In this document: positions 1-64,000 of the stretch, piece after piece | Layout of the letters: each line of letters starts with the position of its first letter | Position numbering within the stretch: position 1 is the first letter of the stretch | Origin: Bacteroidota bacterium | GTDB taxonomy: Bacteria; Bacteroidota; Ignavibacteria; Kapaibacteriales; UBA2268 | Reading direction: 5' to 3' | Assembly (NCBI GenBank): GCA_004322215.1 | Contig: SCSM01000039.1 | Coordinates: forward strand, 1 to 64,000 | DNA length: 64,000 bases | Translations under genes and position numbers: made by a program | Notes under the pieces: model-generated | Seen by the model: only the letters and a program-made list of their open reading frames with translations | Database searches by the model: none | Told to the model about the DNA's origin: nothing

Positions 1-2297
1 AGAATGGAAAATATTTCAATTCTACTTATTAGGATGTTTGAATTTATATACAAATAATCTGTAGCTGGATTTGGCATCAGGAATATTTGTTCAGTATCTA
101 TAAATGTATTATCTTCAATATCTGTTAATATGGTTTTGTTTGTCAGCAAGCCGATGTCTGTACCAAGGTGGAGGTAATTGTTTGCATCAATTGTGAAGTC
201 GTGTATTTGGATATTAAGATACTCTCTTCCGTTTATTTGTAAATTGTATGGTTCGAACTTGCCTTTACCGATATAGCGGTACATATATCCTGTATAATCA
301 CAAGCCCAAATCCTACCATCGAGAAGTTTTTTGTGGGTAATGTACCAGCCGATAATTCCACACTCCGATTTTGGAATGCTGTCCCATTTTTCAGTTGCTA
401 TGTCAAAAAAGTAGTAATGGTCATGTGTATAGTAATCTGCAAGAAGTTCATTCGATGCTATATCAAAAAATAATGTTCTAACAATTACTTTGTTTACAGA
501 ATCATACATTGGTATATCATAAATTTTGCTATCAGGAGGATTAAATTTAATAAGAGATTCAGAAGTATAAATCCAGACATTTAAATTGTTATCAATAGCA
601 ACAGCTTTGGGGGCTGTGTCATGTTGGACTAAATAAAAACCACCAATTCTTTCATAATAATAATCCGGCATGCACGAATTGTTTTTATCGTAAGTTGTTA
701 ATACTTTTGTCGTTGTATTATAAATTGACAGGAATGAATTAAGTGAATCAGAATCTTTAGTAATTTCATAATGTCCTAAGGAAACCAGGTATTCATTATA
801 AGAATCGAAGTCTTCAATATATGTATCATGTTTATCCATAAATCCCATGTCAATATTTATAAATTCATCATTTTCCCATGTGGTCAAGTAAGGGCAAAAA
901 GTTGTATTATCTACCCTACGATTATTAAAATATACTTTACCGTCCATAGTTGGTTTTATTAAGTAAGAATCAGATACTAAAGATGGTTGTAGATACTCAG
1001 AATCTGTTTCGCATTGTAACGGTTCTAAATATGAATTTCTTCCTTTAAATATACCTTTCCCATTTTTTTTAATCCCCAATTTAGTTATTGCAGAATATGG
1101 GAATCCGGTATATTCGGGTATAATTGAACTACGGTCATCAAGACAGAAAATAGTACCTTTTCCGATACTGCCAGTACTGCTTGAATTATTCGTTATTTTG
1201 ACATATTTTTTGCCATTAACAAGTATTGGGGCAGAGTAGTAAACACTATCCGGTATCCCGAAGTCATCAGTTGTAAATTTAATCCAGCCTGTATCATTTT
1301 TAAAGTAAAAAAAATTGCCAGAAAAGGCAACAATAGTACCATCCTCGAGAATTGTTAAATAATAAATTAAAGTGTCATCTGCATTTTTCAGGTGTTCAGT
1401 TACAATTCCTGTATTGACGTTATAACTCATTGGGTGTGCAATCGTATTTTTTTCATTTACTGCAGTACACCAAATATTACCTTCTTTGTCTGATATTAGA
1501 CCTTGTGATTTAATGGGTGCTAATGAGTTAATTTCAAATATATAAGACATAGTCCAGGAAGAATCATGATAGACATAAATCCCGATTGGATTCTTAAGGA
1601 AAACATCATCGCCGGCACTTGCCAATGAAACGGTATTTCCATAATTAAGCATATCATAATATGGAAATTCTTCTTTTGTTTGAAATAATTTGACAATACC
1701 CGTATCAGCTATTATAGCGATTTTTATTCTTTCATTGTATGTAGAAGAAAAATAATATACAGTGCTGGTTTTTGTATTGTCATTAAATAAAGCCCAGCAG
1801 CGGTTATTGTGAAAAAACAATTTTGCAATATCGAATTTGTAATTTATGGAGTTACTCAAATCATAAGTTTTCCATACTTCGTTGCTATATTTATGTACCT
1901 TGTGTGATGAAAATGTCCAGATGTTTCCGCTTGAGTCTTTGTATAGGTCTCTTGCGTCATTGTCAGGATAGCTTGTGCATATAGGCTTGTCTTTTGTTAT
2001 TATGCCATTTTCAATTACAGCCAGGCCTCCGTTTGTACTGACAAGTATTGTGTTGTCGGGCATCGGTAAAAGTGTATTAATGTAATTTCCCGGCAAATCT
2101 GAATTAAGAGAAGTTGAATTGACACTGTCTTTAGTATTCAAATCATAAACAGTCATTCCGTTGTTTCTGCCGATATACATTTTATTGCCGTCACTGGCAA
2201 ATTGCCTGATGTTTTCATAATTGGTTCTGAGTTCCCACTCTGAAAGAGCAATGTTAGTAAGTAAGATTATAAAGAATATCCTGATGAAAGTTTTCAT
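1..2297 (-). CDS. Secreted two-component-regulator-propeller-like protein, probable T9SS cargo (3' end outside window)
   Basis: The reading frame is open from an ATG at 2297 down to the window edge, about 765 codons without a stop. The N-terminus is a signal peptide (MKTFIRIFFIILLTNIALS). The body carries propeller-like segments such as 'DLYKDSSGNIWTFSS' and 'LISDKEGNIWCTA', typical of extracellular beta-propellers. At the window edge it reaches 'MPNPATDYLYI', the start of a T9SS sorting domain, so only a few dozen residues are missing. It is a close paralogue of the next gene upstream (2344-4755), colinear along its whole length and 46 bp away, which points to tandem duplication. Its function is unknown; a cell-surface or secreted role is inferred from the signal peptide and sorting domain. 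Confidence 0.85.
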   Translation of the reverse strand, partial: MKTFIRIFFIILLTNIALSEWELRTNYENIRQFASDGNKMYIGRNNGMTVYDLNTKDSVNSTSLNSDLPGNYINTLLPMPDNTILVSTNGGLAVIENGIITKDKPICTSYPDNDARDLYKDSSGNIWTFSSHKVHKYSNEVWKTYDLSNSINYKFDIAKLFFHNNRCWALFNDNTKTSTVYYFSSTYNERIKIAIIADTGIVKLFQTKEEFPYYDMLNYGNTVSLASAGDDVFLKNPIGIYVYHDSSWTMSYIFEINSLAPIKSQGLISDKEGNIWCTAVNEKNTIAHPMSYNVNTGIVTEHLKNADDTLIYYLTILEDGTIVAFSGNFFYFKNDTGWIKFTTDDFGIPDSVYYSAPILVNGKKYVKITNNSSSTGSIGKGTIFCLDDRSSIIPEYTGFPYSAITKLGIKKNGKGIFKGRNSYLEPLQCETDSEYLQPSLVSDSYLIKPTMDGKVYFNNRRVDNTTFCPYLTTWENDEFINIDMGFMDKHDTYIEDFDSYNEYLVSLGHYEITKDSDSLNSFLSIYNTTTKVLTTYDKNNSCMPDYYYERIGGFYLVQHDTAPKAVAIDNNLNVWIYTSESLIKFNPPDSKIYDIPMYDSVNKVIVRTLFFDIASNELLADYYTHDHYYFFDIATEKWDSIPKSECGIIGWYITHKKLLDGRIWACDYTGYMYRYIGKGKFEPYNLQINGREYLNIQIHDFTIDANNYLHLGTDIGLLTNKTILTDIEDNTFIDTEQIFLMPNPATDYLYINSNILISRIEIFSI

Positions 2298-2343
2298 TGT
2301 TGTTCCTTTCAAATATTTAATTTATGTTATAGTTTATAATTTC

Positions 2344-4755
2344 CTACACCTTCACAAACTTATATATTTTGTTCCCAGCTTTCAGGAAATACACACCTGC
2401 ATTCAGTCCGCTGACATCAATCCTGTCTTTGTATTCTGATTCGAGAATTTTATTCCCAAGGATAGAATATATTTCAATGTGTTTGTTATTCATACTTTCC
2501 GGAAAATTAATCCTAATGAAATCAGTTGTAGGATTTGGCATCAGGACTATGTTTTCTGTTTCCATTGTTCCATCGTCTTCAACACCAGTCAAAATAGTTT
2601 TGTTTGTCAGCAAGCCGATGTCGGTGCCGAGATGAAGATAGTTGTTTACATCAATGGAAAAGTCATTGATACGAAATCCAAGGTTTGGTTTGCCGTTTAC
2701 ATGCAAATTGTATTGAGTGAAATGACCTTTACCTGCATATTTATATAAATAACCTAAGTCATCGCAAGCCCAGACATTGTTATCGAGTAGTTTTTTGTGA
2801 GCAACATAGTTACCAATGAAACTTGCATCGGTTATAGAAATGCTATCCCATTTTTCGGTTGCAATGTCGAAGAAGAAATAACTTTTACTGTAACTATTAT
2901 ATCCTAAAAGTTCATTATTATTATTGTCAAAATATATTGTACGAACAAAGATTTTATTGGTTGTATTATTACTGTCCATTGGTAAGTCATGAATTTTAAA
3001 TTCATTGATACTAAATTTGATCAAAGATTGAGAAGTAAAAATCCATACATTCATGTCATTATCAACTGTAACAGAAGTTGGTAATGTATCCATCGGGTAT
3101 AAATAAATACCGTTTCTAATGTAATAATAATCGGGCAAACATGAATTTGATTTATCGAATTTCTGCAGTTCACCGGTAGAAGTATTGTATATCGAGAGAA
3201 ATGAATTGAGTGAATCTTTACCATATTCATAATTACCCAGAGCTATTAATAAATTATTATATATATCAAAATCTTCCACAACAGGTCCGCTTTCATCGGA
3301 AAATCCCATATCAATTTTAATTAAACTATCGCCTTCCCAAGTAGTGAGATAAGGCCTGTCTCCCAAATTTTGTTTCCTTTTTTGACCAGTAAAATAAACA
3401 AATCCATCATTACTTGGTTTTACTATAATATTTCCTGTAGCATTATCAAGTTCAATAAAAGTTGAATCAGACTCATAATACAGGTTCTCATATTTGCTTT
3501 TCCTGCCTTTGAAAATCCCTTTTCCATCTTTCTTAATTCCAAATTGAGTAATCGCATAATAAGGAGTGTTTGATTTTATTGGTTGTATAATATTTTCATC
3601 ATCAAGACAATAAAGTGAACCCGGAATAAAGCTACTATTGTAAGAATATGTTATTCTTACATATCTTTTACCATCGGCAAGTCTTGGTGCGGAGAAATAA
3701 ACACTGTCCGGAATTCCGAAATCTTGAGGAGTATTTTTAATCCAGCCTGTATCATTCCTGAAGTAAAAAAATTTGCTTGAATAAGCTACTATTGTTCCAT
3801 CATCAAGTATGCTTAATATATATATGAATTTATCCTCAGAATCTTTCAGATGTTCTGTTACAATCCCGGTTTTTATATTATAGCATATAGGATGAGCAAT
3901 TGTATGATCATAATTAGAAGCTGTACACCATATATTTCCTTCTTTGTCAGTGATTAATGGTTGTGATTCGACAGGTGTTAACGAGTTAATTTCAAATGTA
4001 TATGACATTGTCCATGAGGAATCATGATAGACATAAACTCCGTTTACGTTTTTTAAGAATACATCTTTAATGGTACTTGCTAATGAAACAAAAGCGCCAT
4101 AATTAAACATATCATAATAAGGAAATTCTTCTTTTGTTTGAAATGTTCTAACGATACCGGTATCAGATATGATTGATATTTTTATATATTCATTTATTTT
4201 CTCAGAGAAATAATATTTTGTATCTGTTTTAGTATTATCATTAAACAATGCCCAGATTTTGTCACCAAATATATATAGTTTTTCCAAATCGAATGCGTAT
4301 TTTACAGAATCGCTCAAGTCATAAGATTTCCATACTCCATTACTGTACTTATGAACTTTGTGTGATGAGAATGTCCAGATGGCGCCACTTGAATCTTTGT
4401 ATAAATCTCTTGCATCATTATCTGGATAGCTCGAGCATATTGGTTTGTCTTTTGTGATTGTTCCATTCTCGATTACAGCTAAGCCACCGTTTGTGCTGAC
4501 AAGAATTGTATTGTCGGGCATTGGCATAAAAGAATTGATGTAATTTCCCGGAAGGTCAGAATTAAGAGAATTTTTATAGACACTGTCTTTTGTGTTCAAA
4601 TCATAAATGGTCATGCCGTTATTTCTGCCGATGTACATTTTATTACCATCACTGGCAAATTGCCTTACGAATTCGTAATTGGTTCTAATTTCCCATTGTG
4701 GTATAGCAACATAAGTAATAAAAAAAACGAAGAGAATTTTAATGCTCGTCCTCAT
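2344..4755 (-). CDS. Secreted propeller-repeat protein with T9SS C-terminal domain
   Basis: This 803-residue protein starts with a hydrophobic signal (MRTSIKILFVFFITYVAIP). It then has a long region of propeller-like repeats ('RDLYKDSSGAIWTFSS', 'LITDKEGNIWCTAS', 'VTVDNDMNVWIFTS', 'FSIDVNNYLHLGTD'). The last roughly 75 residues form a T9SS sorting domain ('VLMPNPTTDFIRINF' ... 'LNAGVYFLKAGNKIYKFVKV'). No catalytic motif was seen. It is the tandem paralogue of the gene at 1-2297, with insertions, deletions and substitutions spread evenly along the protein. Expected location is the cell surface or outside the cell; function is unknown. Confidence 0.88.
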   Translation of the reverse strand: MRTSIKILFVFFITYVAIPQWEIRTNYEFVRQFASDGNKMYIGRNNGMTIYDLNTKDSVYKNSLNSDLPGNYINSFMPMPDNTILVSTNGGLAVIENGTITKDKPICSSYPDNDARDLYKDSSGAIWTFSSHKVHKYSNGVWKSYDLSDSVKYAFDLEKLYIFGDKIWALFNDNTKTDTKYYFSEKINEYIKISIISDTGIVRTFQTKEEFPYYDMFNYGAFVSLASTIKDVFLKNVNGVYVYHDSSWTMSYTFEINSLTPVESQPLITDKEGNIWCTASNYDHTIAHPICYNIKTGIVTEHLKDSEDKFIYILSILDDGTIVAYSSKFFYFRNDTGWIKNTPQDFGIPDSVYFSAPRLADGKRYVRITYSYNSSFIPGSLYCLDDENIIQPIKSNTPYYAITQFGIKKDGKGIFKGRKSKYENLYYESDSTFIELDNATGNIIVKPSNDGFVYFTGQKRKQNLGDRPYLTTWEGDSLIKIDMGFSDESGPVVEDFDIYNNLLIALGNYEYGKDSLNSFLSIYNTSTGELQKFDKSNSCLPDYYYIRNGIYLYPMDTLPTSVTVDNDMNVWIFTSQSLIKFSINEFKIHDLPMDSNNTTNKIFVRTIYFDNNNNELLGYNSYSKSYFFFDIATEKWDSISITDASFIGNYVAHKKLLDNNVWACDDLGYLYKYAGKGHFTQYNLHVNGKPNLGFRINDFSIDVNNYLHLGTDIGLLTNKTILTGVEDDGTMETENIVLMPNPTTDFIRINFPESMNNKHIEIYSILGNKILESEYKDRIDVSGLNAGVYFLKAGNKIYKFVKV

Positions 4756-4930
4756 AGCATAATTCCTTAATAAATTAGAAAATATATATTTATAATAATT
4801 AAATTCTAATTAAAATCATTCTTTTTGTCAACCCTATAGTAGCAATAACAAAAAAAATGGGAAAATGTTACAGTTGTGAGGGAATTTTTTTTAAAAAGAT
4901 AAAATCTACAGTTTGGGGAATAATAAAGTA

Positions 4931-4953
4931 GGGACAGAACAATGTTCTGTCCC
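4931..4953 (-). terminator. Palindrome GGGACAGAAC/GTTCTGTCCC, probable terminator or interspersed repeat
   Basis: Two perfect 10-base arms (GGGACAGAAC and GTTCTGTCCC) are separated by AAT. The palindrome lies 20 bp past the stop of the minus-strand lipoprotein gene at 4973, where a terminator would be expected. The T-run is weak on the reading strand. The outer arm GGGACAGA/TCTGTCCC recurs at 36997-37020 after another minus-strand gene, so it may be a repeated element used as a terminator. Confidence 0.6.
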
Positions 4954-4972
4954 TGCAAAATAAAATTTCAAT

Positions 4973-6601
4973 TTACGGTAAAATAATATCACCTAAATCT
5001 TTTGTCGAGCCAAGGTCGCCGCTTTCAGCGTCAATACTCTTACTTTGCTGGTTTTTCCCTGACAGATAAATTTTAAAAGATTTATTAGGTCTCACCCAAA
5101 GCGAAAATTTACCAAGTGAATCGGTTCTGTATTCCCTTCCCTGATTACTTCCACCTTCAGTAGAATAAACATTTATATTTGGAAGTGGAACCGAAAGAGA
5201 ATCAACCACTCTTCCTTTTACAATTGCACCACCTATGTCAATCTTGATGTCACCAAGGTCAAGTGTTTCCGGTGATGATGGAGTCGTTCTTTCAATGCTA
5301 ATCTTTCCGGAACTATCATAGGCGAAATAATTAATTTCGAATTTGTATTTTGTATTGAGTTTGCCGTAAAACAGGAAATTACCATCTTGTCCGGTTAGAA
5401 CATAAGCAAGCGATTTTCCAGTCGAATCGAGTTGTCTTACATTCATATTAGACACCGGTAAATCACCATTGTCAATCACTCTGCCAATAATAATGCAAAT
5501 GTTTGTCGAATCAATTGTTATAACAAAATCTCCAATTTCCGAGGTTTCACCGGTAGGCGGAGTTGCTATGTTTTGAGTTGCACTCGAAAATATATGGATT
5601 GAAGCCCACACTTTTGCATTTGAAGCCGATTTGACAGCCAACTTGAAGTATCCTTCTTCATCGGTATTTACTCTGGATGAGCCGGTATAATCAATCCCTT
5701 CGGAAAAAACCGATGCAAAGAAAATCGGATTTCCGCTTTGGTCAACTACTCTGCCGTGCAGATATGAAGTTTGAGTCGGCTGGTCGCAATTCCAGTTGCT
5801 GAAGTGGCTGACAGAGCCAACGTAATTATTCCCTACTTTTGATGCAGTACCCTGCTCGCGCCATTTACCTGCCGTCTCATCATAATACCACAGGGGGATT
5901 GTGGCAGGAGCAGTTGCTGACTGTTTTGTTGAAATAGGTAATGTAATTGTAGCGGTTTTTCCCGCTGCAAGATTCAATTTTTCCGAACCATTCATAATCT
6001 CTACCTGAATAAAACCGTAGGATTCTATTTGTGTCTCGGAATTGTCGGTTCTGACACCTTTGAATTCACCGGGGAAACAGCCATAAAAAGCACTGTTTGC
6101 CGGGTCGAAAAATGTTGCTTTAACAAGTGCAGCACCATTGAAGGAATTTCCTTTGCTGTCAATGAACGAATTAGCCGGAAATTCAACTTTTGCACCACTG
6201 AAAAGAACTGCACCACCTGAAGAACCTATAGTCTGAGTTGTACCGACAAGAAGCATCGAGGCATCAACTACTGTGGTTCTATCTGGCAGGACTGTTACAA
6301 CTTTTTGTGTGGAGGCATAATTGTCGCTTGTGAAATTAACGAGCACACGTTCACCGGCAGGGGCGTTCCTGAGAAAGAACCTACCTTTGTCATCGGTGTA
6401 TGTAACCAGTTCACCAATGCTGACTTTACTTCCGTGTAATGCCGTATTGTTTGTGGTAGTAACGGTACCCATAACATCACCCTTTTGTCCCGAGTATGGA
6501 TTGACCGGTGATTCTTCTTTTACACATGAAAAAAGTATAAAAAGAGAAATAAAAAATAAAGGTAATAAAAGCTGTTTGAAAGCACGTAAAATTTTATTCA
6601 T
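4973..6601 (-). CDS. Lipoprotein with carboxypeptidase-regulatory-like (CarboxypepD_reg) repeats
   Basis: The start is set at the ATG at 6601, not the ATG 45 bp upstream, because AGGGAG sits just before it and it gives a clean lipoprotein signal (MNKILRAFKQLLLPLFFISLFILFSC, acylated Cys). The mature protein opens with a carboxypeptidase-regulatory beta-sandwich ('GDVMGTVTTTNNTALHGSKV'). A ZU5-like segment follows ('SSGGAVLFSGAKVEFPANSF'), then about three more regulatory-like domains, each ending in a 'D..G.F.L' strand ('TDEEGYFKLAV', 'TGQDGNFLFYG', 'TDSLGKFSLWV'). This architecture is common in surface or periplasmic lipoproteins of Bacteroidota and relatives. No enzyme domain is present; a structural or binding role is likely. 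Confidence 0.82.
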   Translation of the reverse strand: MNKILRAFKQLLLPLFFISLFILFSCVKEESPVNPYSGQKGDVMGTVTTTNNTALHGSKVSIGELVTYTDDKGRFFLRNAPAGERVLVNFTSDNYASTQKVVTVLPDRTTVVDASMLLVGTTQTIGSSGGAVLFSGAKVEFPANSFIDSKGNSFNGAALVKATFFDPANSAFYGCFPGEFKGVRTDNSETQIESYGFIQVEIMNGSEKLNLAAGKTATITLPISTKQSATAPATIPLWYYDETAGKWREQGTASKVGNNYVGSVSHFSNWNCDQPTQTSYLHGRVVDQSGNPIFFASVFSEGIDYTGSSRVNTDEEGYFKLAVKSASNAKVWASIHIFSSATQNIATPPTGETSEIGDFVITIDSTNICIIIGRVIDNGDLPVSNMNVRQLDSTGKSLAYVLTGQDGNFLFYGKLNTKYKFEINYFAYDSSGKISIERTTPSSPETLDLGDIKIDIGGAIVKGRVVDSLSVPLPNINVYSTEGGSNQGREYRTDSLGKFSLWVRPNKSFKIYLSGKNQQSKSIDAESGDLGSTKDLGDIILP

Positions 6602-6747
6602 ATACAAACTCCCTGAAAAAATGGATAGACATTTTATATATAACACAAAAAAAGGGAAAATGTTACAGAATAAAAAAAATTTATTTCAGGTATTTTTTAT
6701 TTTAGCCAATTAAGGGTTTTAAATAATAACTGTTTGAGAAAGCTCGT

Positions 6748-7938
6748 TTATTCGATAAAACAAGTCGGGTCTTCGGCAAAACAATCACCGTTTGTTGCCC
6801 AAGCTTTACCCCTACAGCCGCCGCATATCGAATTGTAACGGCATTTCCCGCATTTACCCGCCAAATTGTTCCTGTCTCTGAGTTTTTGGAAAATGTTGGA
6901 ATCTCTCCAGATAGTTTCAAAAGAAAGTTCACGAACATTTCCTGCAGAAACTTCGACAAAAGGACAGGGCCAAACATCTCCGTCAGGTTTAATATAAACA
7001 AGCCCTATTCCGGCGGTGCATCCGTGAAAGAATTTTTTTGCGAGCCGGATATGATAATTTTCAGTCTTTCCTTTCCGAATTAGCAAATTTGGCCAAAATT
7101 GAGGGGATGCTACCGGTTCCAGAATCGGGATAATTTCTTTTTGCCAATTTATCAGGTTATTCATAAGTGATTTATTCTTTTCGCTCGAAATAGCTTTATC
7201 CCCGATGTCGCTTGCCCTTCCGACAGAGACTAACTGATAGTTTAGAACTATAGCGGCATTCATTTCATCGGCAAATAGAAGGATATTATGAATATCGTCA
7301 ATATTATAATCCATTGCAGTGATATTAATCTGAAGGACTATATTATTTTCCCTGCAAGCCCGGATGCCTCTAACAGCCAACTCAAAAGCATCTTTTCTTT
7401 GCCTTATATGATTATGTATAGAAGAATTTGTATGGTCAATGCTAATAGCTAATCCCCGAACACCAAGTTTCTTTAATTCCTTTGCCATTTGGTTATCAAT
7501 ATTGATAGCATTGGTAGCTATAACATTTCTAAAACCTATTTTTTTGCTATGGGCGAGCAGGTCGAAAATATCTTTTCTGACAAGGGGCTCACCGCCGGTA
7601 AAAACGAGCATTCTGAACTCATTACATAATGCAATTTGTTCAATAAGTCTAAAGCCTTCTGTGGTTGTTAATTCATCCGGTTGGGGCTTACCACCGCTTG
7701 TATGGCAATGAATACAATGTTCGTTGCAGCCAGAAGTTATTTCCCATACGGGATGATTTGGAAATCCGATGCAACCCATTCCAATAGCTCCCGCTGAAAC
7801 AGGAAGAGTATTGAAACCATGCCTGAGAAGCCAATGGAATGACTTTGACCAACCGATTAAACTTGAATAAACGAACAACGAAGCTGCCTGCCTGAGTAAT
7901 AAAGCCGGCGGATTCCAGAAATTTTTTATTTTAGTCAT
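6748..7938 (-). CDS. Radical SAM/SPASM domain protein
   Basis: This 396-residue protein has the radical-SAM CxxxCxxC cluster motif at residues 71-78 (C71, C75, C78) in 'SGCNEHCIHCHT'. The SAM-binding 'FTGGEP' and a TIM-barrel core follow. The C-terminus holds a Cys-rich SPASM segment ('CGKCRYNSICGGCRGKAW' and further Cys), expected to bind auxiliary Fe-S clusters. The closest broad family resemblance is to PqqE/NirJ/AhbD-like SPASM proteins. An N-terminal extension of about 60 residues precedes the core. Its start overlaps the end of the UbiA-type gene by 8 bp, so the two are probably translationally coupled. Substrate is unknown: no precursor-peptide gene is visible next to it, and a small-molecule (quinone, lipid or tetrapyrrole) role is possible. 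Confidence 0.85.
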   Translation of the reverse strand: MTKIKNFWNPPALLLRQAASLFVYSSLIGWSKSFHWLLRHGFNTLPVSAGAIGMGCIGFPNHPVWEITSGCNEHCIHCHTSGGKPQPDELTTTEGFRLIEQIALCNEFRMLVFTGGEPLVRKDIFDLLAHSKKIGFRNVIATNAINIDNQMAKELKKLGVRGLAISIDHTNSSIHNHIRQRKDAFELAVRGIRACRENNIVLQINITAMDYNIDDIHNILLFADEMNAAIVLNYQLVSVGRASDIGDKAISSEKNKSLMNNLINWQKEIIPILEPVASPQFWPNLLIRKGKTENYHIRLAKKFFHGCTAGIGLVYIKPDGDVWPCPFVEVSAGNVRELSFETIWRDSNIFQKLRDRNNLAGKCGKCRYNSICGGCRGKAWATNGDCFAEDPTCFIE

Positions 7939-8866
7939 TAAACGATGAAATTATCAAAATTATATTGGTGGAAAGATTTAGTAAAATAGTTAAAGCACAG
8001 ACAGGTTCGAGCGTCTTTGGCTTTTTATGAAATCCGAGAACAATAAACAAAGCAAGTATCATACTCAATAAAACCGGAAAGTAAAGCGGCATGTTTTTTT
8101 TAACAAGGTTATTTAATAATATATAAAAAATGCTGATAATAAAAAGTATATTGCCGATGATATAAATAAGGGCGCTTTTATTTATTCCTAATCTAACTAC
8201 TAAATTAGCTTTTCGTGTTTCCATGTCGGCTTTATTATCCGGAAATTCATTTATAAATATAACAAGAAATATTGAAATTGCTATCGGGGATGCAATTATA
8301 AACAAAACAGGGTTAAATGAATTTGTCTGTATATAGTACGAGACAAAGACAGGCAGGTATCCATAAGACAAGCCAATTAATAATTCACCGATACCTCTCT
8401 TCACCCATCTCATCGGGGGAACCGAATAAAAGTATCCTGCAAGAAGGCCAAAAGCGCCTAATGGTATTGTCCAGTATCCTGTTTTGAAATAAAATTGAAT
8501 AAAAATGCCCAGTATGATTGCTAATATTGCAGATATATTTGCCGCTTTTAAAACGTTAGAGGGATTAATTATACCTTTTTGTAAGGTTTTTGAACCTCCT
8601 GCAAAATTACTCTTCCAATATTTACTCGATAGTATGTCTTCTTTTTGGTCAAAATATTCGCCTGCATAGTAAGTTGCAAGCATTATCAAAATCACTGCTA
8701 ATATTGCGGCAGAAGCTAATTCCCAATTGATTATCGAAGCTGATTGTCTCGCCCAAATGGTACCAACAATCATTGGCGCAATTCCAACTAAATGAAAAGG
8801 TATCCTTGATAATTCTGCCCACCCCTTAATATTTAATACCAAATTATTCTGTACTAAATTCTGCAT
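7931..8866 (-). CDS. UbiA-family prenyltransferase (MenA-like)
   Basis: This 311-residue polytopic membrane protein has about eight to nine hydrophobic segments. Two Asp-rich motifs expected to bind Mg-prenyl-diphosphate are visible: 'EYFDQKED' in the first half and 'PDNKADMETRKANLVVRLG' in the second. The latter resembles the MenA-type 'RD...D...GK.TLAVRLG' signature. The family transfers isoprenoid chains to aromatic acceptors, for example 1,4-dihydroxy-2-naphthoate in menaquinone synthesis. Only one prenyltransferase is in view and no other men genes, so the acceptor cannot be fixed. The 8-bp overlap with the radical-SAM gene suggests a shared two-step pathway. Confidence 0.85.
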   Translation of the reverse strand: MQNLVQNNLVLNIKGWAELSRIPFHLVGIAPMIVGTIWARQSASIINWELASAAILAVILIMLATYYAGEYFDQKEDILSSKYWKSNFAGGSKTLQKGIINPSNVLKAANISAILAIILGIFIQFYFKTGYWTIPLGAFGLLAGYFYSVPPMRWVKRGIGELLIGLSYGYLPVFVSYYIQTNSFNPVLFIIASPIAISIFLVIFINEFPDNKADMETRKANLVVRLGINKSALIYIIGNILFIISIFYILLNNLVKKNMPLYFPVLLSMILALFIVLGFHKKPKTLEPVCALTILLNLSTNIILIISSFND

Positions 8867-8979
8867 ATTTTTTTTACACTAAAGTTTTATAAAACAATAG
8901 CAAAATTACAAAATTTCACGTATTTTCATTCGTGATAATCCATAAGCAGTAACGATATATAGATATTAGCCATTGCTAA

Positions 8980-11910
8980 TTAAATGTATTTATTAACTAC
9001 TCTAAACAGTTCTTCCTGGTCATAAGGTTTGGAAACGTAATCGGTGCATCCTGAATTAAGGAATTCTTCCCTGTCGCCGAGCATAGCAAAAGCCGTAACA
9101 GCTATAATAGGTGTAATCTTATATTCACTGAGTTTTCTTATTTCCTTAGTTGCCTCTATGCCGTTGGGACCTTTTCCAAGGTTAATATCCATTAAAATCA
9201 AATCATATTTGTTTTTCATAGCACTATTTACTGCCTGAGAAGCATCAGTAGCAATATCTATATTGCAAAAGTCATTTAAAATAGCAGTAGTTAATTGAGC
9301 ACTTACATCGTCATCTTCTACATAAAGTATATATGGTTTCTTCCTGGATTTAATATTGTTTTTGTTCAGTTCTGTTATTGTATTATGTTCATTATTATCA
9401 ATTTCATCGTTTTTCATAAAGCCAATCATTGGCAATATTACAGTGAAAGTCGAACCTTCATTTAGTTTGCTTTTAACAGAAATTGAACCGCCAAGCATTT
9501 CAATATACTTCCTGCAAATAGTCAAACCCAATCCGGTGCCTTCAAAACTCCTGTTAAGTCCTTCGCTGACTTGCCTGAATTCGTCGAAAATTTTATAGTA
9601 ATCTTTTTCATCAATACCAATACCGGTATCTGTAATACTTATGATAATATTTTCCAGATTTTCGGTTATTTCGAGTTTGATATTAACAGTAACACTACCT
9701 TTGGATGTGAATTTGATTGCATTGCTGACAAGATTATTTATTATTTCAGTAATCATTCTCTCATCCGACTGAATCAGCAAGGAACTGTATTCGGATTCCA
9801 ACTTTAATTCAATACCTTTTTTAGCTGCTTCGATTTTACAGAATTCAACGGTATTATAGATAACGTCAGAAACATTGACGAGATGCCTCGATGGTTTTAT
9901 CTCACCGGCTTCAACACGAGACAGATTCAAAATAGAATTCAAAGTATTCATCAGTCTTTTTCCGCTTTTATTAATAACATCGGAAATATCGCGGATAATA
10001 TCAATCTTATCTTCGATGCGTAAGAGTTCTGAAAAACCAAGGATTCCATTCATCGGCGTTCTCAATTCGTGGCTCATATTTGCGAGGAAGCTCGATTTCA
10101 GACGGTTCATTTCTTCTGCTTTTTCTTTTGCCTTAACGATTTCTTCGACAGCTCTTTTTTGTTCGGTAATATCAATCGATAAAATAAATATACCTTCCGG
10201 GATTGGCTGAATACTTAGTTTAAACCATCCTTTAGAACCATCTTCAAAGAAAAATTCGTTTTCCATAAGAATGATTTTTCTTTCTTTTTTACAGAGTTCA
10301 AGATTTCTAAACATATCGGTTTTTTCAATCCCCGGATACACATCCATCATTCTTTTTCCGATAAGTTCATTTTTCGACTTTTTGCCTTGTTTTAAAACAG
10401 TTTCATTAACATAAACATATCGCCAATCATTATCAATAATCTGGCAACCTTCGAACATATTGTCGAGCGTAGAACGATAACGTTCTTCACTTTCAGCAAG
10501 CAATTTGTTTTTGGTTCTTTTCTCGGTTTCATCCTGGAATGCAAGAACTACACCAACTATCTTTCCATCTGAATAATAAATTGGAGCTCCAGTATCCATA
10601 ACAGGAATTTCTTTTCCGCTTTTTGAGATTAAAATCGTATGGTTAGCAAGTTCTTTAACAATTCCTTGTTTTATGACTTTCTGATATGCATTCAATTCCA
10701 TTTCGCCGGTGTCTTCATTTTTAATTGAATAAACTTCATCGAGAGTCCTGCCTCTTGCCTCCCTGAAATTCCAGCCGGTTAAATTTTCTGCCATTGAGTT
10801 AATATATTCTATTCTGCCGTTTGTATCTGTTGTAATAACCCCATCTCCGATACTATCCAAAGTAACTTTGAATTTTTCCTGTGATTGCCATAATTCTTTT
10901 TCTTTGCTATATAAATCCTTATAAATATTTTTATTTCGGCTGCTGTAAATGTAAGAAAATCCTATTCCGGTTAACAGAATCAATATTGACACAAAAGAGC
11001 CGATAACAAATGCGGAAATATTCAAATCCGAATATAATTCACTTTTGTCAACTTTAGTAATCATAAACCATGGAGTATCGGGTATAGGGCGAATATCTGC
11101 CAGTACAACATTATCCTGGTAATCAGTACCCTCGAATATACCTGTATAACCTAAGACGGCACGCACAGCCGGAATATCTTTTCGGGTGACAGGGAGCTTA
11201 AATTTCAAAGCAGTATTATTCAGGAATCGTGTTTCATTCAGATAAAGTACACTATCTTTTTCTCTGCGGACAATCATAGTCTCGGAAGTATGGCTAGGGG
11301 TAGGCCAGGACTGAATTAAAGGATACAGATAATCATAGGGATTAATTCTGAGTACGAAAGCAGCAACCGGGATATTGGCATCATTGAAAACAGGAGCAAT
11401 TAAATCGTAATGAATTTTTTTATGAATTTTGCAATAATATAAATCAGAGAAAATAATCTCTCTTCCCGATATACAATCCAAAATCTTTCCTAAAAGAATT
11501 TCGTTTACTTTATAAGTATTCCCGATGTTCATTATCATATTGCCATTGGGGGCAACAAGGAAAATTCCTTCAAATTTATAAGCATCTTTGTATAATATCA
11601 TTCTGTTTTTCAACGCATTTATAACAGATGAATTATTTGGATTTGCTATTAAATCATTTACAGCTTTTTTTGTAAAAGGAGATTTTGAAAGTACATCAGC
11701 ATTTCCAATCTTCTCTTTTTGCCATTCCACTAACTGCTGAATTTTTAAATCTGCAATTGCTTTTAATTCGTTATGTTTCCTTGTGCGGTAATTGTTTTCC
11801 TGATATTTATAATATAGGTAGCCGCTAATTATGAATAAAATGCTTATTGCAATAATAAAAAATGATATATGTTTCTTTTTGGAAAGGTTAATTTCAAATT
11901 TTAATCCCAT
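8980..11910 (-). CDS. Hybrid sensor histidine kinase (Cache-like sensor, PAS-PAS, HisKA, HATPase, REC)
   Basis: This is a 976-residue inner-membrane sensor. A first transmembrane helix lies near residues 15-33. A periplasmic sensor of about 260 residues follows, resembling double-Cache domains, then a second helix near 297-320. Two PAS domains follow ('[20 protein letters not shown]' and '[13 protein letters not shown]'). The HisKA H-box '[18 protein letters not shown]' and HATPase boxes '[10 protein letters not shown]', 'DTGIGI' and 'GTGLGL' are intact. The protein ends in a receiver domain with 'YVEDDD', phospho-acceptor Asp in 'LILMDINLG', and 'SKPYD'. It stands alone, with no DNA-binding regulator beside it. 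The signal is unknown; Cache domains commonly bind small ligands. Confidence 0.92.
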
Positions 11911-12270
11911 AAATCACCTGGTTAAATATTTCTAATCAATAATGATTATTTCATCGAATTCAAATCATACGGTTTGTGGCTATGTTTATTATTTCTCACA
12001 TTTACTAACTATATAAATTATTTTTGTTAATATAATAAATTATATATAACAAAGCAATATATTTTATTGAAATTATTAAAGTTATTTGATATTAGTTACT
12101 TAATATCCTAAAGGATAGTTTTTAGAAAAATAAATCATAGAGCCGTATAATTATTATAAAGATATAATATATGAGGAAGACAGAAAATAAATACATGATT
12201 ATTACCGAATTTCATAAATTGTGAGTGCATTTAATTTGTATAAATTGAAATTCATTTTTTCGGAGGAATT
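11911..12270. other. Gene-free divergent promoter region
   Basis: This AT-rich spacer separates the minus-strand sensor kinase from the plus-strand secreted protein, so it must hold promoters for both. The only structure seen is a small palindrome at 12104-12117 (TATCCTAAAGGATA). A clear Shine-Dalgarno sequence (GGAGG) lies just before the ATG at 12271. No reliable promoter boxes, RNA gene or coding remnant was identified. Confidence 0.5.
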
Positions 12271-13164
12271 ATGAAAATGTATTTTATATTTTTATTATTA
12301 TTAATGTTTGTCAATGTTAGTTATTTACATTCGCAGGTATCCAAAAGTATCCCGAAAGGCACATCCATAGTTGCAGACGGGATAATATCACAGAATGAGT
12401 GGGATGATGCGAATGCCATACAGATAGCTTCTGCAGGAAACAAAACCGTAAGAGTTTTATTCAAGCATAATGGAAATGCACTGATGTTTGCCTTTCTCGA
12501 TAATCTTGGTTCAGCCAATTTCCGATTCCCGGAATTGTTGCTCGATATTAATAATGACAAGAGCCAGCAATGGCAAAATGATGACTGGTGGTTTCATGTC
12601 TCAGCGACAAATTGTTTTCATCGCGGAGCTCCGAACATATATGACAATTGCGAGGATGAGCAGCCAGATTGGGAAGCCAATAATTTCAGTGTTGAATTAC
12701 CTGATACAGTAGAAATTAAAATACCTTTCAGCTTGGTGGAGATGGATTCGAATGTAAAGTATATTGGTATGGCATTCGATGTAACAAATACATTCAATGC
12801 ATGGGAATATTTTCCTTCAAATGCAGATTCCTTAAATCCGTCCACCTGGGCAACAGGAATAATCGAGGCGGAAACTTCGGTAGATAATAAAGATGAACCG
12901 ATTTCCGACCATATTCTGAATTATCCGAATCCATTTACAGTTAGCATTACTTTTAAGTACATTTTAAAAGAGCAAAGGAATGTGCATTTGTCTATTTACA
13001 GTTTATTGGGAGAAGAAATTGCAACACTTGTAAATGAACGGCAAGGTCAGGGTGATTATTTTTACAATTTCATGCCATCAAATCTTATGAAAGGAATTTA
13101 TATATTTAAATTCCAAACAGGAAACAGGATTGAAACGGGTAAGATAGAATTCCAAGGAAATTAA
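12271..13164 (+). CDS. Secreted CBM9-like protein with T9SS sorting domain
   Basis: This 297-residue protein has a signal peptide (MKMYFIFLLLLMFVNVSYLHSQ). A domain of about 170 residues resembles the carbohydrate-binding-module-9 / heme-binding DOMON-like fold: it begins 'IVADGIISQNEWDDANAIQI' and includes 'KVLFKHNGNALMFAF'-like strands and 'LLDINNDKSQQWQNDDWW'. The C-terminal T9SS domain starts at 'ILNYPNPFTVSITFKY' and ends 'KGIYIFKFQTGNRIETGKI'. A GGAGG ribosome-binding site supports the start. A secreted binding or surface role is likely; the ligand is unknown. Confidence 0.75.
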   Translation: MKMYFIFLLLLMFVNVSYLHSQVSKSIPKGTSIVADGIISQNEWDDANAIQIASAGNKTVRVLFKHNGNALMFAFLDNLGSANFRFPELLLDINNDKSQQWQNDDWWFHVSATNCFHRGAPNIYDNCEDEQPDWEANNFSVELPDTVEIKIPFSLVEMDSNVKYIGMAFDVTNTFNAWEYFPSNADSLNPSTWATGIIEAETSVDNKDEPISDHILNYPNPFTVSITFKYILKEQRNVHLSIYSLLGEEIATLVNERQGQGDYFYNFMPSNLMKGIYIFKFQTGNRIETGKIEFQGN

Positions 13165-13282
13165 TAATAATAAAATTTGAAGTTTATTTGTTAAATTAAA
13201 ATTAATAAAAGAAAATAACTAATTAAGTTAGATGTCTTAAAATTTGTATTCATGATAATAAATAAAATCTATTTAATATGGT

Positions 13283-13888
13283 ATGAAAATAATAATAATT
13301 CTGTTTTCTATTCTTTTGTCATGTGGATTACTTTTTTCTCAAAACGAAGTCCGTTGCGGCAACGGAAGATGGAATGTAAAAATTCTCGCTGATAAAGAGG
13401 CAAAAGACATAAACTTTAAACCGAAGGATATTGGCTTTAAAGAATTGAAAAAATTCGATAAAAAAATCAAACTGTCAAAAAAAGACGGGGATGAGCAAAG
13501 AGAAAGATTGGATGATGAAAAACAAGTTTACAGAATAACAGGTTTTTTAAAGGAGTGGGATGAGAAAAACGATTTCGATTACCATTTGATTATATTATTA
13601 GATTATGACAATTCAATCGTATGCGAAATTCCTTCCCCCGATTCCTGTCCGGAAGTTAAGCGCACAAGATTTGCAGAACAATACAATAAATGCCGAAATA
13701 CTGTTATGTCATTAACAACCAAACACGGCAACAACAAGGATAAAGAAAGAACACATATATTGAAACACAAAGTAAAAGTTGAAATTGAGGGTGTTCTCTT
13801 TCATGATTTAAAGCATAAAAAAGTGAAAGGTGCTATGCCTCATTTTCTCGAACTGCACCCTGTATTAAATATCAAAATAATAGAATAA
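13283..13888 (+). CDS. Conserved secreted hypothetical protein ('ELHPVL' family)
   Basis: This 201-residue protein has a signal peptide (MKIIIILFSILLSCGLLFSQ) and a mature start 'NEVRCGNGRWNVKILAD'. Conserved points are 'VYRITGFLKEWDEKNDFDYHLII', 'CEIPSPDSCPE' and a C-terminal 'MPHFLELHPVLNIKI'. I recognise this as a widespread uncharacterised secreted family in which a DYHLV-type strand and a terminal ELHPV motif recur. No catalytic residues can be assigned. It follows the CBM9-like gene by about 120 bp and may be cotranscribed. Confidence 0.65.
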   Translation: MKIIIILFSILLSCGLLFSQNEVRCGNGRWNVKILADKEAKDINFKPKDIGFKELKKFDKKIKLSKKDGDEQRERLDDEKQVYRITGFLKEWDEKNDFDYHLIILLDYDNSIVCEIPSPDSCPEVKRTRFAEQYNKCRNTVMSLTTKHGNNKDKERTHILKHKVKVEIEGVLFHDLKHKKVKGAMPHFLELHPVLNIKIIE

Positions 13889-14037
13889 AATTATATTACG
13901 TCGTTCCTGTCAGCTATTCACATTATCGCAAAGATATAATATTATCTTAAAAACCACCTGTAATATTTATACATATATTTCGTAAATCAATTCCTAATTT
14001 AGCACATTGGAAAATTAATAATTAATAAAATATTATT

Positions 14038-14517
14038 GTGAAAACGGAAGGAACAAGAGAGAGGACAAAAAAGATTGTCGCTAAGAACCGCAAAGCATAT
14101 CATGACTTTGAAGTGATACAGACTTTTGAGGCAGGCATTGCTTTGCAGGGAACTGAGGTGAAATCTATCCGTCAGGGCAAAATCAGCTTACAGGAGGCGT
14201 ATGCTTCATTCAAAAGCGTCGAAAGTTTCGAGTTATATCTTCTGAATTTTCACATCAGCCCTTATGATTTCGGGAATATTGCAAATCACGAGCCGAAGCG
14301 TCCACGTAAGCTGTTACTCACCCAAAGGGAATTGAAGAAAATTAAAGTGGCTGTGCAGGAAAAGGGGCTCACTCTAATTCCTCTCGGTATATATTTTTCG
14401 GGGCCATATGTAAAAATTGAAATCGGACTTGTTAGAGCAAAAAGAAAATATGACAAGAGAGAAGCAGTAAAAGAAAGAGAAAGCGAAAGAGAGATAAGGA
14501 AGAAGTTCAGAGTGTGA
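14038..14517 (+). CDS. smpB: SsrA-binding protein SmpB
   Basis: The 159-residue product matches SmpB from end to end: 'KNRKAYHDFEVIQTFEAGIALQGTEVKSIRQGKISLQEAYA', 'HISPYDFGNIANHEPKRPRKLLL' and the basic C-terminal tail 'RAKRKYDKREAVKERESEREIRKKF'. SmpB binds tmRNA and delivers it to stalled ribosomes for trans-translation. The start is a GTG at 14038; no in-frame ATG precedes the conserved N-terminus. The tmRNA gene (ssrA) was not found nearby. Confidence 0.96.
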   Translation: MKTEGTRERTKKIVAKNRKAYHDFEVIQTFEAGIALQGTEVKSIRQGKISLQEAYASFKSVESFELYLLNFHISPYDFGNIANHEPKRPRKLLLTQRELKKIKVAVQEKGLTLIPLGIYFSGPYVKIEIGLVRAKRKYDKREAVKERESEREIRKKFRV

Positions 14518-14530
14518 AAAATTGTTTATG

Positions 14531-14696
14531 TCAGGAGTAACTCCTGATATGGTCTATTTATTTATTTGAATAGCCACTACTTTTAAGTAGTGGTAAAGTT
14601 GAATAGTATAAAACTGGATTTAACCCCTAACCTAAAAGTGACTAAAGTCGGATGGAGCATTTACCGAACTCCACTATCTGAAGATAGTGGCTATTC
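14531..14696. repeat. Cluster of palindromic hairpins with 13-bp terminal inverted repeats
   Basis: The smpB-tyrS gap holds hairpin TCAGGAGT-A-ACTCCTGA (14531-14547), CCACTACTTTTAAGTAGTGG (14574-14593), GACTAAAGTC (14640-14649) and CCACTATCTGAAGATAGTGG (14671-14690). The segment 14568-14696 begins GAATAGCCACTA and ends TAGTGGCTATTC, a terminal inverted repeat enclosing a 129-bp unit. There is no coding potential. This looks like a REP- or MITE-type non-autonomous element. None of the hairpins is followed by a convincing T-run, so termination is not the obvious role. Confidence 0.7.
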
Positions 14697-14776
14697 ATCC
14701 AATAAAAATTAAAATTGAAATAGTATAATTTCTTAAATTTATAAATCTTATTTATTTCATTACATAAATTATAAGG

Positions 14777-15997
14777 ATGAAAATGTTTCCTACTCTGAAT
14801 GAGCAGATGGATTTGATTCGCTCAGGTGCGGTTGAGATTATTCCCGAGGACGAGCTTGTTAAAAAAATTGAAATTTCGATTAAAAAGAATAAGCCGCTTA
14901 TCATCAAGCTTGGCTGTGACCCGAGTAAACCCGATTTGCACATTGGTCACGCAGTAGTATTGCATAAGATGAGGCAGTTCCAGGATTTGGGACATCATGC
15001 TTTACTCATCATCGGTGATTTCACGGGAATGATTGGCGATCCGACAGGTAAGAATGTTACCAGGCCTCATCTCTCTTTGGAAGAGACAAGAATCAACGGA
15101 CAGTCATATCTCGAGCAGGCAACGATGGTGCTTGCGAAAGATGAGCTTGAAGTGAGGTATAATTCCGAGTGGCTTGGGAAAATGTCATTCAGGGATGTGA
15201 TTGAGCTTGCGGCTAAATACACTGTAGCACAGCTTCTCGAACGGGATGATTTCAGCAAAAGATATAAATCGGGACAGCCAATCAGCGTTCATGAACTGCT
15301 CTATCCTCTGGCACAGGCAATGGATTCGGCGGCGATTCATTCGGATGTGGAACTTGGCGGTACAGACCAGAAATTCAACCTGCTTGTCGGTAGGGAAATA
15401 CAGAAAGCATATAATATGCCGCCTCAGGTAATACTCACGATGCCTCTGCTGGAGGGGACTGATGGAATAGAGAAGATGAGCAAGTCGTATAACAATTACA
15501 TTGCATTCAATGACAGCCCAAGAGATATATTCGGTAAGGTAATGTCCATTCCCGATAATCTGATTGTCCGCTACTTCAGATATGGAGCACGTGCAACGGA
15601 AAAAGATATAAAGGAAATGGAAGAACAGCTAAAGTCGGATTCATTCAATCCGCGTGATGCAAAAGTCAGAACTGCAAAAGCAATCGTTGCAATATATCAT
15701 GGCGAAGAAGCGGGGGAAAATGCACTCGCGGAGTTTGACAAAATTTTCAAAAACAAAGACATACCCGATGAAATAGAAGAAATGAAATTGGATTTACCTT
15801 CACCCGTTCAGCCATTGATGGATGTGCTTGTTCTGACAAACCTCGTTCCCTCGAAGAAAGAGGCAAAGCGCCTCATAGAGCAGGGCGGAGTAATGCTCGA
15901 CGGCGAAAAGGTGAGTGATTTCCGTGCAGAAATAGATTTATCTAAAGAAAGATTATTGAAGGTAGGAAAGAGAAAATTTTTGAAGGTAATGATTTAA
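14777..15997 (+). CDS. tyrS: Tyrosyl-tRNA synthetase
   Basis: The 406-residue product is a class I aminoacyl-tRNA synthetase of the TyrRS family. It has 'LGCDPSKPDLHIGHAV' (HIGH motif, about residues 42-57), tyrosine-pocket strands ('ELGGTDQKFNLLVGR') and 'EKMSKSYNN' (KMSKS loop, about residue 233). A C-terminal S4 RNA-binding domain ends '...EAKRLIEQGGVMLDGEKVSD'. It charges tRNA-Tyr in the cytoplasm. It sits 16 bp upstream of an unrelated secreted-protein gene and may share a transcript with it. Confidence 0.97.
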   Translation: MKMFPTLNEQMDLIRSGAVEIIPEDELVKKIEISIKKNKPLIIKLGCDPSKPDLHIGHAVVLHKMRQFQDLGHHALLIIGDFTGMIGDPTGKNVTRPHLSLEETRINGQSYLEQATMVLAKDELEVRYNSEWLGKMSFRDVIELAAKYTVAQLLERDDFSKRYKSGQPISVHELLYPLAQAMDSAAIHSDVELGGTDQKFNLLVGREIQKAYNMPPQVILTMPLLEGTDGIEKMSKSYNNYIAFNDSPRDIFGKVMSIPDNLIVRYFRYGARATEKDIKEMEEQLKSDSFNPRDAKVRTAKAIVAIYHGEEAGENALAEFDKIFKNKDIPDEIEEMKLDLPSPVQPLMDVLVLTNLVPSKKEAKRLIEQGGVMLDGEKVSDFRAEIDLSKERLLKVGKRKFLKVMI

Positions 15998-16013
15998 TGA
16001 ACCAGGGAACAGA

Positions 16014-17144
16014 ATGTTAAGAATTATTAAAATAGTTATATTTTTTGTTCTGATTTCAAATTCAATTCATGCTAATGATGATTTCGATTCCTGCAATTGT
16101 GAAGTGGACAGGATATTATCTACTTTTGAAAAGTATAAATCAAAATATATTTTAGTCCTTAAAGATTCTATAAGAATTTCCTTATTTAGAGACTCGATAT
16201 ATGAAAAAAATAAAATAGGAGAAAGTGATATTGATTTGGATAAATTTACTTATTATATAAATCCAATATTAAAACTTAATAAGGAAGCAGAAATATATAA
16301 TGATACCATTAATTTTTGCAAATATTTTGAAATAGATACCGTTACTTTTGGCTGTGAAGCTGGTTTATTTTTAAATGATTCATTATATTTTTATTGCAAA
16401 TTGGGTGAATTTGATTGCAATAATAATCCTATACATCTCAAACTAATGCATCATTATTATTATTTTAATGAGCACAATCTTAATGTAAGATCTAAATGGT
16501 ATAAATCCCATAAAAAACGATTTTATACAGACTTACAAATGAAATTTATTCTTAAAGGATATCCCGCAATTTTCTTTCTAATAAATAATAATAATTTACT
16601 AATTAGAGATTATTCAAATCCTGAAAAGATTGATCATGATAATACCTGTAATGAATTAAGGGAATTATATAAAAGCAAATGGACTAGAATTTTAGTTAAA
16701 ACTTGTCAAGAAAAATCAAATTATATATATGGTAGTTTTAATACGGTTACTTCTACCTTTTCAGACTTTCTAAAAACTCAAGTTAATCAAAATGGCTTAT
16801 CTATAACTAACGAAGTTAACAGCAGAGATGAAGTAGATATAGATGAGTATGTTGACTTTTGGAATATTTTTGGTATTAATTCCAAAAAAATAAATGGTAT
16901 TAATGATATGAATTTTTCTTCTCTTAGAGGTGCATTAAATGAAGGGCCTGTTTTTGCATCTTATAGAATTGGTCCCACATCTAAATCTATTATCATTAAT
17001 GCTTTTCAAGCATGGGATGATGGAACTTTTAAATTTTATTTTGTCAATGATAATAATTCTAAAAGTAATAAGAATGAAAGTATTCAAGAAACAGATAATT
17101 TAGATATTTTTGATAGATTGATTGGTTGGCAATTATATAAATAA
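16014..17144 (+). CDS. Secreted protein of unknown function, possible degenerate papain-like fold
   Basis: This 376-residue protein has a signal peptide (MLRIIKIVIFFVLISNSIHA) and very AT-rich codon use (many ATA, TTA, AAT, AAA codons) compared with flanking tyrS and the amidohydrolase. I do not recognise a family over the first 240 residues. The C-terminal third carries 'CQEKSNYIYGSFNTVTSTF', which recalls the 'Q..SN.CWAA' start of papain-like C39/AvrRpt2-type peptidases, and later 'ALNEGPVFASYRIG' and 'AWDDGTFKFYFVND', which recall the His strand and its 'G...NDP' end. The expected catalytic Cys and His are not there, so it would be inactive if this reading is right. The fold assignment is speculative. 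Confidence 0.55.
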   Translation: MLRIIKIVIFFVLISNSIHANDDFDSCNCEVDRILSTFEKYKSKYILVLKDSIRISLFRDSIYEKNKIGESDIDLDKFTYYINPILKLNKEAEIYNDTINFCKYFEIDTVTFGCEAGLFLNDSLYFYCKLGEFDCNNNPIHLKLMHHYYYFNEHNLNVRSKWYKSHKKRFYTDLQMKFILKGYPAIFFLINNNNLLIRDYSNPEKIDHDNTCNELRELYKSKWTRILVKTCQEKSNYIYGSFNTVTSTFSDFLKTQVNQNGLSITNEVNSRDEVDIDEYVDFWNIFGINSKKINGINDMNFSSLRGALNEGPVFASYRIGPTSKSIIINAFQAWDDGTFKFYFVNDNNSKSNKNESIQETDNLDIFDRLIGWQLYK

Positions 17145-17156
17145 AATAATCTTATT

Positions 17157-18878
17157 ATGAAAATTTTAATTAAAATATTTTTATTTTTTATTTTATCCAT
17201 ATCTTTATCCTCCCAGGAATACAAGGTAATCACTGGCGGGACAGTCATCAATACAAATGGGACGGGTGTGATTGAAGATGCTGTGATTATCATAAAAGAT
17301 TCCGTAATTGTCGAAGTCGGGAAAAATATAAAGGATAAGATTCCGCAGAATTCGGAAGTCATAGAAGCAGGCGGGAAGTTTATCATTCCCGGTTTGATTG
17401 ACAGCCACATTCATTTTTTTCAGTCAGGTGGACTTTACACAAGACCTGATGCAATTGACCTGAGACAGCGTCTTCCGTACGCAAGTGAATTGAAATGGAT
17501 TCGCAATAATATTGATGATGTATTCAAAAGGTACATCAGGTGCGGCATTACATCTGTAGTTGACCTCGGTGGTCCATTCTGGAATTTTGATATAAGGGAT
17601 TATTCCAAAACTGCTGAAATTGCACCGAGAGTGTTTATCACAGGACCGCTAATCTCTTCTTATGAGCCGGAAAAATTGAAAAGTGATGACCTTGCGATTA
17701 TAAAAGTAACTACCAAAGATGAGGCATTGAAGCTTGCCAAAAAAATCATGGAACAACAGCCGGACTTCATGAAAATCTGGTATATAGTGGGAAGGGATGG
17801 ATGGTCTTCCGAAAATGATTTTTTCCCTATTGTGAAGGCAGTTGCAGATGAATCGCACAAAAAAGGATTGCCTCTCTATGTCCATGCAACCGAGCTCGAG
17901 ACAGCTAAGAAAGCCATGCAGGCAGGTGCGGATGTGCTTGTCCATATAATTCGTGATAAAGATGTTGATGATGAATTTATTGCACTTGCAAAAAAGAATA
18001 ATGTAGTGATTATACCCACCTTGTGGGTTTTTAAATCCTACGAATCTGTTTTCACAAAGCAGCTCAAACTGCTCCCGATTGAGTACTGGTTTGGCAATCC
18101 GAAAATCATAAGTTCATTTTTCGACATGGCAGAACTGTCATTCGATGAACTCGGCGAAAGGCAAAGGAAACTGCTCGTTGACATGAAACCAATCGAGATT
18201 GATTCAATCTGGCTGAGAAATCTGAGGAGATTCAGGGATGCAGGTATAACTATTGCAGTCGGTACAGATGCTGGTAATATTGGAGTTCTGCATGGACCTT
18301 CGATTTACCACGAGTTTGAATATATGTCAATGACAGGGCTTACAAATCATGAATTATTAGTTGATGCGACTTACAATGCAGCGAAAATGCTCAGAAAAGA
18401 AAAACAGCTTGGCTCAATCGAAAAGGGTAAATTGGCTGACCTTGTTATACTCAATTCAAATCCATTGGATGACATACAGAACACAAGCGATATATCAGTT
18501 GTAATAAAGAATGGAAAGATTTTTGTACCTGACAGCGTTCTCCCCAAAAAGCCCGAAGACATAGCACAGGTGCAGTTGAATGCGTACAACGCAAGGGACA
18601 TTGAATCATTCCTGTCGGCATACACAGATGATGTCGAGGTATTTCTTTTTCCTGATACATTCAGGTATAAAGGCAAAGAGGAAATGAGGAAAGTATATTC
18701 TGCATTTTTCGACAAAGCTCCAAGTCTGCACTGTAAGCTACTCAACAGAATCGTTAAAGGGAATTATGTCATAGACCGTGAGTTTATAACCGGTGTTCCG
18801 GGACGTGAAAACATCAATGCAGTAGCCATATATGAGGCGGAAGGCGGATTAATCAAGAAGGTGTGGTTTTTACCGTGA
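17157..18878 (+). CDS. Secreted amidohydrolase with C-terminal SnoaL-like domain
   Basis: This 573-residue protein has an N-terminal signal (MKILIKIFLFFILSISLSSQ). The amidohydrolase barrel shows 'GLIDSHIHFF' (metal ligands H84 and H86), 'LPLYVHATELETAKKAM', 'ADVLVHI' and 'VGTDAGN' (metal-binding Asp), and ends with 'GKLADLVILNSNPLDDI'. This pattern matches the imidazolonepropionase-like/prolidase-type exported amidohydrolases. Residues from about 465 to the end ('LNAYNARDIESFLSAYTDDVEVF' ... 'GLIKKVWFL') form an added NTF2/SnoaL-like domain. The substrate is unknown; periplasmic hydrolysis of a cyclic amide or dipeptide is plausible. Confidence 0.87.
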   Translation: MKILIKIFLFFILSISLSSQEYKVITGGTVINTNGTGVIEDAVIIIKDSVIVEVGKNIKDKIPQNSEVIEAGGKFIIPGLIDSHIHFFQSGGLYTRPDAIDLRQRLPYASELKWIRNNIDDVFKRYIRCGITSVVDLGGPFWNFDIRDYSKTAEIAPRVFITGPLISSYEPEKLKSDDLAIIKVTTKDEALKLAKKIMEQQPDFMKIWYIVGRDGWSSENDFFPIVKAVADESHKKGLPLYVHATELETAKKAMQAGADVLVHIIRDKDVDDEFIALAKKNNVVIIPTLWVFKSYESVFTKQLKLLPIEYWFGNPKIISSFFDMAELSFDELGERQRKLLVDMKPIEIDSIWLRNLRRFRDAGITIAVGTDAGNIGVLHGPSIYHEFEYMSMTGLTNHELLVDATYNAAKMLRKEKQLGSIEKGKLADLVILNSNPLDDIQNTSDISVVIKNGKIFVPDSVLPKKPEDIAQVQLNAYNARDIESFLSAYTDDVEVFLFPDTFRYKGKEEMRKVYSAFFDKAPSLHCKLLNRIVKGNYVIDREFITGVPGRENINAVAIYEAEGGLIKKVWFLP

Positions 18879-18910
18879 GGTTGATTATTAAGTTTAGTTA
18901 ACAATAAAAA

Positions 18911-19267
18911 GTGGAAGAATACGAAATTAATTTTGTAGAACTTGAAAGCGGAAATGTCCCTTTCAATAAATTTCTTGATTCTTTGTCGAAGAAAGAAAAA
19001 GCTTATGTTATGGCTTTTATTGAGGAATATCGTTTAATGAAATCAAATAAACAGGAATTACCTCATACAATGTCAAAGCATTTGCGGGATGGGATATTTG
19101 AATTAAGAATAAAATTTGAAAATCGAATTACTCGATTATTATATTTTTATTTTATTGGAAAGAAAATTATATTTACACACGGTTTTATAAAAAAAACTGA
19201 AAAAACTCCAAATGAGGAGATAGAAAAAGCTAAGAAATACAGAAAAATATATTTGCAGGATAAATAA
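18911..19267 (+). CDS. RelE/HigB-type toxin (phage Gp49-like family)
   Basis: This 118-residue protein uses a GTG start at 18911. It shows the Gp49-like pattern: 'PFNKFLDSLSKKEKAYVMAFIEEY', then 'SKHLRDGIFELRIKFENRITRLLYFYFIGKKIIFTHGFIKKTEKTP' and a terminal 'IEKAKKYR'. This family consists of ribosome-dependent mRNA interferases paired with a HigA-like antitoxin. It sits one base before the next small gene, the usual toxin-first higBA order. Whether it is active is not visible. Confidence 0.85.
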   Translation: MEEYEINFVELESGNVPFNKFLDSLSKKEKAYVMAFIEEYRLMKSNKQELPHTMSKHLRDGIFELRIKFENRITRLLYFYFIGKKIIFTHGFIKKTEKTPNEEIEKAKKYRKIYLQDK

Positions 19268-19268
19268 A

Positions 19269-19478
19269 ATGGATAAGAAAAATCATTATAAAGCATATCT
19301 TGAAGAACAGTTAAAAGATTCCGAATTTGCAGCGCATTATGCTCTTTCAAGAGAAAAGATAAAACTTGAAATATTTTTAGAGAAACTCAAAGAACAAATT
19401 AACCAGGATGCCGGTAAACCGGTATTAATCAGGAATCTTAATAAAATAACAAAGTATGTTAAGCAAATTGCCTTATAA
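19269..19478 (+). CDS. HigA-like antitoxin lacking the helix-turn-helix core
   Basis: The 69-residue product begins like HigA/XRE antitoxins paired with Gp49 toxins ('YLEEQLKDSEFAAHYALSREKIKLEIFLEKLKEQIN'). It ends like them ('GKPVLIRNLNKITKYVKQIAL', compare the usual 'sGK..psl.tL.kia.al'). The intervening helices of about 25-30 residues that form the DNA-binding HTH are missing; family members are usually about 90-100 residues. The reading frame is intact, so this looks like an in-frame internal deletion rather than a frameshift. It may still neutralise the toxin but should not bind an operator in the normal way. Confidence 0.6.
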   Translation: MDKKNHYKAYLEEQLKDSEFAAHYALSREKIKLEIFLEKLKEQINQDAGKPVLIRNLNKITKYVKQIAL

Positions 19479-19516
19479 AATTTCATCATTTTATCTAATC
19501 TAAATTAATACTAAAG

Positions 19517-19621
19517 TTAATTACTTTTTTTATTTATATCTTTTCTGTGTGTTATATCGATTACAACAATTTCTTTTTTGAAGCTCATATTTGCAATTAA
19601 AAAAACCTTATTAAAAACCAT
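19517..19621 (-). pseudogene. C-terminal remnant of a RelE/ParE-like toxin gene
   Basis: On the minus strand a short open frame reads '...KVFLIANMSFKKEIVVIDITHRKDINKKSN' and then stops at 19517-19519. The 'VVIDITHRKDIY/N' ending is typical of RelE-superfamily toxins ('V..D.GHR.DIY'). The N-terminal two-thirds is absent. The frame runs directly into the end of the transposase-bearing unit at 19604, and no matching 5' piece is seen on the far side of that unit. It is best read as a gene truncated by insertion and deletion. Confidence 0.5.
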
Positions 19622-20181
19622 TAAACCTTAATAGAAAAAATGTTCCACCCCATCCAACCTTATTCCTTTATATTTATTGTATCGATTTTTGATATAATTT
19701 CATAAAAGATTCATATTCTTCTGCAAAAGTAACTTTTCTGTGATGCTTCGCTTGATTGAGTATATATCTACAAACCCGATTAACATTTGACTTTGATACT
19801 GAAAAGGCAGATGCTGTTTCTTGCCATTCAAACCATCCTTCACTTAGTTTATTATCATTAATGAATCTTTCGGAACTTACCGCAACAATTGTAGCTAATT
19901 CTTCATCTGATAATTTAGGAGAACGTGAAACAAGAAAATGAATATGTTCCGGATTAGCATAAATAGCATACAATTTTGAATCATTATTGTTAACTATACC
20001 GGTAATATATTTTTCTATTCTTACCCTATTTTTTTCAGGAATAATAGGTAAGCGATGCAAAGTAGTAAATATAAAATGTGTAAATAAGTTATAATATTCG
20101 ATTTTCATTTTTTATATAAGGTAATAAGGTTGAAAACCATTTATTCTATTTCTATTAAGGTTAAAAAAGGATAATAAGGTA
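19604..20181. mobile_element. RAYT/IS200-like unit bounded by mirrored triple repeats
   Basis: The transposase gene is bracketed by three copies of AACCTTA(A/T)T on the left (starting 19604, 19624, 19656). On the right are three inverted copies, A(A/T)TAAGGT(T/A) (ending 20131, 20162, 20181). The spacings mirror each other: 20 and 32 bp on the left, 31 and 19 bp on the right. Such arrays of short inverted subrepeats are unlike simple IS ends and resemble REP-type recognition sites of RAYT transposases. The left boundary abuts a toxin-gene remnant. Confidence 0.65.
19674..20108 (-). CDS. REP-associated tyrosine transposase / IS200-like Y1 transposase
   Basis: This 144-residue protein has the Y1-transposase hallmarks: 'MKIEYYNLFTHFIFTTLHRLPII' N-terminal strand, metal-binding HUH motif in 'ANPEHIHFLVSRS', and 'RVCRYILNQAKHHRKVTF', where the Tyr of 'CRYILNQ' fits the catalytic nucleophile. 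'FEWQETASAFSVSKSNVNRV' is the typical segment before it. These enzymes nick and join single-stranded DNA at hairpins or REP sequences. The gene is complete and lies inside mirrored short repeats, so the element may be functional. Confidence 0.88.
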   Translation of the reverse strand: MKIEYYNLFTHFIFTTLHRLPIIPEKNRVRIEKYITGIVNNNDSKLYAIYANPEHIHFLVSRSPKLSDEELATIVAVSSERFINDNKLSEGWFEWQETASAFSVSKSNVNRVCRYILNQAKHHRKVTFAEEYESFMKLYQKSIQ

Positions 20182-20214
20182 TTTTTTTATTATCTGATTA
20201 CTAATATTTATTTC

Positions 20215-20868
20215 TTATTTATTACTCTCAATCTTTGGTTTCAAATTCTTTACTATATTCATCAGTGTTTTCACTGCATTTTTCAATTCTTCGATTGTTC
20301 CGTTATTTTCAATAACGAAATCGGCGAGCTGTTTCTTTTCCTGTTGAGAGATTTGCTGCTTCATTCTAAGTAAAACATCTTCTCTGGACATTCCGGTTCT
20401 CAGGATTACTCTTTGAATAGCATTTTCATCTGTTGAATCAACTACAATGACAAAATCGAATCCTTCCTCGAGTTCTGCTTCGTATATTAATGCACTCTCG
20501 ATGAATAAAATCGGCACTCCTTTTTCTTCATATTTCTTGACTTCTTCAATCATAAAATCAATTACAGGAGGATGTACAATAGAATTGAGCAAAGCGAGAT
20601 TTTTTTTATGTTCACCTGTCTTGCTAAAAACCAAATCAGAAATATATTGTGAATTGAGAGAACCGTCTGAATTGTAGGATTCAGAGCCGAAAGCACGTAA
20701 AATTTTGTTTTTGACTGAATAATCTGAAACCATCAACTCTTTTGCTTTCTCATCCGTTGAAATTACTTTATAACCTAATTCAGAGATGAATTGGGAGACT
20801 GTTGTTTTGCCGCAGCCAATACCTCCTGTAATGCCAATTACTAATGTACCTACTGTAGTTTCATTCAT
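20215..20868 (-). CDS. coaE: Dephospho-CoA kinase
   Basis: The 217-residue product has the P-loop 'VIGITGGIGCGKTTVSQFISELGYKVISTDEKAKELM', then 'SIVHPPV' and 'PILFIESALIYEAELEEGFDFVIVVDS', and the lid 'QRVILRTGMSREDVLLRMKQQISQQEKKQLADFVIENNG'. All are diagnostic of CoaE, which phosphorylates the 3'-OH of dephospho-CoA in the last step of CoA synthesis. Length fits the family. It is a single gene. Confidence 0.96.
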   Translation of the reverse strand: MNETTVGTLVIGITGGIGCGKTTVSQFISELGYKVISTDEKAKELMVSDYSVKNKILRAFGSESYNSDGSLNSQYISDLVFSKTGEHKKNLALLNSIVHPPVIDFMIEEVKKYEEKGVPILFIESALIYEAELEEGFDFVIVVDSTDENAIQRVILRTGMSREDVLLRMKQQISQQEKKQLADFVIENNGTIEELKNAVKTLMNIVKNLKPKIESNK

Positions 20869-21125
20869 AATAATGATTTACGTTTGAAAATAATAAATTC
20901 AATTAATTTCTAATCTAATATATATATCAAAAATAAGTAATAATGTTAATTACCCAATTTTTTAATAATTACTTGTTTATAAAATTATTTATAATTAAAT
21001 TAGTCGATACTAATTATTTATTTAGTTTTATATAACATTTATAATTGGTATGTGGGTATTCAATTTACGATTTATTAATTGATATAGAAGTAATACAAAA
21101 TTTGACAATTTAAGGAGAAATAAAA

Positions 21126-21971
21126 ATGGAACAGCAACATAAACAAATTCGCGAACAGCAAAAAGAGTCGTGGAACAAATTTTCTTCCGGTTGGAAGAAA
21201 TGGGATGACCTTGCAATGGAATTTATGAAGCCTGTAGGCGATGAAATCATTCGATTGCTAGAGCCTAAAAATGGAAATATGGTTTTGGATGTAGCATCAG
21301 GGACAGGAGAGCCCGGTTTGACAATTGCATCAATGTTAACTGAAGGAAAAGTTATTATCTCAGACCTTGCCGAAGACATGCTCGAAATAGCCCGTGAAAA
21401 TGCTGTTAAAAGAGGTTTAAAAAATATCGAAACTCATTCCTGTGATGTATGCGAACTCCCTTTTCCCGATAACACATTTGATGCAATTAGTTGTCGTTTT
21501 GGTTTTATGTTTTTCCCTGACATGGAGATTGCAGCAAAAGAAATGTTACGTGTACTGAAACCAGGAAAAAGAATTACAACTTCGGTTTGGAACGTCCCGG
21601 AAAAGAATTTCTGGATTACAGCGACCATGGATACAATCAATAATAACATGGAATTACCGGCACCACCGCCGGATTCTCCTGGAATATTCCGTTGTGCTAA
21701 GGAAGGTTTGTTACCTGATTTATTAAAACAGGCAGGATTAAAAAATGTCTCACAGAAAGAAATCCCCGGGAAACTGAACTGTAAAACTACTGATGTCTAT
21801 TGGAATTTTATAACAGAAGTTGCAGCTCCTGTTGTTGCTGCTCTTGGCAAAGCTGATGAAGCAACCTTAGGGAAAATAAAAAAGGAACTATTCGATGCTG
21901 TAAATAAAAGATATCCGGATGGAGATGTTGTAATAGATTCGAGTGCACTCGTAATATACGGCGAGAAATAA
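21126..21971 (+). CDS. SAM-dependent class I methyltransferase (UbiE/Methyltransf_11 type)
   Basis: This 281-residue cytoplasmic protein has SAM motif I 'MVLDVASGTGEPGLTIAS', the acidic end of beta-2 ('VIISDLAEDMLEIA'), and 'CDVCELPFPDNTFDAISCRFGFMFFPDMEIAAKEMLRVLKPGKRITTSVW', which is typical of ubiquinone/menaquinone-type or small-molecule methyltransferases. The substrate cannot be assigned. 'AAGGAG' just before the ATG supports the start. It is convergent with the ABC transporter genes. Confidence 0.85.
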   Translation: MEQQHKQIREQQKESWNKFSSGWKKWDDLAMEFMKPVGDEIIRLLEPKNGNMVLDVASGTGEPGLTIASMLTEGKVIISDLAEDMLEIARENAVKRGLKNIETHSCDVCELPFPDNTFDAISCRFGFMFFPDMEIAAKEMLRVLKPGKRITTSVWNVPEKNFWITATMDTINNNMELPAPPPDSPGIFRCAKEGLLPDLLKQAGLKNVSQKEIPGKLNCKTTDVYWNFITEVAAPVVAALGKADEATLGKIKKELFDAVNKRYPDGDVVIDSSALVIYGEK

Positions 21972-22077
21972 ATTAACACATTATACCCGGGAACAAACTA
22001 AGAATTCATAAGTACTTGGTTAAATAATTTGGTGTGATTAGAAAGAATTATATATTAATAATACTTTTCTATAATAA

Positions 22078-24159
22078 TTATAATCTTTTCAACACATCAG
22101 CCGGTGCCTGCTTCGATGCTTTGATTGCATGGTAACTTACTGTTGCGATTAATAACAAAATTGAAATTAAATTTGGAATTACATATTCGATAAAACCAAA
22201 ATCGCCAATTTTATAGGAAAAACGCTGTACCCAAACGGATGCAATAAATGTAACTGAAATATTGGCGGTAACGATTGCCGCTAAGTTAATTAACAAAAAT
22301 TCCCTTATTATAAAAAAATAAATATTATAAGATGATGCGCCAAAGCTTTTCCTGATTGCAATCTCAGTTTTTCTTTGTTCTGCAATAAAACTTGAAATGC
22401 AAAAAAATCCAAGCAATGTAATAAATGTAGTAGTTATGGTAAAGTATTTGAAAATTTCTGACATAATTGTTTCTGAACGAAACTCCCTCATCATATCGGA
22501 ATCTGTAAATGTATATTCAAATGGAATATCCTTTTCGTATTTATTATATATATATCCGATGGATCTGATATTATCGGCTATATATTTTGGTTTAATACTA
22601 ATTGATATAAATTCCGGCTTTAAATGCAATGCTAAATCTTTCTTATCAATTATATTTTGATTTACCATCAATTTTGTTTCCAATATGTTAGTTTGAAGCG
22701 ATAATTCCTTTTTAAAAAAATTGAACTTATTTTTAATATTATTACTGAGAGGAATATGTATTGTATATGTTTCATCATAACCGACTTTTGTATTTCGGAG
22801 GTAATCTAATTGTCTATCAACTTTGAATGAGAAAATAATTAGCGTTACTGATAAAGTAAATTGAATAAACGAAATTACCCATCGAAAAACTTTGCCTTTA
22901 GAGCCAGATTTAATAATACTTGAAAAAATACGGGCAGGATTGACCGAAGAAAAGTAAAATGCAGGATAGCTTCCGGATACCAAACCAATAATAAAAGTTA
23001 TGAGAAAGCATTTTAATAACAAATTATTTTTCCAAAAAACTATTTTGATATCAGCAGAAGTTATATGATTGAACTTTGGAATTAAAACAATAACAAGAAT
23101 CAGTGCAAACGCTAAAGATAAAAACGATAATACCTGGCTCTCGATTAAATATTGAATAATAATATTCTTCCTTTCTGCACCAAATGTTTTCCTGATAGAA
23201 ATATCTTTCGATTTGTTCGCAAATTGGCTGATTGAAATATTAAAATAATTAAAACTCGCTATTAAAATTAAGAAGAAAGCAATTGCAGCAAATATGTAGA
23301 TGAACTGAATATCACCGCTGATACCTGCTTCAGCTCTTATATCCGAATAACTATGATGGCGGGGTATCCTGTCAACAAGATAGGTCCCTCTGAAACCCGG
23401 ACTATTGTCATACATAATCATATTAATATTTCTTATAATCTTAGCAGTATTAGTTTTTCTTTTTACAAAAAAATATGTGTTAACTATTTCGTCAGTCCAG
23501 TTGTTTGCAATGGTTCTGTCTTTAATTAATGAAATTGGTGCAATGGCATCGAATTGAAGTTTGTTATATGATGATATGTTCTTTATTACAGCAATAACCT
23601 TCAGATTATACCTATTATCTATCTTCAATATTTTACCTAAGGGATTTTCACCGTTAAAATATTTATCTGCTGTTGCTTTATTTATAATTATAACATTTGA
23701 ATCTTTTGAAAAATCGGATATGTTGCCACGGATTAGAGGAAATTTATAAAATTTGAATAAATCTATGTCTGCATAAGCAAACCTTTTTTCAAAACTTATA
23801 ATCTTGTCTGATGATACAACTTTGTCAGCAAAATAACCAAATCGTGCTATCGAAACAATAGATGGAGTCATTCTTTTTATGGCGGGAGCCAAAGGAAACG
23901 GTGTTTCGGGAAAGAGCCGGTAATGATAGACTTTATTTGAATCAAGCCATACTTCACTTGCTTCATGTTCTAAACTGCTAATCCTAAATAATAACAAGGA
24001 ATCGTTTTTTAAGCCGAATGATTTTTCTTCAAAATCAATCCACAGCATTATCATAATCCATGAGAAAATACCGAGTGTAAATCCAACTATAATAATTATT
24101 GAATAAAATTTCTCATTAAGAATTTCTTTCAGGATTGTTTTAAGATAATGCTTGAACAT
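22078..24159 (-). CDS. ABC transporter permease, FtsX/MacB type with two FtsX domains
   Basis: This 693-residue membrane protein has an N-terminal helix (about 20-40) followed by a MacB-like periplasmic domain. The first FtsX domain carries 'NKSKDISIRKTFGAERKNIIIQYL'. A second periplasmic stretch leads into a second FtsX domain with 'EQRKTEIAIRKSFGASSYNIYFFII' and the terminal 'IKASKQAPADVLKRL'. This is the Bacteroidota-style two-domain permease used for exporting or extracting substrates rather than importing them. It follows its ATPase gene by 14 bp. The export substrate is unknown. Confidence 0.88.
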   Translation of the reverse strand: MFKHYLKTILKEILNEKFYSIIIIVGFTLGIFSWIMIMLWIDFEEKSFGLKNDSLLLFRISSLEHEASEVWLDSNKVYHYRLFPETPFPLAPAIKRMTPSIVSIARFGYFADKVVSSDKIISFEKRFAYADIDLFKFYKFPLIRGNISDFSKDSNVIIINKATADKYFNGENPLGKILKIDNRYNLKVIAVIKNISSYNKLQFDAIAPISLIKDRTIANNWTDEIVNTYFFVKRKTNTAKIIRNINMIMYDNSPGFRGTYLVDRIPRHHSYSDIRAEAGISGDIQFIYIFAAIAFFLILIASFNYFNISISQFANKSKDISIRKTFGAERKNIIIQYLIESQVLSFLSLAFALILVIVLIPKFNHITSADIKIVFWKNNLLLKCFLITFIIGLVSGSYPAFYFSSVNPARIFSSIIKSGSKGKVFRWVISFIQFTLSVTLIIFSFKVDRQLDYLRNTKVGYDETYTIHIPLSNNIKNKFNFFKKELSLQTNILETKLMVNQNIIDKKDLALHLKPEFISISIKPKYIADNIRSIGYIYNKYEKDIPFEYTFTDSDMMREFRSETIMSEIFKYFTITTTFITLLGFFCISSFIAEQRKTEIAIRKSFGASSYNIYFFIIREFLLINLAAIVTANISVTFIASVWVQRFSYKIGDFGFIEYVIPNLISILLLIATVSYHAIKASKQAPADVLKRL

Positions 24160-24173
24160 ATTTTTTTAATTAA

Positions 24174-24848
24174 CTAATGTACAATACTTCCATCTAAAAT
24201 ATTAATGACATTCCTGCAATATTTTGAACATTCGGGGTCATGAGTAACAAGAACAATAGTTCTCCCTTCGCCGTTGAACTTAGATAACAACTCCATAATA
24301 TTTTTTGAATTTTTATTATCTAAATTACCTGTAGGTTCATCAGCAAGAATCAATTGCGGTTCAAAAATTATTGCCCGTGAAAGCGATACTCTTTGCTGTT
24401 CTCCTCCCGATATTTGATATGGATATCTTTTTGCCAGGTTTTCAATATTCATATATTTGAGAATATTTATTACTTTCTTCTTTCTTTCTCTTGAAATAAC
24501 TTTTAGGTACATCAATGGTAATTCAATATTTTCATATACATTCAAGCTTTCAATCAAATTAAAATTCTGGAATATAAATCCGATTTTACCCTTTCTCAAT
24601 TTTGAACGCAATCCTTCATTTTGCTTTGAAACATCATTGCCGAGAAAATAATATTCACCGCTTGTAGGTGAGTCGAGTAAACCCAGTATATTCAGCAGAG
24701 TTGATTTCCCGCAACCCGAAGGACCCATAATTGCAGTGAAGTCTCCCTTTTCAATATTTAAGCTGATATTATTTAATGCAGAGGTTTTAATGCTGAGAGA
24801 TTGATAAATCTTCCTGAGATTCTTCGTAGAAATAATATTTTCACTCAT
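24174..24848 (-). CDS. ABC transporter ATP-binding protein (LolD/MacB family)
   Basis: This 224-residue protein has Walker A 'IMGPSGCGKSTLLNILG', the LolD/MacB-type Q-loop ('GKIGFIFQNFNLIESLNVYENIELPL'), the signature 'ISGGEQQRVSLSRAI', Walker B 'LILADEPTGNLD' and the H-loop 'IVLVTHDPECSKYC'. It drives the FtsX-type permease encoded just downstream, forming a lipoprotein-release, efflux or peptide-export type ABC complex at the inner membrane. Confidence 0.93.
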   Translation of the reverse strand: MSENIISTKNLRKIYQSLSIKTSALNNISLNIEKGDFTAIMGPSGCGKSTLLNILGLLDSPTSGEYYFLGNDVSKQNEGLRSKLRKGKIGFIFQNFNLIESLNVYENIELPLMYLKVISRERKKKVINILKYMNIENLAKRYPYQISGGEQQRVSLSRAIIFEPQLILADEPTGNLDNKNSKNIMELLSKFNGEGRTIVLVTHDPECSKYCRNVINILDGSIVH

Positions 24849-25036
24849 ATTGATAAAATAAATTAGTAAAATATCAGAATAAAATAATAAGTTATGCTAA
24901 TGAACGAAGAATATAATTGATAATTTTAAATGGGTTTGTTTCTTCTGGTTTATTGCAAAACATTCAAATAAATTTGTGAATACTGCGATAAATTCATAAA
25001 TTTGTAATCCTTTAAAATTAGATATTTTAAAAAAAG

Positions 25037-25108
25037 GGCCCCATAGACTAATGGTTAGGTCACCAGCCTTTCACGCTGGCAGTAGCGGTTCGAATCCGCT
25101 TGGGGTCA
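25037..25108 (+). tRNA. tRNA-Glu (anticodon TTC)
   Basis: The acceptor arm GGCCCCA (25037-25043) pairs with TGGGGTC (25101-25107), with one G-U pair, followed by discriminator A. The anticodon stem CCAGC/GCTGG encloses the loop CTTTCAC, giving anticodon TTC. The T-arm is GCGGTTCGAATCCGC. No CCA is encoded, so it must be added after transcription. Confidence 0.95.
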
Positions 25109-25110
25109 CA

Positions 25111-25139
25111 AAAAAGCCGCAATCAATATGCGGCTTTTT
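25111..25139. terminator. Bidirectional terminator after tRNA-Glu
   Basis: AAAAAGCCGCA and TGCGGCTTTTT form a perfect 11-bp stem around a 7-base loop, with A-run and T-run on the two sides. It lies between the plus-strand tRNA and the minus-strand gene ending at 25144, so it can stop transcription from both directions. Confidence 0.9.
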
Positions 25140-25143
25140 AATT

Positions 25144-25653
25144 TTAAGGATAAAATCTTATACCTACTCCGGCATCAACTCCTGTTCCGAAATCAGGTAC
25201 TATGCCTATTAACACACCGAACTCAAGGAAAATTTCCAATGGAGCTCTTTTGGGTATAATGTTCAAACCGAATATGCCTCTGACGCCGATTCCCACATCC
25301 CCCTTTTCGCGAAAATAAAATCTTTCGTGGTCATCTTTATACCACCAGTATCTTCGTCCTTCCCCGATTCCGACAACAGCACCGGGACCTGCGTATAGTT
25401 TGACGACCTGCGAATGAAACGCATCGAAATGCCAGAGGTAATCGCCGTTGAATCTTATGCTGCCGAAATATGAACTACCTACATCAACAACAAAAGCATT
25501 TTCGCGGCTTGTCCAGAATTTAAGCGTGGCTCCAGTCGGGTCACCGAACATTATGCCAAAGCCGAATGTCCTACCCATTGGTCCCTGGGAATAGGTAATT
25601 TGAATTGAAAAAATTAATATTAAAATGGTTAATGGTATGTATTTTTTCTTCAT
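25144..25653 (-). CDS. Small secreted or outer-membrane beta-barrel-like protein, unknown function
   Basis: The start is placed at 25653, not 25704, because AGGAAAAAG lies upstream and the protein then begins with a clean signal peptide (MKKKYIPLTILILIFSIQITYSQ). The mature part of about 147 residues is rich in alternating aromatic and Gly strands ('RTFGFGIMFGDPTGATLKFW', 'FVVDVGSSYFGSIRFNGDYLWHF', 'KLYAGPGAVVGIGEG', 'FLEFGVLIGIVPDFGTGVDAGVGIRFYP'), ending in an aromatic-Pro pair as in small outer-membrane barrels. No enzyme motif is present. Confidence 0.7.
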   Translation of the reverse strand: MKKKYIPLTILILIFSIQITYSQGPMGRTFGFGIMFGDPTGATLKFWTSRENAFVVDVGSSYFGSIRFNGDYLWHFDAFHSQVVKLYAGPGAVVGIGEGRRYWWYKDDHERFYFREKGDVGIGVRGIFGLNIIPKRAPLEIFLEFGVLIGIVPDFGTGVDAGVGIRFYP

Positions 25654-25878
25654 TCTTTTTCCTAATAATGATTTTATGATTAAAGGTATTTTGACGATTG
25701 CCAAGACGGGTTATTGAATTCTACTTAAAAAATAATTAATTCTAACTTTTTTTATGAATGATTGCTTTATTAATTTGCTAATAAGATTTAATGAAACTAA
25801 TAATTACATTCTGATTTAATAATATATTTATCAACTTGAATTTCTTTTTATTATGTAAATCAATTGGGTATTTATTTT

Positions 25879-26499
25879 ATGAAATTAAAAACCATTTTTT
25901 CCCTGCTATTAATTTTTATATTAAACGGATGCGGCGATTCTTCAACTGATGAAACTAATTCTAAAAAAGAAATATGGCCTCTTGCAGTTGGCAATTCATG
26001 GACTTATTATGTTTATAGTTATCACCGCTACAATGAAGATACTGTCAAACCTTATGATACAATTACATATTATGTAAGTGGAAAAAAAACATTAAATGGA
26101 GAAGATTGGTTTTATTTTTCTGCTGTTGGAAGAAGTATTCATAATTTAATGATAAACAGAAATGATGGGTTTTGGGGAATAAATTTTAAAGACTCGAATA
26201 ATATTAATATTGACTCCGCTGTGTTATTATACAGATATCCTACTTATTTAAACGAGACATATCCTACTGACACAAACGGGTTGAAAACAATTAGTTTGAA
26301 CACTTTAGTAACCTCATCAGCAGGTGATTTTAATTGCATTTTTTTCATTGGTATTAAAAGTAATGAAAAATTATTTTTATCTCCGGGATTTGGTCTAATA
26401 AAAAACGAACTAATTACAAATATTAATACAAATGTAAATCCACCTGATACAAACTGGATTAGAATGCTTTTAGGAAGCTATATAATTAATAAGAAATAA
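25879..26499 (+). CDS. Lipoprotein of unknown function
   Basis: The ATG at 25879 is preferred over an in-frame TTG at 25864. It gives a lipoprotein signal (MKLKTIFSLLLIFILNGC) with acylated Cys in the lipobox 'ILNGC'. The mature protein is about 190 residues, begins 'GDSSTDETNSKKEIWPLAVGNSWTYYVYSY' in nature, and is typical of uncharacterised Bacteroidota and related lipoproteins that carry a 'P..VGN.W.Y' opening. No catalytic motif was seen. Confidence 0.65.
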   Translation: MKLKTIFSLLLIFILNGCGDSSTDETNSKKEIWPLAVGNSWTYYVYSYHRYNEDTVKPYDTITYYVSGKKTLNGEDWFYFSAVGRSIHNLMINRNDGFWGINFKDSNNINIDSAVLLYRYPTYLNETYPTDTNGLKTISLNTLVTSSAGDFNCIFFIGIKSNEKLFLSPGFGLIKNELITNINTNVNPPDTNWIRMLLGSYIINKK

Positions 26500-26517
26500 A
26501 ATTGTATAAAAAAAGAT

Positions 26518-27195
26518 TTACAATTCAATTGATTCACCAAAATTCATTACTTTACATTCCTTCTCATTTTTTGCAAGCTTTGCTTTGAATTGTTCAGGGT
26601 CAACCTGGATTACGGGGAATGTATTATAATGCATCGGTATTGTTAATGCCGGATTGACAAACTCAACTGCTCTTAATGCATCATCAATTCCCATCGTAAA
26701 GTTATCGCCGATTGGCACAAGGAAAGCATCAATCTTGTCAATTTCGCCAATTAATTTCATATCGAGGAATAAGCCGGTGTCGCCAGCGTGATAGACTATC
26801 TTACCACCCATTTTAATAACTACACCCGCAGGTTCGCCCATGTATCTGCCTTCCGGAGAGCCTGAACCATGATGTGCAATGGTGAATTTAAGCCGGCCGA
26901 AAGGGAAATTCCATCCACCGCCAATGTGCATATTGTGTGTTATGCAACCCTGTTCTGCAGCATAGTTGGCAAGCTCGTTAACAGCAATAACCAATCCTTC
27001 ATTTTGCTTTGCTATCGTTAGTCCGTCTCCAAGATGGTCGCCGTGGGCATGAGTTAAAACAACAAATTTGGCTTTGATATCCGATGGTTTAACAGGACTG
27101 TTTGGATTCCCGGTGATGAACGGGTCTATTACTATCTGATGGGTGCCGTCATCTAATAAAAATGATGAATGACTAAGATATGTAAGTTTTAACAT
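26518..27195 (-). CDS. UPF0173-type metal-dependent hydrolase (metallo-beta-lactamase fold)
   Basis: This 225-residue protein has the metal-binding motif 'VLTHAHGDHLGD' (H49, H51, D53, H54), later His ligands in 'FTIAHHGSG' and 'YHAGDTGLFLDM', and 'PMHYNTFPVIQVDPEQF' near the end. This matches the UPF0173/YtkL family of metallo-hydrolases end to end. The physiological substrate is not known. The ATG is preceded by a GAGG-type ribosome-binding site. It is convergent with the lipoprotein gene, 18 bp away. Confidence 0.9.
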   Translation of the reverse strand: MLKLTYLSHSSFLLDDGTHQIVIDPFITGNPNSPVKPSDIKAKFVVLTHAHGDHLGDGLTIAKQNEGLVIAVNELANYAAEQGCITHNMHIGGGWNFPFGRLKFTIAHHGSGSPEGRYMGEPAGVVIKMGGKIVYHAGDTGLFLDMKLIGEIDKIDAFLVPIGDNFTMGIDDALRAVEFVNPALTIPMHYNTFPVIQVDPEQFKAKLAKNEKECKVMNFGESIEL

Positions 27196-27430
27196 ATTAA
27201 CCTCGTATTACTTATTAATCATGCTAAATTAAATTTGAAAATACTCTTTTAATAATTTATAAATTCAATTTCAAATTTTCAATAAATTTTACAATTATTG
27301 ATTTATAATTTATTATACATAATATTTCTTTCGATTTTTTTTGTTACATCGAAAATTCAATAAAAAATGAAATTGCAAATAGAAATTCAATAAAAATACA
27401 TATTATAAAATAAGTTAAATGAATAATAAA

Positions 27431-28438
27431 TTATCTGCTTGCCGAAATTATTGCAGTACCAAAATCGGTATCAATTCTCTGAATATTTTCGAACCATGAT
27501 TCCTTGAGCATAATCCAGTAATCTGTTTCTGTGTAAACATCGCCACCATTGGAACTGACAAGCATTTCTATCGAGAGCAGAGCATTGTATTCCGGAGAAT
27601 TCCTGTCATCATTAATCAGGTAATCGTGAATAATCAGCTTGCCACCATGATTCAATGCTTCATAAATCTTATTACACAATTGAATGTTCTGGAACAATGA
27701 AACATGATGCATAGCGAAAGAAATGAAAACCATGTCATAACCGGAACCAATGTCATCAATTCTGAAATCGCCTTTCATCAGATTAATGTTTTTGTTGAAA
27801 CCTTCGGTTTTTAAATATTCTTCAGTAAAACCAATAATATTGGGATAGTCAAAAAGATATGCATCAATATCAGGTTTTACATTTAAAAATTCAATAGTGT
27901 AATTACCTAAACCACCGGCCAAATCAAGAACTTTATGAACATGGTCTAAATCCAAAAGCCGAACGACATCGTGGGCAAGTATGGAAGAACGCCAATTGAT
28001 AGCTTCAATGAACGGCTTGATTTGTTCCTTTTTCATATCTTTAATGTCAACAATGTCAGGAGGTTTGCCGTTTTTTACAGTTTTTGTCAGATTACCCCAG
28101 AGATTCCACAAATAATTTTGATATTTAAAGATGCCAATGTATTCGGGTTTAGTTTTGTCGAAAAATCGGAGTGAAATTTTTGAATTGAAATAGCCGTTAT
28201 TATTTTTTTCAATCAATCCAATAGCAACGAGTGCATTTAAAAGCCGTTCGGTAGCTTTTTCATCAGTATCGAGCTGTGCTGCTATTTCTGCTGCCGGTTT
28301 GACTTTTGCACCTATGATAGAGAATAAATCAAGTTCACATGCAGTCAGCAGCACTCTGCTTCGCTCAAAGGACAATGCCAGGTCAAGTACAGTCTGAATT
28401 GACGAATTATCCCGCTGCATCGGCTTCCATGTTCTCAT
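27431..28438 (-). CDS. O-methyltransferase, acetylserotonin/hydroxyneurosporene type
   Basis: This 335-residue protein has an N-terminal winged-helix dimerisation domain ('ALSFERSRVLLTACELDLFSIIG..KVKPAAEIAAQLDTDEKATERLLNALVAIGLI'). A Methyltransf_2 catalytic domain follows, with SAM motif 'VLDLAGGLGNYTIEFL', 'LMKGDFRIDDIGSGYDMVFISFAMHHVS' and 'GGKLIIHDYLINDD'. Members methylate hydroxyl groups of small aromatic or isoprenoid compounds. GGAG before the ATG at 28438 supports the start. The substrate is unknown; no pathway genes are adjacent. Confidence 0.85.
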   Translation of the reverse strand: MRTWKPMQRDNSSIQTVLDLALSFERSRVLLTACELDLFSIIGAKVKPAAEIAAQLDTDEKATERLLNALVAIGLIEKNNNGYFNSKISLRFFDKTKPEYIGIFKYQNYLWNLWGNLTKTVKNGKPPDIVDIKDMKKEQIKPFIEAINWRSSILAHDVVRLLDLDHVHKVLDLAGGLGNYTIEFLNVKPDIDAYLFDYPNIIGFTEEYLKTEGFNKNINLMKGDFRIDDIGSGYDMVFISFAMHHVSLFQNIQLCNKIYEALNHGGKLIIHDYLINDDRNSPEYNALLSIEMLVSSNGGDVYTETDYWIMLKESWFENIQRIDTDFGTAIISASR

Positions 28439-28680
28439 ACTATCTCCGAATATACTGTTATTCTCAAAAACCCCTGATGAACTTAAGCATCTTAATAACT
28501 TAATTTCAAATATAATAAAAGAAAACTACAAAAGTTTACAAAAATTAAAAATTATATATATTTAGTTTCTCATATAAATTTTCTTTTACTTTACTAATAT
28601 TGAGCATAATGTAAAAAGAGTGTGAATCAATGAGAGAATAACAATGAACGGGTTGAAATCGTTTAATAATAAGAGGGGAT

Positions 28681-29817
28681 TCAATTGCACTTTGAGAAAA
28701 GATGCTTGTAGATTGAATGTCCATGCTTTGCAAAGCTCTCGAAATATCCCGTGAACCACTGGTTGAGTGTTATACCTGCTTCTTCCGATTGTCTAATATC
28801 TTTAATAGATTCAATACCACCCGTTCTGATTACATAAAATTCATTTGCTTGAGAATGGCTCTCAATATATTCCGCTGCATAGGAGGCGAGTTCTAAAGAC
28901 CGTTTTTTCAGAATTTTTCCACTCAATCCGCCACCAAAATTGGAAGTAAAATAATTGTACAATCTCCTCTCGCCGGGAACAATATTGTTTATATAATTTT
29001 CATATTCAGTCGAAGTATTACCAAAATTAACACCACTGAATCCTAAACCCGTAAGTACATCGAGCAGTGACGGTATTAAATTTATATCAGTATCATTCGA
29101 CAGCTTAACGATAACAGGCGGCATTCTGTTCGGCTTTTCAATAAAATTCTTTCCTATATATTCAAGCCGGTTAATAAGGTTTTCATCGAGAGTGGTATTG
29201 CTGTATTGGTTCCCATGAGGTACATTCGGACAGCTTTCGTTCAGTTCGATGAAGTCTACACCTGCTTTTTTGTACAGGAATAATCCGCCCAAGACTTCTT
29301 TCATCGCAGCAGTTTCAGATAACTCAGGAGATGCTGCTATACTGATTCCCACAGGACAGCCATCAATTTTATCAATTTTAGACAATTTCTTTGCCAGCGA
29401 ATAATGTCCTTCGTTCGGCAAACCCATCCAATTAGAGGCTGAGCCGGAAAGCGGGTATGGTACGAAAGGGTGAAGTATTCCCCTTGCTTCGTTTCCCCTG
29501 CGGTATGCACCAGTACTTGTTCCTGCAAGATAAGCTCCCGCACCCTGCATGGCAACTGTATTATAGCCATCACCGTGCTTGAACATACCTGCGGCATTGA
29601 AAATACCGGATTGGAAATTGATGCCCCACAAAGTTTTCGATTCGGTTTCCGGAGGAATATATCTTCTGTCCCTTGTCTCCCTTGTTAAAATTTTAATGAA
29701 TACTTTTCGTGCAGGTGAATAAATATTTGTAACAATTGACGGCGGAAGTTTAGTAATAACAGGTCTGATTTTGTATTCTGCGAGAGACAGGATTTCGGCT
29801 ATTGTAATTTTTCTCAT
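28681..29817 (-). CDS. Dihydroorotate dehydrogenase-like FMN protein
   Basis: This 378-residue protein has the FMN/TIM-barrel landmarks of the PyrD family: 'LWGINFQSGIFNAAGMFKHGDGYNTVAMQGAGAYLAGTSTG', 'FIELNESCPNVPHG', 'PPVIVKLSNDTDI', 'LGFSGVNFGNTS', and the phosphate-binding 'VIRTGGIESIKDI'. It is longer than class 1 PyrD and nearer class 2 in size. The catalytic-base region and the 'GMFKHG' start differ from the textbook PyrD, so it may be a divergent dihydroorotate dehydrogenase or a relative acting on another substrate. Confidence 0.78.
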   Translation of the reverse strand: MRKITIAEILSLAEYKIRPVITKLPPSIVTNIYSPARKVFIKILTRETRDRRYIPPETESKTLWGINFQSGIFNAAGMFKHGDGYNTVAMQGAGAYLAGTSTGAYRRGNEARGILHPFVPYPLSGSASNWMGLPNEGHYSLAKKLSKIDKIDGCPVGISIAASPELSETAAMKEVLGGLFLYKKAGVDFIELNESCPNVPHGNQYSNTTLDENLINRLEYIGKNFIEKPNRMPPVIVKLSNDTDINLIPSLLDVLTGLGFSGVNFGNTSTEYENYINNIVPGERRLYNYFTSNFGGGLSGKILKKRSLELASYAAEYIESHSQANEFYVIRTGGIESIKDIRQSEEAGITLNQWFTGYFESFAKHGHSIYKHLFSKCN

Positions 29818-30073
29818 ACTTTTTTAATTTTCGTCAATCAGCTAATTCATTCAACAAAGATAATGATTTTTTATTGTATTATCAATCCTTTAGCGTATTA
29901 TGAATTACATATTCAAAATATTTTATAAGGAATATAATAATTTGAATTTAAGCATTAATAATATTCCATTTTGCCAATATATAATATACTTGTAAACTAA
30001 AAAATAATTTTTTAATATTGCAATGGGTCTTTAGGGTTAATTAAAATATTTACAATTATTAATGGGGTTTTAA

Positions 30074-30838
30074 ATGAAAAAAACACTGCGGTATGTTCTA
30101 TTCTCTTTTGCGTTAATTTCATTATTCGCAATTAGTTCCTGTAATGAAAAAGGTAATAATATACCAACAAACAGTTCGGTAAATTATGAGTATTCACAGA
30201 TGGTATTTCCATCATTTGATAAAATTACCGGTGAAAATGTTACAGGAGGTACAATTATAGAAGGATTTAGCATAATTCAGAATCATTCATCAAAAACAAC
30301 TGAAAGCAAGCAATCAAAAATTCAATGCGGTGATGGCGACGGACACCATGACGACGGTGACGATGAAGAACACGAAGGAGAGGACGATGAGGATGACGAT
30401 GGCGGATGCCATTACGGAACAATTCTGTCACAGTTGAATCTTACTGATGCTCAGAGAACCCAAATTCATCAATTCAAAGAAGAATTCGAAGATTGTGTTG
30501 AATTTGCAGAAGAAAATTATGAGAGTGCAAAGCATACACTATTGGCAGATGCTAATCAGCAAAGACAAGATATATTGCAGCAACTGGAAAACGGTTCGAT
30601 ATCTGATACACAGGCACAGGAACAATTGCAAAATCTGAAGGCAAGTGTACTACAGCAAATTGCAGACCTGCAGCAACAGTTCCAGGCAGAAGCCGGCAAC
30701 TGCCAGTGCAGTTTCCTTACAAATATAATTTCAGTTTTGGATGATATACAAAAGGCAGCTTTCATTAGTTGGATTGAATCGAATAATTGCAATAATATTA
30801 ATTGCGATTTAGGAGGCACATTCGGCAATCAGCAGTAA
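30074..30838 (+). CDS. Acidic/His-rich lipoprotein with Spy-like helical domain
   Basis: This 254-residue protein has the lipoprotein signal MKKTLRYVLFSFALISLFAISSC. Residues about 90-116 are almost entirely His, Asp, Glu and Gly ('GDGDGHHDDGDDEEHEGEDD' and onward), ending at a Cys-His pair, a plausible metal-binding segment. The rest is helical and Gln-rich ('LNLTDAQRTQIHQFKEEFEDC', 'DTQAQEQLQNLKASVLQQIADLQQQF'), recalling LTxxQ/Spy-CpxP-type periplasmic proteins. Several Cys occur in the helical part. A role in metal binding or envelope stress is inferred. A strong terminator follows. Confidence 0.65.
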   Translation: MKKTLRYVLFSFALISLFAISSCNEKGNNIPTNSSVNYEYSQMVFPSFDKITGENVTGGTIIEGFSIIQNHSSKTTESKQSKIQCGDGDGHHDDGDDEEHEGEDDEDDDGGCHYGTILSQLNLTDAQRTQIHQFKEEFEDCVEFAEENYESAKHTLLADANQQRQDILQQLENGSISDTQAQEQLQNLKASVLQQIADLQQQFQAEAGNCQCSFLTNIISVLDDIQKAAFISWIESNNCNNINCDLGGTFGNQQ

Positions 30839-30863
30839 ACAGGTAGTTATGAATAGCTGAGAG

Positions 30864-30890
30864 GGGGTTGCAATTGCAACTCCTTTTTTT
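30864..30890 (+). terminator. Rho-independent terminator of the acidic lipoprotein gene
   Basis: The arms GGGGTTGCAA and TTGCAACTCC pair with one G-U, immediately followed by a run of eight or more T. It lies about 25 bp after the lipoprotein stop codon. Confidence 0.85.
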
Positions 30891-31030
30891 TTATATTTTT
30901 TTGGAATTAAAAAATATTTGGAAAATTAGAGAATTAATTGTACGTAGCGTAAAATTTAAAGCGCTGAATTAAAAAACTAATTTTATTATATATAGATTCC
31001 ACTGATTATTATTAATTTATGAGGTATTAT

Positions 31031-31861
31031 ATGACTTCGTTTAAGATTTTAATAAAAATAAAAATTATTAAATTAATAATTTTTCTGTTCATAATAATTA
31101 ATTTTTTTAATGGAAAATTATTTGGTATTGATAAAGATATTATAGGTTTTGATTTAAAAATGGGAATTCATTTATTTGATTTTAATTCTATTAATAAATT
31201 TTTAATTGATGAAAATTATCCCGAATTAATGAATTCTTCAATTTTATCTGGTATTAATTTTAAATTCAATTTTTTTGAATTTAAGGATACATCAAAAAAT
31301 TATTCATTTTTAAATGATTTTAAATCTAACATATATACTTCTGTAGGTTATACTTTTAATATCCCAATTCCATCTGAAATAAAAAATAATAAAAGTTCCT
31401 TATTAAATTATAATATGTTAAATATTGAAAAATATTTTCCGATTAAATTAGTGAATTATTTATCAATAAATCCTTCTATTGGTATTAATTATTCATGGGG
31501 TAATTTAACATTAGCTGATTCTGTTTATTCTTCAATTCTTGTTGAAAGTTATCTTACTAATCCGCCTATTATCTATGAGTTTTCAATTAAAAGAATTGCA
31601 TTAAATTTTGGTTTGGGCATTAATATTAATTTATTAGAGCATGAAGTAATTAATGAAAATAGAACAATTAAATATTTTTATACGATAAATCTTAATACTA
31701 ATTTTTTATTACCAATACATTATGATTTTCTTTCAGGGCCGAACGATAAAGATTATTTAAGAAATTCTGCTGGCCAAGCAATATATGGTTTAAGTACTGA
31801 TTTCCCATATGGTTTTATTTTTGGTATAAGATTGGGTTTTGATAAAGTAACAACATATTGA
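31031..31861 (+). CDS. Membrane or secreted protein of unknown function, very AT-rich
   Basis: Two in-frame ATGs are possible (31019 and 31031). The second is preferred because GAGGT lies six bases before it. The product of about 276 residues begins with a strongly hydrophobic segment (residues about 5-28) and then shows alternating polar and aromatic strands ('IYTSVGYTFNIPIP', 'LSINPSIGINYSWGNLTL', 'LNFGLGININLL', 'GFIFGIRLGFDKVTTY'), consistent with an outer-membrane barrel. Codons are nearly all A/T in the third position. No family was recognised. Confidence 0.6.
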   Translation: MTSFKILIKIKIIKLIIFLFIIINFFNGKLFGIDKDIIGFDLKMGIHLFDFNSINKFLIDENYPELMNSSILSGINFKFNFFEFKDTSKNYSFLNDFKSNIYTSVGYTFNIPIPSEIKNNKSSLLNYNMLNIEKYFPIKLVNYLSINPSIGINYSWGNLTLADSVYSSILVESYLTNPPIIYEFSIKRIALNFGLGININLLEHEVINENRTIKYFYTINLNTNFLLPIHYDFLSGPNDKDYLRNSAGQAIYGLSTDFPYGFIFGIRLGFDKVTTY

Positions 31862-31883
31862 TAACAATATTTATGGTGATATT

Positions 31884-31970
31884 ATGAAAAAGGTTTTTTA
31901 TTATTATTTTTTGATCTTGGCTACTCATATTGGTAAATACACGACAAGCAAAGTGGTAATTCAGAAATAA
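31884..31970 (+). other. Possible 28-codon remnant encoding a signal-peptide-like segment
   Basis: An ATG at 31884 opens a 28-codon frame (MKKVFYYYFLILATHIGKY...) ending TAA at 31970. It looks like the start of an exported protein cut short after the signal region. There is no recognisable mature domain, and the segment sits beside a hisH remnant, so decay is more likely than a functional micropeptide. Confidence 0.25.
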
Positions 31971-31973
31971 GAA

Positions 31974-32042
31974 TTAGATATTAATAAAATACTTAAGCAG
32001 TTTCATCCCATATTTGTGGCTTTTATGGGGAGGGAACTGCAC
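31974..32042 (-). pseudogene. Decayed 3' fragment of a second hisH copy
   Basis: Reading the minus strand gives VQFPPHKSHKYGMKLLKYF and then a stop at 31974-31976. The intact HisH encoded 1.5 kb away ends VQFHPEKSHKYGMKLLKNF, so 15 of 19 positions match, in the same orientation. The catalytic His and Glu of 'HPE' are replaced by Pro and His. Upstream of VQF the frame dissolves into an A/T run. This is a remnant, not a gene. Confidence 0.75.
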
Positions 32043-32138
32043 TTTTTTTTCCACTGTGATTTCTTCAATTTCTCAGGTAACCGATTTTTATTAATTTGCA
32101 ATACTGTTTAGTTAATCAACTTTTTTATTGGAAAAAAT

Positions 32139-33497
32139 ATGATGAATCAGAAAATTGGCTTGTTGATTTTTATATTGTTATTTATTTTATCCCATGAACT
32201 GATATGCCAGGAGAATCAACAAAAGAAAGATTCAATTGAAATTAAATTTCATCTAAGCGGGAAACATATTGCTCATACGAACGATGCTCTTGGACAAGTA
32301 ATGCTGCCAGAAGCATTAAACATCAGAAGACCTGATGAGCCGGATTTACAGCAGAAATGGGAATTATTCGGTAATGATTTGACGGATAATCCCATCAGGC
32401 ATGGTGCTTCTTACATTAAACTGACAGCAGAAGCAGATTATCACGGTATCAGTGCCATAACATCAATATTCGCTGAACACAGGGGTGCCAGCTATGGTAC
32501 ATTGACACTTAAAGATATAGTTCTTTATCCCAAATTTTACTTTGCTTTCGACACTTCATTCAATGTTTTCAATGAAAAGTTCAGTTTGGGAGTCAGCATC
32601 GGGAATTATGATAATATCAATTTATACGAAGGATTAAACATGTATAACATAGATGTTCAGGGGGATAATTGGTATTTTAAATGGAGAAACCTGAAATTTG
32701 AATATAATAAAATTGCCGATTTGCTTCTTGGAATCGGATTGAACATGGATGATGCAAATGATTTTATATTTTCCTTGGAAAACCTGGAATTTGCATATAA
32801 CTTTTTCTTAACATTAAAATACGGTTTCTATAGTTATAATGCATTTATAGTCCCGCTCGATGATAAAAATAATGACGGAAATACATTTTCAGCAGGCATA
32901 TCATACAAGGATTTTATCCGGTTATATATGCAGTATGGCAAACGCAACAATGATAATACAGGTTATTCATCGGGGGAATCGAGTGCCTTCCTTTTAGGAT
33001 TAAATGTTAAATATACTGACAATATATTTAATGTTTTCGCTAAATCAGAATACCGCAGTTACGGAAAATTTTACAACTTGTATTATTATAATCAAAACAT
33101 TTATTACCGGGATACAAGCCGCAGAACATATTCGAACAATGTCGGACCGGAGCTCTATCCATTATACTATTATGACAGGAAGTTCAGCCAATGGGCGGTT
33201 TTCACTGAGTACCAGGGGATGGATGTAATCTGTCTCACATTGCAGTTCGATAGCAAAATATACTTAATTGACAGATTTTATCTTTATGCGAATCTTGATA
33301 TTAACAGCATCACGGCAGGAAGTTATGAACCGTTCACATATTCCTTCATTGATTATGGTGCAGGTTATGAAGTGATGAAAGATAATTTCTTAGCCATAGG
33401 CATTACTAATAAAGCAATGAACCTCGACAACAGTTACCCTACATTTTATCAATATGCAAACTCTGTAATAAAAATGGAATTGGGAGTCAGCTTTTGA
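32139..33497 (+). CDS. Outer-membrane beta-barrel-like protein, unknown function
   Basis: This 452-residue protein has a signal peptide (MMNQKIGLLIFILLFILSHELICQ). The mature protein starts with a patch rich in charged residues ('SGKHIAHTNDALGQVMLPEALNIRRPDEPDL'). It is then a series of amphipathic aromatic strands ('YGTLTLKDIVLYPKFYFAF', 'NWYFKWRNLKFEYNKI', 'TFSAGISYKDFIRLYMQYG', 'SAFLLGLNVKYTDNIFNVF') ending 'SVIKMELGVSF', with a terminal aromatic as in outer-membrane proteins. It resembles uncharacterised Bacteroidota porin-like proteins. Function is unknown. Confidence 0.7.
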   Translation: MMNQKIGLLIFILLFILSHELICQENQQKKDSIEIKFHLSGKHIAHTNDALGQVMLPEALNIRRPDEPDLQQKWELFGNDLTDNPIRHGASYIKLTAEADYHGISAITSIFAEHRGASYGTLTLKDIVLYPKFYFAFDTSFNVFNEKFSLGVSIGNYDNINLYEGLNMYNIDVQGDNWYFKWRNLKFEYNKIADLLLGIGLNMDDANDFIFSLENLEFAYNFFLTLKYGFYSYNAFIVPLDDKNNDGNTFSAGISYKDFIRLYMQYGKRNNDNTGYSSGESSAFLLGLNVKYTDNIFNVFAKSEYRSYGKFYNLYYYNQNIYYRDTSRRTYSNNVGPELYPLYYYDRKFSQWAVFTEYQGMDVICLTLQFDSKIYLIDRFYLYANLDINSITAGSYEPFTYSFIDYGAGYEVMKDNFLAIGITNKAMNLDNSYPTFYQYANSVIKMELGVSF

Positions 33498-33546
33498 TTT
33501 CAAATTGATTAGTTGAATTTGATAGTAATTGTATTTCAATCAACTA

Positions 33547-34161
33547 TTATAATTCGACAAAATTCTTCAGCAGTTTCATTCCGTACTTATGGCTTTTTTC
33601 GGGATGGAACTGCACTCCGTACAGGTTGCCGTATTGGAACATGGAAGTGAATTCATAACCGTAATTTGTTGTGCAATATGAGTCCGGCTCAATTTCGGTT
33701 TTGACATGAAAGGAATGAACAAAATAGAACTTCTTTTCATCCGGTAAATCATCCAATAATTTCCCTTGTTTTTTGATTTCGATAGTATTCCAGCCCATCT
33801 GAGGTATTTTCAACTTATTGTTTTCGCTGTCGAATTTGAATTTAACGGTTTTTCCTTTCACCCAACCCAATCCGGATGAGATACCTTCCTCGCTGGATTC
33901 GGTGAACAACTGCATACCAAGGCAGATGCCGAGGACAGGGATTTTATCTTTAATTGCTTTTTTCTCCAGGATTGGCAGCAATTCATACTCATTCAGTTTT
34001 CTCATACCATTGTCGAAAGCACCGATTCCCGGAATGATAAGCTTTTCAGCAAAGTCAATTACTTTCAATTCGGATGAAATGATAGATTCGACTCCGATTC
34101 TTTTCAGCATGTTTTGAATAGAGCCGAGATTGCCAATTCCATAATCAACGATAACTACCAT
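33547..34161 (-). CDS. hisH: Imidazole glycerol phosphate synthase glutaminase subunit HisH
   Basis: The 204-residue class I glutamine amidotransferase has 'MVVIVDYGIGNLGSIQNML', nucleophile C80 in 'PVLGICLGMQLF', and catalytic H186 and E188 in 'GVQFHPEKS'. HisH supplies ammonia to HisF. It is the last gene of an operon with manC, rlpA and a glycosyltransferase and overlaps the glycosyltransferase by 7 bp. No hisF or other his gene is nearby. It could serve histidine synthesis or amidation of a surface sugar, as HisH homologues do in some polysaccharide loci. Confidence 0.92.
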   Translation of the reverse strand: MVVIVDYGIGNLGSIQNMLKRIGVESIISSELKVIDFAEKLIIPGIGAFDNGMRKLNEYELLPILEKKAIKDKIPVLGICLGMQLFTESSEEGISSGLGWVKGKTVKFKFDSENNKLKIPQMGWNTIEIKKQGKLLDDLPDEKKFYFVHSFHVKTEIEPDSYCTTNYGYEFTSMFQYGNLYGVQFHPEKSHKYGMKLLKNFVEL

Positions 34162-35291
34162 CTGTCTGTCTTGAAAAGTTCTTCAATTTCCGGTTCAATT
34201 TTGTCGCGGATGATATCTACAGAAAAGTGATGAGAGTTGCTTAAAGCTTTAAGCTTAAGTTGGGTGAGGTAATTAGAGTCAGAGGCAATATTTTTTATCA
34301 AGGCAGAAAGTTCATCCCTGTTTGAGTATTTGAGCAAACTTCCGTTCAGTTCATTCGGTACACTGAAAAATTCCGGCATTATCCCCGGTTTAGCATAGCG
34401 AGCCATATCGAAAGTAGCACCAGTAGCTTTAGATAATCCGTAAATTTCCGGCTTAGAAGAAAAGGGCATTTCTTTATTAATAGGAGAAAGAATTACATCG
34501 CTACCATGCATAATCTTCTCAAATTCCTGCTGTTGAACAAAATCATCGTGCCATTTGATTTTCGCACCTTGTTCTTTCAATCTTTTGCATTTTGAAATAA
34601 TCTCCAGCCCATATTCCCATACCGGTTTACCTGCTAATGTAAGAGTTATGTTTTTAATATCTTTCGTAATACCTTCGAATACATCGAGGACGCTTTGGTA
34701 ATCGCGTCTTCTGGAATCTATGCTGCCGGGAATTACAAATTGTATATTGTCATTATGGCTTTCAGGCATTTTCGAATGTTCATAAATTGAATATGGAAGT
34801 GTCAAAACCGTTTTCCTGTATTTGCTGACTGAATTGAAATAATTTTTAATGGATTCACCGAATACATTAATTGCGGCACTGTTTTTAATAATATTATTTT
34901 TACTTCGATTTTGAAAAAATGATTTTATCCCGGAATCAGATGATTTTATCCAATTATTAATATTATGCAATGTAACTACTGATTTAGTGCCGGTATTTTT
35001 AATGAATGAAGAATATTTACCGAAATCAGAATAGATAGAATTAAGAAATAATAATTTGATTTCTTCATTATCGATCACTTGCTTTACTTTATTAAGAAAA
35101 TAATTCAATGTATCATTTTCTTCTTTTACAAACCAATAGCATTTTTCTGCACTTCTGCCTAATCCGTTCTTAAGTTGTTCGTACATGTTTTGATTGACGA
35201 AAAAGTAAATTTTATTAACCCTATAATCGAAAATCCTGTACAATGAGTATGCAAACTCATAATGGTCTATTTCAAAAATTCCTATGTTCAA
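34155..35291 (-). CDS. Glycosyltransferase-like protein (GT4-type C-terminal domain)
   Basis: This 378-residue protein has no signal or transmembrane segment. The N-terminal half is Rossmann-like ('MNIGIFEIDHYEFAYSLYRIF', 'TKSVVTLHNINNWIKSS'). The C-terminal half resembles GT4 glycosyltransferases: 'IQFVIPGSIDSRRRDYQSVLDVFEGI', 'NITLTLAGKPV', 'EFEKIMHGSDVILSPIN' and 'GATFDMARYAKPGIMPEFF'. It overlaps hisH by 7 bp and follows rlpA by 17 bp. With manC in the operon, a mannose-containing surface polysaccharide is a reasonable but unproven target. Confidence 0.72.
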   Translation of the reverse strand: MNIGIFEIDHYEFAYSLYRIFDYRVNKIYFFVNQNMYEQLKNGLGRSAEKCYWFVKEENDTLNYFLNKVKQVIDNEEIKLLFLNSIYSDFGKYSSFIKNTGTKSVVTLHNINNWIKSSDSGIKSFFQNRSKNNIIKNSAAINVFGESIKNYFNSVSKYRKTVLTLPYSIYEHSKMPESHNDNIQFVIPGSIDSRRRDYQSVLDVFEGITKDIKNITLTLAGKPVWEYGLEIISKCKRLKEQGAKIKWHDDFVQQQEFEKIMHGSDVILSPINKEMPFSSKPEIYGLSKATGATFDMARYAKPGIMPEFFSVPNELNGSLLKYSNRDELSALIKNIASDSNYLTQLKLKALSNSHHFSVDIIRDKIEPEIEELFKTDRW

Positions 35292-35308
35292 TTTTGTTGC
35301 CTTTAAAT

Positions 35309-35743
35309 CTACTCTAAAACTTTAATCTCAACATCTGCAGTTCCGTCATTAACCATATCAATAGTTTCGGCAGCAGCTTTCGATAAATCAATGATTCTTT
35401 CTTCTTTGAAGGGACCTCTGTCATTAATTCTGACAATGACTGATTTCCCGTTTTTCAAATTAGTAACTTTTACTTTAGTTCCAAACGGGAGAGTGCGGTG
35501 AGCAGCAGTAAAACCGTTCATATCGAAAATCTCGCCGCTGGATGTTTTATTGCCGTGAAATTTGTCAGCATAAAAAGATGCAATACCACGAAAAGTTTGA
35601 CCAGCAACTGCCGTTGCCGGTTCATTTGGGTTTGGCTTTAAGGTAGCCGTACCCTGCTTTTCGGCAAACCTGACAACAGGCGAACAGGCAACCGATATAA
35701 TTGCTGTAATTATAATTAAAAATATTTTAACTTGTGTTTTCAA
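35309..35743 (-). CDS. rlpA: RlpA-like lipoprotein (double-psi beta-barrel)
   Basis: This 144-residue protein has a lipoprotein signal ([21 protein letters not shown]). The DPBB domain includes '[43 protein letters not shown]' and '[30 protein letters not shown]', the canonical RlpA motif with the conserved Asp and His of the lytic transglycosylase. There is no SPOR domain. RlpA proteins cleave denuded glycan strands at septa. The gene is only 5 bp from manC and probably cotranscribed. Confidence 0.92.
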
Positions 35744-35748
35744 TAATG

Positions 35749-36837
35749 TTATATATACTCATTTATCTGTTTTCGCCTAAGGAAATCTACTATTTCTTTA
35801 ACATCATCCGAATATCCCCGACGGCAAATTACAATTGAATTTTCACATTCGATAACAATTAAGTTGTCCACACCAACTATACCAATCATTTTGCCATAAG
35901 AACTGACAAGGCAGTTATTGGTATTAATCGAAATGACATCGCCTTCGATAACATTGTTCCTGCCGTCTTTCATCGAAAGCCGGTAGATTTCATCCCAGTT
36001 ACCGAGGTCACTCCAACCAAAAGAAGCTTCGACAACATAAACATTTTTCGCTTTTTCCATAATGGCATAGTCAATGGATTCGGATTGAATCTGGCGATAA
36101 ATTTCTTCCACAAGAGATGGAAAATTCGGTTCCCCGACACTTTTCTTAAGTTTTTTAAACAGGCGGTTGTCCTCAGGTAAAAACTTTTTGAATGATTCCC
36201 AAAAAGTATCGAGCCGCCAAATGAAAATGCCGCTGTTCCATAAGAAATCACCTGATTCGATAAACCTTTTTGCAGTAGCCAAATCAGGTTTTTCTGCAAA
36301 AGCATTGGAATATCTTACACCATCGTTATAAAGTTCATCCAAATCCTTATGGTCATCTTTTATTTGAATGTATCCGAATGCGGTTTCCGGTCTTGTCGGG
36401 CTTAATCCGATTGCAAGAATTCCTTTTTTTTCGTAGGCAACTTTTGAAGCCACTTCGATGCTGTGATGGAATTCCCTAAGATTTGTTATTACATGGTCAG
36501 ACGGGAAAGTGAATAGTACGGTATCTTCTGTGTATTTTTTTTCTATGATAGTTGCTGCGAGAGCAACACATGGAGCCGTATTTTTCGGAAATGGCTCGGT
36601 TATAATGTTTTCCTTTGGGATATGAGGAAGTTGCTCATAACAAAATTCTTTCAGATAGTTAGAAGTTACAATGTATATATCATTATTTTCAAATATAGGT
36701 TCAAGCCGTGAAACAGTATTTTGTATCATCGAACCGTCACCCATCAGGTGGATGAACTGTTTGGGTTTTTTTTCTGTGCTTCGGGGCCAGAGCCGAGCCC
36801 CCGAACCGCCTGCCATTATAACAGCAACTTTATTCAT
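35749..36837 (-). CDS. manC: Mannose-1-phosphate guanylyltransferase
   Basis: The 362-residue protein has the nucleotidyltransferase signature '[24 protein letters not shown]', then '[20 protein letters not shown]', '[10 protein letters not shown]', 'ETAFGYIQI' and '[28 protein letters not shown]'. It makes GDP-mannose from mannose-1-phosphate and GTP. It lacks the C-terminal phosphomannose-isomerase domain of long ManC proteins. It is the first gene of the manC-rlpA-glycosyltransferase-hisH run, with spacings of 5 and 17 bp and a final 7-bp overlap. Confidence 0.94.
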
Positions 36838-36996
36838 AATTCCGCCGAATTTTTGTTAAAAGGTTAAAATACAAAATTAGCTAACATTACTTAAATAAGA
36901 ATTACAATTTGGGAATTAGGAAATTGGATTTTGGAAATGGTTGATTTATAATAAACATTAAGTATTTAGAATTTTAAAGAAAGTTTGATAAATAAA

Positions 36997-37020
36997 GGGA
37001 CAGATTCGATTGTCTGTCCC
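36997..37020 (-). terminator. Palindrome GGGACAGA/TCTGTCCC, second copy
   Basis: GGGACAGA and TCTGTCCC form an 8-bp stem around an 8-base loop, 40 bp past the stop of the minus-strand peptidase gene at 37060. The outer arms match the palindrome at 4931-4953, also placed after a minus-strand gene. It is a plausible terminator of a repeated type. Confidence 0.6.
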
Positions 37021-37059
37021 TATCAATTTTGGAAATTTATTGCTTAAACAAATTTACAA

Positions 37060-38484
37060 CTATTTTATAAAGATTATTTTCTCAATTTCCATTTCATTTC
37101 CGATTTTTAGTATCAAATAATATTCGCCGGAAGTAATTTCATCTAAATTTATTTCAACATCTTGTAATCCTTCTACGGGATTTAAAATGCTTTTTTGTAG
37201 GATTACATTCCCTTTTAAATTATATATCATTAATTCAACTTCAGAATTGTCTTTTGATTTAAATGAAATATTGATTTTCTTAGTAAAAGGATTAGGATAG
37301 GCAGATAAATTGAAAGGGGATGATGGGATATTAATTCCCATAAAACCTGCAATCAGTTTTTCAGGGAATTTCAATGCCGGGTCACCGAGTAATGTAAACT
37401 CTTTAATATATATATTATTTGGATTTAAACTCCTTTTCGATTCCAAAATTGCTTTGCCAATTGTCAAACTTTTATTATTTACCTGAGTATTATAAAACGT
37501 CTCAATGAATTTATTTGCCAAAGAAGCTAATGTTAAACCTGTTGGAGCTAATGTAGCAACAGCTCCACCGTAATAGTTCGCAATCAGTTTCTCGATTATA
37601 CTTTTTTTATCAGGATTTGCGAAGGATTGTGAACTTGTTGCTGCAGTAAAGAAAAAAGGATTATTTGATGAAATTGACGTATCAAAATCATCTGAAGTAT
37701 AAATTCCATTTTTTATCCAGACATTAGGATTAGCATGACCATAAAAGCACATTATTGATACACCCTCTTTTATAGCTGAAAATAAATCACTTTTTGTGCT
37801 CTTATATTGTGAAGTATCCTGGAAATAAATTCTTTTAATATTGTAATTCCCGGGTAAATAATTATCTATCAGATGTTCAATTGAAAAAGTAAAAAAGCCA
37901 TTATCAGAACTATCGGCTAAAGAAAGAAAATCATAATTGTAATTAATTTCGTTGAAGTGGTCTTCGAATTGAATTGTTTTGCCGAACATATTTCTTAATT
38001 CATCTGATGTACGAGCCGGAAATCTACCAATGCACATATCCATAATCTCGTCAACATCAGTTTTGTTAGTAACATAATATTCATCAATTGAAACTGAATC
38101 CTCATTATATGGGGGAATGTTTAGTTCAGATTCAATCTTATATGTCGGAATGTGCATTGCACTACCAATTAATAGCAGGTATTGCGGTTTCGGCTCCTGC
38201 CAGTTATTCAAAGCGTAACTTATAAATTCCCTGATTGATTCCTCTTGCGATGCCGTGTCATTAAATTCAAGATAAACATCATTAACATTCACCGCTTGAA
38301 CTGTGAGACCTTTACTTTGTCTCCATTGAATGAAATTTGAAAGTTCATTCTGGAAATCAGGATGATAAATGATGATGTAATCCGCCTGGTTGCTTGGACT
38401 CTTTAGCTGTGCATGGATTTGTAGATTAGAAACAATTAACAAGCAAAAACAAAGTGCTGCGAGGATTTTTGGTTTGTTATTCAT
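37060..38484 (-). CDS. Gingipain-like (C25) secreted protein with T9SS domain; catalytic Cys position is Thr
   Basis: The start is set at 38484, where the protein begins with a signal peptide (MNNKPKILAALCFCLLIVSNLQIHAQ). The Peptidase_C25 fold is supported by 'ADYIIIYHPDFQNELSNFIQWR', 'PQYLLLIGSAMHIPTY', 'CIGRFPARTSDEL' and the His motif 'IMCFYGHANPNVW' (H250). In gingipain RgpB the catalytic His and Cys lie 33 residues apart. Here the residue 33 after H250 is T283 in 'FFFTAATSSQSF', so the nucleophile Cys appears to be missing. The C-terminus 'AYPNPFTKKINISF...SGEYYLILKIGNEMEIEKIIF' is a T9SS sorting domain. Confidence 0.83.
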   Translation of the reverse strand: MNNKPKILAALCFCLLIVSNLQIHAQLKSPSNQADYIIIYHPDFQNELSNFIQWRQSKGLTVQAVNVNDVYLEFNDTASQEESIREFISYALNNWQEPKPQYLLLIGSAMHIPTYKIESELNIPPYNEDSVSIDEYYVTNKTDVDEIMDMCIGRFPARTSDELRNMFGKTIQFEDHFNEINYNYDFLSLADSSDNGFFTFSIEHLIDNYLPGNYNIKRIYFQDTSQYKSTKSDLFSAIKEGVSIMCFYGHANPNVWIKNGIYTSDDFDTSISSNNPFFFTAATSSQSFANPDKKSIIEKLIANYYGGAVATLAPTGLTLASLANKFIETFYNTQVNNKSLTIGKAILESKRSLNPNNIYIKEFTLLGDPALKFPEKLIAGFMGINIPSSPFNLSAYPNPFTKKINISFKSKDNSEVELMIYNLKGNVILQKSILNPVEGLQDVEINLDEITSGEYYLILKIGNEMEIEKIIFIK

Positions 38485-38690
38485 GATACACCCAATTAAA
38501 GTTGAAAAATTAGTTTTTGGACAATAATATTTTAAAATCGTCAAAAAATGTAGAGTGTATATGCTTATAAAATAACCTTAAATTATTTATAAATTAATAA
38601 TACGTTTTCAACGATTCAAATAAAAAATTATTGAATATTACCTAATTTGTATATTATATTATTCATTATTAATTATATATTATAATAAAT

Positions 38691-39548
38691 ATGAATCCAT
38701 TGAAATCAAAGCCGGTGTTATTTTTTCTCGGTTTTACTTTTTTCGTTACTTATGCCATCGAATTCGGATTAATACTTGCCGGCTTCAGGATTAAAGGAAT
38801 ACCCCAGATATTCGGTCAGTATATTGTTGCTGCCGTAATGTGGATTCCTGCACTTGGGGCTTTTCTTACATTGAAATTTATAAGCAAAGAACCGATGACC
38901 GTACTTAGACTGCGGCTTGGCAAAGTCAAACCATATATTATTTTGTGGCTCGAAATTCCACTTCTTGTTGCATTGATTTATCTTATTAGCTGGCAGTTGG
39001 GATTTGTTAAGTTCGACCTCGAAATGAAGGATTTCATGAAGCTCTTGAGAACTTATGGAATGAATACAGAGTTGCCATTTCCACCCGTTTACATGGCATT
39101 AATTCTCTTTTTTGTTTCTCTTTTTATTTCTCCCTGGATGAATTCGTTTTTCGGACTCGGAGAAGAAATCGGCTGGCGGGGTTTTCTTTTACCACGATTG
39201 ATGTCTCTTGGAAAAACAAAAGCATATCTCATTCTCGGTGTTATTTGGGGATTGTGGCATCTGCCTTTGATTATAGTAGGATTCAACTATCCTGATACCC
39301 CTTTACTGGGAATTGCGATGATGTGCATTTTCACTACAGCAATCGGCTTCATAATAAATGATGTCGTGCTGAAGAACGAAAGCACACTTCTTGCCGGCTG
39401 GGCACACGGGTTAATAAACAGCCAAGGGTATGGTGTGTGGAAACTGATTATGCCCCAATCGAATTATATAATGGGTGGAATTGCCGGTGTTGTTGGAATT
39501 GTTGTATGGACTTTGTATGGATTGTTTGTAAAAAGCAGGCAAAAGTGA
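38691..39548 (+). CDS. CPBP (CAAX-like) intramembrane metalloprotease
   Basis: This 285-residue membrane protein of about eight helices carries the EExxxR motif in 'FGLGEEIGWRGFLLPRL', the following 'GVIWGLWHLPLIIVGF' (His motif), and a later 'GWAHGLINSQGYG'. These are the conserved motifs of the Abi/CPBP family of glutamic or metal-dependent membrane endopeptidases. The substrate is unknown. The gene stands alone. Confidence 0.9.
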   Translation: MNPLKSKPVLFFLGFTFFVTYAIEFGLILAGFRIKGIPQIFGQYIVAAVMWIPALGAFLTLKFISKEPMTVLRLRLGKVKPYIILWLEIPLLVALIYLISWQLGFVKFDLEMKDFMKLLRTYGMNTELPFPPVYMALILFFVSLFISPWMNSFFGLGEEIGWRGFLLPRLMSLGKTKAYLILGVIWGLWHLPLIIVGFNYPDTPLLGIAMMCIFTTAIGFIINDVVLKNESTLLAGWAHGLINSQGYGVWKLIMPQSNYIMGGIAGVVGIVVWTLYGLFVKSRQK

Positions 39549-39681
39549 GAATTCTCAAATATTCACACGACACTTTTGAGGATTTAACAATAAATGAAGA
39601 AATGAATAGGAATTTGCCAGAAAAATAAATTATAGTATTCTCAACCTTTAGTGTATTATAGATAAATTAAAAATTAAAATT

Positions 39682-41412
39682 TTACAATTCTTTCCTGAGA
39701 CGGGCAACGGGGATTTTGAGTTGTTCGCGGTATTTGGCTACTGTGCGGCGTGCGACATTGTAACCTTTTTTCTTGAGTTCCTTAGCAATTTTGTCATCGC
39801 TGTAGGGTTTGTCTTTCGGCTCAGCATCAATAATGTCTTTGAGTACCTGCTTAATTACCCGAGTGGAAACATCTTCACCATCCTCGGTCGGAAGCGATTC
39901 GCTGAAGAAGAATTTCAATTCGTAAATTCCATATTCCGTCTGAACATATTTACCGTTTACAATCCTGCAAACTGTTGATATATCAAGTCCAGTGTCGTCG
40001 GCAACATTTTTGTATATGAGCGGCTTTAAGCTCGAGGGTCCATGTTCGAAAAAGTCTCTTTGCAATCCAGCAATTGCCGTCATAACTTTCACCATAGTGC
40101 TTTTTCGCTGGCGGATTGCCTGAATCAAAAACTTAGCATCTTCGTATTTATTCCGAATCCATTCCTTGGTTTCCTTGTTGAATGCTTTGTAGTGTGCATC
40201 TTTCTTTAGCAATTCATACGCTTTATTCAATTTCAGAATCGGGATTCTACTATCGTTTACATTGATAAGCAGTTCTCCGGTTTCCTCATCTTTTTCAATA
40301 GAAAAATCCGGAATGATGCTGTTAATAGAGCTTTGTGTATCCAATCCGCCGGGTTTGGGATTAAGCTTGCGAATGAATTCAATAGCTTCTCGGAGATAAT
40401 CTTCGGTAACAGCAAATTGCCTGAGTAAGGCAGGGTAATGCTTCATAGTAAACGATTCGTAGGCATTCTCGAGAATCTCTATTGCAAGCTTCTGAGCAGC
40501 ATTCGGTTTAGGTATTGCCTTTGCTTGAGCAATTAAGCACTCCTGCACAGAACGTGAACCGAATCCAGGAGGTTCAAGTTTTTGGATTTGAAGGAGAATT
40601 TTTTCCGCTTGCTCTAATGTAACATTTCGTATTAATTGAGGTGCATCGCTGTCTTCCACTTCCGAATAATCAATCAGTTCACCGTTTTCATCAATTTCCG
40701 AAATGTTAATGTTTTTAGCAAGTGCGAATGCTTCAGAAGAGACAGCATAAGCGCGCGAAGGATTATCTTTTGCAGAGGATTTCGAATTACGCTTTTCTTC
40801 AATATATCTTATTTCATTTTGCAGATTGACACTATTAATTATATCATTTGTATCATTCACAATTTCTGACAAATCACGTCTCAAATAGCCATCGCTGTCA
40901 ACATTTCCTATTAGCTGCTCACCCAGGATATATTCTTCTTCTTTGAGCGGTAGCAACCTTAATTGCTGGATCAAATCATCGGCAAGTGACAATGTATCTC
41001 TTAATTGAAAATATTCTGGTTCGTCATCATCAGATTCCTGATAGGTTGTCCTTCTCTTCATATAAATAGAATCATCCTGCCAAAGAAGTCGGTAAAATTC
41101 AAACGGGTCTCCCTGGTCGTCAACTTTTGGTGCAGGTGCTTCTGCAATATTTTCTTCAAATGAATCTAATTCTCCTTTTGGTATTTCTTTGGGTGTGAAA
41201 TCAGCATACTCTCCCGGTTCATACTCATCGGGAGAAGAAGCAATATTACCCTCATCGGGTGTTGATTCATCAAGCATCGGATTCTGCTCGATTTCCTGTC
41301 TGACTGCCTGCTCAAGCTGTACTAAAGGAAGCTGCAACAACTTGAGGTACTGAATCTGCTGCGGAGTCAGTGTCTGAGTCAATGAAGTACGTAAATCAAG
41401 AGACAGTTTCAT
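39682..41412 (-). CDS. rpoN: RNA polymerase sigma-54 factor
   Basis: The 576-residue protein has region I 'MKLSLDLRTSLTQTLTPQQIQYLKLLQLPLVQLEQAVRQEIEQNP'. An acidic linker (about 45-150) is longer than in many homologues. The core-binding domain includes 'LEPPGFGSRSVQECL', and the RpoN box 'NVARRTVAKYREQLKIP' is near the C-terminus. It directs transcription from -24/-12 promoters with AAA+ activators, none of which is in the window. It overlaps the upstream DUF3109 gene by 17 bp. Confidence 0.95.
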   Translation of the reverse strand: MKLSLDLRTSLTQTLTPQQIQYLKLLQLPLVQLEQAVRQEIEQNPMLDESTPDEGNIASSPDEYEPGEYADFTPKEIPKGELDSFEENIAEAPAPKVDDQGDPFEFYRLLWQDDSIYMKRRTTYQESDDDEPEYFQLRDTLSLADDLIQQLRLLPLKEEEYILGEQLIGNVDSDGYLRRDLSEIVNDTNDIINSVNLQNEIRYIEEKRNSKSSAKDNPSRAYAVSSEAFALAKNINISEIDENGELIDYSEVEDSDAPQLIRNVTLEQAEKILLQIQKLEPPGFGSRSVQECLIAQAKAIPKPNAAQKLAIEILENAYESFTMKHYPALLRQFAVTEDYLREAIEFIRKLNPKPGGLDTQSSINSIIPDFSIEKDEETGELLINVNDSRIPILKLNKAYELLKKDAHYKAFNKETKEWIRNKYEDAKFLIQAIRQRKSTMVKVMTAIAGLQRDFFEHGPSSLKPLIYKNVADDTGLDISTVCRIVNGKYVQTEYGIYELKFFFSESLPTEDGEDVSTRVIKQVLKDIIDAEPKDKPYSDDKIAKELKKKGYNVARRTVAKYREQLKIPVARLRKEL

Positions 41413-42007
41413 TCAGACCTCCTGATATAAATGAAAAGCTCTTTGGTTTACCATTCTTGCTTGAATATTCTGAAATTTTGTTATACCAGTCTTCGCCATA
41501 AGCCCTGATGAGTGCCTCCCTGCTGAAATTGACAAGTTCAATTTTTTCGCTTTTTCCTTTTTTCAGTGCCGGTTTACATTCCGGAATATTTTGGAAATAC
41601 AAATATTTTCTGCCAGTGTTGTTAATCCTGATAGGAAACAGGTGGCAGGAAATCGGCTTTCTGAAATTACTTTCGCCATTAAAATATGCTTTTTCCAGGG
41701 CACATTTTGCAACAGAATTTTTATAAAACACAAATACACAGTCTTTTTTATCAATGCATACTGTGGAATAATCACCTTTGTTACCTTCGTAAAATCCGTG
41801 CCGGTCAATGTAATCAATGGATTTTTCCGAAAGAAACTTTTTAGCACTTTCGAGATTGTTATTTATCAAATCAATTTCTTCATCCTTTAGCGGAGCTCCA
41901 TACTTGCCTGGGAACGTACAGCAAGCACCCTTGCATTTATCGAGGTCGCAGGAGAATGAAGTTTCGGTGATTTCTTCTTCGAGCAATATGTTATCTATCA
42001 AAATCAT
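41396..42007 (-). CDS. DUF3109 family Cys-rich protein
   Basis: The 203-residue product shows the family's opening 'CDLDKCKGACCTFPGKYGAPLKDEEIDLI', more Cys in 'STVCIDKKDCVFVF', 'AKCALEKAYFNGESNFRKPISCHLFPIRI' and 'IPECKPAL'. The spaced cysteines suggest metal or Fe-S binding, as in YkgJ/UPF0153-like proteins. Function is unknown. It overlaps rpoN by 17 bp and the two are surely cotranscribed. Confidence 0.9.
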   Translation of the reverse strand: MILIDNILLEEEITETSFSCDLDKCKGACCTFPGKYGAPLKDEEIDLINNNLESAKKFLSEKSIDYIDRHGFYEGNKGDYSTVCIDKKDCVFVFYKNSVAKCALEKAYFNGESNFRKPISCHLFPIRINNTGRKYLYFQNIPECKPALKKGKSEKIELVNFSREALIRAYGEDWYNKISEYSSKNGKPKSFSFISGGLNETVS

Positions 42008-42194
42008 CTATTCAGAACAAAATATTATACGTTTTGCTAATTTAATCAATTAATTCACTAAATAAAATAAAAAGAATTTTTCAGAAAATAAATTAAAATC
42101 CGTGTAAAAATTAACCGTGTAAATATAAAAAAAAATTTATATTTTAAGTGTTTAAACATTTTATTATTTTATATTAATTCTTCAGGGAACAAAA

Positions 42195-45089
42195 GTGAAA
42201 ACAATAAATACTTATCTGGTTATTACAATCTTTTTTTGTACGGCAACATTTAATTTAAATGCACAGAATAAATACGACAGAGTTAATGCAGCTAAAATAT
42301 ACAATAGACTTATGGAAGCTGCACACCCGACTCCATCGAACTACTTCAAACAGAATGCAGAAATTCCTTTGACGGGCAAGTCAACACTTCCGATTTTCCT
42401 GAATGTCAATATGACAGAGCCAGAATCAGACCAGTACAAGATGCAGAATGAATCTTCGATTGCCGTAAATCCTCAAAATCAGCTCAACCTGATTTCCTCG
42501 GCTGTTGATTACCGGGATAATTCATCTACATGGGTTTATGTTTCAACAAACGGAGGACATAGCTGGACCGATAAAAACCTCGGTAAGCCATTTCCCGGCT
42601 GGCGTTCGACTAATGACCCGTCCGTTGCTTTCGACCCTGAGGGAACCGGATATCTCGTTTATGGGGGATTCGGAACAATGGATAGTACCGGTTTATTGGT
42701 TGGTGAAAACGGCGTATTCATAGCGAGAACGACTGATGATGGGAACACCTGGACTGCACATATTCCTGTGATTATCCATTTGGGACTTCAGACTCTCGAT
42801 TCAAATTTTGAAGATAAATATTATATCTCGGTTGATAATTCTACTTCATCGCCTTATTATAAATATTTGTATATTCCGTGGAAAAGAGTTGTGCTGAGAG
42901 ATTCCTCTACACAGATAGTAATATCCAAATCCACAGACAAGGGAAACACATGGTCTGTACCGGTAAATGTCAGCAACAGGGTGACGGGCAGTTCCGAAGA
43001 CACGACGTTCGGTCAAAGTTTCCCGATAGCAGTTACAGGACCGAACGGAGAAATATATGTTGCGTGGAACCATGGCATTGTTCATGGTGTCGGATTTGCG
43101 AAATCAATAGATGGAGGAGTTACTTTCACCGAACCAAGAATTATAAAATATTATAACATATTCGGTAAAACAAATAATATTGCATCAATTAATGAAATGC
43201 CTAATTACAAGCATACAGTTAAAGAAAAAGTCAGGGCTGAGGCATATCCTTCGATTACATGCGATACGACAAGTGGAACACGAAGGGGAACGGTATATCT
43301 TTGCTGGTCTGCAGATAATCCGCCTAATGTTTATTTTTCAAAATCAACCGATGGTGGCGATACCTGGTCTGCTTCAAAAATCGTTCATTCGGACACAACA
43401 AATGACCAGTTCTGGCACTGGCTGGCACTCGACCCAAAGAACGGTGACCTTGCTGTTATGTATCTCGACAGCAGGAATGACCCTGCAAATATAAATGTTG
43501 ATTGTTATGTCAGCTATTCGAGTGATGGAGGTGATACATGGATTGACCGCAGGGCATCTGATTTTGCCGGTGACCTCCGGAACAATCCCTTTCAAGGGAA
43601 TTCTTTTGCAGGTGATTACAGCGGAATTGCTTTTTATCACGGAAAAATTTATCCTTCATGGATTGATATGAGAGCATCAGAAACCAATATATTCGATAGT
43701 GATGTATATACTGCATTAATCAATACACAGATGCCTGTTCCGGTTGACAGTTTAAAAGTTACTATCATACCTGAAAAACCTGACGAACTTTCACTATCGT
43801 GGCAGGATTCAGGAAAGAGGGCATTCGGTCAAGCAATGAATCTTCAGGATTATCATTTTTCATTATTCAGAAACGGACAATTTTTAACAGATGTTAATGC
43901 TTCTGAATTAAATTATCAGGACAATAATCTCACTCCATACCAAAAATATGATTATTCAATCATTGTAGTCGCTGATAATGATTCGAGCATGAGCAGAAGT
44001 GCGGGAGCATTCGCGGGTGGCTCGAAACTTCCTTCACCGCCTGAAATCATTTCAGTTAAAGGGAGTGATTCAAAAGAAGTAACTATTGAAGTTAAACTTC
44101 CATCTTTCAGGGAAGATAATGTTGTCCCCCTGGTTAATTTATCAAAGCTTGCTCTTTACAGGGATAGTGTATTTATTAAAGATTTCATCTATAGTAATAC
44201 CGATACAGGCAAGACTGTCCAGATAAATGATACACCAACTGAAAAAGGGTATTACAATTATTTTGTAAAAGCCCTCGATTCAAACACACCTCCGAACGAG
44301 AGTCAGCCAAGTAATGAGTTGAATACTTTTACTGGTGCAATCGAAAATAAATTAACCGAGAACTTCGATGCCGTTGTAGGAAGATATAAAAACACTGGAG
44401 GTTGGGGAGTTAATTCTTCATTCTATCACAGTTCACCAAATTCATTCACAGAGTCACCCGTTGGTAATTATCAATCGAAGCAGAATTACACACTCGATTT
44501 ATATCCCGTATCATCCGATAGTCTCGGCAATCTCGTAATCGAGTTCTGGCATGCGGCAATTGTTCACAGGAGCGACACTGCATTTGTCGAGGTTTCATTT
44601 GATGATGGCAGCAGTTGGGATTCAATAGCTGCTTTTAATCATACAGATTATTTACCCTGGAGCGATAAAGTACTTAATAACCAAGACTGGAAATACGAGA
44701 AATTTGATTTGTCAAAAGACCACTCAGATACTGCAATATTCAGATTCCGTCTTAAGACAAATGTATTGAGCCAGGATGACGGCTGGTATATTGACGACAT
44801 AAAAATCAACGGTGGTCCAACATCAGTGAAAGATGATTTCACTAAGCAAAGTCTAATTGTATATCCGAATCCTGTAGACAGATTCCTTGTTGTCAGGGGT
44901 ATTGATAATATAAATATCTCAGAAGTTAAAGTAATATCTGCAATCGGTATAAAATTGAACATTCAATATACATTGAAAGACAGTGAAGCAATGCTGGATG
45001 TATCGGGCTTGAGCAATGGGATATATATGATTGAAATTTTAACTAAGGACAATATGATTTATTATGGAAAGTTTGTTGTGTGCAGGTAA
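42195..45089 (+). CDS. Secreted sialidase-like BNR/Asp-box protein with T9SS domain
   Basis: The GTG start at 42195 has AGGGAA upstream and opens a signal peptide (MKTINTYLVITIFFCTATFNLNAQ). The 964-residue product has a six-blade BNR-type propeller: Asp boxes 'STNGGHSW', 'TTDDGNTW', 'STDKGNTW', 'SIDGGVTF', 'STDGGDTW' and 'SSDGGDTW' lie between about residues 115 and 450. Fibronectin-III-like regions follow, then a jelly-roll-like region ('LTENFDAVVGRYKNTGGWG' ... 'FRFRLKTNVLSQDDGWYIDDIKI'). A T9SS domain ends it ('VYPNPVDRFLVVRGI' ... 'SNGIYMIEILTKDNMIYYGKFVV'). Sialidase catalytic residues were not confirmed. Confidence 0.85.
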   Translation: MKTINTYLVITIFFCTATFNLNAQNKYDRVNAAKIYNRLMEAAHPTPSNYFKQNAEIPLTGKSTLPIFLNVNMTEPESDQYKMQNESSIAVNPQNQLNLISSAVDYRDNSSTWVYVSTNGGHSWTDKNLGKPFPGWRSTNDPSVAFDPEGTGYLVYGGFGTMDSTGLLVGENGVFIARTTDDGNTWTAHIPVIIHLGLQTLDSNFEDKYYISVDNSTSSPYYKYLYIPWKRVVLRDSSTQIVISKSTDKGNTWSVPVNVSNRVTGSSEDTTFGQSFPIAVTGPNGEIYVAWNHGIVHGVGFAKSIDGGVTFTEPRIIKYYNIFGKTNNIASINEMPNYKHTVKEKVRAEAYPSITCDTTSGTRRGTVYLCWSADNPPNVYFSKSTDGGDTWSASKIVHSDTTNDQFWHWLALDPKNGDLAVMYLDSRNDPANINVDCYVSYSSDGGDTWIDRRASDFAGDLRNNPFQGNSFAGDYSGIAFYHGKIYPSWIDMRASETNIFDSDVYTALINTQMPVPVDSLKVTIIPEKPDELSLSWQDSGKRAFGQAMNLQDYHFSLFRNGQFLTDVNASELNYQDNNLTPYQKYDYSIIVVADNDSSMSRSAGAFAGGSKLPSPPEIISVKGSDSKEVTIEVKLPSFREDNVVPLVNLSKLALYRDSVFIKDFIYSNTDTGKTVQINDTPTEKGYYNYFVKALDSNTPPNESQPSNELNTFTGAIENKLTENFDAVVGRYKNTGGWGVNSSFYHSSPNSFTESPVGNYQSKQNYTLDLYPVSSDSLGNLVIEFWHAAIVHRSDTAFVEVSFDDGSSWDSIAAFNHTDYLPWSDKVLNNQDWKYEKFDLSKDHSDTAIFRFRLKTNVLSQDDGWYIDDIKINGGPTSVKDDFTKQSLIVYPNPVDRFLVVRGIDNINISEVKVISAIGIKLNIQYTLKDSEAMLDVSGLSNGIYMIEILTKDNMIYYGKFVVCR

Positions 45090-45091
45090 AA

Positions 45092-45256
45092 GAAAAACCT
45101 CACCCTAAATCCCTCTCCGAAGGAGAGGGACTTAAAATTTATTTTTGCTTTTCTCCCCTTCTCTTTCGGAGAAGGGGGAAGGGGATGAGGTTTGGAGATG
45201 AAATATGAGTTAAAAACCTCACCCTAAATCCCTCTCCGAAGGAGAGGGACTTAAAA
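45092..45256. repeat. Palindromic CCTCACCC/CTCTCC repeats upstream of the DUF559 gene
   Basis: An identical 46-bp unit occurs at 45092-45137 and 45211-45256. Each contains the hairpin CCCTCTCCGAAGGAGAGGG preceded by AACCTCACCCTAAAT. Between them (about 45150-45193) is an inverted, diverged copy with TCTCTTTCGGAGA and GGGGATGAGGTTT. The group ends 20 bp before the DUF559 start codon. Confidence 0.85.
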
Positions 45257-45276
45257 TAAATTATTAAATTAGAACT

Positions 45277-45636
45277 ATGAGATACATGCTCACAAATAAA
45301 AAGTTATGGAAAAACCTCAAGCCAAAAGCTCAGGAAAACAGGAGTAATCCCACCAGTGCTGAAAGAATAATGTGGAGTGAATTAAGAAATAAAAAATTAG
45401 GATATAGATCCAGAAGGCAGCATGTAATTGCTGAGTATATTGTTGATTTCGTTTGCATTGAAAAGAAAATAATCGTAGAATTGGATGGAGAAATTCATCT
45501 TAGAAAAATAGAATATGACACTGAACGAACAAGAGTTCTGAATGGCAGTGGTTTTCGTGTAATAAGATTTAAAAACGAACATGTAATTAATGAGTTGAAA
45601 ACAGTGATTGAAGTAATAAAAGATAAATTAAAATAG
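45277..45636 (+). CDS. DUF559 (Vsr/MTES_1575-like) endonuclease-domain protein
   Basis: This 119-residue protein matches the DUF559 family: 'NPTSAERIMWSELRNKKLGYRSRRQHVIAEYIVDFVCIEKKIIVELDGEIH' followed by 'DTERTRVLNGSGFRVIRFKNEHVI'. The conserved E, 'RRQ', 'DF' and 'ELDG..H' fit a PD-(D/E)XK-type nuclease fold related to very-short-patch-repair enzymes. The biological role is not established. It is flanked on both sides by palindromic CCTCACCC-type repeats in inverted orientation. Confidence 0.85.
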   Translation: MRYMLTNKKLWKNLKPKAQENRSNPTSAERIMWSELRNKKLGYRSRRQHVIAEYIVDFVCIEKKIIVELDGEIHLRKIEYDTERTRVLNGSGFRVIRFKNEHVINELKTVIEVIKDKLK

Positions 45637-45973
45637 AAAAAATACTCCCTCTCCTTTGGAGAGGGCTGGGGTGAGGTCATTGAAATCAATCCCAATATTG
45701 AAAGTTTGTGGTCTGCAAGTGAGTGAAAAGAACAAGTAATCTTATGAAAAAATAAATATTTTTTTAAAGTTATATTTATAATAATCCTTATTATTAATTT
45801 CTTATTAGCAATTGTTTTACTATTAGAATTAATCGAAATTATTTTTGTAGGTTTTACAGGAACGTATAGAGAATGAAATCAGGTGAATTGAATTCATAAA
45901 ATTTTAATATACACAGAGTCCAGTGTAAGAAAAACCCACTTTGATAAAGGGGGAAATCAATATTCAATCCTTT
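45637..45973. other. Gene-free stretch after the DUF559 gene
   Basis: The first part holds a palindromic repeat (45647-45681, listed separately). The rest is AT-rich with no coding remnant. A fragment at about 45933-45957 (ACCCACTTTGATAAAGGGGG) resembles half of a common interspersed palindrome. Both neighbouring genes point inward, so no promoter is needed here. Confidence 0.45.
45647..45681. repeat. Inverted copy of the palindromic repeat after the DUF559 gene
   Basis: The hairpin CCCTCTCCTTTGGAGAGGG (45647-45665) is followed by CTGGGGTGAGGTCATT. Reverse-complemented it reads ACCTCACCCCAG then the hairpin, matching the upstream units in opposite orientation. The DUF559 gene is therefore enclosed by inverted copies. 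It also has the position of a terminator, but no long T-run follows. Confidence 0.8.
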
Positions 45974-48178
45974 TTAAAGCACAGCAAACCTGAAAGTTCT
46001 GCACTTGTCCCCTGTTCTGCATAAAATCATATAAGAACCCGGAACGAGTTCCCTTGTATTAAATTCAAATGTATAGTTTCCGTCCTGTAAACTTCCTGTG
46101 TAAATATTCTGAATATGTCTGCCGAGATTGTCTATAATATCAATATTGATATTTTGTGAATTTATTATGTTCATTGTAAACTTCCCGTTTTGACCTTTCG
46201 TAATAGGATTAGGAAATATATTTAACGTCCCGATTTTCTCATCTTTATTTTCTCTGACTGAAACAATTGAAGAAGACAATTCACACAAAACAAGATTTGA
46301 ATCAATTGATACCGAATCAATCTGAAATCCCAGCCGGAAGTTGAATGACTGACTTCTTTTGTTATTTATTACAGTGTCATTAACAACTGTGTCGGGACCG
46401 AAGAATTTCAGGAAAACCGGAGCGACAAATACCGCAGGAATACTATCAGTCTCCGGCTGGATCTGATTTAAATTCACGGTTACATTATAGCCGCCTGCAC
46501 CCCAGTTGTTCGATACGGTAGAAAGTTCATAAACCGGATGTCCCGCATGATAGACCCACTGGTCGAAATATGTATCAAACGGAACCGGCGGATTAGGAAC
46601 TTCTTCCTTGAATGAATTTTTGAAATCCTCAGTCTCGATAGATGTGTAAGCGTGTTTTGTCAATAGATTTCTAAATGCCGGGAAAAATACACTGTCTCCC
46701 AGCATTGTACGGAGCATGTGGTAAACCCATGCGCCTTTGGAATAAGATATTGGACCGCTGAATAATAATTCCATCGGAGGAGCATAAATTCTGTGAAGTG
46801 CTAAGCCCCCGTTACCCATATAACTATATCTGTGGCTCATCATCCTGGAAAGATATGAATTATAGCCGCCGAAAATATTCTCAAAAAATATCGCCTCACC
46901 CCAAGATGCACCACCTTCATTTATCCATATATCTTTCCATGTAGCACAGGTAATCAAATCACCAAGCCACATGTGTGCAAGTTCGTGGGCAATTCCTATT
47001 TGATTTCCCCAGTATCCGTTATACCCCCATTTTGTAAAATCCCTAAGCCAGTTGCGATGTATAGTCGTCATAGTCTGATGTTCCATACCACCAAAACCAA
47101 AATCTTGCACGGCAGCCATTCCATATTTAACAAAGGGGTATTCAATCCACTTATCGGCAAAGTTCTCGACCATTGCAACGACATTATCGAAGGCATGTCG
47201 TGCATTAAATTTGTAAACATCGGTTGTATCAGGATTATAAACAGAGTCCACTGTATTCTTGTAATCTGATTCCCAAACATAGTACTTTATTTCCACGCTG
47301 TCATTCGGTTCATTTCTTTTTATATACCAATCCGAAAATTCTTTGAATTTAGAGGCAGTGGCACACATAAGGTAAGTTGTTATAGGTACATTATCGCCCC
47401 AGTTATATGTTTTGGAACTATCGTCCTTTTCAATACTTTTTCGTCTCCCGTTGGAAGCAACTGTATATCCTTTCGGCACTCGCACGCTTATGTTTGAAAT
47501 TGCTTTATCATAGGGGGCATCGTTACACGGCATCCAGTACCTTGCACCTTCCGGCTCACTCATTGTATATGCAATTCGTTCTTCAATGTAAATCGTATCA
47601 CGAGCTGGCGGAGGTCCAATATCAACGGCTCTTCCTTTGGGATACAAGAAGAATCCTGAATTATAGGTCAGGTTATGAGTATAATCAATCCTGACATTTA
47701 ATGTTTCATTCTGATTATAAACTCTTTCTAAGGGAATAATTAATGTATCGTTTATCGGCTGGGGTGTCGGTTTGATTTCTACATTATCAACAAAAACCGA
47801 ATCAATCTGCAAGCTTGCAGCATCGAATTCAATGAAGCTGACATTTGGAGAATCGATTTCAATTCCTATTGTATTTTTACCGGTGTAAGTCCTTTCTTTC
47901 ATGCTCATTCCTGTTGAATTCAATACATTATACCAATCCATGTATAAATCGTAAGTCAGGACATTATAATTTCTTCTAATGATTGCCGATGACTGGATTT
48001 CATCAAAATTATGATATTTGTATCTGCGACTGCATTCGATTTCCGAGGGTAAATTAAGAATTTTATTTTCAGGTTTGATTATTTCATTACTCAAAAGAAA
48101 ATCGGGTATTTTATTTTCCTGTGCATTTACACTAACTATTGTTAGAATTATTAACAAAGTATTAATAGCTTTAATCAT
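45974..48178 (-). CDS. Secreted M1-family aminopeptidase with T9SS domain
   Basis: The start is set at 48178, opening a signal peptide (MIKAINTLLIILTIVSVNAQ). The M1 domain has the exopeptidase motif 'FGFGGMEHQTM' (about residue 364) and the zinc site 'IGIAHELAHMWLGDLIT' (HExxH, about residue 396), with the third ligand in 'WINEGGASWGEAIFFE'. A catalytic Tyr region follows ('PISYSKGAWVYHMLRTMLG'). The C-terminus 'NIFPNPITKGQNGKFTM...VPGSYMILCRTGDKCRTFRF' is a T9SS sorting domain. It should act as an extracellular or surface zinc aminopeptidase. Confidence 0.93.
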   Translation of the reverse strand: MIKAINTLLIILTIVSVNAQENKIPDFLLSNEIIKPENKILNLPSEIECSRRYKYHNFDEIQSSAIIRRNYNVLTYDLYMDWYNVLNSTGMSMKERTYTGKNTIGIEIDSPNVSFIEFDAASLQIDSVFVDNVEIKPTPQPINDTLIIPLERVYNQNETLNVRIDYTHNLTYNSGFFLYPKGRAVDIGPPPARDTIYIEERIAYTMSEPEGARYWMPCNDAPYDKAISNISVRVPKGYTVASNGRRKSIEKDDSSKTYNWGDNVPITTYLMCATASKFKEFSDWYIKRNEPNDSVEIKYYVWESDYKNTVDSVYNPDTTDVYKFNARHAFDNVVAMVENFADKWIEYPFVKYGMAAVQDFGFGGMEHQTMTTIHRNWLRDFTKWGYNGYWGNQIGIAHELAHMWLGDLITCATWKDIWINEGGASWGEAIFFENIFGGYNSYLSRMMSHRYSYMGNGGLALHRIYAPPMELLFSGPISYSKGAWVYHMLRTMLGDSVFFPAFRNLLTKHAYTSIETEDFKNSFKEEVPNPPVPFDTYFDQWVYHAGHPVYELSTVSNNWGAGGYNVTVNLNQIQPETDSIPAVFVAPVFLKFFGPDTVVNDTVINNKRSQSFNFRLGFQIDSVSIDSNLVLCELSSSIVSVRENKDEKIGTLNIFPNPITKGQNGKFTMNIINSQNINIDIIDNLGRHIQNIYTGSLQDGNYTFEFNTRELVPGSYMILCRTGDKCRTFRFAVL

Positions 48179-48289
48179 ACTTAAATCCGTAATCGTCAAT
48201 AATAAAAAAATCCAAATTAGCACTTTTTTTATTATTATGTGCTATTTTAGTAATAAACGTAATTTTGTTCAAATAATTGAATTTATGAA

Positions 48290-49111
48290 ATGGATATAAA
48301 TACGGATTTGAAATTAAATAATGGAATTGATATTCCTGTTCTCGGCTTGGGAACTTATAAATCTCACCCGGGGACAGAAACCGTAAATGCAGTAAGATAT
48401 GCTCTCGATACCGGTTACAGGCATATTGACACTGCTGCTCTTTACGCAAACGAAAAAGATGTAGGGCTTGCTATCAGGCAAGGCGGAATTGCAAGAGAAA
48501 AAATATTCATCACGACAAAAGTCTGGAACAGCGCCCAGGGCTATAACAACACATTGAAAGCATTTGATGAAAGTTTGAAAAAACTGAACACTGATTACAT
48601 TGATTTGTATCTTATTCATTGGCCCGTGCCTGAATCGAGAAATGAAACATGGAAAGCACTTGAAAAATTATATTCAGACGGGAAAGCCAAATCAATCGGC
48701 ATTAGTAATTACACAATTAATCATATAGAAGAATTATTAAAATCTTGCGGTATTGTTCCATCTGTAAACCAGGTTGAGCTTAGTCCTTTTTTGCAGCAGC
48801 CGAAATTGATGGAGTATTGCAAAGAAAAAGGTATTGTTGTAGAAGCTTACAGTCCATTGACAAGAGGTAAGAAGTTCAAAGATAAAAGATTACTTGGGAT
48901 AGCAGAAAAATATTCCAAATCACCCGCACAAATTATGATTAGATGGGCATTGCAATATGATACAGTGGTATTGCCAAAGTCTGCACATCCTGAACGTATA
49001 AAGGAAAATGCAGATGTATTCGATTTCGAAATATCACCGGAAGATATGGAATATATAAAGACATTCGATGAAAATTTTAGAATTGCCTGGGACCCGAGTG
49101 GAATAGAATAA
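48290..49111 (+). CDS. Aldo/keto reductase (2,5-diketogluconate reductase type)
   Basis: The 273-residue protein has the AKR tetrad D47, Y52, K77 and H110 in 'YRHIDTAALYANEKDVG', 'FITTKVWN' and 'DLYLIHWPVP', plus the NADPH-binding C-terminal 'VVLPKSAHPERIKENADVFDFEIS'. It reduces carbonyl compounds with NADPH; the exact substrate cannot be told. Its start lies about 110 bp from the divergent aminopeptidase start. Confidence 0.93.
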   Translation: MDINTDLKLNNGIDIPVLGLGTYKSHPGTETVNAVRYALDTGYRHIDTAALYANEKDVGLAIRQGGIAREKIFITTKVWNSAQGYNNTLKAFDESLKKLNTDYIDLYLIHWPVPESRNETWKALEKLYSDGKAKSIGISNYTINHIEELLKSCGIVPSVNQVELSPFLQQPKLMEYCKEKGIVVEAYSPLTRGKKFKDKRLLGIAEKYSKSPAQIMIRWALQYDTVVLPKSAHPERIKENADVFDFEISPEDMEYIKTFDENFRIAWDPSGIE

Positions 49112-49414
49112 TTATTTTTATAATTTTTTTTCAAGCTGAACTTGTTTAGGCATTCATAGCTGGGAACTCTCTTTTATTTGTTTATTGTGAATTTCCTTTC
49201 ATCTAATTCACATTTCCCCCAAATCAATTTCTCTTGCTTTTCTGAGTAATCCTATTTAAGTTTGGTTATTAATTGTGAAGTTAGCGATTAGACCTTATGG
49301 TTATATTTAATACGGAAGAGAATCTACTTAGCTGTTGGGTATTACAAATCGAGTATCTGAGTTGAAATAATAAATAATGACTATATTTCGTTATAGATAA
49401 AAAAGGGAAATAAA
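49112..49414. other. Gene-free stretch before the aspartyl protease gene
   Basis: This is AT-rich DNA with no recognised RNA gene, palindrome or coding remnant. It ends with AAAAGGGAAATAAA, a likely ribosome-binding site for the ATG at 49415. Confidence 0.4.
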
Positions 49415-49798
49415 ATGGGTTTGTTTAAAAAGAAAGTTATTGTATATAATCTCTACGACCAGTCACTTTTTAGCGAAGCGGATTTTTGGGTTGATACCGG
49501 AGCTATGTACTCATTTATTCCTGAAGATTTTGTTGAAAAAATCAAGCTCGAACCGAGTGGTACACGCAACCTCGTATTTGCTGACGGCAGAACCGACACA
49601 AGACTTTTTGGGACATGTTTGTTTGAAATTGAGGGTATGGAAGATAAAGTTCCATGTCCCGTAATAATTGCCCCGAAAGGTTCTTTATTTCTACTCGGGG
49701 CAACAGCTTTAGAAAACTTTGGAGTTCAGGCAGACCCTATTAATAAAAAGCTTGTTCCTATTTTATCAATTATCGGCGGCTTTAGAGCTTCTTCCTGA
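49415..49798 (+). CDS. Retropepsin-like aspartyl protease (clan AA)
   Basis: This 127-residue protein has the active-site motif 'FWVDTGAMYSFIPEDFVEKI' (D27-T-G), then 'RNLVFADGRTDTRLFGTCLFEIEG' and the downstream 'LFLLGATALENFGVQADPINKKLVP'. This is the single-domain prokaryotic retropepsin-like fold, which would work as a dimer. There is no signal peptide or membrane helix. The target is unknown. Confidence 0.85.
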   Translation: MGLFKKKVIVYNLYDQSLFSEADFWVDTGAMYSFIPEDFVEKIKLEPSGTRNLVFADGRTDTRLFGTCLFEIEGMEDKVPCPVIIAPKGSLFLLGATALENFGVQADPINKKLVPILSIIGGFRASS

Positions 49799-49814
49799 AA
49801 TCGTAGAGAATTAA

Positions 49815-49862
49815 TACCCCTGAATCCACTCCTTAGTTAAGGAGAGGAAGAAAAGGGGGGTT
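49815..49862. repeat. Palindromic element with a CTCCTTA hairpin
   Basis: The hairpin CTCCTTAGTTAAGGAG (49829-49844) is flanked by ACCCCTGAATCCA on the left and GGGGGG on the right. The layout (CCCC..., hairpin, ...GGGG) resembles the palindromic units around the DUF559 gene but the sequence differs. Confidence 0.5.
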
Positions 49863-49895
49863 GAAAATAAATAAATTCAGGATATAGAAAATGAA

Positions 49896-49932
49896 AAAAA
49901 GCGGATGAACAATATCAGTTCACCCGCTTTTT
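49896..49932. terminator. Terminator of the dsrABD operon (bidirectional)
   Basis: AAAAAGCGGATGAAC and GTTCACCCGCTTTTT form a 15-bp stem with one mismatch around a 7-base loop, with A/T-runs on both sides. It lies 18 bp past the dsrD stop codon and can also end transcription from the plus-strand aspartyl protease gene. Confidence 0.88.
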
Positions 49933-49949
49933 CCTTCACTAATTACTGG

Positions 49950-50198
49950 TCAGTTTGCCGCACCCTCTTTATGAGGAACTTCGAGAAAACTGCCGCCGAA
50001 ATATGTATAAACAAGCCGCCCGTTATTCACCAATTCCTTGATGGCATCCTTGCATAGCTGTTTATCTACGTTACCCTCGCCGAACATTTCAATGCTTGCT
50101 TTTTGTAAATCCGTTGCCTTCCATTTCTTCATCCCCATCGTATCTTTCACCATTTTATACATTGCATCAGCGAGTTCCATTACCGGTACTTGAGCCAT
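49950..50198 (-). CDS. dsrD: Dissimilatory sulfite reductase-associated protein DsrD
   Basis: The 82-residue protein is a small winged-helix protein: 'ATDLQKASIEMFGEGNVDKQLCKDAIKELVNNGRLVYTYFGGSFLEVPHKEGAAN'. Size, position after dsrB and the basic-acidic tail fit DsrD. In sulfate reducers DsrD binds DsrAB and has been reported to activate it; its presence is used as a marker of the reductive pathway. GAGG just before the ATG supports the start. Primary sequence identity to classical DsrD looks modest, so the call leans partly on context. Confidence 0.85.
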   Translation of the reverse strand: MAQVPVMELADAMYKMVKDTMGMKKWKATDLQKASIEMFGEGNVDKQLCKDAIKELVNNGRLVYTYFGGSFLEVPHKEGAAN

Positions 50199-50214
50199 TT
50201 CTGCCTCCTATTAA

Positions 50215-51297
50215 TTAATATGTTAAATGAGCAGAACGCTTAAATGTGAGTCCTGCATGCTTAAAGTCGTCTATGTGTTCCTTACGGAATTCAAGTCCTG
50301 ACATACGGAAGAATTTGGGCCAGCCGATTCTCTCAATCCATTCGCCCATTCTTTCGTGTTTGTGTGCATTCTTAGCCCAAAGTTCGACAAGGTTATTAAT
50401 AGCATCCGTTACTTCTGGCCAGCGCGGCGGATTGTTCGGAATGAAAGAAATTGCAAGTTTCGAGAACATCGGCTCATGCCTTGCATTCGACACCTTGCCG
50501 CCTATCCAAATCGAAATTCCGTCGTTCAACGGATTTGCTATCGGAAGTGCCGGGCATACTGTGAAACAGTTTGCACAGAACATACATTTATCTTCCAAAA
50601 TTTCCACACCCTGCTTGCCGTCATAAACAACGGGCCTAATTGCCGCAGTGGGACATGATGCAACCACATTCGGCACCTCGCACATCTTCGGCAAATTTTC
50701 CTTGTCAATTTTCGGTGGGCGCCTGTGAATACCAAGTATGGCTATATCCGAGCAATGAACCGCACCGCACATATTCAGACAGCATGCAAGTGCTATCCTT
50801 AGCTTGCCGGGGAGTTCCATTGAAGTGAAATGCCCGATACATTCATCCATTACTGCTTTAACTATACCTGAAGCATCTGTTGCGGCAGAGTGGCAGTGAA
50901 TCCATCCCTGTGTATGTACAATACTTGTAATTGAATTTCCTGTACCGCCGACAGGATGTCCTAACGCATTAAGTTCTGCTATCAAGGGTTCAATATTTTG
51001 CTCTTTTGTAACTAAAAATTCAACATTATGTCTCGATGTAAATCTTAAATAACCGTCACTGTATTTTTCTGCTAAATCAGCAAATTTGCGAATCTTATTT
51101 GTACTTAGAAGACGCGGCGAACCGGCTCTGACCGAGTAAAGCTTTGCCCCGTTGTCCGCTACATGCACCAGCACACCCGGACGTGGAATTTCGTGGTATT
51201 TCCATTTACCGTAATTTTCCTTGATAATCGGGGGCAGAAACTTCGAAAAATGCGGCGGTCCGATATCTGTTTTTCTTTGAATCACTTCTTCTGCCAT
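50215..51297 (-). CDS. dsrB: Dissimilatory sulfite reductase beta subunit
   Basis: The 360-residue protein has DsrB landmarks: '[27 protein letters not shown]' with C135, '[18 protein letters not shown]' with C172, C173 and C177, and an inserted ferredoxin domain '[18 protein letters not shown]' (C238, C241, C244). The 37-residue gap between C135 and C172 equals that in Desulfovibrio DsrB. '[15 protein letters not shown]' is conserved. With DsrA it forms the alpha2beta2 enzyme that reduces sulfite at siroheme-[4Fe-4S]. It lies 51 bp after dsrA and 16 bp before dsrD. Confidence 0.97.
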
Positions 51298-51348
51298 TTT
51301 TATTTTCCTTTTTATTTATTTTTAATATTTGTTTCTTATAAAAAATTG

Positions 51349-52548
51349 TCATTCACCTTCTTCGAAGTACTCTTCGTAGAATATATACGGATTCTCTCTC
51401 GGATGAGATACCATATCGGGTTGCGGCTCCAATCCGACTGCTTCGAGGAAATTACCCATTCCTACTCTTTGAATGAATTCGCCTATTCTTTCACGGTTCT
51501 TTCCTTCTTCGCACCAGAGGTCCCACATATTTTCGATTAACTCCCAAAGCTCGGATTCATCAAATGGCTCATCGAGTTTAATAAAAGGAACCAGTACCGA
51601 AGAAAGCAATGCTCCTTCTACAATCGGGGCTTTTGAGCCGACAAGCACAACTGCTCCCCTGTCTTTCCCGGGTGCAAGTGCTTTAGGCATTACATTGATG
51701 CAGTGCATGCAATGCCTGCAACTGCTGTTGTCAATTTTCAAATCCTTTCCGTCCCAATCCATACATTTGCCGGGGCACATCATCACGATTTCTTTTAGGA
51801 TGTCAGTACCGTTCTTTGCATATTCCCGGACTTTCTGCATATCAACCTGGATTTCATCTCTCCATGTTCCTATGATTGAAATATCGGCACGCGCAACCGA
51901 TGCGACGCAATCATTAGGACAGCCGGCCATTTTGAACTTCATTTTATAGGGGAATGCCGGTCTGTGAAGTTCATCCTGGAATTTGTTTGTGATGAAATGT
52001 GTCAATCCCATCGTATCATAGCAAGCCCATTCGCATCTCGCCTTGCCGCAGCAACAGCTTGGTGTTCTTACGTCGGAACCCGAACCGCCAAGGTCAAATC
52101 CTGCATCAGTTAGTTTCTTGAAAACCGGTTCCAGTTCTTCTGTTCTTGTTCCGAGAAAAACAATGTCTCCAGTCGAACCGTGCATATTTGTCAAACCCGA
52201 ACCATGAGCATCCCAAATGTCGCACAAGGTTCTTAGTGCTTCCGATGTGTAGAACCAACCCGATGGCTGATTAACACGCATTGTGTGAAAATGTGAAATA
52301 TTCGGAAATTTTTCGGATAAGTCGGTATATCTACCGATTACACCGCCACCATAACCCATTACCCCGACTATTCCGCCATGCTTCCAGTGACCTTTCTTTT
52401 CGGTGTAGGACTGTTCTAAAAGTCCCAGGAGGTCGTTTGCCATAGGATTAGTCTCGGCTGCGGATTTAATTTCCCTGACGAAACTGGGCCATCCGCCTTT
52501 TTCAAGTTCATCAAGCAGAGGGGTTTCATACTTTTTGTCAACTGCCAT
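51349..52548 (-). CDS. dsrA: Dissimilatory sulfite reductase alpha subunit
   Basis: The 399-residue protein has '[18 protein letters not shown]' (C166-x5-C172) and '[17 protein letters not shown]' (C210-x3-C214), the four Cys expected to hold the [4Fe-4S]-siroheme centre. The 38-residue spacing between pairs matches Desulfovibrio DsrA. The ferredoxin domain has C258, C262, C277, C280 and C283. '[11 protein letters not shown]' and '[11 protein letters not shown]' are DsrA signatures. It is somewhat shorter than the roughly 437-residue classical DsrA. AGGGAG just before the ATG is a strong ribosome-binding site. First gene of the operon. Confidence 0.97.
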
Positions 52549-52829
52549 TTTAACTCCCTAAAATTTTTAATATCTTTGTTTATTAATTTGGTTAAATCTA
52601 TTATTTAATCAATTCTTTCTTCTGAAATTCAGTGTGATTCTAATTGTGCAGAATTTCAATATTTCTGCTTTCTTCATTACTTAACTAATTGTAAATTACT
52701 CTATTGCTTGCTCGATTGAAACTCAAATCAGTAGTTTGTAATTGGACTGTTGCAGTATTGAAACAAACTTAACATTATAGGAACAAAGTGGTTATAAAAT
52801 TGTGAAATTTTTCGTTTTTTATAAAAAAA
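52549..52829 (-). promoter_or_regulatory. Upstream region of the dsrABD operon
   Basis: This AT-rich 281-bp leader separates the operon from the terminator of the preceding gene, so the dsr promoter must lie in it. A strong Shine-Dalgarno sequence (AGGGAG) is at its dsrA end. I saw no -24/-12 (sigma-54) site, no complete FNR-type TTGAT...ATCAA palindrome and no open frame. Exact promoter position is not determined. Confidence 0.4.
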
Positions 52830-52853
52830 AACACCGGTCATCCGACCGGTGTT
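52830..52853. terminator. Terminator after the LEA14-like gene
   Basis: AACACCGGTC and GACCGGTGTT form a perfect 10-bp stem around ATCC, with an A-run on one side and T-rich sequence on the other. It separates the lipoprotein gene (stop at 52882) from the dsr operon promoter. Confidence 0.9.
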
Positions 52854-52881
52854 TGCTTTTATAATTAATACTAAAATAAAT

Positions 52882-53517
52882 TTATTGTCTGAATTCTTTA
52901 TCCACAATAGTTAATCTTCCGGGATAGCTTATGGGCCCTAATGGAGTAGTAACAGTCGGATGGGCATCGAGTTTGAGCCGTGTCGGACTGCCGCCAACTC
53001 CTCCGATATTCATTGCAAGATTGATAACCTTGTCATAACCCTGCTTACCAAAAAATTCATAGAGGTCAAGTCCCATTGCCAAAGGAATAATGGTTGACTG
53101 ACCTGTTCCGGGAACTTCGACAGGAGTAGCAATATCGCCGTTGATGGTTTTTACATCATCGATGTATAAGTTCCAATCCAGATGATTGATGGTTGCATTT
53201 GCCTGTCGTGTTCCTCCTGCTTTCCCATCATTTGGATTTTTGGCTGCAACATTCAGAACAAATTCGGCAGGAAATTTTTTCGTGGCAAATGCCTGGGTCA
53301 GCTTCAATCCGTCAGTCAGTGAAAAATCATTGACAGATTTTTTATGAGTAACATCAATTCCGGCAACTTTGAATCCATTTACATTTTCCAACTTGAACTG
53401 GAGCCGTTTTAAATCTGCAAGTGTCTGCGAAATCTGTTTTATAGTGCCGCAGCTTTGAACAATAATTAAAGAAATGAATAAAACTGCAGAAGCCATTAAT
53501 AAATAAAATTTCTTCAT
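52882..53517 (-). CDS. LEA14-like (LEA type 2) lipoprotein
   Basis: The start at 53517 gives the lipoprotein signal MKKFYLLMASAVLFISLIIVQSC. The mature protein of about 190 residues has one or two LEA-2/WHy-like beta-sandwiches ('LKRLQFKLENVNGFKVAGIDV', 'FPAEFVLNVAAKNPNDGKAG', 'TINHLDWNLYIDDVKTINGDI', 'VPGTGQSTIIPLAMGLDL'). The 'NPN' and 'G....V.v.g.g...i.v' pattern is typical. Bacterial members are periplasmic lipoproteins of unclear role. It has its own terminator. Confidence 0.82.
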   Translation of the reverse strand: MKKFYLLMASAVLFISLIIVQSCGTIKQISQTLADLKRLQFKLENVNGFKVAGIDVTHKKSVNDFSLTDGLKLTQAFATKKFPAEFVLNVAAKNPNDGKAGGTRQANATINHLDWNLYIDDVKTINGDIATPVEVPGTGQSTIIPLAMGLDLYEFFGKQGYDKVINLAMNIGGVGGSPTRLKLDAHPTVTTPLGPISYPGRLTIVDKEFRQ

Positions 53518-53582
53518 TTTATACCTCATTATAAATAATAGTTTTAATAAATGTCGGATAAATCAGAATTATAGTATAAAAA

Positions 53583-53606
53583 AACCCACGAAATATTTCA
53601 TGGGTT
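53583..53606 (-). terminator. Hairpin after the response regulator gene
   Basis: AACCCACGAAAT and ATTTCATGGGTT pair over 12 positions with one mismatch. On the minus strand it lies about 30 bp past the stop codon at 53635, followed by an A/T-rich tract. Consistent with a rho-independent terminator. Confidence 0.65.
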
Positions 53607-53634
53607 CAAATTTTTAATTTTTCGAAATGAAAGT

Positions 53635-54123
53635 TTAAGACAAACCTTCTCTTTTCAGAAAATCATCAACAGTAGTACCTGAGGCACTTATTGTACCGTC
53701 TATGATTTTTTCAATTGTTTTCATCAATGCAGAAGATTTTTGCTGTTCCATGTTTAAAGTGGAAAGCAATTTTACTTTAGCAATCAGCAATTTTTCTTCA
53801 ATTGGTTTGCTCAAAAAGTCATCGGCACCAGCTTCGATTGATTTAATCTGGTTTGCGACATCATTAAGTGCAGTGACTATAACGACCGGAATATGCCTTG
53901 TGACATCCTTCTCTTTTAGTTTCTTAACCGTTTCATAACCGTCGAGCCGGGGCATCATAACATCGAGGACTATAGCATCGGGAAGCTTCTGTTCAACTTT
54001 CTCGAGGCAATCTATTCCGTCATAAGCTTCGACTGCTTCGTAGCCGCTTGCTTCCAAATATCTGCGGAGAAGCTTGGTTGTAATTCTGTTATCGTCAACA
54101 ACAAGAATAAAAGGTTTTTTCAT
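53635..54123 (-). CDS. Single-domain response regulator with short C-terminal extension
   Basis: This 162-residue protein is a CheY-like receiver: 'PFILVVDDNRITTKLLRRYL' (acidic pocket), phospho-acceptor Asp in 'DAIVLDVMMPRLDGYETV', Thr switch in 'IPVVIVTALND', and 'GADDFLSKPIEEKLL' (conserved Lys). About 40 residues follow ('MKTIEKIIDGTISASGTTVDDFLKREGLS') without a DNA-binding domain. It likely works through protein partners. No kinase is adjacent; the hybrid kinase at 8980 and the partial kinase at the window end are candidates only. Confidence 0.9.
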   Translation of the reverse strand: MKKPFILVVDDNRITTKLLRRYLEASGYEAVEAYDGIDCLEKVEQKLPDAIVLDVMMPRLDGYETVKKLKEKDVTRHIPVVIVTALNDVANQIKSIEAGADDFLSKPIEEKLLIAKVKLLSTLNMEQQKSSALMKTIEKIIDGTISASGTTVDDFLKREGLS

Positions 54124-54539
54124 ATTTTTTCCTTTTACACTATTAATTTTATTAATCTATATAATATGTGAAACTCAATATAATATATAAGAATTGTAAA
54201 AACAAACATTCATATAATATTATTTTTACAATATAAAAGAAAATTTCATAATTAAAAAATTTGAAAAGATAAATTGTAGAAGTAATTCTTGATTTTCCAA
54301 AATAATCTTTTGGTATTTTCCGAGTCCGTTTCCTTTTTCACGTATTTTAATATTACATAGGTCTGAACCAAAGATTAATTTGATTTTCGGATTTCGCCGA
54401 TTATTAACAGAACATAAAATTCTATATTTATTTTGAGACCTTCTCGCTTTTCATGTGTCATTATATTATATTAAGTTGCAAGAAAAGTAATTAATATAAA
54501 AAATACATAGAATTTTAATTATTATTCAATGGTGTAGCG
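54124..54539. other. Gene-free divergent region
   Basis: This AT-rich spacer lies between the minus-strand response regulator and the plus-strand propeller protein and must carry both promoters. No repeat, RNA gene or coding remnant was recognised. Confidence 0.4.
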
Positions 54540-56711
54540 ATGAAACATGTGTACCTGACTGCAATTCTTGTGATGTTTATATTCATATCTAATGTCAAAT
54601 CGCAAAATCCCGAGTGGATGAATTTTACAAATGGTGAAAAAGTCACATCGTCAGCAGAAGAAGAAAACTTCATTTGGATCGGAACAACAGGTGGTTTGGT
54701 TAAGATTAATAAAACAACCGGAAATCCTACTTTTTATAACAGGTCAAATTCCGGCTTGCCAAGTAACCAAATCTTTTCAATAGCAATTGACAATAGTGGG
54801 AATAAGTGGATTGGAACAGCGGATAGCGGCTTGATAAAGTTTGATGATACTAACTGGACAATATATGATACAGCTTATTATATTTTTACTATTAACCGAT
54901 TAGAGACTATTGTCATAGACAAAAGTGGAAATAAGTGGATAGGGACATGGGGTGGATTGTATAAATTTGATGGTAATGAATGGGTTATATATGTACCTGC
55001 GAATTCTGATATTCCGAGTTCGTTTGTCGAATCAATAGCAATAGACAGTAGTGACAATAAGTGGGTTGGCACTCATAATAAAGGCTTAATAAAATTTGAC
55101 GGAACAAATTGGGTTACTTACGACACAATAAATTCAGGTTTACCGGTTAAGGATGTCCATTCAATTGCTATAGATGATAATGATAATAAATGGATTGGTA
55201 CTTATGGAGGCGGACTGGCAAAATTTGATGGTACAAATTGGATTATTTACAAAAAAACAAATTCAGGATTACCGGATAACAGAATTTTATCATTAGCAAT
55301 AGACAGCAGTGGCAATAAGTGGATTGGTACTAAAAGCGGAGGTTTAACAAAATTTGACGGTACATATTGGATTACTTACGACTCTACAAATTCCGGCTTA
55401 CTTAATAACTGTGTTGTGTCTATAACAATAGACGGAAGTGGAAATAAATGGATCGGTACTGATGGCGGCGGCTTAGTTAAATTTGATGATTCAAAATGGA
55501 CAAAATACAACACATCAAATTCCGGATTGCAGGATAACGATGTTCGAGCAATTGCAATAGAAAGCGGTGTTAAAAACTGGATTGGGGATTTGGGAGGTTT
55601 AACAAAATTCGATGGAACGAATTGGGTTAAATACAATCAAACAAATTCCGGATTACCTTATAACTTCATCCTATCAATAGCAATTGATGAAGATGGAAAT
55701 AAGTGGCTCGCAAATAGTTATGGTGGTTTGACAAAATTTGATGGAACAAATTGGATTTCATATAATACATCTAATTCCGATTTACCTATTAATGATGTCA
55801 TATCAATAGCTATAGACAAAAGTGATAATAAATGGATTGGAATGTGGGATGGAGGCTTAACAAAATTTGACGGAACGAACTGGATTAATTTCGATTTAGA
55901 AAATTGGGGTGTGCATAATGATGATGTCATGGAAATAGCGATTGATTCAAGTGATAATATATGGTTTGGGACACAATATGGATTAACAAAGATTAATGGA
56001 AATAATTGGATTACATATAATACAAATACCGTCGAAGACATGCCTAGTAGCGATATCTGGTCAATAGCAATTGATAAAAGCGACAATAAATGGATTGGTA
56101 CAGATGAAGGCATGGCAAAATTTGATGGTACTAACTGGACTACATATAATACAAGAAATTCCGGATTACCTGATGATGGTGTTGAAACAATAGCAATAGA
56201 CAAAAGTGGTAATAAATGGATTGGGACAACCGGTGGTGGTTTGGCAAAATTTGATGGAATCAATTGGACTGTATATAACATGAAAAATTCCGGCATATCT
56301 GACGACTGGGTCTTTACAATAGCGATAGACGAGAATGGCAATAAGTGGATTGGAACATTGGAAGGTGGCTTAGCAATATTCCGTGAAGGAGGTGTAATAC
56401 TTGATGTTGAATCGGAGCAGGAGCCGGTTGCAAAAAATTTAACATTTAGTAAAAGTTTTCCTAATCCATTTCAATACACAACAAACATTGAATATACATT
56501 ACCTAATGCAGGGAATGTCATCATCAAAATATATGATATGCAGGGGCAGATGGTAAGGAATTTGTATTCAGGTACCATTGATGCAGGTGACCACACAGCC
56601 GTCTGGGATGGCAGGACAGATGCAGGAAACGAAGCACCAAACGGGGTTTATATGTATAGAATACAATCTGTAGGAGAGACCTTATCGGGAAAAATGGTAT
56701 TGATAAGGTGA
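54540..56711 (+). CDS. Secreted propeller protein with 14 'NKWIGT' repeats and a T9SS domain
   Basis: This 723-residue protein has a signal peptide (MKHVYLTAILVMFIFISNVKS). About 14 tandem repeats of roughly 43 residues each follow, with the core 'IAIDKSGNKWIGT.GGGL.KFDGTNW..YNT.NSGLP...V'. Fourteen blades would make two seven-bladed beta-propellers, as in the sensor domains of two-component-regulator-propeller proteins, but no transmembrane or kinase part is present. The end is a FlgD-like/T9SS sorting domain ('SFPNPFQYTTNIEYTLPNAGNVIIKIYDMQGQ' ... 'GVYMYRIQSVGETLSGKMVLIR'). Function is unknown; probably surface-bound or secreted. Confidence 0.88.
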   Translation: MKHVYLTAILVMFIFISNVKSQNPEWMNFTNGEKVTSSAEEENFIWIGTTGGLVKINKTTGNPTFYNRSNSGLPSNQIFSIAIDNSGNKWIGTADSGLIKFDDTNWTIYDTAYYIFTINRLETIVIDKSGNKWIGTWGGLYKFDGNEWVIYVPANSDIPSSFVESIAIDSSDNKWVGTHNKGLIKFDGTNWVTYDTINSGLPVKDVHSIAIDDNDNKWIGTYGGGLAKFDGTNWIIYKKTNSGLPDNRILSLAIDSSGNKWIGTKSGGLTKFDGTYWITYDSTNSGLLNNCVVSITIDGSGNKWIGTDGGGLVKFDDSKWTKYNTSNSGLQDNDVRAIAIESGVKNWIGDLGGLTKFDGTNWVKYNQTNSGLPYNFILSIAIDEDGNKWLANSYGGLTKFDGTNWISYNTSNSDLPINDVISIAIDKSDNKWIGMWDGGLTKFDGTNWINFDLENWGVHNDDVMEIAIDSSDNIWFGTQYGLTKINGNNWITYNTNTVEDMPSSDIWSIAIDKSDNKWIGTDEGMAKFDGTNWTTYNTRNSGLPDDGVETIAIDKSGNKWIGTTGGGLAKFDGINWTVYNMKNSGISDDWVFTIAIDENGNKWIGTLEGGLAIFREGGVILDVESEQEPVAKNLTFSKSFPNPFQYTTNIEYTLPNAGNVIIKIYDMQGQMVRNLYSGTIDAGDHTAVWDGRTDAGNEAPNGVYMYRIQSVGETLSGKMVLIR

Positions 56712-56851
56712 AATCTTTGTGTAAGATGCATTTAATAATTTTTTGTGATTAGAATTCTTAGCGAAGAAAATTATATTGTTTTAGGAATAACATACGTCAT
56801 ATTCCCGATTAATCCTTAATTTTGCTCAATTTTTTCAAAGAATATTTTTAG

Positions 56852-58519
56852 ATGAATAGTAAAGAAAGTATAAGTAAAAAGAAAATATATTTAATTGGCA
56901 TACTGACAGGTGTTCTGCTTGCATTGTCATTTCCTCCAATACCACTACCTTTGCTGAGTTTTGTGGCACTCGTGCCATTGCTATATGCACTCGATTTGAA
57001 ACAATACAAGAAACCATTTTTATTAATCTACTTGACATTTTTCATCTATCACGGGGGAGCAAACTGGTGGATAAGTTCCTGGCGTTCGGAAACCGACCCA
57101 TTCCTTATGATTTCAGGTTTTGCGGTATGGCTTGTTCATCCTTTCTTTTTCTATATCCCATTCGGATTTTTCCTTTACTTCAAAAGAAAATTCGGACTAA
57201 ATACGGCATTATGGCTATTACCATTTGCATGGGTGGGTTTCGAGTGGTTTCACAGTTTAGGTGAATTGGCTTATCCATGGCTAACTGTCGGATATACTCA
57301 AATTTACAACCGATTGTGGGTGCAGGCGGCTGATATAAGCGGTGTTTGGGGATTAAGCTTCCTGATTATACTTATAAATGCTATATTATATAAATTGATA
57401 TTGAAATTCAATTCTCTGCAAGAGGAAAAAAATAAATTTAAGATTTTTATCAGCCAAAAGAAGACAATAGGTCTATCTTCAGCATTGTTTCTTTTGATAA
57501 TTGTGCCAATGATTTATGGCGGCATAAGAATCCCACGGTTTGAACATTCAAAATTGCTAAAGGAAAACAAAACAATAAGAGTAGGAATAATTCAACCGAA
57601 TATTGACCCATGGAAGAAGTGGGAATCCAATGTAATCAGGCAAATCCGCAAGCATAAGTTAATAAGCGATTCACTAAGACATTCAGTCGGAAAACTTGAC
57701 CTTGTGATTTGGAGCGAAACAGCTATACCATTTTTGAATTTCGAATTCAACAGCGACCATAAATTCAGCTATATTCAGGATTGGATTGACTCGTCCGATT
57801 TTTCTCTATTAACCGGATTCGCTGACATTTATTTCTATAAAGACCCAAAGAAAGCATCGGAATCAGCCAAGCCACTGCTTGGTGATTCGAGCAGAATTTA
57901 TGATTCATACAACTCTGCGATTGTGATTAATCCAACACCTTATAATACCGGTACCGAGATTTACCGCAAGATGAAATTAACTCCTTTCGGTGAGCGGGTT
58001 CCATACGAGGAACTTTTCCAATTTGCAAAGAAATGGGTTGAATGGGGAGTCGGTATATCGAGCTGGGCATTCGGTCAAAAACAATCAGTCCTTCAAATAA
58101 AAAATGATAGAGCTGACACTAAGATTGGTTCAATTATTTGCATTGAATCAATATACCCGGTATTTGTTAGGAACTTCGTTTCTCTCGATGCAAATATTTT
58201 GACTGTAATTACAAATGACGGGTGGTACGATTTTACAGTAGGACCTGAACAACATTATCAGATTGCATGCATGAGGGCAATCGAGACAAGACGGTACATA
58301 GCAAGATGTGCCAATACAGGTGTTTCAGGATTTATTACTCCGACAGGAAATTCATTATATAAAGCTCCACAATATATACCCATAGGATTTACGGCGAGTG
58401 TCCCTTTATTAAATGAGAAATCATTTTATGTTAAATACGGAGATTGGCTCGTTTACTTTTGTTCGGGAATAAGTGTATTGTTTTTGTTCATATCATTCTT
58501 CAGGAAATCATATAATTAA
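56852..58519 (+). CDS. lnt: Apolipoprotein N-acyltransferase
   Basis: The 555-residue membrane protein has about six N-terminal helices, then a nitrilase domain with the catalytic triad E289 ('VIWSETAIPF'), K375 ('RKMKLTPFGERVPYE') and C430 ('GSIICIESIYP'), and a final helix. The order and spacing correspond to E. coli Lnt (E267, K335, C387). It adds the third acyl chain to lipoproteins, consistent with the several lipoproteins in this window. Confidence 0.93.
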   Translation: MNSKESISKKKIYLIGILTGVLLALSFPPIPLPLLSFVALVPLLYALDLKQYKKPFLLIYLTFFIYHGGANWWISSWRSETDPFLMISGFAVWLVHPFFFYIPFGFFLYFKRKFGLNTALWLLPFAWVGFEWFHSLGELAYPWLTVGYTQIYNRLWVQAADISGVWGLSFLIILINAILYKLILKFNSLQEEKNKFKIFISQKKTIGLSSALFLLIIVPMIYGGIRIPRFEHSKLLKENKTIRVGIIQPNIDPWKKWESNVIRQIRKHKLISDSLRHSVGKLDLVIWSETAIPFLNFEFNSDHKFSYIQDWIDSSDFSLLTGFADIYFYKDPKKASESAKPLLGDSSRIYDSYNSAIVINPTPYNTGTEIYRKMKLTPFGERVPYEELFQFAKKWVEWGVGISSWAFGQKQSVLQIKNDRADTKIGSIICIESIYPVFVRNFVSLDANILTVITNDGWYDFTVGPEQHYQIACMRAIETRRYIARCANTGVSGFITPTGNSLYKAPQYIPIGFTASVPLLNEKSFYVKYGDWLVYFCSGISVLFLFISFFRKSYN

Positions 58520-58622
58520 TAATAGAATTTGGTTTTTCCCTTTTTTTTTAAGAATTTGAAAGATTGAAATGAAATTTCAATAAAGGATATTTTTTAATAT
58601 TTATTGATATGGGAGTGACCCG

Positions 58623-61600
58623 ATGAAAAAAGTTATTAATTATTTAATATTTCTTGTGATTTTGACTTCATTGAACTTTGCGGCAGTGCCGTATAATATG
58701 AGAATGCAAGCCGAACAGCAAAAAAATAAACAAATTGACAATTCTAATATTGCTTACCAGATCCGTCTCGATGGGAAAAAGCTTGCAGATGGTTCATACG
58801 AGCCGGTTAGGGTGTATAATATCGAGAGAGTCGGCTCGCAGCATTATTTTCAGAATATGTTCATTCTCAAGACAAAGCAGTATTACAAGGTTGGTAAAGA
58901 GGATGTATTACTGGGAACAACAGCATTACAATCAAAATTATCCGAATTGAAAATTAAGAAAATCAATGCACCATTTTCGCAAAAAGCGGAAAGTGAATTG
59001 CTTTCAGCAGATATTGTCGGATTGTCCAGGATATATGAAATATATTACGAAGAAAATGTTGACCCATACGAGATATGTGCAGAACTGATGAAGAATCCGG
59101 ACGTAGAGTATGCAGTTCCGGTTTTCAAGCGTTATACAAATATAATTCCCAATGACCCGAAGTATAAAGACAATAGTCAATGGGGTTTAAAAAAAATAGG
59201 CATGGAAACCGCATGGTCAATTAGCCAGGGGGATACTAACGTAGTAATCGGAATTGTTGATTCAGGAACTGATTGGTCTCATGAAGACTTGGAGAAAAAC
59301 ATTTATATTAACCGTGGTGAAGATGGATTAGATGATGAGGGAAAAAGCAAAAGGACAAATGGCAAGGATGATGATGATAATGACAAAATAGACGATTGGC
59401 ATGGCTGGGCATTAGTTGGAAACGTTACAAACGATGATATAAGTAATAGCATTTGGAAAGAAAATAATAATCCAAAAAATCCATTAAATACACATGGCAC
59501 ACATGTAGCCGGGTGTGCTTCTGCTGTTACTGACAATGGCAAAGGTGTTGCCGGACCGGGATTTAAGTGTAAATTATTACCTGTCAAATGTTCAGCAGAC
59601 CAAGACAATGAAGGGTATATATTTCGTGGCTATGTAGGAATAGTTTATGCTGCCGATATGGGATGCAAGGTAATCAATTGCAGTTGGGGCGGAGCCGGTT
59701 CAAGCCCTGCCGAACAAGATGCAATAACTTATGCTTATCATAATAAAGGTGCAGTAGTAGTTGTTGCTGCAGGTAATCTAAACGGATTCAATATTGACCA
59801 GGGAGGGCAGTATCCTGCCAACTATGACCATGTTTTATGTGTCGGAGCAACAAAAAGCAATGACCAGGTAGCCGGCTTTTCTAACATAGGAAGACATGTT
59901 GATGTTTATACTCCAGGCGAAGGGATTATGGCAACATTACCAAACAACTCGTATGGCAATAATAGTGGAACTTCTATGGCTTCACCTATTACTGCAGGAG
60001 TTGTGGCTTTAGTCAGGTCTCTTCATCCTACATGGTCAGTCGATAAAGTCATGCATCAGATAAGAAGTACATCTGATAATGTAGTAGACCCAAATAACAG
60101 GAGCTATTATTATGGAAGAATCAACGCATCTAATGCACTGCAATTCAATAACGGAGGTTCACAAAATATTCCCGGTGTTGAAGTTGAATCATTTACAATT
60201 GCAGGAGGGAATTCACTTACAAGCAGTAACAGCACACTTGTTACACTGAAAATCACCAATTATCTTTCACAGGCAACAAACCTCGTGATAAGATTGTCAC
60301 CTATGAGCAGTTACCTGACTATTGAAGACACGACTATTACACTTGGGAATCTCAGGGGCGAAGATAGTACTAATGCCAACATAATTGTTCAACTTCTCCC
60401 AAGCAACCCATGGTATAATGGTACTGCTGATTTTCTTGTTACATTTGAATCAGGTTCATACAGGGATTATCAGATTGTAAAACTACCTGTTAATATATAT
60501 AATAACAATCTATATACAAGATTAGCGCCGCTGAATACAGATGAAACACAACAATGGTTTACAGCAATGGCTACTTCCGAAACAAATGTGTGGGCTGTCG
60601 GCAGGAATGGAGTATTTAGAGGAAATAGCGGATATTTAAAATGGAGAAATTCACCCGAACCAAAGCTATATTTGAGTGGTGCAAATTTGTATTCATTATA
60701 TGCATTCGATGAGTCGAGAGTATTTATGGGTTCGGGAAACAACAATGGGCAGGCAGCGATTTACAGAACAATTGATGGTGGGCAAAGTCCCTGGGAATCA
60801 AAAGATGTATCGAATATAACAGGATTCATCAATGACATCCACTTTTTCGATAATAATAACGGAATATTCCTCGGTGACCCCAAGAACAATAAATTTGGAG
60901 TAGGAGTAACGAGCAATGGAGGGCAAAACTGGACTGCAGTAAATGCTCCGGCACCTCTTTCAGGTGAAACAGGATTAGTGCAATCAGTCTCGTGGTTAGG
61001 AGATTACGGATGGTTTGGCACGACAAAAGGGAGGGTATTCAGAACAACAAACAGGGGAGCAACATGGCTTGAGAGTTCAATTACTGGTGCTGCAGTGACC
61101 CATCTATTGTCTTTCCGAGATAATTTGAACGGCATTGCAATCTATTCCGAAACAAATGATGTCTTTGCCGACAGAATTGTTGCATCAACAAGTAACGGCG
61201 GTTCTACCTGGCTAAGAAATAAAAGTAATCTTACAAAAAAAGGTTTTTCGCCTGTTCATCTGTTTTATCCGGATAGTTCATCAATGATTTATGCGCTTTG
61301 TTTACATGGAGAAGTATTAGGTACTTCGGACTATGGTACGACATGGTATCCGGCACTTACCGAAAAAGAAGGGAAGGTGTTGGTAGGAGGGCATGTAAAA
61401 CTAAATGAAAACCGTGTGCGGTTATGGGAAGTAGGAAGTGCGGTTGGTTATCTTGATTTCGGATATATTCCATTGAATGCAAACAGAGATTTGGAACTTG
61501 TATCAGGTAACCAGGTGAACTATGATAGCGTATTTGTGGGAAGTATATTTTTAAAAAATGTAGAAATTAAGAATAAGGGAAATATAGATGTTAATATTTT

Positions 61601-62108
61601 TTCCGCAAATATTAATTATTCCGGGGGTGTTGATTCAAGTGAATTTTCATTTTTTGGAAATCCGGTCACTCCTATTTCACCGGGAGGTTTGAAAAAGATA
61701 AAGATCAAGTTTCAGCCAGCAAAGATAGGGGTGAGAACAGCTGGTTTATATATTAAATCGGACGGTTCACCGGATGAGTTTTCTATTGTGTTGACCGGTG
61801 TCGGGAAAGATACATCAACTTCGGCAGTAGAAACTAATGAATTTGATAATTTCTATTTAAATAATATCAGCCCGAATCCTGTTTCGGTGATGGCTTATGT
61901 AGGTTTCACAGTGCCTACCGACGGGTATGTAGAAATATCTCTATATAATTCGCTCGGTATTGAAATGAAAAGCATATATAACGGTAATGCATCAGCGGGA
62001 GAAAATGTAATACCAATTAATACTGATGAATTTACTCCTGGAGTGTATTATATAAGAATGAAATACGGCGAAAGAATACTCACCAGAAAATTTGTAGTGA
62101 GTAGATAG
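58623..62108 (+). CDS. Secreted subtilisin-like (S8) protease with propeller-like and T9SS domains
   Basis: This 1161-residue protein has a signal peptide (MKKVINYLIFLVILTSLNFAA) and an inhibitor-like prodomain to about residue 170. The S8 domain has catalytic D213 ('GIVDSGTDWSHEDL'), H291 ('NTHGTHVAGCAS'), oxyanion Asn near N385 ('AAGNLNG') and S451 ('NNSGTSMASPITAGV'). An Asp-rich loop ('KDDDDNDKIDDW') may bind Ca2+. Residues about 640-960 resemble Ycf48/BNR-type propeller blades ('TSNGGQNWTAV', 'TTNRGATWLES'). An immunoglobulin-like domain follows, and the C-terminus is a T9SS domain ('NISPNPVSVMAYVGFTV' ... 'GVYYIRMKYGERILTRKFVVSR'). Confidence 0.94.
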   Translation: MKKVINYLIFLVILTSLNFAAVPYNMRMQAEQQKNKQIDNSNIAYQIRLDGKKLADGSYEPVRVYNIERVGSQHYFQNMFILKTKQYYKVGKEDVLLGTTALQSKLSELKIKKINAPFSQKAESELLSADIVGLSRIYEIYYEENVDPYEICAELMKNPDVEYAVPVFKRYTNIIPNDPKYKDNSQWGLKKIGMETAWSISQGDTNVVIGIVDSGTDWSHEDLEKNIYINRGEDGLDDEGKSKRTNGKDDDDNDKIDDWHGWALVGNVTNDDISNSIWKENNNPKNPLNTHGTHVAGCASAVTDNGKGVAGPGFKCKLLPVKCSADQDNEGYIFRGYVGIVYAADMGCKVINCSWGGAGSSPAEQDAITYAYHNKGAVVVVAAGNLNGFNIDQGGQYPANYDHVLCVGATKSNDQVAGFSNIGRHVDVYTPGEGIMATLPNNSYGNNSGTSMASPITAGVVALVRSLHPTWSVDKVMHQIRSTSDNVVDPNNRSYYYGRINASNALQFNNGGSQNIPGVEVESFTIAGGNSLTSSNSTLVTLKITNYLSQATNLVIRLSPMSSYLTIEDTTITLGNLRGEDSTNANIIVQLLPSNPWYNGTADFLVTFESGSYRDYQIVKLPVNIYNNNLYTRLAPLNTDETQQWFTAMATSETNVWAVGRNGVFRGNSGYLKWRNSPEPKLYLSGANLYSLYAFDESRVFMGSGNNNGQAAIYRTIDGGQSPWESKDVSNITGFINDIHFFDNNNGIFLGDPKNNKFGVGVTSNGGQNWTAVNAPAPLSGETGLVQSVSWLGDYGWFGTTKGRVFRTTNRGATWLESSITGAAVTHLLSFRDNLNGIAIYSETNDVFADRIVASTSNGGSTWLRNKSNLTKKGFSPVHLFYPDSSSMIYALCLHGEVLGTSDYGTTWYPALTEKEGKVLVGGHVKLNENRVRLWEVGSAVGYLDFGYIPLNANRDLELVSGNQVNYDSVFVGSIFLKNVEIKNKGNIDVNIFSANINYSGGVDSSEFSFFGNPVTPISPGGLKKIKIKFQPAKIGVRTAGLYIKSDGSPDEFSIVLTGVGKDTSTSAVETNEFDNFYLNNISPNPVSVMAYVGFTVPTDGYVEISLYNSLGIEMKSIYNGNASAGENVIPINTDEFTPGVYYIRMKYGERILTRKFVVSR

Positions 62109-62185
62109 AAATATTATTTTGTGTCATTCTTTAAAAAAAAATGACAGAATTGAAAAAAATAATTTTTTTCTGATAAAGGTTCGTA

Positions 62186-63085
62186 ATGATTTTAATATCC
62201 CTCATTATGGCTGTCGCACCGGCAGTCCTTGTACTATTATACTATTACAGACAAGATAAGGCAAAGCCGGAACCAAAAGGTCTGGTCACAAAAATCTTTT
62301 TCCTTGGATTTGCGAGTATAATCCCAGCAATAATAATTGAATTAATTTTAGACCAGGTAGCCGGAGTAATTTCATTTCTGCCATTAATATATTATTTAAT
62401 AAAGTCATTTATCGTAGCCGGATTTGTCGAAGAAAATCTAAAACTTTTTGTAGTGAAGCAGTTTGCTTACAAAGATTCACATTTCGATGAAGTAATGGAC
62501 GGCATTGTGTATGCAGTGGTTGCGAGCATGGGATTTGCGTGTTTCGAAAATGTGTTGTATGTGTCCGGTGGGGGATGGAGCATAGCATTGTTAAGGGCAT
62601 TCACAGCTGTCCCACTTCATGCAGTTGCTTCAGGGATAATGGGATTCTACATAGGTAAAGCAAAATTCGCCGGGACAGATTCCGAAGAGTTAAAATTAAT
62701 ATCAAAAGGCATGATGATTGCCGTACTTATTCATGGGGCTTACGATTTCTTCTTATTCTCCATGCCTGTATTGGGAGATGCTGTCGGGCTTCTGGTAATA
62801 CCGATAATTATAGGTTCGTTTTTGTTCCTGCGTAAGAAAATCAAACTTGCAATTGCAGAGGACATCCGGGAAGGCAGAACAACTGAAGAATATTCATTAA
62901 GACAATTAATGCCATTACCCGGTGCTGTACAGGATTTCAGCAAAATGAGCCGGACCGAATTATACCGTCATCTGGAAATGGAAAGAATGCACAAGCAGAT
63001 GTTCGGAAGCACTCCGGCAAAGCCATTTAAGGATGAGTTTGACCAAGAGATTGAAAGGGGAGAAGATTATCAAGAAATAACGTAG
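62186..63085 (+). CDS. PrsW-family intramembrane protease-like protein
   Basis: This 299-residue protein has about seven to eight membrane helices and the PrsW/RsiW-protease motifs: 'VAGFVEENLKLFVVKQ' (EExxK), 'DEVMDGIVYAVVASMGFACFENVLYV', 'AVPLHAVASGIMGFYIGKAK' and 'VLIHGAYDFFLF'. PrsW-type enzymes carry out site-1 cleavage of anti-sigma factors or other membrane proteins. A hydrophilic tail of about 60 residues follows. The partner is unknown. Confidence 0.9.
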   Translation: MILISLIMAVAPAVLVLLYYYRQDKAKPEPKGLVTKIFFLGFASIIPAIIIELILDQVAGVISFLPLIYYLIKSFIVAGFVEENLKLFVVKQFAYKDSHFDEVMDGIVYAVVASMGFACFENVLYVSGGGWSIALLRAFTAVPLHAVASGIMGFYIGKAKFAGTDSEELKLISKGMMIAVLIHGAYDFFLFSMPVLGDAVGLLVIPIIIGSFLFLRKKIKLAIAEDIREGRTTEEYSLRQLMPLPGAVQDFSKMSRTELYRHLEMERMHKQMFGSTPAKPFKDEFDQEIERGEDYQEIT

Positions 63086-63220
63086 TAGCACAATATTGAA
63101 AAATAAATACAGATTTTACAAAAGGTAATTTTTGCATAAATAATTTAAACAAGCATTAAAATATACTATACCTCTGTTTCCATCGTTATAACTTCGATTT
63201 TTTAACAACAAAAACATAAA

Positions 63221-63544
63221 ATGATTTTCAATAAAAGCAGGATAGAGAGAGAAAAAATTACAGTTGGTGCTATGATAAGCAAATACTGCAAAATAGAGCA
63301 TCACACAAAAGGGGAACTTTGCGAGGATTGCAGTAAAATGTTTGAATATGTAATGAAGAAGTTAGATAGATGCCCTTTCGATGAGGATAAGCCAACATGC
63401 CTTAATTGTTCGATACATTGCTATAAATCAGAAGAAAGGGAAAAAATTAGGCAAATTATGAGCATCGCAGGACCAAAAATGTTATGGGAACATCCAATGC
63501 TTGCCATAATGCATTTGATTGATAACAGGAAGAGCAAAAAGTAA
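63221..63544 (+). CDS. ygbA: YgbA-family protein (nitrous oxide-stimulated promoter family)
   Basis: The 107-residue product fits the family along its length: 'SRIEREKITVGAMISKYCKIEHHTKGELCEDCSKMFEYVMKKLDRCPFDEDKPTCLNCSIHCYKSEEREKIRQIMSIAGPKMLWEHPMLAIMHLID' in its order of motifs (C..C pairs, 'CPF..DKPTC..C.IHCYK', 'GP.ML..HP'). The paired Cys suggest a bound metal. In enterobacteria ygbA is induced by nitric oxide through NsrR and linked to recovery from nitrosative stress. No NsrR-type palindrome was recognised upstream here. Confidence 0.9.
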   Translation: MIFNKSRIEREKITVGAMISKYCKIEHHTKGELCEDCSKMFEYVMKKLDRCPFDEDKPTCLNCSIHCYKSEEREKIRQIMSIAGPKMLWEHPMLAIMHLIDNRKSKK

Positions 63545-63633
63545 GAAGTAATATTAAACTGATTGTAGTTATCATAATAATTCATACTTAATAATATTTT
63601 CAATAATGTACCAAACCCATTTTATTATTATTT

Positions 63634-64000
63634 TTAATTTTTCGCCAAAGGAACAGTAAAATGAAAAGTGCTTCCAATTCCTTCTTCACTTTCGACCCAA
63701 ATCCTGCCTCCGTTTTTTTGAGCATATTCCTTGCAAAGCAGAAGTCCTAATCCTGTACTTGGCTCGTTATCAGTACCCTGTTGAGAGACTTTTACATCAA
63801 CTTTAAAAAGATCCCCCAAAGACTTTTTGTTAATACCAATACCATTGTCCTTAACTGAAATTTTAACAAAATCATTTTCTATTATTTCAGAAGCTATAAG
63901 AATGTTCCCGTGGCGATTTGTAAATTTTATTGCATTAGAAATTAAATTTCTTAAAACAGTATCCAGCATTTGCATATCTGCAAAGATATTAATCCCATCG
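63634..64000 (-). CDS. Sensor histidine kinase, C-terminal ATPase part (5' end outside window)
   Basis: The minus-strand frame is open through the right edge: before the ATG at 63975 it continues as 'DGINIFAD', so that ATG is internal. The visible part is the HATPase_c domain with N-box 'TVLRNLISNAIKFTNRHG', G1 'KDNGIGI', G2 'STGLGLLLCKEYAQKNGG' and the end 'EEGIGSTFHFTVPL'. It is the catalytic core of a two-component kinase without a C-terminal receiver. The sensor part lies outside. Confidence 0.92.
   Translation of the reverse strand, partial: DGINIFADMQMLDTVLRNLISNAIKFTNRHGNILIASEIIENDFVKISVKDNGIGINKKSLGDLFKVDVKVSQQGTDNEPSTGLGLLLCKEYAQKNGGRIWVESEEGIGSTFHFTVPLAKN

Follow-up and report, generated by a model that had tools for sequence, protein, structure and literature searches.

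The stretch of DNA analysed here (the window: 64,000 nucleotides, positions 1 to 64,000 of contig SCSM01000039.1) belongs to a 4.2 Mb, 97% complete genome of the Kapabacteria, in the Bacteroidota, and carries on its minus strand the genes for both subunits of dissimilatory sulfite reductase followed by a third, small gene. The operon and its surroundings contain these features:

49894..49934, minus strand: intrinsic terminator-like hairpin after dsrD, 17 pairs (prediction; arms conserved in three congeners)
49950..50198, minus strand: DsrD-like small winged-helix protein, 82 aa (homologues directly 3' of dsrB; winged-helix model)
50215..51297, minus strand: dsrB, dissimilatory sulfite reductase beta subunit, 360 aa (TIGR02066, 486.5 bits, cut-off 341.5; aligns with 3or2_B and 2v4j_B)
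51349..52548, minus strand: dsrA, dissimilatory sulfite reductase alpha subunit, 399 aa (TIGR02064, 563.9 bits, cut-off 392.85; aligns with 3mm5_A and 2v4j_A)
52691..52698, minus strand: TAATTTAC, candidate -7 promoter box (TAnnTTTG-like), at offset 54 from the motif start
52736..52752, minus strand: CAACAGTCCAATTACAA, 17-bp motif with the pattern [CA][AC]ACA-N5-ATTACA[AG], candidate activator site, starting 204 bp before the dsrA start
52829..52854, minus strand: intrinsic terminator-like hairpin between the upstream gene and dsrA (prediction)
52882..53529, minus strand: upstream neighbour, putative lipoprotein (by eye), 215 aa (in all four congeners; no Pfam match)
53635..54123, minus strand: second upstream neighbour, receiver-only response regulator, 162 aa (PF00072; synteny in all four congeners)

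Gaps of 51 bp and 16 bp separate the three genes, each of which has a GGAG- or GGAA-like ribosome site on its 5' side. The initial annotation described dsrA and dsrB as intact with their siroheme-cluster cysteines in place, and this is borne out: both proteins score far above their family cut-offs, and alignment with solved DsrAB locates the cysteine ligands of the siroheme-Fe4S4 and ferredoxin clusters in DsrA (C166/C172 as C-x5-C, C210/C214 as C-x3-C, ferredoxin cysteines 277/280/283) and in DsrB (CC-x3-C at 172-177, C238/241/244/248). The operon ends proposed there coincide with the two predicted terminators, and its count of at least seven T9SS cargo proteins agrees with the 7 of 29 window ORFs scanned (2/9, 4/10 and 1/10) that exceed the cut-off of the sorting-domain model TIGR04183. 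A sigma-70-type promoter scan was uninformative, with 11 matches against 10.3 expected by chance, and Rfam at the gathering threshold returned a single tRNA from the window and no known leader RNA.

The third gene is real, to judge from its homologues after dsrB in named loci and from its winged-helix model. Such a homologue directly follows dsrB in 56 of 80 named reference loci, or 55 of the 71 with enough sequence at that place, the other 16 of the 71 having none. The predicted structure is a winged helix (pLDDT 84.6), and in this the protein is like DsrD, a small winged helix encoded beside dsrB. We use the name DsrD-like because the Pfam DsrD profile (PF08679) finds nothing at 0.001 in the 82-aa protein; among 13 relatives it matches one, at E 0.095. 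The small winged-helix DsrD of the initial annotation thus stands as a winged-helix gene after dsrB and falls short of a significant PF08679 match. In a sequence search of the PDB the protein gave no DsrD match, whereas a DsrD query from Desulfobulbaceae does find 1ucr; its RNF4 matches there were set aside as spurious. In one structure search with the model, the solved DsrD 1wq2 appeared at rank 47 among many winged helices (E 0.061, TM 0.56/0.68), and in another it was absent among the 50 matches listed. An alignment of the DsrD-like proteins matched a Desulfobulbaceae DsrD at 4.5% probability and a 70-aa Syntrophobacterales protein from the same gene position at 88.8%. The protein may act as a small winged-helix partner of DsrAB.

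As the initial annotation stated, dsrC, dsrMKJOP, aprAB and sat do not lie beside dsrABD in the window. The search of the remaining genome that it proposed recovered dsrC, dsrMK, aprAB, sat and qmo; in full, the genome also contains sat, aprBA, qmoABC, dsrC, dsrL, dsrN, dsrMKJOP and a second dsrMK. With dsrAB, the sat, aprBA, qmoABC, dsrC and dsrMK(JOP) genes make up a complete Dsr sulfate-reduction pathway in one genome. Curated family cut-offs are exceeded by dsrA, dsrB, dsrC, aprA, qmoC, sat and DsrM, K, J, O and P; qmoA and qmoB were assigned through HdrA homology and pairing, and aprB by position and by eye, with no curated model above its cut-off. Farther along the window contig, a QmoA-/QmoB-like pair occupies about 98-101 kb, and sat-aprBA-qmoC occupies 232-239 kb. 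The Qmo complex at first seemed incomplete, with qmoC alone beside aprBA, a view rejected once the qmoAB pair was found. A DsrL-like protein exceeds the NF009410 cut-off, dsrM2 and dsrK2 score below the cut-offs of their models, and dsrN encodes 457 aa with 49% identity to the island gene. DsrC, encoded on another contig, is 110 aa long and keeps both C-terminal cysteines (C98 and C109) of catalytic DsrC. The window genome has no second DsrA above the cut-off. On contig C6, at 50-54 kb, a DsrE-like protein and a second DsrC are encoded close to a gene identified by eye as Sqr-like. A 145-aa protein (hyp145) encoded before dsrL is predicted with confidence to form a four-helix bundle; a Foldseek search with this model gave nothing under E 0.001, with weak CopM and ferritin-like rows.

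In sister genera most of these genes form one contiguous island from sat to dsrK, of which dsrABD appears to be one fragment. Within the window's genus, each of the four species has dsrABD separated from the remaining island genes; the other fragments are sat-aprBA-qmoC and hyp145-dsrL-dsrC-dsrM2K2, with qmoAB and dsrT/dsrMKJOP elsewhere, and in the window genome dsrN is a separate unit on its own.

Six sulfate units of the window genome are preceded by the 17-bp motif and a promoter-like box at a fixed distance; upstream of dsrN the motif was not found. The exact motif has 6 matches in 236 kb of targeted DNA from the same genome, each before a sulfate unit, and 1 in a 400 kb background set holding 308 ORFs; together the scans cover roughly 0.64 Mb of a genome of 4.2 Mb, and the counts are not blind, since the leaders of dsrA and hyp145 had been viewed before the motif was picked. 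Of 5000 versions of the motif with permuted letters, 4968 hit no unit, and the most that any version hit was 3. Across the four species there are 22 motif sites, with five units carrying one in 4/4 species and dsrM in 2/4; in the other two, dsrM lies downstream of dsrT. The second box occurs at offset 54 in all 22 sites, with 4 or 5 of 6 letters matching the Bacteroides -7 consensus as quoted in PMC7366714, and offset 26 fits this consensus almost equally (mean 3.95 versus 4.36 at offset 54). In other genera, 6 of 7 judged genomes have ACA-N8-ACA before sat, equally far from a similar box (by eye), the exception being G411; a bare ACA-N8-ACA is expected by chance in 6-18% of such sat-upstream stretches, and the searched stretch is approximate in G411, G397, G422 and G425, where the sat start codon was not hit exactly. 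The genome G424 stood outside those judged, its sat lying at the edge of the stretch. Among the papers listed in literature searches, none reported such a motif in Kapabacteria.

The motif could instead belong to promoters in general, or be left over from promoter duplication, with no dedicated regulator behind it, a reading that we consider unlikely though worth weighing. The dsrA and hyp145 promoters are near copies of one another, as are those of dsrM and dsrT, leaving just four independent promoter families; the second box is similar to the -7 box general in Bacteroidota, and the motif with one mismatch is not specific, its matches (44 in the 400 kb background, 34 in the targeted 236 kb) showing no enrichment. 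A general feature sits poorly, however, with a single exact background match and with the like site before sat in other genera, where the island is unsplit. One further reading is, taken as a whole, moderately likely. ACA-N8-ACA would be a direct-repeat-like site, just upstream of a Bacteroidota-type promoter, that a putative regulator recognises; in the ancestor this regulator would have governed the sulfate island from the sat promoter, and as the island broke up within the genus its fragments would have received copies of such a promoter, so that the pathway stayed one regulon despite far-apart loci. PAS histidine kinases and receiver proteins are encoded beside the sulfate loci, one fused to a DsrK-like Fe-S protein, and these could feed a signal to the regulon.

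The direction of the pathway was approached through a DsrAB tree of 53 rows, which takes in 39 of the 80 named loci, nine family members and five Chlorobiaceae as outgroup, leaves aside proteobacterial oxidative and archaeal types, and omits the Chlorobiaceae locus L016, whose DsrB is cut. In this tree the window sequence falls in a 12-row Kapabacteria clade (95.6/91), grouping with reductive and not oxidative sequences, separate from the five Chlorobiaceae rows; the comparison of reductive and oxidative types suggested by the initial annotation thus came out on the reductive side. An oxidative pathway for sulfide or sulfur, as in the related Chlorobiaceae, or one that switches direction, could be argued from the DsrL-like protein, since DsrL is shared with sulfur oxidisers, from the DsrE-like protein and second DsrC near the Sqr-like gene, and from oxygen respiration genes reported for Kapabacteria in the available text of PMC7509429 and PMC10494364. 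We regard this as improbable: DsrAB is distant from its Chlorobiaceae counterparts, dsrB is followed by a DsrD-like gene where two Chlorobiaceae loci have none, and Diao 2023 assigns the family reductive DsrAB, DsrD and DsrL-2C (PMC10591310, as far as its available text goes). Of the marks of oxidative rDsr, namely clustering with sulfur oxidisers, a missing DsrD, and dsrEFH beside dsrAB, the window shows none. There is good support for reductive sulfite or sulfate reduction in this T9SS-bearing bacterium of the Bacteroidota, as judged from the complete pathway in the genome, the reductive bacterial-type DsrAB and the DsrD-like gene.

The initial annotation further saw dsrABD as a self-contained unit of the kind expected of a transferred module, a view that is not borne out: dsrABD is a piece of the island found whole in sister genera, and has its promoter-like element in common with the other pieces. 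A recently transferred cassette, spliced in independently of the remaining pathway, would account for dsrABD standing alone in the window and for the patchy distribution of dsr in the family, where 14 of 54 genomes exceed the DsrA cut-off and presence on the RpoB tree needs six changes, three of them forced by well-supported branches (a tree that includes 14 of the 40 family genomes with no dsrA above the cut-off and leaves out the fragmentary RpoB of G402). The DsrAB of G411 groups with MAGs labelled Bacteroidetes and not with most other Kapabacteria, and transfer or replacement may therefore occur among family members. For the window such a cassette is highly improbable and was rejected on synteny, tree and composition: each of the four species in the genus has the same pair of upstream neighbours next to dsrABD, which largely refutes it, the DsrAB of the genus is placed with most of the family, the remaining pathway is present, and the GC content of the genes, 44-46%, resembles that of tyrS, groEL and aprA, other conserved genes in this genome. 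That the contig is a chimera was rejected as very unlikely because of synteny with three congener assemblies, in all of which the upstream lipoprotein and receiver genes recur, with the downstream M1-peptidase/aldo-keto-reductase pair found again in G438 and an aspartic-protease-like gene in G437 (the G439 contig ends soon after dsrD).

The reading that we favour, at a probability of roughly 80%, is that dsrABD encodes a reductive bacterial-type sulfite reductase with a winged-helix partner in a Kapabacterium with the full pathway, whose island fragments are probably co-regulated through the shared motif. Gene content, gene order and motif conservation are observations, and the flux direction, electron routes and regulation described next are inferences. 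Sat and AprBA would convert sulfate to sulfite with electrons from QmoABC, and DsrAB would then reduce sulfite, with the sulfur loaded on DsrC and electrons supplied by DsrMK(JOP) and probably DsrL. One putative regulator, most likely an activator, probably switches the motif-bearing units together, as suggested by the same motif and, at a fixed distance downstream of it, a promoter-like box before every unit but dsrN.

The initial annotation's view that such sulfate or sulfite reducers are rarely described is outdated: the literature has included sulfate-reducing Kapabacteria from 2019 on (Thiel 2019; Kadnikov 2020; Diao 2023, PMC10591310; an Arctic spring study, 2023). The question that it raised is settled here in favour of a T9SS-bearing organism with a full pathway, from a lineage of published (predicted) sulfate reducers. 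Candidatus Thermonerobacter thiotrophicus and MAG GWB2_35_12 (Kapabacteria / OPB56; PMC6338057) are described with the same pathway genes as the window genome. GWB2_35_12 probably belongs to the window's genus, as its DsrA is listed in a table of PMC6338057 as 85% identical to that of ChocPot bin-8, the identity that the window DsrA likewise shows, and its size and GC are similar. Unlike Ca. Thermonerobacter thiotrophicus, as far as it is described there, the window's genus has a split island with dsrABD as its own operon; for GWB2_35_12 the paper notes "minor differences in the organization", and the available text of PMC6338057 describes no shared promoter motif such as that seen in the window's genus. 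Sulfate reducers of UBA2268 are reported, as here, with reductive DsrAB, DsrD and DsrL in one genome with a sulfate-reduction pathway (available text of PMC10591310, PMC7509429 and PMC10494364), and in the closed UBA2268 genome Ch6 (2,660,650 bp; L170) the island is contiguous, whereas in the window's genus it is split.

Chlorobiaceae of the same phylum (family f26: G106 and G071) share DsrAB, DsrL, a DsrT-like protein and DsrMKJOP; their DsrA is 46% identical to that of the window (three sequences aligned), and, unlike in the window, the gene orders dsrC-A-B-L-E-F-H-T-M-K-J-O-P in G071 and dsrA-B-L in G106 (names by eye) have no DsrD-like gene after dsrB. The HcpR/CRP-type regulon of Desulfovibrio likewise rests on a motif from comparative genomics that precedes sulfate genes at scattered loci (sat, apsAB), in that case the palindrome TTGTGA-N6-TCACAA, which the available text of PMC545781 does not report before dsrAB; in the six leaders of the window genome its best fit had 3 to 5 mismatches of 12, a level reached by 65 to 300 of 300 shuffles. 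The site in the window's genus is unlike that of HcpR, an ACA-N8-ACA at fixed distance from a promoter-like box with dsrAB included, and offers a different candidate control element for sulfate respiration in an uncultured lineage thought to alternate between oxygen and sulfate. The pathway itself is known in relatives; what this analysis adds is its break-up into separate operons with one common, conserved promoter-like element, a testable case of how a respiratory gene island can come apart yet stay co-regulated.

In the window, dsrA, dsrB and a short DsrD-like gene lie on the same strand with intergenic gaps of 51 and 16 bp, the first two named by curated family models and the third by its position after dsrB and a winged-helix model:

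51349-52548, minus strand: dsrA
50215-51297, minus strand: dsrB
49950-50198, minus strand: DsrD-like gene, 82 aa

In profile searches DsrA and DsrB exceed the curated cut-offs by a wide margin, solved dissimilatory sulfite reductases align with them across almost their full length, and the cluster-binding cysteines are all there in the alignment. Terminators are predicted 3' of dsrD and between dsrA and the upstream gene, the latter ~280 bp from the dsrA start; with predicted terminators on both sides, the genes appear to form a single unit.

The 82-aa protein is modeled as a winged helix (AlphaFold2, pLDDT 84.6). Homologs directly follow dsrB in 56 of 80 reference dsrAB loci, including those of Kapabacteria, Zixibacteria and Acidobacteria. 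Among the 71 loci with sufficient sequence after dsrB, 16 have no homolog, and in some of these another small gene takes the place. Neither the Pfam DsrD profile nor a PDB sequence search gave this protein a significant match to DsrD; the Desulfobulbaceae protein encoded at this position, by contrast, matched solved DsrD 1ucr (E 1.4e-8, PDB sequence search). A fold search with the model placed solved DsrD 1wq2 at rank 47, with many other winged helices around it. The published name for the gene at this position is dsrD (PMC6338057). We call the protein DsrD-like, with a putative role in DsrAB activation.

The initial annotation had left the remaining pathway genes to a genome search, and sat, aprBA, qmoABC, dsrC and dsrMK(JOP) are all present in the window genome, G000 (4,198,283 bases, 47 contigs, 96.7% complete), which has one aprA match, one dsrA over the cut-off and four DsrC-domain matches:

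C5 (the window's contig), 232-239 kb: sat, aprB, aprA, two small genes, qmoC
C5, 98-101 kb: qmoA- and qmoB-like genes
C24: hyp145 (gene for a 145-aa protein), dsrL, dsrC, dsrM2, dsrK2
C2: dsrT (RsbRD_N domain, named by position), dsrMKJOP
C3: dsrN

DsrM, K, J, O and P of C2 pass the curated cut-offs. The small genes between aprA and qmoC (L011:11500-12571, +) encode Zn-ribbon-like and CxxCxxCC proteins, which also have matches close to aprBA in other phyla, Acidobacteria among them. The conserved hyp145 protein (L008:12851-13288, -) has a homolog in 21 of the 80 reference loci and no Pfam match; it is predicted with confidence to fold as a four-helix bundle, which carries conserved Glu/His and is only weakly ferritin-like.

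By the established biochemistry of the Sat, Apr, Qmo and Dsr families, sulfate would be activated and then reduced to sulfite, which DsrAB would reduce with DsrC, electrons being supplied from membrane quinol via Qmo and DsrMK(JOP). We infer the reductive direction because DsrAB is of the reductive type and a DsrD-like gene is present.

Other sulfur-related genes were also observed in G000. A 217-aa protein of two tandem DsrC domains (L009:9699-10352, -; C6 ~27.7-28.3 kb), lacking the two C-terminal cysteines found in catalytic DsrC, is encoded next to a cluster of HdrA/HdrBC-like and Mvh-type hydrogenase genes that also includes hyp genes. On C6, L010:8604-11465 (-) holds a second DsrC (last Cys only) together with a DsrE-like protein and, by eye, an Sqr-like flavoprotein, possibly for sulfide oxidation or sulfur trafficking. 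On C14 (L164:9501-12698, +), a receiver domain resembling the DVU0259 family is fused to a DsrK/HmcF-like iron-sulfur protein and followed by a PAS histidine kinase; in the congener G439 a similar pair adjoins dsrT and dsrMKJOP.

Predicted sulfate-reducing Kapabacteria have already been published (PMC6338057, PMC7509429, PMC10591310, PMC10494364), closed genome Ch6 (2,660,650 bp) is described as a Kapabacterium carrying the pathway, and the window organism is a further member. Its nearest named DsrA matches (ChocPot_Mid and SKW166, 85%; R1_Bin, 79%) are all Kapabacteria or grouped with them. DsrA is over the cut-off in 14 of 54 family genomes, including all four of the window's genus, and in 58 of 395 genomes of the phylum sample, namely G000, its family member G357 and members of a single other family, which the gene order of G071 (dsrC-A-B-L-E-F-H-T-M-K-J-O-P) marks as Chlorobiaceae.

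In the DsrAB tree (53 rows, using 39 of the 80 reference loci), the window and its congeners fall within a 12-row Kapabacteria clade (support 95.6/91) that adjoins sequences labeled Deferribacteres, Calditrichaeota, LCP-89 and Tariuqbacter, is distant from Chlorobiaceae, and has weakly supported inter-genus branching. DsrAB of G411, from the same family, groups outside this clade with three MAGs labeled Bacteroidetes (95.9/86), suggesting replacement or separate gain; its sat also lacks the motif described below, and replacement of the island (L171) is possible. A 29-row RpoB tree covered 13 dsr-positive family genomes, 14 of the 40 dsr-negative ones and 2 Chlorobiaceae. On it the distribution of dsr requires 6 changes, 3 of them imposed by well-supported branches, which points to dsr losses or transfers within the family, the window's genus being uniform.

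In other genera the sulfate genes form an island, sat-aprB-aprA-ZnR-YkgJ-qmoC-dsrA-dsrB-dsrD-dsrN-hyp145-dsrL-dsrC-dsrM2-dsrK2, contiguous wherever the contig permits a view. It is complete in six loci (L042, L170, L172, L173, L177, L178), lacks a hyp145 match in L171, which has an extra DsrK-like match before dsrM2, and in L176, which ends within dsrL, and is cut by contig ends in L174 and L175. In all four species of the window's genus, dsrABD is separate from the other island genes and has the same two upstream neighbors, with dsrMKJOP a few kb beyond these neighbors in the three congeners and on a different contig in G000. An assembly effect is rejected because three fragments (dsrABD, qmoAB, sat-aprBA-qmoC) lie far apart along the single 251-kb contig C5. 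Thiel et al. describe minor differences in organization for the Rifle genome GWB2_35_12 (PMC6338057), which may be the same arrangement. In the literature searched we found no report of such a split across a genus combined with a conserved, shared element.

That element emerged from the leaders of the separated units. The dsrA and hyp145 leaders share several near-identical blocks across ~80 bp, and aligning the leaders of five units from four species gave a common 17-bp pattern, [CA][AC]ACA-N5-ATTACA[AG]. This motif, defined post hoc, has 6 matches on both strands of 258,735 bases of own-genome DNA (genome 4,198,283) versus 0.5 (sd 0.67) expected under a first-order model, and all 6 precede sulfate units (dsrA, hyp145, sat, qmoA, dsrM, dsrT). 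Twenty further G000 stretches, picked irrespective of sulfur-gene content and totaling 400,000 bases with 308 ORFs (at least 80 aa), held 1 match, L252:7480, 193 bp before an ORF named by eye as a FadL/OmpP1-like outer-membrane protein; this may mark another regulon member or be a chance match. When 5000 letter-permuted versions of the motif were tried, 4968 hit no leader of the six and the best hit 3; with one mismatch allowed the motif was not enriched. Congeners included, there are 22 sites, in 4/4 species for dsrA, hyp145, sat, qmoA and dsrT and 2/4 for dsrM. In G000, nucleotidyltransferase/HEPN-like genes (by eye; L165:11818-13389) separate dsrT from dsrM, which appears directly after dsrT in G437 and G438.

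At 22/22 sites a TAnnTTTG-like box (4 or 5 of 6 fixed letters) begins at an offset of exactly 54 bases from the start of the motif. Among the offsets tried, this one gives the highest mean, 4.36 (offset 26 next, 3.95; background 1.78). For the main sigma factor of Bacteroides fragilis, the deduced consensus is TAnnTTTG at -7 and TTTG around -33 (as quoted in PMC7366714). Before sat in other genera, ACA-N8-ACA and a similar box occur at the same spacing in 6/7 judged genomes (four genera). The promoters of dsrA and hyp145, and of dsrM and dsrT, are near-copies, suggesting that promoter copying accompanied the break-up of the island. The 17-bp motif lies immediately 5' of the promoter-like box, a position consistent with a candidate activator site. 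Its 11-base ACA repeat resembles sites of OmpR/PhoB-type regulators. The HcpR palindrome was not above chance in the six G000 leaders, and the G000 motif differs from the HcpR signal of Desulfovibrio, which is described as a palindrome (PMC545781).
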